Shown: positions 1-48,578 of the stretch, in pieces
Position numbering within the stretch: the first letter of the stretch is position 1
Layout: each line of letters starts with the position of its first letter
Assembly (NCBI GenBank): GCA_030673825.1
Contig: JAUTCS010000108.1
Span: 1 to 48,578, forward strand
Direction of reading: 5' to 3'
From: Verrucomicrobiota bacterium JB024
GTDB taxonomy: Bacteria; Verrucomicrobiota; Verrucomicrobiia; Opitutales; Cerasicoccaceae
Length of the DNA stretch: 48,578 nucleotides
The notes under the pieces: model-generated
The model's input: the letters and a program-made list of their open reading frames with translations, nothing else
Database searches by the model: none
What the model was told of the DNA's origin: nothing
Translations under genes and position numbers: made by a program

Positions 1-311
1 TCGGCCATCACGCCGCGCGCTTCCATGCCGGTTGCCAGCATATGACCGTGGTCGCGATAGCTGGTGATGATCTGGTCGCCATCCTTAAGCGCCATCTGCA
101 TGCCGACAACGACGGCTTCCTGACCGATATAGAGGTGACAGAAACCGCCGATGAAGCCCATGCCGTAAAGCTGGCCGGCCTTTTCCTCGAACCGGCGGAT
201 CATCAGCATCTCACGAAGAGCATGCATTTCCTGATCACGGTCGAATTCCGCGATCTTGGGACTATCCTGTTTTTTTGATGTTTTCCGTGAGCCGGACGCT
301 TGCGACGCCAT
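1..311 (-). CDS. pdhA: Pyruvate dehydrogenase E1 alpha subunit, 5' part only
   Basis: The N-terminal 103 residues of the thiamine-diphosphate-dependent E1 alpha subunit of pyruvate dehydrogenase are present; the rest runs off the left edge. The protein opens MASQASGSRKTSKKQ, then has the family pattern MLMIRRFEEKAGQLYGMG, IGGFCHLYIGQEAV and ITSYRDHGHMLATG, which forms the start of the cofactor and substrate fold. ATG at 311 is preceded by an AAGGAG ribosome site at the right distance. The next gene on the same strand is an FtsB/DivIC-like septum protein and then eno, the order usual in Rhizobiales. Nothing is broken in the visible part. Family call is firm; the rhizobial origin is inferred from synteny and codon style. 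Confidence 0.93.
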   Translation of the reverse strand, partial: MASQASGSRKTSKKQDSPKIAEFDRDQEMHALREMLMIRRFEEKAGQLYGMGFIGGFCHLYIGQEAVVVGMQMALKDGDQIITSYRDHGHMLATGMEARGVMA

Positions 312-458
312 CAGGGTCTCCTTCTTTGAGGAAAGACTTGGAATTGGCAGTCACAATAGGCGGTTTTGTGCGGCACGGCAATGCTAGATTTAGCATGTTG
401 TGTGACACACCAATCTACTGAAATTATTTAATAAAAACGGTATTAACCGGTTTTCAGT

Positions 459-779
459 TTATTGGAGATTTCGCTCGAAAATCACGATCTCGTCGGGTTT
501 CAGCAGGTTCAGCGCGTATCGTGCCTGCTCATCGAGCGCATCCTTCATCAGCGAGCCATCCGAGAGCATCTTGACGTGCTTTTCCATGGCCTCGCGTTCA
601 GCCACGAGCTTTTCCAGCTTGCGCTCGTTGAGCGCCTTGTGGGCGGCAAACCGCTCGCCGGCAATCAAGCCGTAATCGCCGTGGATCGAGTGATAGATGA
701 AGTAGCTCATGAAGCAGACGGTGATCGCGGGTACGATCAGGCGGCCGTAAAACCGGGATTTATGATGTCGGGTCCACAT
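459..779 (-). CDS. FtsB/DivIC-family septum formation initiator protein
   Basis: A 106-residue bitopic protein. A short basic cytoplasmic start (MWTRHHKSRFYGR) leads into one membrane helix (about residues 13-32), then a coiled coil (RKLEKLVAEREAMEKHVKML) and a short C-terminal tail ending PDEIVIFERN. This is the FtsB/DivIC layout: a small division-complex scaffold that pairs through its coiled coil with an FtsL-like partner. I chose ATG at 779; an upstream TTG at 803 would add eight residues and has no better ribosome site. It lies between eno and pdhA on the same strand, as in rhizobial genomes. The 147 bases to pdhA are AT-rich and probably hold the pdhA promoter. Confidence 0.85.
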   Translation of the reverse strand: MWTRHHKSRFYGRLIVPAITVCFMSYFIYHSIHGDYGLIAGERFAAHKALNERKLEKLVAEREAMEKHVKMLSDGSLMKDALDEQARYALNLLKPDEIVIFERNLQ

Positions 780-986
780 GAAGCTGTCCGGAAGGCTACG
801 CAATACAATGGATTCACACTAACGCGTGAACCTTAACCAAGGCTAAACCGGGTGGTGGCGGGGTGGGACGAAATGCGGCTTTCGTAGCGAACTCGGAGCG
901 GCAATCGGGACCGGCTGAGGAGTATTCATACCGGCTGGGATTTCAGTTTTGCTCGACGTCGGCTCCACCCAAGGATCTGGCCGCCA

Positions 987-1136
987 ACAATCTCCCCCCT
1001 TGAGGGGGAGATGTCGCGAAAGCGACAGAGAGGGGTAAAGGGCGTAAGCCCTAAAAGCCGCACATTCCGAATTCGCAGAGAGGGTTCACCCCTCTCTGCC
1101 CCTATCGGGGCATCTCCCCCTCAAGGGGGGAGATTG
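987..1136. repeat. Long-arm inverted repeat of rhizobial type
   Basis: Two arms of about 49 bases (987-1036 and 1088-1136) are reverse complements with few mismatches. Each arm carries its own small hairpin built from CTCCCCCTTGAGGGGGAG, and a variable 51-base centre separates them. The element fills most of the 389-base gap between eno and the septum gene, just after the eno stop, so it may also end eno transcription. I recognise this CTCCCCCTTGAGGGGGAGATGTCG motif style from Rhizobiales intergenic DNA. I see no gene in the rest of the gap (780-986 and 1137-1168). Confidence 0.85.
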
Positions 1137-1168
1137 ATTGGGGGCTATGCGGCCGGCCCCCGAAAATA

Positions 1169-2572
<1,404 letters not shown>

Positions 2573-2609
2573 CTACGTTTATCGGCGTGATGATTTTTCG
2601 CCTCGGGGC

Positions 2610-3197
2610 CTACCCGCGGCGGCGTTCGAGGAGGGTCATCATGAGGAGGGCCATGAGCACGACAATGTCGTCGTGGCAGGGCTCGATCTCGTCGATCTGG
2701 AACTTCCCTTCGAGGAAGGCGGGCATCTTTTTGAGCTGGTAGCAGTCGATGCCCGAGTGGTGCGTGATCCCGTAGGCGGGCTGGAAGAGATAGCCCGCGA
2801 ACATGCCGATGATGGGGATCTCGCCGAAGAGGCCGTCGAAGACCTTGGCCCAGGGGTTCTTTTCGCTGACGGTGTAGAGGATCTTGTCCGCGTCGCAGAT
2901 CTCGTAGTGGGCGCGCCAGAGCGAGCGCATGCCCTTGCGCCGGACCGCGCCGAAGACGTTCCCGCCCGGATCGGTGAAGGTGTAGGTGGCGGAGAAGTCG
3001 ATCACGCGGTTGGCGTTGATCTCGCACAGCAGCTGCGTGCGGGTGGGGTCGGTGAAGACCTCGATGCGCTCCTTGAGCTTAAAAAGCTTCTGCTTGACGT
3101 AGCAGACGTAATTGCCGTGGACGTCCGTCACCTCGATGATGGGGGAGACGGCCATGATTTTAAACCGGAGGTTCAGCGGGAAGGCGAGTTCGGGCAT
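2610..3197 (-). CDS. LURP-one-related / phospholipid scramblase-like fold protein
   Basis: A 195-residue soluble protein starting MPELAFPLNLRFKI and continuing with beta-strand-rich segments (IIEVTDVHGNYVCYVKQKLF, TYTFTDPGGNVFGAVRRK, HYEICDADKILYTVSEKN). These alternating strands and the D-x-x-G-N turns match the LURP-one-related family, which shares the Tubby/scramblase beta-barrel fold; its bacterial function is unknown. A hydrophobic stretch, GLFGEIPIIGMFAGYLF, could touch a membrane, and the C-terminus has a second one (DDIVVLMALLMMTLLERRRG). I chose ATG at 3197 because the family begins with this PLxxPLxLRFK pattern; a GTG at 3242 is less likely. This is the first gene right of the inferred contig junction. 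Confidence 0.7.
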   Translation of the reverse strand: MPELAFPLNLRFKIMAVSPIIEVTDVHGNYVCYVKQKLFKLKERIEVFTDPTRTQLLCEINANRVIDFSATYTFTDPGGNVFGAVRRKGMRSLWRAHYEICDADKILYTVSEKNPWAKVFDGLFGEIPIIGMFAGYLFQPAYGITHHSGIDCYQLKKMPAFLEGKFQIDEIEPCHDDIVVLMALLMMTLLERRRG

Positions 3198-3508
3198 GGT
3201 GAGGAGATGGTTACGCCCCGATGAAAACCGATACGCTCCCACCTGTCAGGGCAAAAAAGCCGGGCCGGGCGGGATTAGCATCCCGTTTACCGGTCGGGAG
3301 CGGCCCGGAGCTTTGCGCTTGCCAAAGAGGGGCTTATGGGCTTTATCAAGCAGCGTGGAGCCGTCTGCTCCGCGCGTCCGCGCCCTCGCGCCGACGCTGA
3401 TCCGTACCGGGTGACCGATCCGGGCCCGCGCACGCAACCGTGCCGCCTTTTCGTTTACCTGACCCGGCTAGTCCGGGGCAGCCCGCCCGGTTTATCCGAA
3501 ACCAACAC
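3198..3508. other. Intergenic region between divergent genes, no gene seen
   Basis: These 311 bases separate the LURP-one-like gene (minus) from the helicase (plus), so both promoters should lie here. The DNA is GC-rich. I see no convincing promoter pair, RNA gene or repeat. In-frame GTG codons upstream of the helicase (from 3440) would add a proline-rich leader unlike the family, so I treat them as non-coding. Confidence 0.5.
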
Positions 3509-4780
<1,272 letters not shown>

Positions 4781-4796
4781 CGGGGGGATGGGGAAA

Positions 4797-5145
4797 TTGG
4801 GGGCTCCGCGCCCCCAAACCCTGCGGCAGGCGAAGCCTGCACTTTCGATAAAGGCCGAGTGCGTTGCACTCGGCCTTTATCGTCTTTGTAGTCTTTGCTG
4901 ACGCACGGCCCGCCCAAACGATTTGGTCGGGCTCGGGCACGGCGCTGGCAGTGATTGACCATGCTTCCGCGTTGGCGTACACATCACTGGTCTAGGACTC
5001 TGTCCTGGGTGGCGACCCAGTTTTGATGTTTGCCCCTTCGCGTTTGCCGGAAAGAGCACAGCTCTTTCCGGCAAACGCGAAAGCGATGCGCAGCATCGAA
5101 AGTGCAGGCGGTGCCTGCTGCGGGTCTGGGCTGCATAAGCCCAGA
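4797..5145. repeat. Array of nine perfect short hairpins with inverted end copies
   Basis: Between rhlE and uvrA, which converge, nine perfect stem-loops follow one another: 4797-4817 (stem 8), 4826-4840 (6), 4846-4882 (17), 4994-5006 (5), 5005-5020 (6, sharing two bases with the one before), 5037-5081 (21), 5084-5098 (6), 5104-5118 (6) and 5126-5144 (7). Loops are 3-5 bases. The first two hairpins form a unit whose diverged reverse complement is the last two (5101-5145), so the array has inverted ends like a REP/BIME or small non-autonomous mobile element. The same unit reappears at 48533-48576. I see no coding region in 4784-5156. Confidence 0.85.
4846..4882. terminator. Strong hairpin, possible bidirectional terminator
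   Basis: A perfect 17-base stem (CGATAAAGGCCGAGTGC) with a GTT loop lies 66 bases after the rhlE stop. It is followed by T-rich DNA (TCTTTGTAGTCTTT) without a long U run. Its place between converging genes suits termination, but it is also part of the hairpin array, so the role is uncertain. Confidence 0.5.
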
Positions 5146-5156
5146 GAAAAAAAACT

Positions 5157-10679
<5,523 letters not shown>

Positions 10680-10798
10680 AGTGGGAAAGTGATAAACGTA
10701 TGTACACCTTTTCGGAAAAGGCAAGAGGCGGGCGGGTTAATTGGTGAAAAAGGGGAGACGAGGAGAAGGGGAGACGGGGAACGGCGGTCAGGCGTGAA

Positions 10799-10956
10799 TC
10801 GTCGCTGACGCGACGAAAAGGAAGCGGGCGTGTTGGTTACCGTGGGTTGAAACCCACGGCTAACGATGAAGCCTCGCTATGCGAGGCGGGCAGAGGCAGG
10901 ACGCGGTCCTGCACCTGTGATGCTCGCGCATCACTGATGCCGCCGCCAACGCGGCA
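10799..10956. repeat. Array of six short hairpins upstream of uvrA
   Basis: Six stem-loops lie nearly back to back: 10799-10816 (stem 7, loop 4), 10840-10859 (8, 4), 10871-10887 (7, 3), 10896-10912 (7, 3), 10917-10934 (7, 4) and 10938-10956 (6, 7). Each stem has its own sequence (for example GCCTCGC-TAT-GCGAGGC and GCAGGAC-GCG-GTCCTGC), so this is not a tandem repeat of one unit but of one shape. It sits in the 401-base gap between uvrA and the TetR gene, both on the minus strand; no gene is visible in that gap. It would be transcribed as TetR 3' or uvrA 5' leader RNA. Confidence 0.85.
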
Positions 10957-11080
10957 GCATGGGCCACAGCGGTTGACGCCGAGTCAAGCGAACTTCACTT
11001 GTCTTACTGATCGAGGTTCAGACCCCGCAGGTGGATTACTCTTGGATGGAAGAGGAGGAAGTGGCCCGCAAAGGCGACCC

Positions 11081-11677
11081 CTACAGCAGGTTCGTGGGGA
11101 GCTCTTCCTCGGCGGTTTCGGGGGCGAGTGCGGCCTGCGCTTCGGCGCGTGCGCGGGCTTCGCCGGGGACGAAGGGGGCGTAGCGGAAGTTGACCAGTGC
11201 GCCGAGGACATCGGCCTCGGGGACGCTGTCCTCCAGCACGGGGCGCAGGCAGCCGAGAAAGGCGCGCCCGGCCTCGTCGGCGGGGCGGGCATAGGCTTCG
11301 ACTTCGCGCCAGAAGGATTCGCGGCGTTCGTCGAGGATACGGGTGAGGGGGTTGTCCGCGTGCAGGCGCCAGGCGATGAGCATACGCGTGAGCGGGCGGG
11401 TACGCATGGTCTGCCGGTAAGCCTCGACGAAGGGCTTTAGGTCGTTCGCTTCCTCCTCAGGGAAGAGGGTGGCGGCGGGCGGGTAAAACTCGGTATGAGC
11501 GGCGATGTGAGCGAGGAGGCCGTCGAGGCCATTAAAATAGCGGTAGATGAGGACCTTGTCCACGCCGGAGCGGGCGGCCACGTTATTGATGCCCAACTCG
11601 CTGAAACCGCTCTGGGTGATCAGGTCCACCGCGGCCTGCACGATACGTTCTTCTGTCCTGGCGCGGTTCCGCTTCAT
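11081..11677 (-). CDS. TetR/AcrR-family transcription regulator
   Basis: A 198-residue one-component regulator. The N-terminal helix-turn-helix is clear: RTEERIVQAAVDLITQSGFS, then INNVAARSGVDKVLIYRYF with the recognition helix and the typical YRYF ending near residue 49. The C-terminal ligand domain is poorly conserved, as usual, so the effector cannot be read. It also carries LTRMLIAWRLH and a proline- and glutamate-rich tail. ATG at 11677 fits the domain start. The gene diverges from the EF-hand membrane protein 160 bases away, so that gene and itself are the likeliest targets; this is inferred from position only. Confidence 0.88.
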   Translation of the reverse strand: MKRNRARTEERIVQAAVDLITQSGFSELGINNVAARSGVDKVLIYRYFNGLDGLLAHIAAHTEFYPPAATLFPEEEANDLKPFVEAYRQTMRTRPLTRMLIAWRLHADNPLTRILDERRESFWREVEAYARPADEAGRAFLGCLRPVLEDSVPEADVLGALVNFRYAPFVPGEARARAEAQAALAPETAEEELPTNLL

Positions 11678-11836
11678 GAGAGACTGATATAAGCGGGCGG
11701 CTTCGGAGCTGTCAAACGCAAGGTGGAGCCGGGCGATTTATGGCGGAAAAAAATGGGCTTCGCGGAATGGGCGACGGTTTAATTTTCCATAAAACCTTGT
11801 CAGTCATCGCTACTGCTCTATCAAGAGAAGCAGTAC

Positions 11837-14164
11837 GTGACTGAGGATTTGTCAAAAGCAGCCCCTGCCACCGCCACGACCCCGCCCGTGCGTTATTTCC
11901 GCGCCGGCGGGTTTAACCAGTTGTACCTGGAGACGGCGGAGGATCTGAAAGTGCTCGCCTCGCTGGACCAGACGCTCTGGGTGGCCTCCAGCTGCCCGAC
12001 CACGGGGCTCGATCTGGACGAGAAGACGCTCAAGCTCATGGACACCGACGGGGACGGGCGCATCCGCGTGCCCGAGATCCTCGCCGCGGTCAACTGGACG
12101 CTTGGCGTGCTCAAGGACACCTCTGGCCTGCCCGAGGGGCGCGACTGGCTGGCCTTGGACCAAATCGACACAGCGAGTGAGGCCGGAGCCCGATTGCATG
12201 AGGCCGTCCGCCGCATCCTGCGCAACCTCGACCGGTACGATGATACGAAAATTTCTCTCGCCGACGCGCTCAACCGGCAGGGCATCTTCGCCGTGGCCAA
12301 GAGTAACGGCGACGGGGTCATCCCCGTGGCCGCCGCCGACGGGCCGACCGTGGCCCAGGTCATTCAGGACATTCTCAACACCATCGGCGGGACTGCCGAC
12401 CGCAGCGGAGAGACAGGGGTCACCGCTGCCGGGGTGGATGCTTTCTATGGGGCCTTGCAGGCCTACGTTGACTGGTGGGCGGCGGCGCATCCGGCCACCC
12501 GCAACCTGCTGGTTCCTGAGGACCAGGCGCAGGCGGACTTGCCCGAACTGGACCCGACGGTTTTTCCACTGGGCGACCAGACAGCCGCGGCTTCGGCGGC
12601 GATCGAGGCTGTTGCCGTGAAAGTGGAGGAGTTTTTTGAGAGCTGCGAGGTGGCGGCGTTCGACGCGCAGGCGGTGAGCTTTTTGAATTTTTCCGAGCGG
12701 GACCTGAGCCAGCTCGGAGGCCGCACCAAGGCCGAGATCGACGCCATGCTTCAGACCCTGCCGCTGGCGAAGGTGGAGCCGGACAGCTCCCTGCCGTTGG
12801 CCGAGGGCGTCAACCCGTACTACGCTTCGGCGCTGGCCGCGCTCAACCAGGCCGCGGTCGCTCCGGTGCTCGGGGAGGAAAAGGCCACTCTGAGCCGGGC
12901 GCAGTGGAACCAGTTGCGGGCGGCCTTCGCGCCGTACCGGGCGTGGATTGCCGCGAAGGCCGGGGCCGACGTGGAAAAGCTCGGCCTGCCGCGCATCGTC
13001 GAGTTGCTGCGCGAGAGCCAGCGTTCGGCGCTGGAGGTGCTGATCAAAATGGACGAGGCCATCGCGGCTGAGATTGTCGCGGTGGACGAGGTGGAGAAGC
13101 TCCTGCGCTACCACCGGGATCTGTTCCGGCTGCTCAACAACTACGTGGCCATGCCGGAGTTTTTCGACATGGAGAGCCGGGCGGTTTTCCAGATGGGCAA
13201 GCTCATCATCGACGGGTGCGCGCTGAGCCTGTGCGTCGATGTGGAGGACATGGCCAAGCATGCGCTCATCGCGGAAAAGTCTGGCATTTTCCTGGCCTAC
13301 TGTGAGCTGACCCGCAAGGACCGGCCGGTGAAAAAGATGATCTGCGCGGCGGTGACCTACCGCAGTGTCGGGCGCATTACCGTGGGCAAGAACGCAGTCT
13401 TTTATGATCGCTACGGGGTGGACTGGGATGCTCGCGTGGTCAAGGTCGTCACGAACCCGATCAGCCTGCGTGAGGCCGCCGTGGCGCCGTTCAAGAAAAT
13501 CGGCGACCTCATCAGCACCCAGATGGACAAGCTCGCTTCCTCCCGCGAAAAGGCGATCGAGTCGAATGTGACCCAGGGCTTTACCAACGTAGACAAATCT
13601 CTCGCCACCGCCGGGACGGACAAAGCTGCCGCAGCTCCCGCTAAGCCCGCCGCTAGTGGTGGCATGGGTGTAGGCGGGATGCTGGCCGGGGGCGGGGTCG
13701 CTCTGGCCGCGTTGACGTCCTCCTTCGCTTACATCGCACAGACTTTCCAGAAGGTGAACAACCTGCAGCTGCTCTACACGGCGTTGATCGTCATCCTGTG
13801 TATCATGCTGCCCTCAGTCCTCGTGGGCTACCTCAAGCTGCGCTCCCGCGATATCGGGATGGTGCTGGAGGCCTGCGGCTGGGCGATCAACGGACGGATG
13901 CGCATCAACCTGCGGTTGGCCCGGCAACTGATGCAGGTCGGGCGCTTCTCGAAGCTTTCGCAGCGCACCTACCCGGACTACGCGCAGAAGCGCGGAGGCA
14001 TCTGGCGATGGGTGCTGTGGCTGTGGCTGCTCGGGCTCGCCGCCACCGTGGCGACGTACCTGTACCGGGCGTACTGGATGAAACCGCCGCCCGAGCCGGT
14101 TCCCGCCGTACAGACCGTGGAAGCAGCAACCGAGGCCGTCGCTCCCGCCGAGGCGGGGAAGTAG
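11837..14164 (+). CDS. Large membrane-anchored protein with an EF-hand-like loop
   Basis: A 775-residue protein I cannot assign to a named family. The N-terminal part is soluble and holds one calcium-type loop, DTDGDGRIRVPE (about residues 69-80), followed by long helical regions rich in alanine and glutamate. A second acidic segment, KSNGDGVIPVAAADG (about 155-169), resembles a degenerate loop. Three hydrophobic helices lie near the C-terminus (about residues 605-632, 643-668 and 722-743), ending in a proline- and glutamate-rich tail. GTG at 11837 follows GAGAAG in the upstream DNA at usable spacing, and no ATG is nearby. The neighbouring TetR gene is divergent. A secreted or membrane stress role is possible but unproved. 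Confidence 0.75.
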   Translation: MTEDLSKAAPATATTPPVRYFRAGGFNQLYLETAEDLKVLASLDQTLWVASSCPTTGLDLDEKTLKLMDTDGDGRIRVPEILAAVNWTLGVLKDTSGLPEGRDWLALDQIDTASEAGARLHEAVRRILRNLDRYDDTKISLADALNRQGIFAVAKSNGDGVIPVAAADGPTVAQVIQDILNTIGGTADRSGETGVTAAGVDAFYGALQAYVDWWAAAHPATRNLLVPEDQAQADLPELDPTVFPLGDQTAAASAAIEAVAVKVEEFFESCEVAAFDAQAVSFLNFSERDLSQLGGRTKAEIDAMLQTLPLAKVEPDSSLPLAEGVNPYYASALAALNQAAVAPVLGEEKATLSRAQWNQLRAAFAPYRAWIAAKAGADVEKLGLPRIVELLRESQRSALEVLIKMDEAIAAEIVAVDEVEKLLRYHRDLFRLLNNYVAMPEFFDMESRAVFQMGKLIIDGCALSLCVDVEDMAKHALIAEKSGIFLAYCELTRKDRPVKKMICAAVTYRSVGRITVGKNAVFYDRYGVDWDARVVKVVTNPISLREAAVAPFKKIGDLISTQMDKLASSREKAIESNVTQGFTNVDKSLATAGTDKAAAAPAKPAASGGMGVGGMLAGGGVALAALTSSFAYIAQTFQKVNNLQLLYTALIVILCIMLPSVLVGYLKLRSRDIGMVLEACGWAINGRMRINLRLARQLMQVGRFSKLSQRTYPDYAQKRGGIWRWVLWLWLLGLAATVATYLYRAYWMKPPPEPVPAVQTVEAATEAVAPAEAGK

Positions 14165-14263
14165 GGGACGCGGGAGGCGTTTTCAGGCTGGCCGAGTGGG
14201 TAGCCCGCAAAGGTACGCGAGGTTGTGCGTGAAAATGGACGGTGTTGAGGACGTGATCCGCGT

Positions 14264-15151
14264 TCAGGGCTCCGGAACCAGCTCGACGCGAAAGAAGCGG
14301 GCTTCGCCGGGGGTGATGGTGGCCCGGGCGAAATCCAGGTCGGTCAGGAGAGCCGTGTCGGTCAGCGGGATGTTAAAGGGACCCTCCGGGCTGATGGCGC
14401 CGACCACGCGGTAGGATTTTTGCGTGGCACCGGTCCAGCGGATGAGTAGCTGCCCGTTGTCGGGGATTTCCAAAATACGCTCGATGCGGAAGACGGACGT
14501 GCCATCGCGAGGGTCGGTCCCGGCGAGATACTCGGCGTAGGCGCTACGGCGGTCGCCGTCCTGATCGCGGGCGGCGTCGAGGGCGAGGCGGGGGTTGAGC
14601 CCGAGGTCGTTCTCAAAGGCATTGGGGATGCCGTCGCCGTCCTTGTCGGGGTCGGCGGCGTTGTCCACGCCGTCGCCGTCGTAGTCGGGCAGGCTGCGCA
14701 GGGTGGACAGGGCGATCCAGCCGATATTCTCGCCCCAGGCGTAGCCGGAGAAAGCGCCGTCTTCGTCGAGCACGGGGTCGTACTGGCTGCCGGTGGCGCT
14801 GGCGGCGAAGCGGATCCAGCCGGCATTTTCGCTCCAAGCGTAGCCGAAGAGCAGGCCCGAGTCGGGGTCGCGGTTGACCCCGGTGTCGCCGGTGGTCTGG
14901 CTGTAGTGCTCGCCGCTGGCGGGCGAGCCGTCCCCGCAGTAAATCCAGCCCAGCGACCCGCTCCAAAGGTAGCCGGAGAGGCAGGTCCAGGTGCTCTGGA
15001 GGCCGTGCTCCTCGTGGGGAAGGGCGTTGACCCAGCCGGTGTTCTCGCCCCAGGCATGGGCCGCCGCCGGATCGGCCCCGGCGGAGCCGCCGCAAAGCGG
15101 CTGGGCGGCAAGTGCCCCCAGCAGCAGGGCAAGGGTGGTCAGCGTTTTCAT
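14264..15151 (-). CDS. Secreted protein with GWI repeats and thrombospondin type 3-like calcium repeat
   Basis: A 295-residue exported protein. A signal peptide (MKTLTTLALLLGALAAQPLC) precedes four copies of a short motif: AWGENTGWVN (about 33), LWSGSLGWIYCG (62), AWSENAGWIRF (104) and AWGENIGWIAL (138). Then comes an acidic calcium-binding stretch, DYDGDGVDNAADPDKDGDG (about 155-173), as in thrombospondin type 3 repeats. The C-terminal domain (from about residue 215) is beta-rich and reads like the small sandwich domains found at the end of secreted Verrucomicrobia proteins. It begins six bases after the stop of the beta-helix gene on the same strand, so the two form one unit. Surface or matrix role is inferred; the binding partner is unknown. 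Confidence 0.8.
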   Translation of the reverse strand: MKTLTTLALLLGALAAQPLCGGSAGADPAAAHAWGENTGWVNALPHEEHGLQSTWTCLSGYLWSGSLGWIYCGDGSPASGEHYSQTTGDTGVNRDPDSGLLFGYAWSENAGWIRFAASATGSQYDPVLDEDGAFSGYAWGENIGWIALSTLRSLPDYDGDGVDNAADPDKDGDGIPNAFENDLGLNPRLALDAARDQDGDRRSAYAEYLAGTDPRDGTSVFRIERILEIPDNGQLLIRWTGATQKSYRVVGAISPEGPFNIPLTDTALLTDLDFARATITPGEARFFRVELVPEP

Positions 15152-15157
15152 GACCGG

Positions 15158-16939
15158 TTATTGCTCGCTGGCGACGTTGGCCCAGGGGCTGATGCCGGGG
15201 CTGCCGAGAGGGAGTTCGTTATTGCCTTCGATGACGGCGACTTGCCCGTCGATGAAGATCGAGATCGGCTGTGTTTGTGTGTCCCCCTCTTTACTGCCCA
15301 GAATCCCGGACACGACAGGTCCGACGGTGCCCCCCATGTAATCATACGGGGGGAAGGGGAAAAGGCGGTCCGGGGTGTTGCCCCGGGCGATGTTACGCAC
15401 GATGACGGAGTTCTCGGTATCAACGTCAATGGCGGCGCCGCCATCAGCGTTAATTACGTTGTCGGCGTAGATGCCGTTAAAACCCTCAATGCCGTCCTGC
15501 GCGGTGATGGTGTTTTGGCGGACGATGATGTTGTGCCCGACGGCGCGGATGCCCGTCTGGCAGTTGATAATGCGGTTGCCGGAGACCTGAATACCCTCTC
15601 CGTAAATCGCAGTATCGTAGTTAGAAATGGCGTTGTCCGCTACCACGCTCTCATAGGTGTTGATGCCTATATTACTGTAAGGATGCGAGGAGCCGAGGAC
15701 ACGGCAGTTTTCGACAAGCGACTGATCGGCTTCGATCCCGGTGGCATAGCCGCGCACTGTGCACTCCGCGATAGAGGAGTTTTCCCCGACCTGGACTCCG
15801 GTGTCTCCCCAATCAGCACTGAAGAACTGGCACTTGGAGATACTGGCTTCGCCGTCGGGAGCATCAACGCCTACTTGGTAGCCGGTGATGAGGCTATTGC
15901 TCAGGGTCAGTCCGCGTTCGGCGGTGATGGCTCTCTCACCGTAGCCATCGTCCCGGTTGTAGGTGATCTGTACCTGGTCGATGACAACGTTTTGGCCTGC
16001 CCCGATGACCCGGGGGAAATTCAGGATTTTGGTCTGGGTCACCTGGGCGCCACGATTCAGCAGCAATGCCGACGTGCTTGAGCTATTACCGCCCTGGTTG
16101 ATGATGGTGCAGCCGGTGATGAAAACCTCGCCCTCCATCAGCATGTCGTCGACTTCAAAGGCACTATCGGAGATCACGTCGAAGTGGCAGTTTTCCAGCC
16201 TTGAAAACAGGGGGATGTTCAGCACTTCTTGAATCTCCATCCGGCAATCGCGTAACTCGAGCGCTGACAGGAATCCTGAGTTTTCAATGGTTCTATCACA
16301 CCCGGAGATGGTCAGCCCTTCGATGGATAGCCGATCCGGGGTATTATTTCTGATCGCGGCAGTGCTGCCCGTGATACTGCTGTTGCTGGCCTGGATGTAG
16401 GTGTTGGCTTGGCCGGTGGCGATCCCGGTTTGATTGTCAGCCAGTTGGCAGTTACGCAGGATGACGTTTGTCACTCGATCCAGAGCGTAGACGCATTTGC
16501 TGATCGTCAGGTTTTCGAGGATCAGAGGGCGTGCGGGCAAGTCATTGGTTTTAAAGCCTTGATTAGCAATCCCCTTGTCGGTGAGGTGGCCGTTGCGGAT
16601 GGTGGTGCTGGAACCGCGCTGGGCATTGGTGCGGTCTGTGATTTCAATCTCTCCGGACAGGGTGAAGCCTTTCAGGTCGAGGGTGACGCTGCCGCCGGTG
16701 CTGATCGTGATTGAGGCGTAACCTTCGGAGCCGATGTTTTCCGTCAGGTAGTAATAGCCGGGCGTGTTGATGGCGAACGGCATGTCCTCGTGAGTGATGG
16801 GCGTGCCGGGCTCGACCTGGTCGAGGGTTTTCATCGTCGGCTGCGGGGGACCGTCAGGCGGGGTGAGGCTGCCCGCGTGCAGGCCGGACAACGGCGCGGC
16901 CAGAGCGGCCGCGAAGGCGAGGGAGAAAAACAGCTTCAT
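15158..16939 (-). CDS. Secreted right-handed parallel beta-helix protein
   Basis: A 593-residue exported protein starting with a signal peptide (MKLFFSLAFAAALAAPLSGLHA). After a short lead (NTPGYYYLTENI) the chain is a long run of beta-helix rungs with the typical asparagine and glycine pattern, for example NVILRNCQLADNQTGIA, LTISGCDRTIENSGF, GNRIINCQTGIRAVGHN and IVRQNTITAQDGIEGFNGIY. These PbH1-type rungs are seen in polysaccharide lyases and surface adhesins. I find no clear catalytic residues, so enzyme activity cannot be claimed. GC content is lower than in most neighbours. It is the first gene of a two-gene unit with the GWI-repeat protein. Confidence 0.85.
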   Translation of the reverse strand: MKLFFSLAFAAALAAPLSGLHAGSLTPPDGPPQPTMKTLDQVEPGTPITHEDMPFAINTPGYYYLTENIGSEGYASITISTGGSVTLDLKGFTLSGEIEITDRTNAQRGSSTTIRNGHLTDKGIANQGFKTNDLPARPLILENLTISKCVYALDRVTNVILRNCQLADNQTGIATGQANTYIQASNSSITGSTAAIRNNTPDRLSIEGLTISGCDRTIENSGFLSALELRDCRMEIQEVLNIPLFSRLENCHFDVISDSAFEVDDMLMEGEVFITGCTIINQGGNSSSTSALLLNRGAQVTQTKILNFPRVIGAGQNVVIDQVQITYNRDDGYGERAITAERGLTLSNSLITGYQVGVDAPDGEASISKCQFFSADWGDTGVQVGENSSIAECTVRGYATGIEADQSLVENCRVLGSSHPYSNIGINTYESVVADNAISNYDTAIYGEGIQVSGNRIINCQTGIRAVGHNIIVRQNTITAQDGIEGFNGIYADNVINADGGAAIDVDTENSVIVRNIARGNTPDRLFPFPPYDYMGGTVGPVVSGILGSKEGDTQTQPISIFIDGQVAVIEGNNELPLGSPGISPWANVASEQ

Positions 16940-17119
16940 GGGAGGACGGGTTGGTGAACGCCATGAGCTTGTGATGGGATTTGCCGTCAGGCAAACCTAT
17001 TTGGCTATGGGCAGGAGAATGGGTATGGCCCGCGGAAGGTATTAGCCGCGGGGAGGCTGCCTATTAACGGATTGCCCCGGATCGTGGAGGAGGACATCCC
17101 CGGGGAGCCGTCTCCGCCC

Positions 17120-17578
17120 TCAGCGGGCGATGTCGGTGTGGCAGAGGACGCGGATGCCGTTCTGGGCGAGCACGGCGATGGCGAGATCGTTATCCTCCAG
17201 GCGCATAACGAGGCCGCTCTTGCCGCCGGGGCGGGTCAGCATCGGGTAGGCGTAGTGGATGTTGATCTCGGCCTGGACGAGGGCGCAGGTGACCCGTTTG
17301 AGGTCCTGCTCGGTGTTGATCTCCGCGACGATGACCTCGTTGAGCGAAAAGGCGAAGCCCTGCTCGTGGAAGAAGTCGAGCGCCTGTTGCCAGTAGTCCA
17401 CGATGATGCGGATGATGACGTTGTCGGTCGTATCGACCGAGGTCACCGACATGATGTGGATGTCGTGCGAGGCGAGCATCATCACGATGTCGTTGAGGCG
17501 GCCCACCTTGTTGTCCGCGAAAATGGAAAATTGCCGGACGCTTTCCCAGCCCGGGTTCTGAATCGTCTCCGACGCCAT
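17120..17578 (-). CDS. Tandem ACT-domain protein
   Basis: A 152-residue protein made of two ACT-like units and nothing else. The first spans about residues 14-70 (RQFSIFADNKVGRLNDIVMM, then HDIHIMSVTSVDTTD), with the ligand-loop glycine in KVGRL. The second spans about 75-148 (KRVTCALVQAEINIHYAYP, then LVMRLEDNDLAIAVL). ACT domains bind amino acids and control enzymes; stand-alone tandem forms resemble the regulatory subunit of acetolactate synthase, but no catalytic partner is nearby. ATG at 17578 is used. The aldo-keto reductase gene starts divergently 86 bases away. Ligand unknown. Confidence 0.82.
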   Translation of the reverse strand: MASETIQNPGWESVRQFSIFADNKVGRLNDIVMMLASHDIHIMSVTSVDTTDNVIIRIIVDYWQQALDFFHEQGFAFSLNEVIVAEINTEQDLKRVTCALVQAEINIHYAYPMLTRPGGKSGLVMRLEDNDLAIAVLAQNGIRVLCHTDIAR

Positions 17579-17664
17579 GAGTAGTTAATGTAGCGCAGTT
17601 TGCATAAATTGACAGGAGAAAAAGCGGCTTGCGCCGACAGGGACTTTATAGCCAGTCTCGTGCC

Positions 17665-18654
17665 ATGAGTTACCGCCCTGCCGACGACCGTTACGAAAAA
17701 ACGCCCTATGCCCGCTGCGGGCGCTCGGGCCTGAAGCTGCCCCGCGTCTCGCTGGGGCTGTGGCACAACTTCGGGGGCGTGGATGTGGAGGAAAACGCCC
17801 GCGCCATGCTCCTGCACAGCTTCGACGCCGGGATCACGCACTTTGACCTGGCGAACAACTACGGGCCGCCCCCCGGCTCGGCGGAGGCGACCTTCGGGCG
17901 TGTGCTCAAGCGCGACCTGGCTCCGTGGCGCGACGAGCTGGTCATCTCGACCAAGGCCGGGTACCACATGTGGGAGGGCCCTTACGGCGAGTGGGGCTCG
18001 CGCAAGTACCTGCTCTCCAGCCTCGACCAGAGCCTCAAGCGCATGGGGCTGGACTACGTGGACATTTTTTACTCCCACCGCTTCGACCCGGAGACGCCGC
18101 TGGAGGAGACGATGGGCGCGTTGGCCACCGCCGTGCAGAGCGGGCGGGCGCTCTACGCGGGCATCTCCAGCTACGATGCGGCCAAGACCCGCGAGGCCGC
18201 GGCGCTGCTGCGCGAGTGGAAAATCCCCTGCCTCATCCACCAGCCCGTTTACAATATGTTCAACCGCTGGATCGAGCCCGAGCTGTGTCCGGCGCTGAAA
18301 GAGGAGGGCATCGGCTGCATCGTGTTCAGTCCGCTGGCGCAGGGGATGCTGACGGGGCGCTACCTGGGGGGCGTGCCGGGGGATTCCCGCGCGGCGAAGT
18401 CCCACGGCTTTCTCAAGGAGGACATGGTTGGCAAGATGCTGCCCAATATCAAGGCCCTCAACGCGGTCGCCCAGGCCCGTGGCCAGAGCCTCGCCCAGAT
18501 GGCCATCGCCTGGGTGCTGCGGCTGCCGGAGGTGACCTCCGCGCTGATCGGGGCCAGCCGCATCGCCCAGATCGACGAATGCCTCGGCGCGCTGGAGGGG
18601 GCGGCGTTTTCTAGCGAAGAACTGGCGAAGATCGAGGCGATCTTGGAGGGGTAA
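17665..18654 (+). CDS. Aldo-keto reductase, L-glyceraldehyde 3-phosphate reductase type
   Basis: A 329-residue NADPH-dependent aldo-keto reductase. The catalytic tetrad is visible: Asp and Tyr in FDLANNYGPPPGSAE, Lys in VISTKAGY, and His in IFYSHRFD. The segments GYHMWEGPYGEWGSRKYL and SPLAQGMLTGRYLGG match the YghZ/GPR subgroup, which reduces L-glyceraldehyde 3-phosphate and methylglyoxal and is related to potassium-channel beta subunits. The nucleotide-binding end is present (ALIGASRIAQIDECLGAL). ATG at 17665 (MSYRPADDRYEK) is the family start; an extension to 17629 adds an unrelated leader. Likely cytosolic and protective against reactive aldehydes. Subgroup call is good; true substrate unproved. 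Confidence 0.9.
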   Translation: MSYRPADDRYEKTPYARCGRSGLKLPRVSLGLWHNFGGVDVEENARAMLLHSFDAGITHFDLANNYGPPPGSAEATFGRVLKRDLAPWRDELVISTKAGYHMWEGPYGEWGSRKYLLSSLDQSLKRMGLDYVDIFYSHRFDPETPLEETMGALATAVQSGRALYAGISSYDAAKTREAAALLREWKIPCLIHQPVYNMFNRWIEPELCPALKEEGIGCIVFSPLAQGMLTGRYLGGVPGDSRAAKSHGFLKEDMVGKMLPNIKALNAVAQARGQSLAQMAIAWVLRLPEVTSALIGASRIAQIDECLGALEGAAFSSEELAKIEAILEG

Positions 18655-18675
18655 GCTCTGCCTGTGCTTTCAGCT

Positions 18676-19422
18676 ATGAAGATAGCTCTGGTTACTTTTC
18701 TGTTAGTCTGGGCGAGTTGCTCTGCGCAAGTCGGGCCTCTTGAGCCGGTGGGTGAGTTTTGGAGCGATACCGTGAGGGAGAAGTATCCGGAATTCTCTGA
18801 CGAAAAGACAAAGCTCTTCATTCTGAATTCTCCAAGCTTCCCTCACATTTTCATGCCTGAAACCATCATCTGTTTAGTCGAAGCCCAGGGCCAGTATGAG
18901 CTAAGCCTTCGAGATGTTACCGACTGTGACGAGGCGTGCTTTTCGTTTCAGATCTCCGAGTCTGCTGCGAATCGGCTTATTGAAATATTTTCCTTTTACC
19001 TCACACATCTTGAAGATGACCCGAGGAGTGGCGCTGACGGCACTATATATATTTTAAAAATACAAGGTTCCGGCAAACAAACAGGTTATACATGGAATCC
19101 TGAAGTATTTACAGAGGCACGTGATTTTGCCGTTTTGGTTTCCCAGCTTCGTTCCAATTGCATCAGGTGCATCAATGACGAGTTTACCCTGGATGAAGAA
19201 CTAGAGGAGCTTTTTGAGGTTTATGCTCGAACACCGGATCAATTACGCTGGAAGTATATTGAGGCACAGGGAGAACTTTTGGAGGACGAAAGCGCCGATC
19301 CATTTACTGTGATTACTGATGAAATGAAGAAACAACAACTGCACCTCGATTACCTGAAGAATTCTCTCTACCTAAAGTTTGAACATGAAAGGCGACAATT
19401 AGCAGCTGGACAGGATCAGTGA
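18676..19422 (+). CDS. Orphan exported protein of low GC content
   Basis: A 248-residue protein I do not recognise. The N-terminus MKIALVTFLLVWASCSAQVG is a signal peptide; the cysteine at residue 15 could be lipidated, but the residue at -3 is tryptophan, which is unusual. The mature part is acidic, with two cysteine pairs (LRDVTDCDEAC and SNCIRCIND) that may form disulfides. Its base composition is clearly more AT-rich than the genes on both sides, a sign of recent acquisition. It starts 21 bases after the aldo-keto reductase and may ride on that transcript. ATG at 18676 is preferred over a GTG at 18664. Confidence 0.72.
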   Translation: MKIALVTFLLVWASCSAQVGPLEPVGEFWSDTVREKYPEFSDEKTKLFILNSPSFPHIFMPETIICLVEAQGQYELSLRDVTDCDEACFSFQISESAANRLIEIFSFYLTHLEDDPRSGADGTIYILKIQGSGKQTGYTWNPEVFTEARDFAVLVSQLRSNCIRCINDEFTLDEELEELFEVYARTPDQLRWKYIEAQGELLEDESADPFTVITDEMKKQQLHLDYLKNSLYLKFEHERRQLAAGQDQ

Positions 19423-19525
19423 CGGACTTTCGTTGCGTGATAACCGCAGCATGACTTTTAGCCCAGGGCTGAAGAATTTGCACGACAGGTTGATTCGCCC
19501 GCAGATGCACAATTAAATACAGGAC

Positions 19526-20308
19526 GTGGGACAGACGCTCAAACTGCTGACTTTTAACATCGCGCACGGGCGCGGGTTGTCGCTCTACCAGGGGTTTCAC
19601 TCGGAGAAGGCGATCCGGCGCAACCTCTCCCGCATCGCGGGGCTGCTGAGCGAGAGCGAGGCGGACATCGTGGCCTTACAGGAGGTGGACGAGCGTTCGC
19701 ACTGGAACAAGGAGCTCAACCTAGCCCGTCTGATTCAGGAAGAGAGCGGGTTCGCGCACGCGCAGATCGGCGTCAATAACCGGCGCGGCGGCGACAAGCC
19801 CCTGGCCTACGGCAACGCCATCCTCTCGCGCCACCCGGTGCATTTTTGGGAGAACAACCCCTTTGGCTCGGCCACACTGGGGGAGAAGGGATTTCTCTAC
19901 GCCGAGGTGGATGTGGACGGGCACCATGTGCCGCTGATCAACCTGCACCTGGACTTCCGCTCGCGCAAGCGGCGCATTTGGCAGGTCGAGCGCGTCGTGC
20001 AGTACATGCGCCAGCGGCCCTGCCCGCGCAGCGGTGCCGAGGTGGTCGCCCCGATCATCTGCGGGGACTTCAACAGCCGCTCCTCCCCGGACGGGGACGC
20101 AGTCAACCACCTCTTCCAGACCGTGCTGGCCCACGGGGACTACAAGCTGTACCCGACGGACGCGAAGACCTTCCCGACCTACTGGCCGCGCAAGGCGATC
20201 GACTTTGTCTTTGTGCCCGAGCCGTACCGGGTCGTGCACCAGAGCGTGCCCAAGTCCTACCTCTCCGACCACCTGCCTGTGCTGGTGGAGTTCGAGATCG
20301 GCGGGTGA
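19526..20308 (+). CDS. Endonuclease/exonuclease/phosphatase-family hydrolase
   Basis: A 260-residue metal-dependent phosphodiesterase of the EEP (DNase I-like) fold. Key motifs are LLTFNIAHGRG at the start, the metal-binding glutamate in VALQEVDERS, NLHLDFRS, the catalytic ICGDFNSRS, and the C-terminal SDHLPVLVEF, which carries the Asp-His pair. No signal peptide is visible. The family acts on nucleic acids, phosphoinositides or other phosphodiesters, so the substrate is open. GTG at 19526 follows AGGA five bases upstream. The gene ends before a 44-base inverted repeat and converges with the small secreted protein. Confidence 0.88.
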   Translation: MGQTLKLLTFNIAHGRGLSLYQGFHSEKAIRRNLSRIAGLLSESEADIVALQEVDERSHWNKELNLARLIQEESGFAHAQIGVNNRRGGDKPLAYGNAILSRHPVHFWENNPFGSATLGEKGFLYAEVDVDGHHVPLINLHLDFRSRKRRIWQVERVVQYMRQRPCPRSGAEVVAPIICGDFNSRSSPDGDAVNHLFQTVLAHGDYKLYPTDAKTFPTYWPRKAIDFVFVPEPYRVVHQSVPKSYLSDHLPVLVEFEIGG

Positions 20309-20322
20309 GAAACGGGGAAGGG

Positions 20323-20524
20323 GAGCTGGTCACGGAGCGCACAGAGGAGGCACCGAGAGCACAGAGACTGGGTATTGCGCGGTTCAGGTTTCGCGGGTGT
20401 CTTGCTGTATCAGCCAGCGGATGAAGTATAGATAGAGACCTGAATCCACCGTCGCAACAGAGAGTTTTCCTTCTGAAAAACTCTGTGCTCTCTGTGCCTC
20501 CTCTGTGCGCTCCGTGACCAGCTC
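20323..20524. repeat. 44-base inverted repeat with a 114-base loop
   Basis: Arms at 20323-20366 and 20481-20524 are reverse complements over 44 bases with one mismatch. They are built from CACGGAG/CACAGAG-like short units. The loop holds a nested pair, TTCAGGT and ACCTGAA. The element fills nearly the whole gap between two converging genes, so it would form a long RNA hairpin from either side. Confidence 0.92.
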
Positions 20525-20531
20525 TTTCCTC

Positions 20532-21062
20532 TTACGGCAAGGGTGGCAAGGGGCGCAGGTAGCGGCGGAGGTAGGGGGTGCCGATCTTGTCCTGGTAGAT
20601 GAGGACGAGGTCGCCCTTTTTGAGGGCGGGGGAACCCGAGACGAGTTCGTCCTGAAAGTCCTGCGTTACGGAAAAGACTTGGATGCCGTCGGCGTCGAGC
20701 TCGGAGCGGCGGATGACGAGCAGGCCGTCCTGAAGCAGCTCCCAGTGCGTGTTGGCGGGCATGATGTTCAGGAACAGCTTGCGGTCCTCGTCGCTGACGC
20801 GCCGGGTGGCGGTGATGAGCTTGAAAACGCCGTCGGGCTGGAAATCGAAAATCTGGTAGCGGGCGGTCAACTGGGGGTCGTTCTCGACCGGATGGGCGAA
20901 ACGCTGGAAGGTCATCTCCCAGGTGCCGGGGATCTCCTCAAGGGTGGCGGGACGGGTGTTTTGGGCGAAGTTGTCCGTCGCCGCCTGCACGCCGAGGGCG
21001 GCGCCCAGCCAGAGCGTGGCGGCGAGGAGAAAATGCGGCAGGCGTGGGAAAAAGGCAGGCAT
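20532..21062 (-). CDS. Small secreted protein of unknown function
   Basis: A 176-residue protein with a signal peptide (MPAFFPRLPHFLLAATLWLG, likely cleaved near GVQA). The mature part, starting TDNFAQNTRPATLEEIPG, contains a tryptophan-glutamate lipocalin-like opening (PGTWEMTFQRF) and beta-rich segments (ARYQIFDFQPDGVFKLIT, HWELLQDGLLVIRRSE). This looks like a small beta-barrel lipocalin-type fold, but I cannot name a family. ATG at 21062 places the signal peptide correctly; an upstream in-frame start at 21083 is possible. No partner gene is evident. Confidence 0.75.
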   Translation of the reverse strand: MPAFFPRLPHFLLAATLWLGAALGVQAATDNFAQNTRPATLEEIPGTWEMTFQRFAHPVENDPQLTARYQIFDFQPDGVFKLITATRRVSDEDRKLFLNIMPANTHWELLQDGLLVIRRSELDADGIQVFSVTQDFQDELVSGSPALKKGDLVLIYQDKIGTPYLRRYLRPLPPLP

Positions 21063-21154
21063 GCTAAATGATTGAGACCGCAATATAGGCGACCGGTGCC
21101 AAAAGGCAAGGCCGGGGCGGTGGAGCGTTTTCGGGATCCTTCGCTGTCCTGCGC

Positions 21155-22942
21155 TCAGTGGGGCTGGAGCAGGGGGAGGGTGAAGCGGAAGGTCGTGCCT
21201 TCGGGGCCGGTCTGAACCAGTTCGAGGTCGCCGCGGTGGGACTTGAGAATCTGGCGCGAAATGGCCAGGCCCAGGCCGGTGCCTTGGGATTTGCCGGTGA
21301 GGAAAGACTCGAAGATGCGCGGGCGCATCTTGTCGGGGATGCCGCCGCCGGAGTCTTTCACGGTGACGCGGGCCAGGGTGCGCTCGTCGGCGGCGGTGAA
21401 GGTGTCCAGGGTGAGGGAGACGACGCCGCCCTCGGGCATGGCCTCGACCGCGTTGATAACGAGGTTGAGGATGACCTGCTGGATCTGGCCCTTGTGGACC
21501 TCGACCATGAGCGGGTCCTTCGGGGTCTGGTAGGCGAGGTGAACCTTGGACTGCTCCAACTTGAGGCGCAGGAGCAGCAGGCTGTCCTCGACCAGCTTTT
21601 TCAAATCCTGGGGCGCGTGCATCTCCGAGCGGCTCTTGCCGAAGTTGAGCACGCGGCTGACGATTTCCTCCAACTGGACGATTTTTTCGCCGATGACGGA
21701 GACGTCCTGCTGGCGCGGGTCGCCCTCGGGAAACTGCAAATCGAGCGCCTCGAACAGGAGCTTGATCACGGTCAGCGGGTTGCGGATCTCGTGGGCGATC
21801 TCGGCCGCGAGCAGGCCGAGGGTGGTGAGGCGTTCGTTGCGGCGCAGGCTCTCCTCGGTGGCGAAGACACGGGCGTAGAGCCGGGAGTTTTCCATGGCCA
21901 CGCCGCCAAGGGAAGCGAGGGTGGCGAACAGGCGCTTCTCGTCGTTGTTGAAGCGGCGGGAAATGTCCGTGTAGGCGTTGAGGACGCCGACGACCTCCTT
22001 ACCGACGACGATGGGCGTGGTCAGCATGGAACGCAGCTTGTCCTGCTGGACGAAGCGGATGAAGTGGTGCTCCTCGGTGCGGGCCAGGTCGGAGACGCTG
22101 ATCTGCTTGTTGCGCTTGAGGGCGACGCCGATGGTGCTCTGCTCCAGGTCGAGCACTTCCTGGTAGTCAATCTCGCCCTCGGGTCCCTCCATGGCGTGGA
22201 GCTTGAGGGATTTGCCGTCCGGAGTCAGGAGCATGATGGCGCAGTAGCGACAGTCCATCAGGCGGCGGGCCTCGCGGGCGATGCCCTGCAAAAGGGTGGG
22301 CTGGTCGCGGGTGGCCACCAGTTGCTGCCCGGCGCTGATGAGCGCCTGGAGCTGCCCGGCCTTTTCCTTGAGCTGGTTGATGAGCCAGAGGCGGCCCACG
22401 ACCTTGGTGGCCTCGGAGGTCAGCAGCACGAGCAGCTTGAGGTCCTTTTCGTCAAAGGCGGCGACCTGCTCGCTGTCCACATTGACGACGCCGACGGTCA
22501 GCCCCTGCAGGAGCATGGGGGCGGCCATCTCGGAGCGGATGGACTGTTTTAAGGTGATGTAGCGCGGGTCGAAGCGCACGTCCTCGATCAGGACGGGCTG
22601 GCCGTGGAGGGCGACCCAGCCGGTGACACCGCTGCCGAGGGCGAGCTTGATCTCTTCGGAGGACTTGGGCAGGCCGCGGTAAACCTCGATTTCGAGCCGG
22701 TTGGTGTCGGGGTTGATGAGCGCGATGGACGCGCTGGTGGCCCCGAGAGAGTCCAGCAGGTTCTTGATAATCAGTTCCAGCGCCTCGCGCGGGTCCTCGG
22801 TCTGGCTGACCAAGCTGCTAATCCGGTAAAGGGAATCGAGCACGGAACGGTCTTCCTGGGCGGTCTTCAACACCGGGTCAGCATGGGGAATATTCTCTTC
22901 CGCGCAATGCCAATCCCTTTGACCTTCAACACTGTCCTTCAC
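21155..22942 (-). CDS. GAF-GAF sensor histidine kinase
   Basis: A 595-residue cytosolic histidine kinase. Two GAF domains come first (about residues 45-185, with GSGVTGWVALHGQPVLIEDV, and 205-350, with TPIVVGKEVVGVLNAYTD). The HisKA helix follows with the phospho-acceptor His384 in AEIAHEIRNPL, then the ATPase domain with N box (LNLVINAVEAMPEGG), G1 (VKDSGGGIP) and G2 (GTGLGLAISRQI). No receiver or membrane helix is present, so its response regulator lies elsewhere. The gene starts 11 bases after glnD on the same strand and is surely co-transcribed, which suggests a nitrogen-linked signal. GTG at 22942 is likely but other in-frame starts exist. Confidence 0.88.
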   Translation of the reverse strand: MKDSVEGQRDWHCAEENIPHADPVLKTAQEDRSVLDSLYRISSLVSQTEDPREALELIIKNLLDSLGATSASIALINPDTNRLEIEVYRGLPKSSEEIKLALGSGVTGWVALHGQPVLIEDVRFDPRYITLKQSIRSEMAAPMLLQGLTVGVVNVDSEQVAAFDEKDLKLLVLLTSEATKVVGRLWLINQLKEKAGQLQALISAGQQLVATRDQPTLLQGIAREARRLMDCRYCAIMLLTPDGKSLKLHAMEGPEGEIDYQEVLDLEQSTIGVALKRNKQISVSDLARTEEHHFIRFVQQDKLRSMLTTPIVVGKEVVGVLNAYTDISRRFNNDEKRLFATLASLGGVAMENSRLYARVFATEESLRRNERLTTLGLLAAEIAHEIRNPLTVIKLLFEALDLQFPEGDPRQQDVSVIGEKIVQLEEIVSRVLNFGKSRSEMHAPQDLKKLVEDSLLLLRLKLEQSKVHLAYQTPKDPLMVEVHKGQIQQVILNLVINAVEAMPEGGVVSLTLDTFTAADERTLARVTVKDSGGGIPDKMRPRIFESFLTGKSQGTGLGLAISRQILKSHRGDLELVQTGPEGTTFRFTLPLLQPH

Positions 22943-22953
22943 CGGGGAATGCC

Positions 22954-25785
22954 TCAGATGACGGCTTGGAAGTCCTCACAGGAGATGATCCGGTTGAGGG
23001 TGTCGCGCAGGGCGACGAGGCTGGAGGTGTCGGACTTGTTGTCAGGGTTAATACGTTCGATATAGAAGGTGTCCAACGCCGCGGTGCGCTCGGTGGAGAT
23101 GCGGGCGAAGGTGATGTCGAAGCCGTGGTCGAAGATGGCCTTCGAGAGCTGATAGAGCAGACCGATGTGGTCGTTGGCCTGGACTTCGACAATGGTGCGG
23201 CGCAGGGAGAGCTCGTGGTAGATGTCCACCGTGGCCGGGATGGGGGCGCGCAGGCGCGAGTCGGTCTCGTACATCTTGGCGCGGCTGGCCTGACGGGCCT
23301 TTTCCTGGATACCGGTCATGAGGTCCTTGTTGGTCAGGAGGGCGTCGTTGAGCTCCTTTTCGAAAATCTCGCGGGCGTGGGCGTTGGTGACGACGCCGCC
23401 GGCGGGGTCCACCACATAGAAGGTGTCTATCGTGATATGGTCACCGCGGGAGATGGCCTTGGTGCTGAGAATGTTCACCCCGGCGACAGTGAGGGCACCG
23501 GCGAGCTTGTAGAACAGACCGGCGCGGTCCCAGGTGACGACGTTGACGACGCTCATGCCCTGGTCGATGTCGTCCTTCCAGTCCACCATGGGCACGAGGG
23601 AGCCGACGGAGTCGGCCTCGGTGATCTGGCCCAGCAGGCGATTGATCATGCGCAGGTGCAGCTCGATGTCTTCGGCGCTGTTGTGCAGAAAATAACGCTC
23701 CGGCAGGAGGTTGAAGTGGGCTTCGATCTGATCCTCCGGGATGTCGGGTAAATTACCAGCAATGAGTTTTTTGTGTATCATCTCGATATGTTCGCGGGTC
23801 TTGCGGGCGACGGCCTCCTCGTCGTGGAGCAGGTCGAAGCTCGTGCGGTAGAGTTGGCGGTGCAGCGAGTCTTTGTATTCGTTCCAAAGACTCTCGGCCG
23901 TCCCGCGGGCGTCGCAGTAGGTACAGACGAAGAGGTGCCGCAGCGCCTCCTCGTTGTCCACCAGCTCGGCAAACGATTCGACCGTCCTTGGATCATCTAC
24001 GTCGAAGCGTTGCCAGAATCGTGCCATTTCGAGGTGATTCTTAATAATAAATAGAACTAATTTGCGCATGCCCTCCGGAATGCCCATGCGCTTGAGGATC
24101 GGGCGGGCCAGGGTGACGCCGCGTTCGCAGTGGTTTTCGACACCGTCGCTCTTGCCCAGGTCGTGCAGGAGGAGGATGAGGTAGAGCAGGGCGGGGGTCT
24201 CGGCGGAGCGGATGGCCTCCTGGTAGGGCTCGGCCCACTCGCCGATGCCCTCGAAGACCTGGTCGAGTTCGTGGATGGTATTGAGCACGTGAATGTCCGC
24301 CGTGTAGCGGTGGTAGAACTCGTGCTGGACCAGGCAGGTCAGCTCCCCGAACTCGGGGATGAAGCGCCCGAGCACGCCCAGCTCGTGCATGAGCGAAAGG
24401 GTCGGGTGGACCTGTCCGCGCTCCTGGAGGATGGAGCGGAAGGTGCGGTTGGGGGACTCGGCGTGGGTGATGCGCGGGGTGATGAGCTGGGTCGAGTTCG
24501 AGATGAGACTTTGCAGCTCGATGTCGAGCTTGGCCCGGTACTGCTGGGCGTAGCGGAAAACCCGGATCAGCCGGTCGGGGTCCTCCTCGAAAATCTTCGA
24601 GTGCTCGAAGCTCATGACACCCTCGCGCAGGATGAACCCGTCGAAGTGCTTCTGGAGGCTCATCTGGCGCGAGCGGATGACATCGCGCAGGGTGAGGCGC
24701 TCCTTGCCGGGCATGCCGGTGATGGCCAGCCGCTGCTCCAGCAGGCGCGAGAGGGTGTAAATGCGGTTGGCGTGCGAGTAGTAGTCGCGCATAAACCACT
24801 CCACCCGCCGGAAAAGGTCCTCGCGCCGGTAGCCGAGAGCCCAGGCGATGGAGGGCTGCTTTTCGATGTTGAGCAGGTCGGTGGGGCGGGTGCTCTCGAA
24901 GTGCAGTTCGTTGCGTACGCGCAGGAGAAAGTTGTAGGCGCCTTCGAGGGACTTGCGCTCGTGCGGGGTGAGGTAGCGCTTGCGTTCCAGGGCGTCGAGC
25001 GAGCCCTCGCCCAGGCGGACGCGTGCCATCCAGAGGATGTTCTGGTAATCGCGCAGGCCGCCGACGCCGTTCTTGATGTCGGGCTCCTGGAGAAAGACGG
25101 TGCCGCCGTACTTTTTGCGGCGTTCGGCCTGGTCCTCCAGGCGGAGGCGCACGTAGGGGGTGGGGTCTTCGCTGGCGAGAAATTTACTGTAGTCGTGGGT
25201 GAAGCGGTCGAAGACCTTTTGCGAGCCGCAGATGAGCCGGGCCTCGAGCAGGGCGTTTTTGGACTGGTCCTCGACCTTGGCCTCTTCGATCGCCTCCTTG
25301 ATCGTGCGGGTGGAGTGGCCGACCTTCAGGCTGAGGTCCCACAGGGGGTAGAGGATGTCGTTGGTGAGGGCCTCCTGGAGAGGCTTGATCAGGTCCTTGT
25401 TGACCCGCTTGGGGTAGAGAAACATCAGGTCGATGTCGCTGAAGGGGCAGAGCTCCTCGCGCCCGTAGCCCCCGAGTGCGACCAACGCCACCTCGCAGGG
25501 GAGCTTGCCGTGCTTGAGCTTGTAAGTCTCGACCGCGTAGGTGAAAAGCTGCTGGAGGAGCACATCGACCATGATCGAGCGCGCCTTGGCTACGCGCAGG
25601 CCGGAGTCCCCCTTACGGTGGTAGCGCTGGAGCATCTCACGCTCCAGACGGGCGTATTCTTTGAGTTTGGGCAAACGTTCCCCCACGCCGGAGCCGGGTT
25701 CGAACTGGAGTCGCTTCTCGGCGTGCTGGCGGATGCGTCTAAACAGGGGGTCTTGCGTGTCGGAACTCAAAACCCTGACACTCAC
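22954..25785 (-). CDS. glnD: Bifunctional uridylyltransferase/uridylyl-removing enzyme GlnD
   Basis: GlnD (about 943 residues) senses glutamine and adds or removes UMP on PII proteins, so controlling nitrogen assimilation. Domains in order are the nucleotidyltransferase (LGGYGREELCPFSDIDL, about residue 102), a helical region with FLQEPDIKNGVGGLRDYQN, the HD uridylyl-removing domain (LLLHDLGKSDGVENH, about 540), and two ACT domains (WDRAGLFYKLAGAL, about 745; NDHIGLLYQLSKAIF, about 868). Start: no ATG lies in frame outside the divergent pcp gene, so I chose GTG at 25785. It is followed by the GAF kinase in an apparent operon. No glnB or glnA is visible in the window. Confidence 0.92.
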   Translation of the reverse strand: MSVRVLSSDTQDPLFRRIRQHAEKRLQFEPGSGVGERLPKLKEYARLEREMLQRYHRKGDSGLRVAKARSIMVDVLLQQLFTYAVETYKLKHGKLPCEVALVALGGYGREELCPFSDIDLMFLYPKRVNKDLIKPLQEALTNDILYPLWDLSLKVGHSTRTIKEAIEEAKVEDQSKNALLEARLICGSQKVFDRFTHDYSKFLASEDPTPYVRLRLEDQAERRKKYGGTVFLQEPDIKNGVGGLRDYQNILWMARVRLGEGSLDALERKRYLTPHERKSLEGAYNFLLRVRNELHFESTRPTDLLNIEKQPSIAWALGYRREDLFRRVEWFMRDYYSHANRIYTLSRLLEQRLAITGMPGKERLTLRDVIRSRQMSLQKHFDGFILREGVMSFEHSKIFEEDPDRLIRVFRYAQQYRAKLDIELQSLISNSTQLITPRITHAESPNRTFRSILQERGQVHPTLSLMHELGVLGRFIPEFGELTCLVQHEFYHRYTADIHVLNTIHELDQVFEGIGEWAEPYQEAIRSAETPALLYLILLLHDLGKSDGVENHCERGVTLARPILKRMGIPEGMRKLVLFIIKNHLEMARFWQRFDVDDPRTVESFAELVDNEEALRHLFVCTYCDARGTAESLWNEYKDSLHRQLYRTSFDLLHDEEAVARKTREHIEMIHKKLIAGNLPDIPEDQIEAHFNLLPERYFLHNSAEDIELHLRMINRLLGQITEADSVGSLVPMVDWKDDIDQGMSVVNVVTWDRAGLFYKLAGALTVAGVNILSTKAISRGDHITIDTFYVVDPAGGVVTNAHAREIFEKELNDALLTNKDLMTGIQEKARQASRAKMYETDSRLRAPIPATVDIYHELSLRRTIVEVQANDHIGLLYQLSKAIFDHGFDITFARISTERTAALDTFYIERINPDNKSDTSSLVALRDTLNRIISCEDFQAVI

Positions 25786-25909
25786 GCAGATGCACCGCCC
25801 GATTTCAACGGGGAAAATCGTCTTAGCCGCATAATTCTTGCCCTCGGGGCGGGGAGGGACTACGTTAAAAGCGTCCTCTCCCCGCTCACCCTCCACGCAA
25901 GGTTCTCTC

Positions 25910-26578
25910 ATGACACAGGTTCTCCTGACCGGCTTCGGTGCCTGGGCCGGCAGCAACGCCAACCCTTCCGAACTCGTCGCTCGCGCCTTTGATGGCAAAA
26001 CGCTTGCCGGGGCTCAGGTCTCGGCCATAACTCCGCCGAACTTTTTCCGGGAGATGATCGGGTTTACCACGGCGGAGATCGACCGGCGCAAGCCGGACGT
26101 CGTCATCATGATGGGGGAATTCTGCGGGCGGGGGTTGCTCACGGTCGAGCGCTTGGGCCAGAACCTGATCGACGCGACCCGTTACGGGCTGGGCGACAGT
26201 GCGGGGGAGCAGCCGCAGGGCGAGCCCGTCGTCCCCGGCGGACCCGCCGCCTACTACGCCACGCTGCCGATCCGCGCCATGGTCAAGGCCATGCGCGAGG
26301 CGGGTGTCCCGGCGGACATTTCCGACACGGGCGGGACCTTTGGCTGCAACCTGCTCATGTACGGTGTGCTCCACCACATTGCCGTGAACCGCCTGCCCAT
26401 CCGGGCCGGGTGGGTGCACCTGCCGTCGTTCCCGGCCACCGCCGCCCTCGACGAAAACCTCGGCATGCCCAGCATGGCGCTCGACACCCAGGTCGCCGGG
26501 CTTGAGGCCGGGATCATCGCCGCCGTCGAGCACCCCGTCGACATCGACGTGGCGGTGAAGTCGAATTTCCAGTTGTAG
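25910..26578 (+). CDS. pcp: Pyroglutamyl-peptidase I
   Basis: A 222-residue cytosolic cysteine peptidase that removes N-terminal pyroglutamate from peptides. The catalytic triad is visible: Glu70 in MMGEFCGRG, Cys146 in GTFGCNLLMYG and His170 in GWVHLPSFP. The N-terminus MTQVLLTGFGAW is typical. Length matches the family (about 215). ATG at 25910 was chosen; a longer frame from 25838 would run into the glnD promoter region. Unlike many homologues the loop after the glutamate reads GRGLLTVERLGQNL, with the usual ERxAxN pattern retained loosely. The gene diverges from glnD and converges on the PiT-like gene across a hairpin. Confidence 0.92.
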   Translation: MTQVLLTGFGAWAGSNANPSELVARAFDGKTLAGAQVSAITPPNFFREMIGFTTAEIDRRKPDVVIMMGEFCGRGLLTVERLGQNLIDATRYGLGDSAGEQPQGEPVVPGGPAAYYATLPIRAMVKAMREAGVPADISDTGGTFGCNLLMYGVLHHIAVNRLPIRAGWVHLPSFPATAALDENLGMPSMALDTQVAGLEAGIIAAVEHPVDIDVAVKSNFQL

Positions 26579-26638
26579 GCGGTGGGCGCGGGAGTTGACG
26601 AGGAGCCAGTTCGGGGAAAAGGAGGAAAAGCCGTTTTA

Positions 26639-26706
26639 AACCACGGATTCCATGGATGGGCACGGATGCGTTTCTTTATCCGTGCTCATCGGTGAAATCC
26701 GTGGTT
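26639..26706. terminator. Long hairpin between converging genes
   Basis: Arms 26639-26667 and 26678-26706 pair over 29 positions with four mismatches around a 10-base loop. The arms read AACCACGGATTCC and their complement, a motif style common in intergenic DNA of Verrucomicrobia and Planctomycetes. The position between the stops of pcp and the PiT-like gene suits a two-way terminator. Confidence 0.8.
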
Positions 26707-26716
26707 CATGGGTAAA

Positions 26717-27748
26717 TCAGTATTCGCCGGACTGGAGCATCTGCTCGGTGACGGGCTCCTCAGCGGGGGCGCGGATGAGCTTTTCTATTGCGGGCAGTCC
26801 GTAGGCCAGAGCGATACTGATGGCCAGGCCAAGGACGAGCTTGAGCGTGTCGCGACCGACGTTGGCGTAGGTCTTTTTCTTGATCTTGCCGTCGAGGCCC
26901 AGGCACAGGGCCAGTTCGCGTCCGGCCAGCAGCCCGAGGAAAACCCAGGTCGTGCTCATCGGGATGTGGTTCATGTTTTTGAACACATACAGGATGATGC
27001 CGTACTGGAAGTCGATGATGGTGGCCGAGCGGATGTCTCCGCTGTTGCGCTTGGTGGTGACGATGCCCTGGATGCGCCCGCCCTTGAGGTAGAAGATCAG
27101 GCCCAGCAGCAGGAATATCCACACGGTGGCCCCGAGCATCGTCTCAAAGCTCAGCGAGCGTGAGGTGTAGGCGAAGATGTTGGCCAGGTCCTGCATCAGC
27201 CACTGCGACCAGAGGAACCCGGTCGAGAGCCACTGGAGCACGACCCAGACGGGGTGCTTGTCCTCGTCGTCGCTGTGAGTTTTGACAAAATACCGCTCCA
27301 CCGCCAGCAGGACAAAGCGCGCCAGGATAAAGGCGCAGGCGAAGGCGACCCCGTAGCCCAGGATCGACTTGAGCACCATTTTCTGGATGACCTCCGGGTT
27401 ATTCGAGACGACGAAGACCGACAGGATCAGAAAGGTCGTGCTCACCGGGACCCCGAAACGGGTCAGGATCAGGATGACGATCGGCGGTACGACGAAGTAC
27501 CACTCGATGCCGCCGGGCGGGATCGGGATTTTGTCCAGACGCCCGTAGCTGGGGTCGCCGCCGTTGAAGTACCAGCCCGCCAGGAGCACGACGCACAGGA
27601 TCGTGCCGGCGTACAGCCACAGCACCCACCACGGGCGCTTGTGGTTGGAGGCCAGGAACGTACCCAGGGTCTGGATCGAGTCGTTGGCGATGATCGAGTA
27701 GGACGCCAGGGAAAAACCCACCAGCATGAGGAGTGTCTGCGAGTCCAT
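26717..27748 (-). CDS. PiT-like polytopic membrane protein
   Basis: A 343-residue membrane protein with about eight hydrophobic segments. Two segments recall the duplicated signature of PiT/PHO4 phosphate transporters: SIIANDSIQTLGTFLAS near residue 19 (compare the ANDxANxxGT motif) and GVPVSTTFLILSVF near 98, with a second copy, NHIPMSTTWVFLG, near 260. It is shorter than usual PiT proteins (about 400-500) and lacks a clear second ANDxxN motif. It may transport phosphate or another anion; the family link is my reading of these motifs. ATG at 27748. It stands alone between hairpins, with no phoU neighbour. Confidence 0.65.
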   Translation of the reverse strand: MDSQTLLMLVGFSLASYSIIANDSIQTLGTFLASNHKRPWWVLWLYAGTILCVVLLAGWYFNGGDPSYGRLDKIPIPPGGIEWYFVVPPIVILILTRFGVPVSTTFLILSVFVVSNNPEVIQKMVLKSILGYGVAFACAFILARFVLLAVERYFVKTHSDDEDKHPVWVVLQWLSTGFLWSQWLMQDLANIFAYTSRSLSFETMLGATVWIFLLLGLIFYLKGGRIQGIVTTKRNSGDIRSATIIDFQYGIILYVFKNMNHIPMSTTWVFLGLLAGRELALCLGLDGKIKKKTYANVGRDTLKLVLGLAISIALAYGLPAIEKLIRAPAEEPVTEQMLQSGEY

Positions 27749-27955
27749 AGAAGTGCGCTTTTACGCAGTCGCGAAACATGCTGACGTGGCCGCCGTCCAG
27801 GTCAAGAGGGCCCAGGTGACATTTCGGTGACGTTTGTGGCGGGGAGGGGGCCGGAGAGCCGGACGGCTCGCCGAGGAAAGCGAAAACCGCGCTTGCGCCA
27901 GGGCGAGGGGCTGGCAAACTGGACGGCTTTCATTTTCCCGTAAATACCCGAAAAG

Positions 27956-30805
27956 ATGTCCGAGATTGCCAAAGCCTACGAACCGCAGGAAGTCGAAGCC
28001 CGGTGGAGCGCCGCCTGGGAGCAAGCCCAGTGCTTCAAAGGGGTCCTGCCCGAGGACACCGCCGCCGTCGAGCCTTACTCGATCGTGATCCCGCCGCCCA
28101 ACGTCACGGGCGTGCTGCACATGGGGCACATCCTCAACAACACGATCCAGGACATCCTCACCCGCCGCGCGCGCCAGCAGGGCAAGGCCGCCGTCTGGGT
28201 CCCCGGCACCGACCACGCCGGTATCGCCACCCAGGCCCGCGTCGAGCGCGAACTGCGGAAGGAGGGCAAGACCCGCCACGACCTCGGGCGCGAGAAATTC
28301 GTCGAAAAGGCCTGCGAATGGCGCGACCAGCACGGCGGGATCATCCTGGAGCAGTTGAAAAAGCTCGGGGCCTCCTGCGACTGGAGCCGGACCGTGCACA
28401 CGCTGGATGCCGGGTACAGCCGCGCCGTGCTCACGGCCTTTGTGGACCTTTATAACAAGGGTATGATCTACCGTGGGCAGCGGATGGTCAACTGGTGCCC
28501 GGTCAGCCTGACCGCCCTCTCCGACGAGGAGGTCATCATGAAGCCGCAGCAGGGCTTTCTTTATAAGATGCGTTACGAGATCGCCGAGCGGCCCGGCGAG
28601 TTTGTCGAGATTTCCACCACCCGCCCGGAAACGATCATGGGCGACACCGGCGTGGCCATCCACCCCGAGGACGAGCGCTACAAGCACCTGCACGGGCTGC
28701 ACGCGGTGCGGCCTTTCCCGCGGGCGGAGATCCCCTTCGTGCCCGACGCGCACGTGGACCGGGAGTTCGGGACCGGCGTGCTCAAGGTCACCCCGGCGCA
28801 CGACCAGGCGGACTGGGACATCGGCAAGCGCCACGGCCTGCCCGCCCCGGACGTACTCACCCCGGACGGCAAGGTCAACTGCCCCGAGGTGCCCGAGCTG
28901 CACGGCAAGGACCGCTTCGAGGCCCGCAAGCTCGCCGCCAAGATGCTGGAGGAGATGGGCCTGCTCATCGAGGCCGAGCGCTATGAAAACAACGTCGGCT
29001 TCTCTGAACGCGCCGATGTGCCGATCGAGCCGCGCCTGTCCGACCAGTGGTGGCTCAAGTACCCGAAGGTCGAGGAGGCCAAGGAGGCCGTCCGCTCCGG
29101 GGCGATCAAGTTCTACCCGCAGCGCTGGGAAAAAGTTTACCTGCACTGGCTCGACAACATTCAGGACTGGTGCATCAGCCGCCAGCTGTGGTGGGGCCAC
29201 CGCATCCCCGTGTGGTACAAGAAGGGCATCGACCGCTCCAAGTTGAGCGACGCGGACTTCGCCAACCCGGAGCTGGTCCATGTCTCCGTGGACGGCCCCG
29301 CCGACCCGGAAAACTGGGATCAGGAAGCCGACGTGCTCGACACCTGGGCCTCGTCCTGGCTGTGGCCATTCGGGACCTTCGGCTGGCCGCAGGGGAGCGA
29401 ACTGGAGCAGAAGGAACTGAAGTTCTGGTACCCCACGAGCGCTCTGGCGACCGGGCCGGATATTATTTTCTTCTGGGTGGCGCGTATGATCATGGCGGGC
29501 CTGGAGTTCATGGGGGACATCCCGTTCAAGACCGTGTACTTCAACGGCATCATCCGCGACGGCAAGGGCCGCAAGATGTCCAAGTCGCTCGGCAACTCGC
29601 CCGACCCGCTGGAACTGATCGCCCTCTACGGCGCAGACTCCATGCGCCTGGGGATGCTCATGATCGCCCCCAAGGGCCAGGACGTGCTGTTTGACTTCAC
29701 CACCGACCCGCAGACCGGGGCGGTTACCGAGTGTCCGCCGCTCCAGCAAGGGCGCAATTTCTGCAACAAGCTCTGGAACGCCTGCCGTTTTAGATTAATG
29801 CAGAACGAGAGCGCGGAACTCTCAAACTCTCAAACTCTCAAACCGTCAAACTTGTCGGCCATCCTTGGCCGACTGGAGCCGGAAAAGTTCGACGCCGACG
29901 ACCACGCCATCCTCGGTTCGCTGGCGCAGACGCTCGACGCCTACGACAAGGATCTCGACAGCTACGAGTTCAACGCCGTCACGCAGCAGCTGTACAAATT
30001 CTTCTGGTCGGACTTCTGCGACTGGTACCTGGAGGTCTCCAAGACGAAGCTGCAGGACCCCGCGTTGAAGGACAACTGCCTCGCCATTCAGGACCTGTGC
30101 CTGCGCCAGCTCCTGCTCATGCTTTACCCGCTGACGCCGTTCATCACCGAACAGCTCTGGCGCGACATGGGTTACGCAGGTTGCACCTGCGGGCAATCAT
30201 GGGGCTCCGCCCCATCGGAGCCAGAAGGCTCCTGCCCCGGCAACTCGCAGGAACGTTCGCACGACTTCATCCAGCACTACGCCGCCGGGACCGGGGCCGA
30301 GCTGAAGGCCAGGCTGCTCTCTGCCAGCGTCACCCTCGACCAGGGCGCGATGGATGAGGTGGAGGCGCTGCGCGACTTCGTGCAAAAGGCGCGCGCCCTA
30401 AAGGCCCAGTACAACCTCGCCGCCAAGCGCGACGTGACCTTCTTCATCGTCGGGGACGCGGGCAACCGCGCCGTGGTGGACAGCCACGGTGAGAAGCTCA
30501 AGCGCCTCGTCGGGGCGGCTGGCATCGAGCCACGCGACGATGTGCAGGATGCCCCGGCGTCTGTCACGGCGCTGGGCACGCTCTACCTCGACCTTTCCGA
30601 CATCGACGTGGAGGGCGAAAAAAAGCGCCTGGGCAAGGAGCTGGAAAAGCTGACCGGCGCCATCCGCGGGGCCGAGGCCAAGCTCGGGAACGAGAAGTTC
30701 ACCGGCAAGGCCCCCGCCGAGGTCGTCGAAGGCGTCCGCCAGACTTTGGCCGAGAACAAGGCCAAGGCCGCCGAGCTCGAACGCCTCCTGGCCTCCTTCG
30801 GCTGA
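27956..30805 (+). CDS. valS: Valyl-tRNA synthetase with two repeat-derived insertions
   Basis: ValRS (949 residues) charges tRNA-Val. The HIGH-type motif is HMGH in PPNVTGVLHMGH (about residue 55), the editing domain carries STTRPETIMGDTGVA (about 220), and GRKMSKSLGNS (about 540) is the second ATP motif. The anticodon-binding domain and the C-terminal coiled coil (EKKRLGKELEKLTGAIRG) are present. Two stretches do not look like ValRS: residues about 618-640 (ELSNSQTLKPSNLSAILG), encoded by octamer repeats and a hairpin, and about 741-766 (CTCGQSWGSAPSEPEGSCP), encoded by three small hairpins. Both lie in the anticodon-binding region, probably on surface loops, and keep the frame. ATG at 27956. 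Otherwise intact and presumably functional. Confidence 0.95.
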   Translation: MSEIAKAYEPQEVEARWSAAWEQAQCFKGVLPEDTAAVEPYSIVIPPPNVTGVLHMGHILNNTIQDILTRRARQQGKAAVWVPGTDHAGIATQARVERELRKEGKTRHDLGREKFVEKACEWRDQHGGIILEQLKKLGASCDWSRTVHTLDAGYSRAVLTAFVDLYNKGMIYRGQRMVNWCPVSLTALSDEEVIMKPQQGFLYKMRYEIAERPGEFVEISTTRPETIMGDTGVAIHPEDERYKHLHGLHAVRPFPRAEIPFVPDAHVDREFGTGVLKVTPAHDQADWDIGKRHGLPAPDVLTPDGKVNCPEVPELHGKDRFEARKLAAKMLEEMGLLIEAERYENNVGFSERADVPIEPRLSDQWWLKYPKVEEAKEAVRSGAIKFYPQRWEKVYLHWLDNIQDWCISRQLWWGHRIPVWYKKGIDRSKLSDADFANPELVHVSVDGPADPENWDQEADVLDTWASSWLWPFGTFGWPQGSELEQKELKFWYPTSALATGPDIIFFWVARMIMAGLEFMGDIPFKTVYFNGIIRDGKGRKMSKSLGNSPDPLELIALYGADSMRLGMLMIAPKGQDVLFDFTTDPQTGAVTECPPLQQGRNFCNKLWNACRFRLMQNESAELSNSQTLKPSNLSAILGRLEPEKFDADDHAILGSLAQTLDAYDKDLDSYEFNAVTQQLYKFFWSDFCDWYLEVSKTKLQDPALKDNCLAIQDLCLRQLLLMLYPLTPFITEQLWRDMGYAGCTCGQSWGSAPSEPEGSCPGNSQERSHDFIQHYAAGTGAELKARLLSASVTLDQGAMDEVEALRDFVQKARALKAQYNLAAKRDVTFFIVGDAGNRAVVDSHGEKLKRLVGAAGIEPRDDVQDAPASVTALGTLYLDLSDIDVEGEKKRLGKELEKLTGAIRGAEAKLGNEKFTGKAPAEVVEGVRQTLAENKAKAAELERLLASFG
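29817..29873 (+). repeat. Octamer tandem repeat and hairpin inside valS
   Basis: Three exact copies of AACTCTCA (29817-29840), then AACCGTCA (29841-29848) and a partial AACTT. A perfect hairpin follows at 29854-29873 (stem GTCGGCCA, loop TCCT). The whole is read through as protein. Because the unit is eight bases, gain or loss of one copy would shift the valS frame. Confidence 0.9.
30176..30233 (+). repeat. Three-hairpin repeat inside valS
   Basis: Stem-loops at 30176-30190 (GCAGGT-TGC-ACCTGC), 30199-30215 (ATGGGGC-TCC-GCCCCAT) and 30218-30233 (GGAGCC-AGAA-GGCTCC) follow each other within the coding sequence. Shape and partly sequence match the intergenic arrays at 4797-5145 and 48533-48576, so I read it as the same family inserted in frame. 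Confidence 0.82.
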
Positions 30806-30809
30806 GCAA

Positions 30810-30901
30810 GAGATTGCCCGCGAAGTTACGCGAAGGAACGCGAAGAAGAACCCTTTGATTACAACTTCGCGCCTCTTCGCGTGGCTTCGCGGGGGAAAAT
30901 C
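30810..30901. terminator. Long imperfect hairpin after valS
   Basis: Left arm (about 30810-30846) holds three CGCGAAG units ten bases apart; the right arm (about 30863-30901) holds their complements CTTCGCG. The arms pair over about 30 positions with small bulges. It fills the gap between valS and the MFS gene and may end valS transcription or separate the two genes. Confidence 0.75.
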
Positions 30902-30915
30902 TTTTCTCATTTGAC

Positions 30916-32112
30916 ATGGACTCACCTGAAATCATCGCTTCCGACGTGGTCGGGCGTCCGGCATTCCCGCACGCGCGGTTGCTGACCCGGCTCTCGTACG
31001 CGGCGATGATGAGCCTGTCCATCGGCATGAACCTGCTGCCGGTGTTCCTGACCACGCTCAGCCGCCTGTACGGCGGGGAGGCGGGGCTGACGCAGGAGCA
31101 ACTGGGGCGGCTGGGGGCGTTTGTTTTTGGCGGGCTGGTGCTGGGGATTCTCGCTACAGGACCGCTGGCCGACCGGTTTGGGGCCAAGCTGTTCGCCGTG
31201 CTGGGCAACGTGCTCATCGCGGTCAGCCTGGTGGGCATGGCGCTGGCACCGGGCTACGTCGAGCTGGGGGTGGCGTTCTTTTTCCTCGGGCTGGGGGCGG
31301 GGATTCTCGACATGATCCTGAGCCCGGTGGTGGCGGCGCTCAATCCGGGCAACCGCTCGGTGTCGATGAATCTGCTGCACTCGTTTTACTGCGTGGGGGC
31401 GGCGGTCACGATCCTTGTGGGCACGCTCGCGCTGAGCTTCGGGCTGGGGTGGGCGGCGGCCTGTTACATGCTCATCCCGCTGCCGCTGGTGCTGCTGGTG
31501 GCTTTCTCGCTGCTGCGCTTCCCGGCGCTGGTGGAGAACGGTGTGCGGATGCCGCTACGGGAGCTGTTCACGCGCCGCTGGTTCGGGCTGGCGGTGCTGG
31601 CGATTTTCCTCGGCGGGGCGACCGAGCTGGGCATGGCCCAGTGGCTGCCCGCCTACGCGGAGACTTCGCTGGGCTACTCCGCGGCGTTCGGCGGGGTGTG
31701 CCTGCTGCTGTTTTCCGTGGCCATGGCGCTGGGGCGGATGATCATTAGCGTCATCGGGCACCGGGTCGATCCGATCACCTTGATGAAATGGGGCTGTGTG
31801 GCTTCGGTCGTGCTGTTCGTCGTGGGGTGCTTTTTCCCGGTGGCGTGGGTGGCGTTGACGGCCTGCGTGCTGGTCGGTTTTACCGGGAGCTGCCTGTGGC
31901 CGACCACGCTCGCCGTGACCGCCGATCATTATCCCAACGGCGGGGCGAGCATGTTTGCCGTGCTCGCGGCCATGGGTAACGCGGGCGGGATTTTCATGCC
32001 GTGGGTGGTGGGCGCGGTGGCGGACGTTTCGAACCTCAGTTGGGGGATTTCCGTTTCGTTGCTCGCACCGCTGCTGATGCTGCCGCTGCTACGGGCGATG
32101 AGGCGGACATGA
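30916..32112 (+). CDS. Major facilitator superfamily transporter
   Basis: A 398-residue MFS permease with about 12 hydrophobic helices in two halves separated by a loop near residue 215 (MPLRELFTRRWFG). The helix 2-3 signature GPLADRFGAKL (about residue 83) is the standard MFS motif. The pattern SLSIGMNLLPVFLTTL and AQWLPAYAETSLGYSAAFGG in the second half recalls the FucP/GlcP sugar-porter branch, but substrate residues cannot be read. ATG at 30916 is clear. It lies upstream of the ketosynthase, 71 bases apart and on the same strand, so it may export or import a compound linked to that set, or may be independent. Confidence 0.88.
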   Translation: MDSPEIIASDVVGRPAFPHARLLTRLSYAAMMSLSIGMNLLPVFLTTLSRLYGGEAGLTQEQLGRLGAFVFGGLVLGILATGPLADRFGAKLFAVLGNVLIAVSLVGMALAPGYVELGVAFFFLGLGAGILDMILSPVVAALNPGNRSVSMNLLHSFYCVGAAVTILVGTLALSFGLGWAAACYMLIPLPLVLLVAFSLLRFPALVENGVRMPLRELFTRRWFGLAVLAIFLGGATELGMAQWLPAYAETSLGYSAAFGGVCLLLFSVAMALGRMIISVIGHRVDPITLMKWGCVASVVLFVVGCFFPVAWVALTACVLVGFTGSCLWPTTLAVTADHYPNGGASMFAVLAAMGNAGGIFMPWVVGAVADVSNLSWGISVSLLAPLLMLPLLRAMRRT

Positions 32113-32183
32113 GTCACGCCCCTGCACTTTGGCCTTCACGCCGGGGGGATTTTCGTTAGTCTCGCCGGTTTCCCACCTTTTTC

Positions 32184-33431
32184 ATGCAAAAGAGCACCCG
32201 CATTGTTATCACCGGCCTCGGGCTGACCGCGCCCAACGGCAATACCCTGGCCGAATACCGCCAAAACCTTCTCGGCGGCGTGGCCCGCCTCCAGAACATC
32301 GAAATCCGGCACATGGGCCAGGTCCATGCCGGGGTGTGCGACTTTGACCCGCTCAAGTATCAGAAGCGCAAGGAGTTGAGGAACGGCACCCGCGCCGGGA
32401 GCATTTCCATCTACTGTGCCCGCGAGGCAATGAGCGACAGCGGGCTGGAGCTGGAGAGCCTGGACAAAAGCCGCATCGGCGTGTATCTCGGGATCACTGA
32501 GCACGGCAACGTCGAGACCGAGAACGAGATTTTTAATATTTCGCAGTTCAACTACGACACGAAGTTCTGGACGCACCACCACAACCCCCGCACCGTGGCC
32601 AACAACCCCGCCGGGGAAGTGACGATGAACCTCGGCATCACCGGACCCCACTACACCATCGGCGCGGCCTGCGCCGCCGGGAACGCCGGGCTCATCCAGG
32701 CCGCCCAGATGCTCATGCTCGGCGAGTGCGACCTGGCGCTGGCCGGGGGCATCAGCGAGAGTATCCACACGTTTGGCATCTTCGCCGGGTTCAAAAATCA
32801 GGGTGCGCTCGCGGTCAACGAGGACCCGAACAAGGCGTCCCGCCCCTTCGACCAGGACCGTAACGGGATCGTCGTCTCCGAAGGGGGATGTATCTATGTC
32901 GTTGAACGGCTGGAGGATGCGCTCGCCCGTGGGGCGAAAATCTACGGCGAGATCGCCGGTTGGTGCATTAACTCGGATGCGACGGACGCCGTCCTGCCCA
33001 ACCCCGAGCGGCAGGCCCAGTGCATGCGCGCGGCGCTTAAGGGCGCCGGGATGGAGCCGGGCGATATTTCCATCGTCAACACCCACGCCACCGCGACGAA
33101 GCAGGGGGACATTCAGGAAATGACGGCGGTGCGCGAGGTGTTCGCCGGGTGCGAAAACACCTGGGTGAACAACACCAAAAGCTTTATCGGGCACGCCATG
33201 GGGGCGGCCGGGGCGCTCGAACTGGCCGGGAACCTGCCCGCCTTCGAGGACGGGACGGTCCACCCGACGATCAATGTGGATAATCTTGACCCGGCATGCG
33301 AATTTCCCACGCTGGTCCTGAACGAGCCCAAAAAGGTGGGCGGGATTGACAGTATCCTGAACAACTCTTTCGGTATGCTCGGCATCAACTCCGCCCTCAT
33401 CATCAAACGATACGACGCGGCCACCCAGTAA
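32184..33431 (+). CDS. Beta-ketoacyl-ACP synthase, KAS II-like
   Basis: A 415-residue condensing enzyme that joins an acyl group to malonyl-ACP. The active-site residues are all in place: Cys163 in GAACAAGNAG, His301 in VNTHATAT, Lys332 and His337 in NTKSFIGHAMGAAG. The thiolase-fold opening TRIVITGLGLTAPNG and the closing NNSFGMLGINSALI are typical. It is less like housekeeping FabF around the cysteine (usually TACASG) and carries the unusual NIEIRHMGQVHAGVCDF segment, which suggests a specialised role. An acyl carrier protein begins 16 bases after the stop, and a CrtI-type oxidoreductase follows. ATG at 32184 has clean family alignment. Product chain unknown. Confidence 0.9.
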   Translation: MQKSTRIVITGLGLTAPNGNTLAEYRQNLLGGVARLQNIEIRHMGQVHAGVCDFDPLKYQKRKELRNGTRAGSISIYCAREAMSDSGLELESLDKSRIGVYLGITEHGNVETENEIFNISQFNYDTKFWTHHHNPRTVANNPAGEVTMNLGITGPHYTIGAACAAGNAGLIQAAQMLMLGECDLALAGGISESIHTFGIFAGFKNQGALAVNEDPNKASRPFDQDRNGIVVSEGGCIYVVERLEDALARGAKIYGEIAGWCINSDATDAVLPNPERQAQCMRAALKGAGMEPGDISIVNTHATATKQGDIQEMTAVREVFAGCENTWVNNTKSFIGHAMGAAGALELAGNLPAFEDGTVHPTINVDNLDPACEFPTLVLNEPKKVGGIDSILNNSFGMLGINSALIIKRYDAATQ

Positions 33432-33447
33432 AATTGACTTAAGGAAC

Positions 33448-33705
33448 ATGACCAAAGACGAAATCAAGCAGATCGTGCTGGACATCATCGCCGAAATCGC
33501 GCCCGACGAAGACCTCTCGGACGTCAAGCCCGAGGTGCGCCTGCGCGACCAGCTCGACCTGGATTCGATGGACTTTCTCGACATCGTGATGGAGCTGCGC
33601 AAGCAGCACGGCATCGAAGTCCCCGAAGAGGACTACCCGAAGCTGGCCTCCCTCGACAGCTGCGCCGACTATCTCGAGCCGAAGTTCGCGGCCCTGAAAG
33701 CCTAG
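33448..33705 (+). CDS. Acyl carrier protein
   Basis: An 85-residue carrier protein. The phosphopantetheine site is Ser40 in LDLDSMDFLDIVMEL, a clear DSxxxxD pattern at the start of helix II. The N-terminus is MTKDEIKQIVLDIIAEI. The chain is acidic, as expected. It differs from housekeeping AcpP by the DSMDF motif rather than DSLDT, a feature of specialised carrier proteins. Sixteen bases separate it from the ketosynthase, so co-translation is likely. It probably holds the growing chain for the ketosynthase and the following oxidoreductase. Confidence 0.93.
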   Translation: MTKDEIKQIVLDIIAEIAPDEDLSDVKPEVRLRDQLDLDSMDFLDIVMELRKQHGIEVPEEDYPKLASLDSCADYLEPKFAALKA

Positions 33706-33778
33706 CGCTTCACCGCCCGGCGGCCTCCCTGGCCGCACTGCGGGCTTTCCCGTTGACCCCCATTCGGAACCTCCGCGT

Positions 33779-35158
33779 TTGGCTGAGCGATACGATACGA
33801 TCATTATAGGCGCAGGCTTCGCGGGGCTGTCGGCGGGCATCCGGCTGGCTCAGTTCCAGAAGCGCGTGCTGATCCTGGAGTCGCACAAGCTGCCCGGCGG
33901 GCTGAACTCGTACTACTACCGGGGCAAGGGGCAGCTCTACAACAGCGGGCTGCACACCGTCACCAATTTCAACGCGAAGAACCGCCGCTGGGGCTTCGGG
34001 CTGATCTGCCGCAACCTCGGAATCGATTCGGGGGAGTTCCGGCTGGTGCCGCCCAAGCACCCCTCCGCGCTCCAGATCCCGCAAGGCGAGCTGCTCTTCG
34101 GCAACGACCCGGAGCTACTCCGCGCGTCCATCGCGCGGGAGTTTTCAAGCCAGGTGGACGGCTTTGACCGCTTCTGCGCGGACCTGAAAAGCCCCCGCGA
34201 CCCCGCCGTGCTCCAGCGCGCCGGCAGCCGCGAGCTGCTGGGCGAGTATTTTACCGAGCCCCGGCTGATGGACCTGCTGGAGCTGCCCGTGTACATTTAC
34301 GGCGGCTACCGCGAGGGACAGATCGACGCCGCCACCTTCAGCACGGTCTTTCGCTCAATCTTTCTGGAGGGCTGCGGCTCGCCACCCGACATCAAGCATG
34401 TGCTCGACCTGCTTATCGCCCGGTTCAAGGACCTGGGCGGGGAGCTGAAAACCCGCCGCCGCGTCGCCCAAATCGTGACGGACGGGGGGCGCTTCCGTGG
34501 GGTGGAGCTGGCCGACGGCACCGTGTTGGAGGCCGACGCCTGCCTGTCCTCGGCGGGGCTGGCCGAGACCGGGCAACTGGCCGGGCAGGTCTGGGGCGAC
34601 AGCGGCGATTTGTCGGTGTTCGAGACGGTGGTGGCAATGGACCGCCCGCTGGACGAGCTGGGCGTGGACCGCACGCTGCTCATGGTCTCGCTGGAGCCGG
34701 AGTTCCACTGGCGAGCCCCCGAGGGGCGGCAGGAGTATTTTCACCTAACCCTGGCGGCTTCGGACAATTACGCCTTTTCCGAGCGCCCCACTGCCCACCA
34801 CCTCAAGATCGGGTGTTTCCAGAAGGGTTCGCTCTGGCTCGGGCTGGACGAGGAGACCTACCGGCAGGAAAAACTCCGGCTGGAGGAAAAGATGCTGGCC
34901 GAGCTGACCGCGCGCTTCCCCGGGCTGCTGGACGAGCCGGTGACCCACCACGAGTCGCTCACCCCCAAGACGGTGGTGGACTACACCAGCCACCTCAACG
35001 GCGGCATCTACGGCGGCTGTGTGAAAAGTTTCGACGGGGGCACGCCGGTGGGCGGGCTCTTCGTGATCGGTAACGACCAGGCCGGGATCGGCATCATGGG
35101 GGCCCTGACCAGCGGTGTTATCGTGGCCAACTATAAAGTTGTGCTCGCCGGGAATTAA
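33779..35158 (+). CDS. FAD-dependent oxidoreductase, phytoene desaturase/retinol saturase-like
   Basis: A 459-residue flavoprotein. The dinucleotide-binding motif is IIGAGFAGLSAGIRLA (about residues 8-23) followed by ESHKLPGGLNSYYYRGKG, the CrtI-family pattern. The C-terminal FAD motif is GGLFVIGNDQAGIGIMGALT (about 425-444). The middle is the variable substrate domain. Relatives desaturate or saturate polyenes and fatty chains. The start is TTG at 33779 (LAERYDTIIIGAG), since no ATG or GTG precedes the FAD motif; a CCTCC-rich stretch upstream is not a good ribosome site, so the start is uncertain. It follows the carrier protein by 73 bases and probably acts on a carrier-bound or released chain. 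Confidence 0.85.
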   Translation: MAERYDTIIIGAGFAGLSAGIRLAQFQKRVLILESHKLPGGLNSYYYRGKGQLYNSGLHTVTNFNAKNRRWGFGLICRNLGIDSGEFRLVPPKHPSALQIPQGELLFGNDPELLRASIAREFSSQVDGFDRFCADLKSPRDPAVLQRAGSRELLGEYFTEPRLMDLLELPVYIYGGYREGQIDAATFSTVFRSIFLEGCGSPPDIKHVLDLLIARFKDLGGELKTRRRVAQIVTDGGRFRGVELADGTVLEADACLSSAGLAETGQLAGQVWGDSGDLSVFETVVAMDRPLDELGVDRTLLMVSLEPEFHWRAPEGRQEYFHLTLAASDNYAFSERPTAHHLKIGCFQKGSLWLGLDEETYRQEKLRLEEKMLAELTARFPGLLDEPVTHHESLTPKTVVDYTSHLNGGIYGGCVKSFDGGTPVGGLFVIGNDQAGIGIMGALTSGVIVANYKVVLAGN

Positions 35159-35230
35159 ACCAGGGCTTATTGACTCTATTAGGAGTCGGGATTGGTTTTT
35201 TTTGAACCTAACTGCCAGACTGCCAGTCAA

Positions 35231-35353
35231 CTAGTTTGCGAGGAGCAAATAGAGGTTGAAGCAGAGTACAAAAATGACTATTGCTATCACAATGTAACGT
35301 AGCGGCCACGGTTTCTGTGGCTGCTTTTTCTCCGAGTCGGGCTTGCTTTCCAT
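35231..35353 (-). CDS. Small single-helix membrane protein
   Basis: A 40-residue frame. A charged, proline-containing start (MESKPDSEKKQPQKPWPL) leads into one hydrophobic helix (RYIVIAIVIFVLCFNLYLLL) ending LAN. The charge pattern puts the N-terminus in the cytoplasm. ATG at 35353 is better placed than the in-frame TTG-type extension to 35419. There is no clear ribosome site. It lies in a locally AT-rich strip (35160-35490) with no other gene. It could be a real small protein; function unknown. Confidence 0.45.
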   Translation of the reverse strand: MESKPDSEKKQPQKPWPLRYIVIAIVIFVLCFNLYLLLAN

Positions 35354-35438
35354 AACAATGCAAATAATTGGCACTATGAGACCTCTTACTAGATGGAAGG
35401 CAGCGGGGGTTGAGGGCAAGAAAAAGGCTTAAGCTACC

Positions 35439-35467
35439 TTGCTAAGAACCGATAATTAGGGTATAGG
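35439..35467 (+). promoter_or_regulatory. Possible promoter of the hybrid kinase gene
   Basis: TTGCTA (35439-35444) and TATAGG (35462-35467) are 17 bases apart, each matching four of six consensus positions, 23 bases before the ATG at 35490. The AT-rich setting supports it, but the motif is short and unproved. Confidence 0.35.
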
Positions 35468-35489
35468 TCCTAGAAAAATAGCCCAAGGC

Positions 35490-38243
35490 ATGAGCCTATT
35501 TGACGAAAGCAAACTCTCAGGTCTGTCCAAGGTTATGCCTTGGCCGTTCTTGGTGTGCGATCGTACGGGCAAAATTGTCTATTCGAACCGCCATTTCCAG
35601 CGCCTGCTGGACGTAGGCCGCCCGCTGGAGCAGGGGCCGCCGGTGACGGAGCTGTTCGAGTGCATCGCGGGTAACACCAGCATCTCGGAGGAACTCACGC
35701 GCACGCGCCCCGGCCACGCCAGCCACGGCAAGTGGCAGCTCGCCGACGAGAACGAGAAGCTGATCTTCGAGGTCATGGTCGAGCAGGACCCCTCCGAGCC
35801 GGAGTTGCTCTGGGTCATCGTGATGGAGAACCCGGTCATCAACGACCAGATCGTGCTCGGGAGCCAGAGCGAGCTGCGGCTGCTCCAGATCCTCATGGAT
35901 CACACCCTCGACTACGTGTATTTCCAGGACATCCGGGGGCACTTCATCATCGCCAACCGCGCCTTCCAGCGGCTCATCCGCACCCCGCACCCCGGCTACG
36001 AGATCGGCCGCCGGCTTTCGGACTTTGTCAACGAAAAGACCGCCGTTGCCTCCGAGGAGGTGGACCATGAGGTGTTAACGAGCCTCCAGCCGATCATCAA
36101 CAACGTCAGCTATTTCCAGCTCAAGGACGGGCCGGGTCTGTGGCTCCAGTCCACGAAGATGCCCGTTTTCGACAGCAATAACAAGCGCCTCGGGGTGGTC
36201 TGCGTCAGCCGCAACATCTCCGACTCGGTCGAGCAGGAGCGCAAGCTGCGCGAGGCCATGACTCGCGCCGAGCAGGCCAGCCGCGCCAAAAGCGACTTCC
36301 TGGCGAACATGAGCCACGAGATCCGCACCCCGATCAACGGCATCATCGGGATGGCCGAACTCTCGCTGGACTCGGACCTGAGCGCCGAGCAGGAGAAGTA
36401 CGTCCAGACGATTGTCAGTTGCAGCAACACACTGCTGACGCTGATCAACGACCTGCTCGACTTCTCCAAGATCGAGTCCGGGCAGCTTGAGCTGGAGGAA
36501 ATCAATTTCAATCTGGTCACGACGATGGAGGAATGCCTCGACCAGTTCGTCGGCCAGACCCGCGAAAAGGGCATCGAACTCGCGCTCAAGATCGACCCGC
36601 AGCTGCCCGCGCATGTGCGGGGCGACCCCACGCGTTTCCGTCAGATCCTCAGCAATCTGATCAGCAACGCGGTCAAGTTCACCGACGAGGGCGAGATCGT
36701 GGTCACCGCCTCGCCGACCGGTGAGGCGGACGGGCAGGCACGCCTGAGCTTCGCGGTGGCTGACACCGGGATCGGTATCCCCGAGTCCCGCCAGGCCGCG
36801 ATCTTCGACAGCTTTACCCAGGCCGACTCTTCCACCACCCGCAAGTACGGAGGTACCGGGCTGGGCCTGTCGATCTGCCGTCAGCTGGCCGAGATGATGG
36901 GGGGATCGATCTCCGTGCAGAGCTGCCTTGACCAGGGCTCGACCTTCACGGTGGAGATACCTTTCCAGACGCTGCGCCGTCGCGACAGCGTGCCGCGCAA
37001 GCAGCTCAAGCAGCTCGAAGGGCTGCGCGTGCTTGTCATCGACGATCACCTGACCAACCGCACCATCCTCTGCGAGCTGTGCCGCAACTGGGGCTTTGAG
37101 GCACAGGCGGCCGAGGGCGGTCTGCAGGCGCTCGACATGCTCGATCGCGCCATCAGCGCCGACGAGCCATACCAGCTTATTTTACTCGATCAGCAGATGC
37201 CGCACCTGAGCGGGCTGGAGGTGGCCGGGCTGATGTCCAGCCGCAAGCATCTGGAGGATGCCAAGGTCGTTCTGCTGTCCTCCTCGCTCAATCAGGACGA
37301 GGCCCGCCGCGCAAGCGAGATGGGCATCCAGCGCTTCTTGAGCAAACCGATCAAGCAATCGGTGCTGCTGGAGGCGGTGCTGGAACTTTTCGAGGTATCC
37401 GTACCGGTCCGCCGGCGCCATCCCTCACGCACAGTGGACAGCGACTCGCCTCTCACCGCGCCGGAAGAGGCCCCCATGAAGTCCCTGCGCGTGCTGCTGG
37501 CCGAGGACAACCCGATCAACCAGGAGGTTACCCTGCGCCGTCTCAAGAAGATGGGGCACGAGGTCACTGTGGTGGAAAACGGTCGCCTCGCCGTCGAGGC
37601 CTGCCAGTCCGTGCGTTTCGACCTCGTGCTGATGGACGTGCAGATGCCCGAGATGGACGGGATCGAGGCCACCCGCCAGATCCGCAACATGGAAAAGTCC
37701 CGCGACTCGCGCACGACGATCGTCGCCATGACGGCGCGGGCCATGTCCAGCGACGAGGCACTCTGCCTGGAGGCGGGGATGGACGCCTACATCGCCAAGC
37801 CTTTCCGCGCGGTCAAGCTGCGCTCTGTGCTCGACCGCATCGCCTCCCAGACCACAGGGGACAGGGTGGAGCGGGTGGTCGAGACCGCGCCCTCTCGCGC
37901 CTGCGATCTGGACGAGGTCTTCCGTGAGCTTTCACCGGAGGACCGGGACGACCTGCTCTCGGCGGCGGACATCTTCTTGCAGAACTACCGTGCGGACTGG
38001 AAGAAACTCTCCCTGGCATGGGCGAAGAGCGAGTTCTCGGAGCTCAACCATCTGGCCCATAGCATCAAGGGCGGGGCGTCGATTTTTCACGCCCAGCGGC
38101 TGAGCCACTTGGCCGAGAGTGTCGAACATGCCGCGCTCAACGCCGAGGCGGATAATATCGCGCGGTTCATGCCCGCTCTGAAGGAAGAGCTGGAGAACTT
38201 CGCCGGGCTCCTCCGTAAACAGATCGGCAAGCGTCGGGTCTGA
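35490..38243 (+). CDS. Hybrid sensor histidine kinase: PAS, HisKA, ATPase, two receivers, Hpt
   Basis: A 917-residue cytosolic hybrid kinase. Two PAS-type sensor regions come first (about 12-110 and 128-255, with [20 protein letters not shown]). HisKA holds His276 in [16 protein letters not shown]. The ATPase domain has [18 protein letters not shown] and [12 protein letters not shown]. Receiver 1 spans about 512-625 with Asp567 ([11 protein letters not shown]) and receiver 2 about 666-780 with Asp716 ([11 protein letters not shown]). The Hpt domain carries His857 in [14 protein letters not shown]. This allows a full internal phosphorelay, His-Asp-Asp-His, like BarA/EvgS types but with no membrane helix. 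ATG at 35490. No cognate response regulator is adjacent. The signal is unknown; PAS domains often bind small ligands or a cofactor. Confidence 0.92.
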
Positions 38244-38285
38244 GCCTCGCCGAGGCGAGGGAGCGTCTGCCGGGGGGATTTTTTT

Positions 38286-38503
38286 CTCACACGGAGGCAC
38301 GGGGGCACAGAGGCCAATGGTGTAGCCGGACGTTTTCGTTAACAGTGCGTTCGGTACAAAATGTAGCAGGTATGAGCCACAAAAAAGCCACGAAGCGCAT
38401 GCATACAAGAGTCTTTACTCTTATCCGGCTGAAAGGGGTACGCCCCGTGTCATCGCGGACGAATACACAATAACGCCTCTGTGTCCCCGTGCCTCCGTGT
38501 GAG
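38286..38503. repeat. 29-base inverted repeat with a 160-base loop
   Basis: Arms 38286-38314 and 38475-38503 are reverse complements with one mismatch in 29. The arm is three octamers: CACGGAGG, CACGGGGG, CACAGAGG. The loop contains a further inverted pair, AGCCGGA and TCCGGCT, and small hairpins such as AAGAGT-CTTT-ACTCTT. It fills much of the 397-base gap after the kinase stop (38244-38640); I see no gene there. A short hairpin, CCTCGCC-GA-GGCGAGG (38246-38261), just after the stop, may end the kinase transcript. Confidence 0.9.
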
Positions 38504-38640
38504 CAATTATCTCTTCCCTGCCAATGATTGCTCGACTCTTCTTTTCCCGAAATCGGCATAACGCTTGCGGGATCGCCGGGCAGGGGTAAGGTTTGGGGGC
38601 AGGACGCGGGCCGGAAGCCCGGTGACGTCCGGTTTCCGAT

Positions 38641-38937
38641 ATGGCAGGTACTTCCCATCCGCTCGCGGCACCGAAGACCCAGACGCAGACCGAAGTCGAT
38701 CTGCCCTGGCTGGTTGTCGTGCTCAATGACCCGGTCAACCTCATGGACTACGTGGTGATGGTCTTCCGGCGCGTCTTCGGCTACGACCTGGAAAAGGCCC
38801 GCAAGCACATGATGGAGGTCCACGAGGAGGGGCGATCCGTGCTTTGGTCGGGCCCGCGCGAGCAGGCCGAGGCCTACGTCTATCAGCTTCAGGAATGGCA
38901 GTTGAGCGCCTGCCTCCAGCGTGACAAGGGGGAGTGA
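38641..38937 (+). CDS. clpS: ATP-dependent Clp protease adaptor ClpS
   Basis: A 98-residue adaptor that delivers N-degron substrates to ClpA/ClpC. The diagnostic core is present: VVVLNDPVNLMDYVVMVFRR, in which the Asn-Asp pair and the Met contact the N-terminal residue, then the ClpA-facing HMMEVHEEGRSVLWSGP and REQAEAYVYQLQ. The flexible N-terminal tail is MAGTSHPLAAPKTQTQTEV. Length fits the family. ATG at 38641. A DUF2017-like gene follows 88 bases downstream, which repeats a pairing known from actinobacteria. Confidence 0.92.
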   Translation: MAGTSHPLAAPKTQTQTEVDLPWLVVVLNDPVNLMDYVVMVFRRVFGYDLEKARKHMMEVHEEGRSVLWSGPREQAEAYVYQLQEWQLSACLQRDKGE

Positions 38938-39025
38938 ACTTTTTTCCGCCTCGGGCACGGGAGCTGCGTCAATGGCGGCGCGGCCTTGCCTTTCGCCGGG
39001 ACCTGCCTTCACTATGAACTGACAC

Positions 39026-39490
39026 ATGCCCGAACTGCACCTGAGGATCAGTCCTGTCTTTCTGACCACCTTCCGCGAGCTGGTGGAAGGCTTTGTCCGC
39101 CACGTCGGCGTACAGCTGTCCGTGCAGCCGCAGGGACCCGATCCCGAGGACGAGGATATGATGGACGCCTGGCGGGAGGGACTGCTCGCCTCGGTGCGCG
39201 AGGATTGCGGGCAGTTGATGGCGCTGATGAAGGACTCCGGCCTGGGCCGGGAAAAGGTTGTGTTGGAGGAGGAGAACGCGCTGGCCGTGATTCGCGCCTG
39301 CTCCGCCGTGCGACTGAAGATCCAGCAGCTCTTTCTCAAGCCCTACGGGGAGGAGCAACTCGAAGAAGGCGAGCTCGACTTCGACGAGATGGGGCCCGAG
39401 CTCCAGCAGGTTTACGCCTGCTACGTCTTTCTCGCCGGGTTGCAGGAACTCCTCGTACACGAGGTCGATCCGGACGCTACCCGCGGGTAA
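39026..39490 (+). CDS. DUF2017-like protein encoded after clpS
   Basis: A 154-residue helical acidic protein (MPELHLRISPVFLTTFREL). It has the segments DAWREGLLASVREDCGQLM, LEEENALAVIRACSAVRLKI and QQVYACYVFLAGLQELLVH. The pattern of an N-terminal domain and a final helix with FLAGLQELL recalls DUF2017, which sits beside clpS in actinobacteria. Similarity is by pattern only. The clpS neighbour suggests a regulatory or partner role in regulated proteolysis. ATG at 39026. Confidence 0.62.
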   Translation: MPELHLRISPVFLTTFRELVEGFVRHVGVQLSVQPQGPDPEDEDMMDAWREGLLASVREDCGQLMALMKDSGLGREKVVLEEENALAVIRACSAVRLKIQQLFLKPYGEEQLEEGELDFDEMGPELQQVYACYVFLAGLQELLVHEVDPDATRG

Positions 39491-39591
39491 GAGATATTTT
39501 AACAGGAAGACCGGGAAGGGCGGAAAAGGGGCTGAATCGTTTCGCGGCAAGTTTGGCTGGTCTTGATGGAGACGTCGCCGAACCCCTCTGA

Positions 39592-39718
39592 GTTGTCATC
39601 CTGAGCGAGCGTAGCGAGTCGAAGGATCTCCCGGTATGGATTTTTACGGGTCCGTTAAGAACGCCACACGAGGAGAACCTTCGACGCGTCCGCAAGCGGA
39701 CTTGCTCAGGATGACAAC
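39592..39718. repeat. GTCATCCTGAGC inverted-repeat element
   Basis: Left arm 39592-39631 (GTTGTCATCCTGAGCGAG...) and right arm about 39672-39718 (...CTTGCTCAGGATGACAAC) pair over most of their length. The right arm carries an extra hairpin, GTCCGCAAGCGGAC. I recognise the GTCATCCTGAGC end as a motif seen in many environmental bacteria. The rest of the 324-base gap 39491-39814 holds, at about 39774-39802, a lone arm resembling CACGGA-type repeats and no gene. Confidence 0.85.
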
Positions 39719-39814
39719 GCGGGAGGATTTTCCCGGTTGATCGACGATCGCCACTCCAGCAAGACCGAAGCGATTCCGTGCGCTGCGTGTCCTCCGTGGT
39801 TAATCCCTCCCCAC

Positions 39815-42034
39815 TCAGGTCTTGAAGCGGGAAATCTCGCTCTGGAGGATGTCGGCGCTGCGGCGCAGGTTGTCGAGCATGCGGTGGGTTTCGCGCACGG
39901 AGGCGGCGGTCTGCTGGGCGGACGAACTGAGGGCGGCCATGGCCTCGTTAATCTGGCTGGCGCCGGAAGCCTGCGACTGCATGCCCTCCTGAATCTGGTC
40001 GAAGCGCGGGGGCAGGCCCTGGACCTGCTGGATGACTTCGGTGAGGCGCTGGCCGATGCCGGTGATCTCCTCGACACTGGTTTCGACCTTGCGGGAAAAG
40101 ACGCTCATGCTGCTGACGCCGGTGCTGACGGCCTGTAGCATGTCCTTGACGCTGGACTCGATCTCCAGGGTGGAGACGGCGGCCTGGTCGGCCAGACGGC
40201 GGATTTCCGTTGCCACGACGGAGAAGCCCCGCCCGGCCTCGCCCGCCTTACGGGCCTCGATGGAGGCGTTGAGCGAAAGCAGGTTGGTCTGGTCGGCCAC
40301 CTTGGTCATGGTCAGGATGATGCTGGAAATGGCGGTGGCCTTGGCCTGAATGAGGTTGAGCTGCTCGGAGACCTCGCAGTTGGAGGAGGACAGCTCGCTC
40401 ATCGAGGTCTGGAGCTGCTGGAGCAGGTCCAGGTCGGCCTCGGCGTCCACCGCGACCTGCTGGGTGATCTCGTTGACCTTGCGCATGGTGCCGGCGAGCT
40501 CCTGCGCGGTGGTGGATATCTGCCGGGCGGTGGCGTTGACCTCGACGGAGGAGACGCCGGTCTGCTCGGCTGTGGTGACTTGTTGGCGGGTGGAGGCGGA
40601 GATGTGCTGCGCGGTCTTGGAGATCTCGCCCCCGGCGATTTTCACCTTGCCGATGAGGGACTTTAAATTGGCCGCCATGTGGCGGGCGGAGTTGGCGAGC
40701 TGGCCGATCTCGTTACGGGCGCGGCAGATGATGGTGCCGGTGAGGTCGCCGTCCGCCATGAGGGTGGCGGCCTGGGTCAGGTTCAGAATGGGCCGGGTAA
40801 TGCCGCGCGAGAGCAGAAAGGCCACCAGGAGCACGATAATGACCGTGACCCCTGCCACCCAGAAGGAAATGGTCGCCAGGCGCATGACCGGCTGGAAGAC
40901 CTCGTCCTTGTCGATCTTGACGACGAGGCCCATGCGCAGGTTGGGCAGGTATTTCCAGCCCGCGAGGACTTCCTTACCGCGGTAGTCGGTGGTAAGGTCG
41001 CCGCCGCTCTCGCCGCGCACGGCGCGCTGGACGGGCATGAGGGGCTGGCCATCCTCGGGGGTGTAGGGGACGGTGAAGTTGAAGGCCGCGTTCGAGCTGT
41101 AGCGCGGGTCATTGAGGAAAAGGATACGGTCGCCCTCGCGGGAGGCCAGGAGCACGTCGCCGCTCTCGCTCAGGCCGCCGTAGTTGTTGACGGCGGCGTA
41201 GATGTCCTCGTTTTTCGGGGCGAGGATGACCACGCCGAGGAACTTGCCCTCGTGCAGGACGGGGGCGCTGAGGTAGAGCGCGGGCTCGCCGGTGCTCGGG
41301 TCGAGCCGGAAGTCCCCCGCCTGGGTGGTCATGAGGCGTTCGGTGCGTAGGTAAAGCTCGGTCAGGTTGCTGTCGAGGCTGTCCTCGGCCAACAGGTTAC
41401 GGTGCTCCTCGGGCATCTTCGGCAGCGAGAAAACGATGCGGCCCTGCGTATCGACGAGGTAGAGGCGGTTGAAGCCGAGCTTGCTGACCAGTTGCTTCAG
41501 GCCGGGGGCGTGCCGCTCCTCCAGCTCGCGCAGGCTCATTTGTGTGCGGGGTGAGGTGTCGGAGGGCAGGAGGTCGCCCTCGGGGGTGTGCCGGGCCTCG
41601 TCCTCGGTGAGCGGGGGCAACCGCTCACCGTCCGGGCCGACGGCACCTTCTTCGCGTCGGACTTGCTCCAGGGTGAGCCACACCCCGGGGCTCATCGCCA
41701 CGAGCGAGGTGATGTTCTGCATCTCGAACAGGTAGGTACGGATGCTGTCGATCTGCCGGGCGGCCAGGGCCTCCAGGTACTGGGTCTCGGTTTGGAGGAG
41801 CGTCTGCTTCGCCAGGAGGAAATTAACCGCGGCCACCACGCCCAGCGGTACCAGCGAGATGAGGAGAAAGTACGCCATCATCTGGCGGCCCAGGCGGCTG
41901 CGCTCGGGCCGGTCGGGGCCGGGGGCGCCCGCGCCCTTGCCCGCGCCGCGGGAGGCCCCGCTCGCCGTGGGAAGCGCCTGCGAGGAACGGGAGCCGGAAG
42001 TGCCGAATGGGAATGGATTGTCCGCTTGGGCCAT
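39815..42034 (-). CDS. Methyl-accepting chemotaxis protein with a large periplasmic sensor
   Basis: A 739-residue chemoreceptor. After a long cytoplasmic lead rich in proline and glycine, membrane helix 1 is about residues 49-72 (MAYFLLISLVPLGVVAAVNF). A periplasmic sensor of about 310 residues follows, with double-Cache features (RTYLFEMQNITSLVAMS, NRLYLVDTQGRIVFSLP, APVLHEGKFLGVVILA). Helix 2 is about 386-408, then HAMP and the signalling coiled coil with the conserved tip VVATEIRRLADQAAVSTLEI. No CheW, CheA or other chemotaxis gene is in the window. It is last in an apparent unit with the repeat protein (29-base gap) and the binding protein. It may read the binding protein's ligand state. 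Confidence 0.9.
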   Translation of the reverse strand: MAQADNPFPFGTSGSRSSQALPTASGASRGAGKGAGAPGPDRPERSRLGRQMMAYFLLISLVPLGVVAAVNFLLAKQTLLQTETQYLEALAARQIDSIRTYLFEMQNITSLVAMSPGVWLTLEQVRREEGAVGPDGERLPPLTEDEARHTPEGDLLPSDTSPRTQMSLRELEERHAPGLKQLVSKLGFNRLYLVDTQGRIVFSLPKMPEEHRNLLAEDSLDSNLTELYLRTERLMTTQAGDFRLDPSTGEPALYLSAPVLHEGKFLGVVILAPKNEDIYAAVNNYGGLSESGDVLLASREGDRILFLNDPRYSSNAAFNFTVPYTPEDGQPLMPVQRAVRGESGGDLTTDYRGKEVLAGWKYLPNLRMGLVVKIDKDEVFQPVMRLATISFWVAGVTVIIVLLVAFLLSRGITRPILNLTQAATLMADGDLTGTIICRARNEIGQLANSARHMAANLKSLIGKVKIAGGEISKTAQHISASTRQQVTTAEQTGVSSVEVNATARQISTTAQELAGTMRKVNEITQQVAVDAEADLDLLQQLQTSMSELSSSNCEVSEQLNLIQAKATAISSIILTMTKVADQTNLLSLNASIEARKAGEAGRGFSVVATEIRRLADQAAVSTLEIESSVKDMLQAVSTGVSSMSVFSRKVETSVEEITGIGQRLTEVIQQVQGLPPRFDQIQEGMQSQASGASQINEAMAALSSSAQQTAASVRETHRMLDNLRRSADILQSEISRFKT

Positions 42035-42063
42035 GCGTGTGGTGGTGAGTCGGTGAGAGGTTT

Positions 42064-43719
42064 TTACTGCGGGGAGGACGGACCTGAGACGGGGGCCGTA
42101 GTCGCGTCATGCACCGTGGGCGGTGAGGCGGTTTCGGGTGCGCTGTCGTCAGCCTGAAAGAGCGCGGCGCGGTCACCCTGAGGCGTCACGGGATAGGTGG
42201 GCGAGGGGGCCATGCCGGGCGCGGCGAGCAGCGATTTGACATACGGGTCGAAAGCGCCCCGCTCGATGAGTGCGGTCAGGCTCAGGACGTTGTCTCCATA
42301 CTCCTGAATCCCGCGGTAGCGACTGAAGTAGTCGTACTTCTCGCGGAGGGTGGGCTTGAGCGCGGCGTAGCGCTCAGGAGCGAGGTAGTAGAGGCCGATC
42401 ATGCTGTAGGCTTTCTCGGCGGCGGTGCCGTCCTCGTACCACGCCGAGAAACCCTCGACGGGGTCGTTGGAGGCGAGGATTTCGCGGAATTTGACTTCGC
42501 CGGGCCTGAGGCGCAGGTCCGTGATGCCCCCGAAGCAAAACCGGTAGTCCGGGCGGTTATCCTCGTAGGCGGGGTTGAGGTAGGGTTTGAGCTTCTTGAA
42601 GCAGCCTGCTTCGGCGGCCTCGAAGAGTTGCGCATAAGTGGTCGTTTCGGGGGTACAGGCCTGCTGCCAGGTGAAGGTCGTCGGATCGTCGGCGAGCGCT
42701 TCTTTCGCCTGCTGGTAGCGTTCGGGCGCGAGATAGTAAAAAGCCACCACGGCGTAGGCGCGCTGGGCGGGGTTGCCGTTGGCGTACCAGTCTTCCAGGA
42801 GTGCGAGGCGTTCGTCGGAGGTGAGGATGTCGCGCAGGATCATTTCGCTGATCGAGGTGCGACCGCTGAAAAACACCCCGCCGATGGCGAAAAACGTGAC
42901 CGCGTCGTCGGTGGCTTCCGCGCTGACGGCGGGCGGGCGGTTCCACAGCAGCGGAGTGATCTCCTGCTCAAACGTGCCCGCTTCGAGCAGCGCGATGAAG
43001 TCTTCCGCATTGACGGAACGGCCTTGGCCGCCCTCATAAACCATGAAGGTGGTGGTGTCGCCTTCGAGTTCTTTTTTCAGGCTCTGGTAGGCATGGTTGT
43101 TGAGGTAATAAAAGGCGCTCAGGGCGTAGGCGCGCTCGACGGGCGAGCCCTCTTTGGCCCATGTCCGGAGGGCGTCCATGGGCGTGTCCGAGGCGAGGAG
43201 GTCGCGAAAAGCCTGTTCGCTGGTGGAGGTGGTGCTTGCTTCTGCCGGGCTCAGGACGAAGGCACCCTCCTGCGGATCGGGAAAGTGCTCGGCGCGTGCG
43301 TCCTCAGGCAGGAGGGGCTTGACCACGGCGTCGTACTGGCCGCCCTCGATGTTTTCGGTGAGCTGCTCGTGGTTAATGTTATACATCAGGCAACCACTCA
43401 TGGCGGGGACTTGCAGGTGCTCCTCGGCGAAGCGTTCCTTCATCCACTCGTAGCGGTACGAGTCGAGGTAGTAGCAGGCGACCATGGCGTAGGCTTTGCC
43501 GACGTTGCCGCCCTCCTGGAACCACTGCCGGAAGCCCGCCTCGGGGTCGTCCGAGGTCATGATCTCGGTGAACTTGATCTCGCCCGGCGAGGTCGCCCCG
43601 GCGAAGCCGATCCCGCCGAAGGCGAAGATGCCCGGCTGGTCGCCCTCGATCGCACAGGCCGTGCCCGCACCGAGCACGAGCGCGGCGGCGAAGAGGAGCG
43701 TCTGGAGGCGGCGGAGCAT
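42064..43719 (-). CDS. Secreted protein with four tandem repeats of about 115-120 residues
   Basis: A 551-residue exported protein of unknown family. The signal peptide is MLRRLQTLLFAAALVLGAGT. The chain is four diverged copies of one unit: a FxFGGI-like strand, a PGEIKFTEIMTSDDP-type helix (others: ILTSDERLALLEDW, ILASNDPVEGFSAW), a WF/WYxxG turn, an alanine-tyrosine helix (KAYAMVACYYL; RAYALSAFYYL; RAYAVVAFYYL; KAYSMIGLYYL) and RYxxxK. Each unit looks like a helical hairpin with a beta strand, as in TPR/SEL1-type solenoids, though the sequence is not those families. The start ATG at 43719 fits the signal peptide. It lies between the binding protein (44-base gap) and the chemoreceptor in one unit, so may be a periplasmic go-between. 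Confidence 0.85.
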   Translation of the reverse strand: MLRRLQTLLFAAALVLGAGTACAIEGDQPGIFAFGGIGFAGATSPGEIKFTEIMTSDDPEAGFRQWFQEGGNVGKAYAMVACYYLDSYRYEWMKERFAEEHLQVPAMSGCLMYNINHEQLTENIEGGQYDAVVKPLLPEDARAEHFPDPQEGAFVLSPAEASTTSTSEQAFRDLLASDTPMDALRTWAKEGSPVERAYALSAFYYLNNHAYQSLKKELEGDTTTFMVYEGGQGRSVNAEDFIALLEAGTFEQEITPLLWNRPPAVSAEATDDAVTFFAIGGVFFSGRTSISEMILRDILTSDERLALLEDWYANGNPAQRAYAVVAFYYLAPERYQQAKEALADDPTTFTWQQACTPETTTYAQLFEAAEAGCFKKLKPYLNPAYEDNRPDYRFCFGGITDLRLRPGEVKFREILASNDPVEGFSAWYEDGTAAEKAYSMIGLYYLAPERYAALKPTLREKYDYFSRYRGIQEYGDNVLSLTALIERGAFDPYVKSLLAAPGMAPSPTYPVTPQGDRAALFQADDSAPETASPPTVHDATTAPVSGPSSPQ

Positions 43720-43763
43720 GTGGCGAGGGAGCGGATAAAGAGTGTTTCGGTACTGTCGGGCAC

Positions 43764-45059
43764 TCAGCGCGGAGCGGTCCAAGAGCCGCCCCACTGGCGG
43801 TTGAGGGTGGAGATGAAGGTTTCCCATTCCTCCCTGGTGCGGAAGACCGGGTAGGGCTCGGGGCGAACGGGGATCTCGCTTTGCCAGACGATGGCGAAGT
43901 TACCGTCCGGCTGGATCTGGCCGATGCGTACGGTCTTGAACAGGTGCTGGTTTTGCGCGTAGACGAAGACCATGCCCTCGGGGGCGAGCAGGCTCTGGTC
44001 GTCCATGAACTGCCGCACGGCGTCCGTATCGTAAAAATTGTCGAAGGTCTTGATGCGCGACTCGCGGGCGTCGGCCAGGGCCTTGGCCCAGAGCATGACG
44101 CCGTCGTAGGCGGCCTCCATCGGGTCGGAGGCGTTGGCGTCCTCGCCGAGGGTGGCACGGATTTTGTCGAGGAAGACGCGGTTGGCGGGAGTGTCGATGC
44201 TCTGGAAGTAGTTCCACGCGGCGTAGTCGCCGACCATGTCGCGCACACCGGCCTCGCGGACCTCGTTCTCCCCTATACTGAAGGAGATAGTGGGGATGTC
44301 CTCGGAGGTGATCCCGGCCTCACGCAGCTTGCGGAAAAACAGGGTGTTGAGGCTGCCATTAAGGGTGTTGAGGATGACGTCGGGCTGGGTCTCCTTGATC
44401 TGGGCGATGACGGCGTCGAGCTCGCCCTCGCGCAGTTGCTGGCCGGAGAGGGGGAGGTAGGCCTCGCCCACGGCCTGCGCCCCGAAGGCGTTGAGCTGGT
44501 CCTTGATGATGGCGTTGGCGGTGTGGGGGAAGATGTAGTCCGAGCCGACGAGGAAGAACCGGGTGCCCAGGTTTTCCATCGCCCAATGCACGGCGGGGAT
44601 GATTTGCTGGTTGGGCGCGGCGCCGAGGTACACGATGTTCGGGGAGCTCTCGATGCCCTCGTACTGCACCGGGTAAAAGAGCAGGCTGTCGTACTGCTCG
44701 ACCACGGTCTTGACGGCTTTGCGGCTGGCGCTGGTCCAGCACCCGAAAATCGCCACCACGTCGTCCTCGGTGATGAGGCGGTCGGCCTCGCGGGCAAAAG
44801 TCGCCGGGTCGGAGCGCCCGTCGGCCACCACGGGGACGACCCTCACGCCGGGGATGAGCTGACGCTCGTTGACCTCCTTGATGGCCATCAGGGTGGCGTC
44901 CAGGACGGGCTTTTCCGAGGCCGCGAGCGGGCCGCTCTGCGAGTGCAGGATGCCGACCTTGATCACCTCCCGCTGGGCGGCCTCCCGGTCACATCCGCCC
45001 GTCAGCAGGATGAGCGTGCTCACCATGATCCCCGCCAAGACCTGTCGCCAGCCAATCAT
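43764..45059 (-). CDS. UrtA-like periplasmic substrate-binding lipoprotein
   Basis: A 431-residue type I periplasmic binding protein. The N-terminus MIGWRQVLAGIMVSTLILLTGGCDREA is a lipoprotein signal with the cysteine at residue 23. Motifs of the urea/short-amide branch are visible: VGILHSQSGPLAASEKPV, IAFGCWTSASRKAVK-type IFGCWTSASRKAVKTV, LLFYPVQYEGIESSPN and YLGAAPNQQIIPAVHW, which contain the residues that hold urea or amides in UrtA/FmdD. Normally this protein serves an ABC transporter; no permease or ATPase gene is present. It heads a unit with the repeat protein and chemoreceptor. ATG at 45059 suits the signal. Ligand likely a small amide; inferred. Confidence 0.87.
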   Translation of the reverse strand: MIGWRQVLAGIMVSTLILLTGGCDREAAQREVIKVGILHSQSGPLAASEKPVLDATLMAIKEVNERQLIPGVRVVPVVADGRSDPATFAREADRLITEDDVVAIFGCWTSASRKAVKTVVEQYDSLLFYPVQYEGIESSPNIVYLGAAPNQQIIPAVHWAMENLGTRFFLVGSDYIFPHTANAIIKDQLNAFGAQAVGEAYLPLSGQQLREGELDAVIAQIKETQPDVILNTLNGSLNTLFFRKLREAGITSEDIPTISFSIGENEVREAGVRDMVGDYAAWNYFQSIDTPANRVFLDKIRATLGEDANASDPMEAAYDGVMLWAKALADARESRIKTFDNFYDTDAVRQFMDDQSLLAPEGMVFVYAQNQHLFKTVRIGQIQPDGNFAIVWQSEIPVRPEPYPVFRTREEWETFISTLNRQWGGSWTAPR

Positions 45060-45270
45060 CAGGCCCGATTGTCGGCAAAACCCGCTCAGTATCAACTTTT
45101 TTCGCGGGGCAGGCGCTCATCGGGAAAACACCCCGGACGGGAACAACGTACGCTTTTCCCTTTTCAGTTAGGCGGACTTCGCTCATGTTACAGGCGTGTG
45201 TGGATGGGGCCGCTGCGGCTGACCGCCGTCCGCGCTGCCTGATCGCCGACCCGGCTTCGATCCGCTACGA

Positions 45271-46941
45271 ATGAAAATCCTCGCCACTGTCTCTCTGATC
45301 CTCGCGCTGGTGCTGGCACTGGCCGGGCTGGTCGTGCCGGTGCAGTTCGGCTCGGTTTCGGCGGCGTGGCTGGAGGCCGCCGGGCGCGGCTCCGAGGGGC
45401 AGTCCCTGGCGGACGAGGCACAGGCTTACCTCGACCTGGGCAAGACCGGTCCCGCTGCCGTCCTGATGGAGGCCGACCAGCAGGCGCGCGAGCTCAACGG
45501 CCTGCCCCCGTCTGATTCGTCGCTGGCGGAGGAAATCGCCGCCTACCGCGTCGAGCACCCCCAGTTGACCTACGTGGGCGGACCGGACCCGTTTTTCGAG
45601 CAATTCCTGGCGCTGATCAAGGTCCCGAAGGAGCCCTCCGGCACTGTCACGGTTAACGCCCTGCTCATCCCCGCCCGCAACCGGGCCGAGCTGCTGGCAT
45701 TTTTGAAAAACTCCAGCAACGCCACGGTCTTAAAGCTGCTCGAAACCCGCGATCTGACCACGGTGACGCGCTTCATGCCCGTCTCGGCCCCCGCCGGGGC
45801 TCCGTTGGAGAGCGCCATCCTGACCAGCGCCCTGCTGGTGCAAGGGGAGGACTTTTCGCCGGAGACGGTGCGGGCCATCCGCACTCTGGCCACCGCGGCC
45901 CTCGCCGGAGACCTGTCCGCTGTGGACAAGCTGGAGGCCCTTTACCTCTCCGTGCTCGGCTCGGCGGGGCGCATGGACTGGGTCACGCTGGCCGAGTGGA
46001 CCGGCCACGCCGGGAGCTGGACCGACCTGACCGCGCTGACCACGCTCCTGCGCCAGAACACCGACCGCCTGCCGCTGCTTTACGCCTCCGTCCTGCTCTC
46101 GGACGACCCGCGCGGGGTCATCGACTACCTCGGCGAGCCGGACGAAACCGCCTGGCGCGATCTCGCTCTGGGCCTGGCCAACGGCAAGACCGCCCTGGCC
46201 GCCGTGCTCGAGTCGGGCCGCCCCGTTTACCACCCGCCCGCCTGGCTCGCGCCGCTGACCCGGCGCGTCCCCCCGGACTGGATCGACCTGGCGGTGCGCC
46301 ATCCCTCGGCGGCGCTCGCGCTCAAGCTCGCCCTGTTTTTCCTGGCCGGGTTCTTCCTGGCCATGTGCCTCAAGCGCCTGCTGGCCGGGCAGGCCATCCG
46401 CGAAGCCCGCCGGCGCGGGCTGCTCGCCGTGGTGGTGGATGCCGGGTTGGGGGGCATCCTGCTGTTGATCCTCGTGCTCGTCTCCGAGCCGAACCTCCTC
46501 GCCCAGCCGGTGTCCGAACCGGGCAAGAGCTTTTTGGAGTTTGAAATCGCCAACCCTGCCGACATTATCAAGGAACAAGCCATGGACATGCCTCAACTCG
46601 ACCAGATCACGCTGCTGGTGCTGCTGATTTTCTTCGTCCTGCAACTGCTGATCTACTCGATCTGTCTGATCAAGCTCGCGCAGGTGCGCAACGCGCCCAC
46701 ACCCGCCGCCATGAAGCTCAAGCTGCTCGAAAACGAGGAGAACCTCTTCGACACGGGCCTCTACGTCGGGCTGACCGGGACCATCATCTCGCTGCTCATG
46801 CTGGCCATGGGCATCGTGCAGGCCAGCCTCGTGGCCGCCTACGCCTCCACGCTGTTCGGGATCATCTTCGTCGCCCTGCTCAAAATCCTCAACGTCCGCC
46901 CCCTGCGCCGCAAACTCATCCTCGAAGCCGGCGTGCGGTGA
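45271..46941 (+). CDS. MotA/TolQ/ExbB-like multi-helix membrane protein
   Basis: A 556-residue membrane protein. A first helix (about 4-25) is followed by a mostly soluble, alanine-leucine-rich region to residue 345, then helices at about 347-370, 384-407, 446-470 and a last pair at about 497-540. The last pair, GLYVGLTGTIISLLMLAMG and ASLVAAYASTLFGIIFVAL, has the glycine-threonine and small-residue pattern of the helix 3-4 region of TolQ/ExbB/MotA proton-channel subunits. The big N-terminal region is unlike those families. The next gene, 44 bases on, codes for a TolR-like single-helix protein, which supports the reading. ATG at 45271. The family link is inferred from pattern and context. Confidence 0.72.
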   Translation: MKILATVSLILALVLALAGLVVPVQFGSVSAAWLEAAGRGSEGQSLADEAQAYLDLGKTGPAAVLMEADQQARELNGLPPSDSSLAEEIAAYRVEHPQLTYVGGPDPFFEQFLALIKVPKEPSGTVTVNALLIPARNRAELLAFLKNSSNATVLKLLETRDLTTVTRFMPVSAPAGAPLESAILTSALLVQGEDFSPETVRAIRTLATAALAGDLSAVDKLEALYLSVLGSAGRMDWVTLAEWTGHAGSWTDLTALTTLLRQNTDRLPLLYASVLLSDDPRGVIDYLGEPDETAWRDLALGLANGKTALAAVLESGRPVYHPPAWLAPLTRRVPPDWIDLAVRHPSAALALKLALFFLAGFFLAMCLKRLLAGQAIREARRRGLLAVVVDAGLGGILLLILVLVSEPNLLAQPVSEPGKSFLEFEIANPADIIKEQAMDMPQLDQITLLVLLIFFVLQLLIYSICLIKLAQVRNAPTPAAMKLKLLENEENLFDTGLYVGLTGTIISLLMLAMGIVQASLVAAYASTLFGIIFVALLKILNVRPLRRKLILEAGVR

Positions 46942-46985
46942 GCCCCGTATTTTTTTAGCCTGACCGAGGTCCGTCCTTTCCGACC

Positions 46986-48515
46986 ATGAACCGTTCCCTC
47001 CTGCTGGTGATTTGTGACTTCCTGCTGCTGAGCATGCTCGCGCTGGCGAAGTTCGACGAGCCCGAGGAGGCGCAGCAGGAGGAGGTCACGCAGGCCGTCC
47101 AGCACGACACGCTGGCCGACCAGGACTTGATCGAGGTACTGCGCATGTCGCTGGAGAGCGAGCGCGACGACCGCGTGGAGCTGGCCAGCGACCTGGAGGA
47201 GACGAAGAAGGAACTCGACGAGCGCGAAAAGGTGCTCGCCCAGAAGGAGGCCAGCCTGAACAAGACGCAGGAGAGCCTGAGCGAGACCCAGAAGCGCGCC
47301 AAGGAGCTGGAGGCGCAGCGGGCCAAGCTCACCCAGGAGGCCAAGCGCCTCGAAGAGGAGCGCAAGCTCTTCGCCCAGCAGTTTGACGAGGCGCAGGACC
47401 GACTCAAGCAGGCCGAGGCCGACCGCGTGGAGCTGGCGAAAAACCTTGGCTCGCTGAAAGAGGACTCCGCCGCCTCCAAGGAAAAGCTCCGCCACCTCCA
47501 GCAGCAGGTGAAGGAACGCGAGGAGGCCCTCGCCGCCGCCCAGGCCGAGAGGGAAAAGCTCGCCGCCCAGGCCGCCCAGGCCGAGGCCGCCCGCCAGCAG
47601 CTTTCCACCCGGCTGGAGGTCGCCGAGGCGCAGTCGCAGGTGCTTCAGGAGAGCCTGCAAACGGCCCGCGCCGATGTCGCCGTGACCCGGCAGGAGAAGG
47701 AAGTCGTCATGCAGCACGCCGACAAGCTGGCCGAGGGCGTGACCGTGCTGGCGCAGTCCACCGACCGCATCGCCCAGTCCACGGACCGCGTGGCCGAAGA
47801 GGTCAAGAAGAGCAACCCGCTCTCGCTCAACACCATTTACCAAGAGTATCTAAAAAACCGCGTGACCGTGCGCTTCATGACCGAGGAGAACGCCCTCATC
47901 GGCACTTCCAAAAATACCTACGCGGTCGAGACGAGCCTCGTCGTCGAGGGCGGGACGGCCTTCGCGGTCCTGCACCTGGATGACACGCCCTTCAAGCTCT
48001 CTAACGCCGGGCGCGGGCTCATCAGCGTGGACGGGCGTATCGAACTCGGCGGCAAGCTCTACAGCTTCAAGCGGCTCTTTTTCCTCGCAGCAGACCCACG
48101 CCTGGCCGCTGTTCCCCTCCCGCTGGCCAAGGCCGAGGAACAGGGCGTCCTGACCTTTGCCCTGGCCACCGAGCCGTTGCGTTTCCCCGAGGCCGTGCTC
48201 ATCGACAGCGGCAACGGCGGTTACGGCGAGGTGCCCTTCAAGCTCGACCAGAAGGACACCCGCTACCTGTCCATGCAGACCGACCTCTTTAACCGCATCT
48301 TCGGGGACTTCTCCCCCGGCACCGGCGATGCCGTCTTTTCCAAAACCGGCGACTGGATCGGACTCATGGTCAACTCCGACACCGCCCCGGCCCTCCAAAG
48401 CCTCGCCGTCAACTCCAGCCTCGACCTCGGCGAAAACTTCAAACCCGCCGACGCCACCCGCATCCTCTCCGCCCGCGCCGCCGCCCTCAAGCAACTCCCC
48501 TCCAGCGTGAGGTAG
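46986..48515 (+). CDS. Single-helix protein with membrane aspartate, long coiled coil and unique C-terminal domain
   Basis: A 509-residue protein. The only membrane helix is at the start (MNRSLLLVICDFLLLSMLAL) with Asp11 inside it, as in ExbD/TolR/MotB (compare PLIDVxLxLLxxF). It is followed by an acidic patch (KFDEPEEAQQEE), a coiled coil of about 240 residues (about 45-280, full of KELEAQRAKL- and KEREEALAAAQ-type heptads) and a C-terminal domain of about 220 residues with beta-rich segments (RVTVRFMTEENALIG, VEGGTAFAVLHLDDTPF, GDAVFSKTGDWIGLMVNS). No peptidoglycan-binding OmpA domain is seen. With the MotA-like upstream gene (44-base gap) it looks like a stator pair. Start ATG at 46986. 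The C-terminal family is unknown to me. Confidence 0.8.
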   Translation: MNRSLLLVICDFLLLSMLALAKFDEPEEAQQEEVTQAVQHDTLADQDLIEVLRMSLESERDDRVELASDLEETKKELDEREKVLAQKEASLNKTQESLSETQKRAKELEAQRAKLTQEAKRLEEERKLFAQQFDEAQDRLKQAEADRVELAKNLGSLKEDSAASKEKLRHLQQQVKEREEALAAAQAEREKLAAQAAQAEAARQQLSTRLEVAEAQSQVLQESLQTARADVAVTRQEKEVVMQHADKLAEGVTVLAQSTDRIAQSTDRVAEEVKKSNPLSLNTIYQEYLKNRVTVRFMTEENALIGTSKNTYAVETSLVVEGGTAFAVLHLDDTPFKLSNAGRGLISVDGRIELGGKLYSFKRLFFLAADPRLAAVPLPLAKAEEQGVLTFALATEPLRFPEAVLIDSGNGGYGEVPFKLDQKDTRYLSMQTDLFNRIFGDFSPGTGDAVFSKTGDWIGLMVNSDTAPALQSLAVNSSLDLGENFKPADATRILSARAAALKQLPSSVR

Positions 48516-48532
48516 GAGGAGGGGATGGAGAG

Positions 48533-48576
48533 CTGGGGGCTCCGCGCCCCCAGACCCTGCGGCAGGCAAAGCCTGC
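48533..48576. repeat. Two-hairpin repeat unit, same as at 4797-4842
   Basis: Hairpins CTGGGGGC-TCCGC-GCCCCCAG (48533-48553) and GCAGGC-AAA-GCCTGC (48562-48576), separated by ACCCTGCG, follow the coiled-coil gene. The unit matches 4797-4842 at all but a few positions and 5101-5145 in reverse orientation. The window ends inside or just after it, so a longer array may continue. Confidence 0.88.
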
Positions 48577-48578
48577 AC

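Follow-up and report, generated by a model that had tools for sequence, protein, structure and literature searches.

A candidate ion-driven, stator-like gene pair with a predicted coiled-coil axle and pseudoprotease head in Verrucomicrobiota

The ion-driven complexes ExbBD, TolQR and MotAB have an aspartate in the single helix of the axle subunit and, in the ring subunit, GLxGT and A..T..G positions and a characteristic order of the last helices; the two proteins described here have the same residues and, by prediction, the same helix order. In TolQ, threonines 145 and 178 adjoin the essential Asp23 of TolR, according to the part of PMC12215075 drawn on here. Transducers of the TPH-vWA type work with a TolQ-like partner and no separate TolR or ExbD, and the pore helix that bears their Asp continues into a fused periplasmic domain, which would pass on the force directly (PMC12204202, in the sections used here, which report such pairs in Verrucomicrobia too). 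GldLM/PorLM is likewise a two-gene motor with no obvious sequence homology to MotAB, and its axle subunit has a long periplasmic shaft (PMC9389320, in the portion consulted). Both arrangements resemble that of a gene pair, termed A and B, that lies at the end of a contig of Verrucomicrobiota bacterium JB024.

The gene pair, its distribution and its neighbours

The window, that is the whole stretch of DNA analysed, is an entire contig of 48,578 nucleotides. Gene A, encoding a putative stator-like membrane subunit, occupies 45271..46941 on the forward (+) strand as an ORF of 556 aa with an ATG start, assigned from the ORF, its AlphaFold2 model, homologues and an alignment (A1). Gene B, for a putative axle-like subunit, follows 44 nt later at 46986..48515 (+) as an ORF of 509 aa, also with an ATG start (ORF, AlphaFold2 model, alignment A2). 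Both ORFs of the two-gene pair named in a preliminary description are thereby confirmed. The contig ends 63 bases after B, so that no downstream gene is visible in this genome.

The A-B pair is widespread in Verrucomicrobiota and nearly always single-copy. In one sample, which covers 63 genomes from the order of the window, A and B occur in the same 46 and no genome has only one of the two intact. Of 31 relative loci, 24 have B beside A, one of them with a small ORF in between; A is upstream of B in 69 of 80 named loci, and B is adjacent in all 34 distant loci with A. In the seven genomes where B stands apart, one full-length B is present elsewhere in each. The suspected pairing therefore holds, the genes being adjacent in other genomes or both kept when separated, and such conservation beyond this genome shows that neither is a chance ORF. 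Genome G017, in which no A was found, has a B reduced to the head, which is preceded by what resembles a signal peptide and has lost the Asp helix and the coil, and G350 has a broken A and no detected B. An isolate, Coraliomargarita sp. SDUM461004, carries A beside B. No B relative was found among the PLSDB plasmids, and no earlier description of such a pair in open-licence PMC text.

The neighbours of A-B resemble housekeeping genes; the names Fur, Def, ABC-F and TonB receptor used for such genes are presumptive and go by sequence motifs. Clustering puts a Def-like ORF directly before A in 28 loci out of 120, whereas a strict motif sought within 1.5 kb puts one there in 6; we ascribe this to chance synteny among core genes.

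Subunit A: an inserted domain and a stator-like core

By our reading of the AlphaFold2 model (mean pLDDT 83.7, pTM 0.68, residues 412-442 below 50), A is predicted to have six membrane helices. Residues 22-344 (45334..46302, +) form a predicted alpha-helical domain, assigned from AlphaFold2 secondary structure, charge balance and short relatives, and as they lie between helix 1 and helix 2 the domain is an inserted one. With a charge balance of +25/-39, these approximately 300 residues are predicted to be periplasmic. The extra soluble N-terminal region of A proposed beforehand thus survives as a helical domain of about 300 residues, and its position is corrected to an insertion between the first two helices. 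The inserted domain is missing from A in 30 of the 34 fetched loci outside the window's order. Because most distant relatives have a short A of 171-287 residues, the motor-like core is taken to be the last four helices, namely residues 384-405, 445-474, 495-512 and 520-554 of the model; the core region as a whole, the counterpart of the short relatives, spans residues 384-554 (46420..46932, +; model and short relatives). The final pair, 495-512 and 520-554, is the one that had been singled out as stator-like, and the GLTGTIISLL noted there falls at residues 500-509, as expected.

Residues 500-531 (46768..46863, +) contain the motif GLTGT...AYASTLFGI with Thr504 and Thr527, a candidate pore-threonine pair assigned from unselected conservation, alignment register and the TolQ work cited above. 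The two threonines align with Thr148 and Thr181 of ExbB, the register matching GLFGT(148)...ALLAT(181)AIGL of that protein as checked against 5sv0 ExbB. Counted without motif selection, position 504 is Thr in 96/96 readable long rows and Thr in 27 and Ser in 7 of 34 distant rows, and position 527 is Thr in 96/98 long rows and 34/34 distant ones; five long rows are unreadable at 504 and three at 527, alignment A1 is without L061 (a fragment) and L057 (start unclear), and the counts, here and elsewhere, contain near-duplicate strains, some genomes appearing under two collections. These figures replace an earlier count of 123 cores that had been preselected by two glycines plus Thr/Ser. Four distant cores (L272, L278, L283 and L284) have a replacement of G503. 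A joint GLxGT/ASTxxG pattern, designed with both families already known, matches 126 of 4362 ORFs, comprising 125 A-family proteins, one ExbB and no other.

Profile comparisons between A and the stators are mostly not significant and can be called suggestive. None of 30 long A proteins has a listed match to Pfam MotA_ExbB (PF01618) at E 0.1, and for 11 short ones the family is absent from the best 25 of 27 listed at E 1; in the window genome the same model matches eight other genes, and ExbD has 11 matches. PDB sequence-profile searches with A and short A returned no stator and nothing useful, and among the best 50 matches listed each by Foldseek and VIA for the whole A model there was no stator, those listed being unrelated, mostly helical proteins. 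With a profile of 14 ExbB sequences, A-family proteins ranked 2nd-15th of 1651 ORFs, the best at E 2.4e-6 as the sole significant one and the second at E 0.028; the best match covers the region up to helix 445-474, without the motif. A 72-sequence ExbB profile ranked no A significantly, and the reverse profile search returned no ExbB below E 0.45. Among 5000 shuffles, 14 do as well as the window A against one profile and 947 against the other; for a short A (L265) the numbers are 1865 and 2153. In hhalign, the A core scored 18.9-25.5 against clade ExbBs, and two of 60 block-permuted ExbB sets scored at least 25.5 (top 28.2, median 15.6), which leaves the scores not significant by this control. 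The motif was aligned in 5 of 12 ExbB references in the permutation-controlled comparison and in 8/8 in another; in a third, where three of six references were listed, two of the four query choices had the motif in the first reference only.

The predicted helix order of A fits that of ExbB and MotA. Loop charges obey the charge rule at residues 372-383 (+4/-1), 406-444 (+2/-8) and the C-terminus (+5/-1), but loop 475-494, predicted to be cytosolic, departs from the rule with a net negative charge (+2/-4), and the MotA cytosolic loop is far longer.

Subunit B: membrane helix, coiled coil and head

The AlphaFold2 model of B has a mean pLDDT of 80.2 and a pTM of 0.49. Residues 3-19 (46992..47042, +; alignment and model) form a predicted single transmembrane helix, modelled at low confidence (pLDDT ~61), and Asp11 (codon 47016-47018) lies inside this N-terminal hydrophobic segment, MNRSLLLVICDFLLLSMLALAKFD. 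The aspartate is kept in 131/131 readable B N-termini (125 by pattern, 5 by eye and L278 in its true frame, leaving aside L150, whose N-terminus is unreadable, and L073, the G017 remnant); the alignment count for the long-A type is 98/98. Its place in the first helix and its conservation, both raised in the preliminary description, are borne out.

Beyond this segment the model has one helix at 45-226, a helix at 254-276 and a beta domain at 292-480. In residues 45-226 (47118..47663, +; model and heptad period), Leu, Ile, Met, Val and Phe recur with a period of 3.5 residues at an amplitude of 20.2 of 36, seven other periods giving at most 7.4. So sharp a period indicates that the coiled coil is real, although its length is nearer 180-205 residues than the 240 or so first suggested; as a straight predicted helix it would measure ~27 nm. 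The best 60 matches listed for full B against PDB profiles are coiled-coil proteins. Matches of B to SMC, ERM_helical, JetC, LmuB and ZorA3 (Pfam, NCBIfam, PADLOC) were set aside as compositional, those of the window B falling in the coil.

Residues 292-480 (47859..48425, +; Foldseek, VIA-align and residue counts) were at first an unrecognised C-terminal domain, and now appear recognisable as an HtrA/chymotrypsin fold that lacks the catalytic serine motif. Ten-residue pLDDT means are 84-96, but 61 at 431-440. Foldseek matches the head to 3mh4 (E 3.2e-6), and VIA gives Z 11.4-12.6 over 149-181 residues among the matches listed; a PDB profile search, and Pfam with 25 heads, yielded no sequence-profile match. 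None of the 133 sequences of B, which include a few that are truncated or misread, contains the motif G[NDE]SGG, and a strict GD pattern fits 86 of the 133. In 100 aligned rows, position 447 is Gly in 84 and Ser in 12, 448 Asp in 90 and Ser in 4, 330 His in 65 and 370 Asp in 95, the equivalence to the catalytic site being set by motif and not by structural alignment. The head is thus predicted to be a pseudoprotease. Pfam places no ExbD/TolR-type or OmpA-like domain in the window B or the 25 heads, nor among the first 25 of 29 families listed for 25 full B proteins, and lists no TonB-type domain for B.

A proposed envelope motor, its rivals and its relatives

A conserved gene pair with three conserved intramembrane polar residues and predicted helices, coil and head fold points to an ion-driven, stator-like motor in which the axle would itself be the periplasmic drive shaft, with a pseudoprotease head, a reading to which we assign a probability of roughly 0.64. 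From these features we infer the stoichiometry, ion flow, movement and load as follows. A-B would be a motor of the inner membrane, of the same type as MotAB, TolQR and GldLM, in which the single helices of a B dimer stand within a ring of several A copies, by analogy five. Periplasmic ions would pass via Asp11 of B and a threonine ring of A (Thr504, Thr527), and their passage would turn or move B relative to A. There would be no separate transducer, the coiled coil of B being the drive shaft across the periplasm and the pseudoprotease head gripping a load, which is probably some protein or peptide of the cell wall or outer membrane. Where A has the inserted domain, as in the window's order, that domain may brace or gate the motor on its periplasmic side. 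A wider proposal is put forward more tentatively: A-B could be an undescribed envelope-motor family of much of Verrucomicrobiota, whose coiled-coil axle-shaft spans the periplasm and whose pseudoprotease tip takes hold of a client at the outer membrane or cell wall and moves or remodels it, and which in one lineage is wired to a transmembrane kinase and reports force or PMF.

Several other readings compete with the motor. The pair may be a fused, Ton/Tol-like special case of it, in which A would be a long ExbB that has diverged, B would stand in for both ExbD and TonB, and the role of the head would be to open transporters in the outer membrane or to stabilise that membrane. The best ExbB-profile match covers the pre-TM1/TM1 region of long ExbB, TolB_N reaches cut-off in 0 of 14 genomes (with one sub-cut-off match) and 13 of 120 loci have a TonB-receptor-like gene three places upstream, which favours this reading, but the window genome already has its eight MotA_ExbB and 11 ExbD matches, there is no fixed receptor neighbour and B has no Pfam-listed TonB-type domain, so that we consider it unlikely, if the least so of the alternatives. 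Slightly more doubtful is a tether or scaffold of the envelope that conducts no ions, in which A anchors B and the coil of B extends into the periplasm with a pseudoprotease that binds substrate. Pseudoprotease heads mostly bind and do not move, A is without firm homology to stators and the head can exist alone, as in G017, all of which count for a tether; an invariant buried aspartate and two in-register threonines are nevertheless hard to explain in a passive anchor.

The kinases bear on a further alternative, a signalling module in which a motor or tether reports the state of the envelope to a transmembrane Ser/Thr kinase, which the window's order would have lost or replaced. Of the 34 fetched distant loci, 15 have a kinase-family gene close to the pair, and in all 12 that are measurable it follows B by 6-283 nt; twelve of the 15 kinases have one predicted transmembrane segment, one has two and two have none, and the four scanned all combine Pkinase and FGE-sulfatase domains. 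Against this, the remaining 19 loci show no such clustering of a kinase, although the contig is cut short in some of them, the seven genomes searched in the window's order have only partial kinase-domain matches, and gene order by itself is no proof of function, which leaves the module improbable. An anti-phage system related to Zorya is very improbable indeed. ZorA/ZorB likewise form a stator-like core with unusual extensions (PMC12505986, in the part available), but PADLOC ZorA is absent from A in the 30 members searched, the ZorA3 match of the window B falls in its coiled coil, and seven neighbour proteins have no PADLOC match, so that, as already remarked, no Zorya partners are seen; the wide, nearly always single-copy presence and the housekeeping-like neighbours also count against it.

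If the motor reading is right, A-B extends the small group of stator-like motors driven by ions by one lineage, a ring subunit can drift far while three intramembrane polar residues stay, and the axle-as-force-transducer design has a further example after the TPH-vWA proteins. Pfam-less genes across much of a phylum would become a testable machine, and the presence of the two-gene system in the Coraliomargarita isolate lets its load be asked about.

Among known systems, ExbBD, TolQR and MotAB differ in that A has no Pfam match and a short cytosolic loop, and B no ExbD/TolR or OmpA-like domain. The B head shares its fold with the HtrA/Deg proteases and the S1C domain of RsgI9 (7sjy), whereas the catalytic GNSGG of HtrA/Deg is replaced, mostly by xGD. 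As far as the cited sections go, the TPH-vWA head is a vWA domain where that of B is predicted to have the HtrA fold, its partner is recognisable as TolQ where A is not by Pfam, and the pairs are predominantly heterologous where B is nearly always single; the GldM shaft consists of four domains over 18 nm, that of B of a heptad coil with an HtrA-fold tip. The closest published logic to A-B is nonetheless that of the TolQ-plus-vWA transducers and GldLM.

The A-B locus and its distribution

Gene A (45271-46941, + strand; 556 residues, a putative stator-like membrane subunit) and gene B (46986-48515, + strand; 509 residues, axle-like) lie exactly where the preliminary description placed them, with an intergenic spacing of 44 nt. 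The window is the entire contig of a 4.6 Mb genome, and because the B stop codon falls 63 bases from the contig end no further downstream sequence is visible. The divergent neighbour of the pair encodes a periplasmic-binding-type protein (Peripla_BP_5, Pfam) with a UrtA-like match below the cut-off of the NCBIfam UrtA model. Elsewhere in the window, 42064-43827 (- strand) encodes a 587-residue protein with several FAFGGIGF...AYxMVxxYYL-like repeat units, an MchS3 family match (3.7e-16) below the NCBIfam cut-off and no significant Pfam match. An 1855-residue open frame at 5157-10724 (- strand) contains UvrA-type domains (UvrA_inter twice) and several P-loop regions, which makes it roughly double the usual UvrA in length.

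A species-representative collection was scanned with a single B peptide pattern, which would miss pattern-less relatives in other phyla, and 123 B relatives were confirmed; the titles of the best 80 of these 123 are Verrucomicrobiota-type in 79 cases and Rhodospirillaceae in one. The latter is a metagenome-assembled genome (MAG) carrying a Verrucomicrobiota-type A-B pair, and its label probably reflects a mislabelled MAG or bin. A lies directly upstream of B in 69 of the 80 named loci; among the other 11, one (L132) offers only 1.3 kb of upstream sequence. In a smaller set of relatives A is present in 32 of 54 genomes, the window's own counted, and B adjoins A in 24 of 31 loci examined, the remaining seven genomes (G005-G009, G025, G044) each carrying one full-length B away from A. 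A phylum sample gave A matches in 126 of 387 genomes. Within its 63 genomes of the order Opitutales, A and B both score strongly in the identical 46, so the gene pairing expected from the preliminary description recurs elsewhere; 16 have neither A nor a strong B (three of them give weak coil-only B matches), and in one, G350, A is broken and no B was found. The pair is nearly always single-copy. The MAG FRAM_RAS_EGC1617_bin31 holds A-B on two contigs (L086 and L087), through duplication of the pair or as an artefact of assembly.

Conserved core, putative axle and predicted head

Residue counts in A were made without motif selection and over readable rows only. Gly500 is invariant (130/130), as are Ala523 and Tyr524 (each 130/130), position 504 has Thr in 123 of 130 rows and Ser in the other 7, and Thr527 is kept in 130 of 132. 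On alignment to an ExbB of known structure, Thr504 falls on Thr148 and Thr527 on Thr181; a TolQ study describes the TolQ counterparts of these threonines as a polar ring near the essential Asp23 of TolR (PMC12215075). The N-terminal aspartate of B (Asp11, in the predicted transmembrane helix 3-19) is kept in all 131 readable N-termini, upholding the emphasis first laid on this residue, and the adjacent Cys10 is variable. Several distant B N-termini begin MRRSILICMLDVMVLSVLAL, resembling ExbD N-termini from the same clade.

Outside the order, an Asp-helix B adjoins A in 34 of 34 fetched loci (L278 in its true frame). In 30 of them A is short, 171-287 residues counted from the first possible start, and its similarity to the window's A is confined to the final portion, while L272, L278, L283 and L284 have an A of 542-601 residues with an altered motif (GLALT or similar). 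Since distant A proteins are mostly short and match this last part, the conserved unit is the four-helix core (residues 384-554) plus B. The extra N-terminal region of A, put at over 300 residues, is indeed present, but this helical domain of about 300 residues is an insertion without counterpart in the short relatives.

The coiled coil of B, initially estimated at about 240 residues, is predicted as one helix at 45-226, about 27 nm long if straight, with a clear heptad. The C-terminal domain, at first thought unrecognisable, is a predicted beta domain (292-480) grouped with HtrA/Deg proteases by both Foldseek and VIA, and the RsgI9 S1C domain is among its fold matches (Z 12.0). The motif G[NDE]SGG occurs in none of 133 B sequences; across 100 aligned rows xGD predominates at this site (Gly447 in 84, Ser447 in 12, Asp448 in 90), and His330 is found in only 65. 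From these residues we infer that the head serves for binding and not for proteolysis. In genome G017 a lone pseudo-HtrA head of B stands behind a signal-peptide-like start (L288, 6214-7033), and A was not found in that genome. It occupies the neighbourhood, which we take to be Fur-like/Def-like, that carries A-B in L039 and L040; the Asp helix and coil are lost together with the motor part, and the head can stand alone.

Genomic surroundings

A-B is flanked by genes of apparent housekeeping type, which vary from one family to another; most of their labels are assumed from sequence features. Seven neighbour proteins tested gave no defence match, in keeping with the initial remark that Zorya partners are not seen near the pair. 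A kinase-family gene lies near A-B in 15 of the 34 distant loci (L254, L256, L259, L261, L263-L265, L268, L269, L273, L277, L279, L280, L285 and L286), 6-283 nt after B in the 12 with measurable spacing; all four such genes scanned combine Pkinase and FGE-sulfatase domains, and the gene often following is presumably ABC-F-like. Seven genomes of the window's order gave only partial kinase-domain matches. The window's genome contains eight MotA_ExbB and 11 ExbD matches, so that A-B comes on top of motors of the ordinary Ton/Tol type; none of 14 genomes has a TolB_N match that reaches the cut-off. One ExbD-family match in the window's own genome (G000:C6:4926-5333) is interrupted by a single TAG stop.

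Relationship to known motors

Judged by sequence statistics, the homology of A to stators is weak, and neither Pfam, NCBIfam nor PADLOC names A as one. In one hhalign comparison A and ExbB take the expected register (score ~22.8, P ~0.005) as against ~15 (P ~0.11) for the reversed comparison; in another, however, block-permuted columns reach 28.2, and only five of 12 references align the motif. When 1651 ORFs are ranked by a 14-sequence ExbB profile, A proteins take places 2 to 15. L117 leads them (E 2.4e-6) and beats all 5000 shuffles, and the next stands at E 0.028; the L117 alignment ends with the helix corresponding to 445-474, leaving the motif outside. A 72-sequence ExbB profile gave no significant A match, searching in the opposite direction, from the A core, listed no ExbB below E 0.45, and short A proteins gave no signal with ExbB profiles in the shuffle comparison. 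A joint motif pattern, written with knowledge of both families, retrieves from 4362 ORFs 125 A proteins, one ExbB and no others; it is matched by 120 of the 127 A cores and by 63 of the 72 ExbBs. The missing family match is not decisive, since GldLM is a 5:2 motor reportedly without obvious sequence homology to MotAB (PMC9389320).

Because the family-model and domain tests did not place them there, A is not assigned to MotA/TolQ/ExbB, nor B to MotB/TolR/ExbD; what we claim is a similar mode of working, without family membership. A-B would be an ion-driven stator-like motor whose axle doubles as drive shaft, with the pseudoprotease head at its end, a reading to which we give a probability of roughly 0.64. 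Three loops of A obey the charge rule and the predicted cytosolic loop 475-494 does not (+2/-4); the unselected threonine count weighs against this poor fit, and the motor reading therefore keeps its grade. Among published ideas the TPH-vWA family comes closest (PMC12204202): there, the pore helix that bears the Asp also serves as transducer for a TolQ-like ring.
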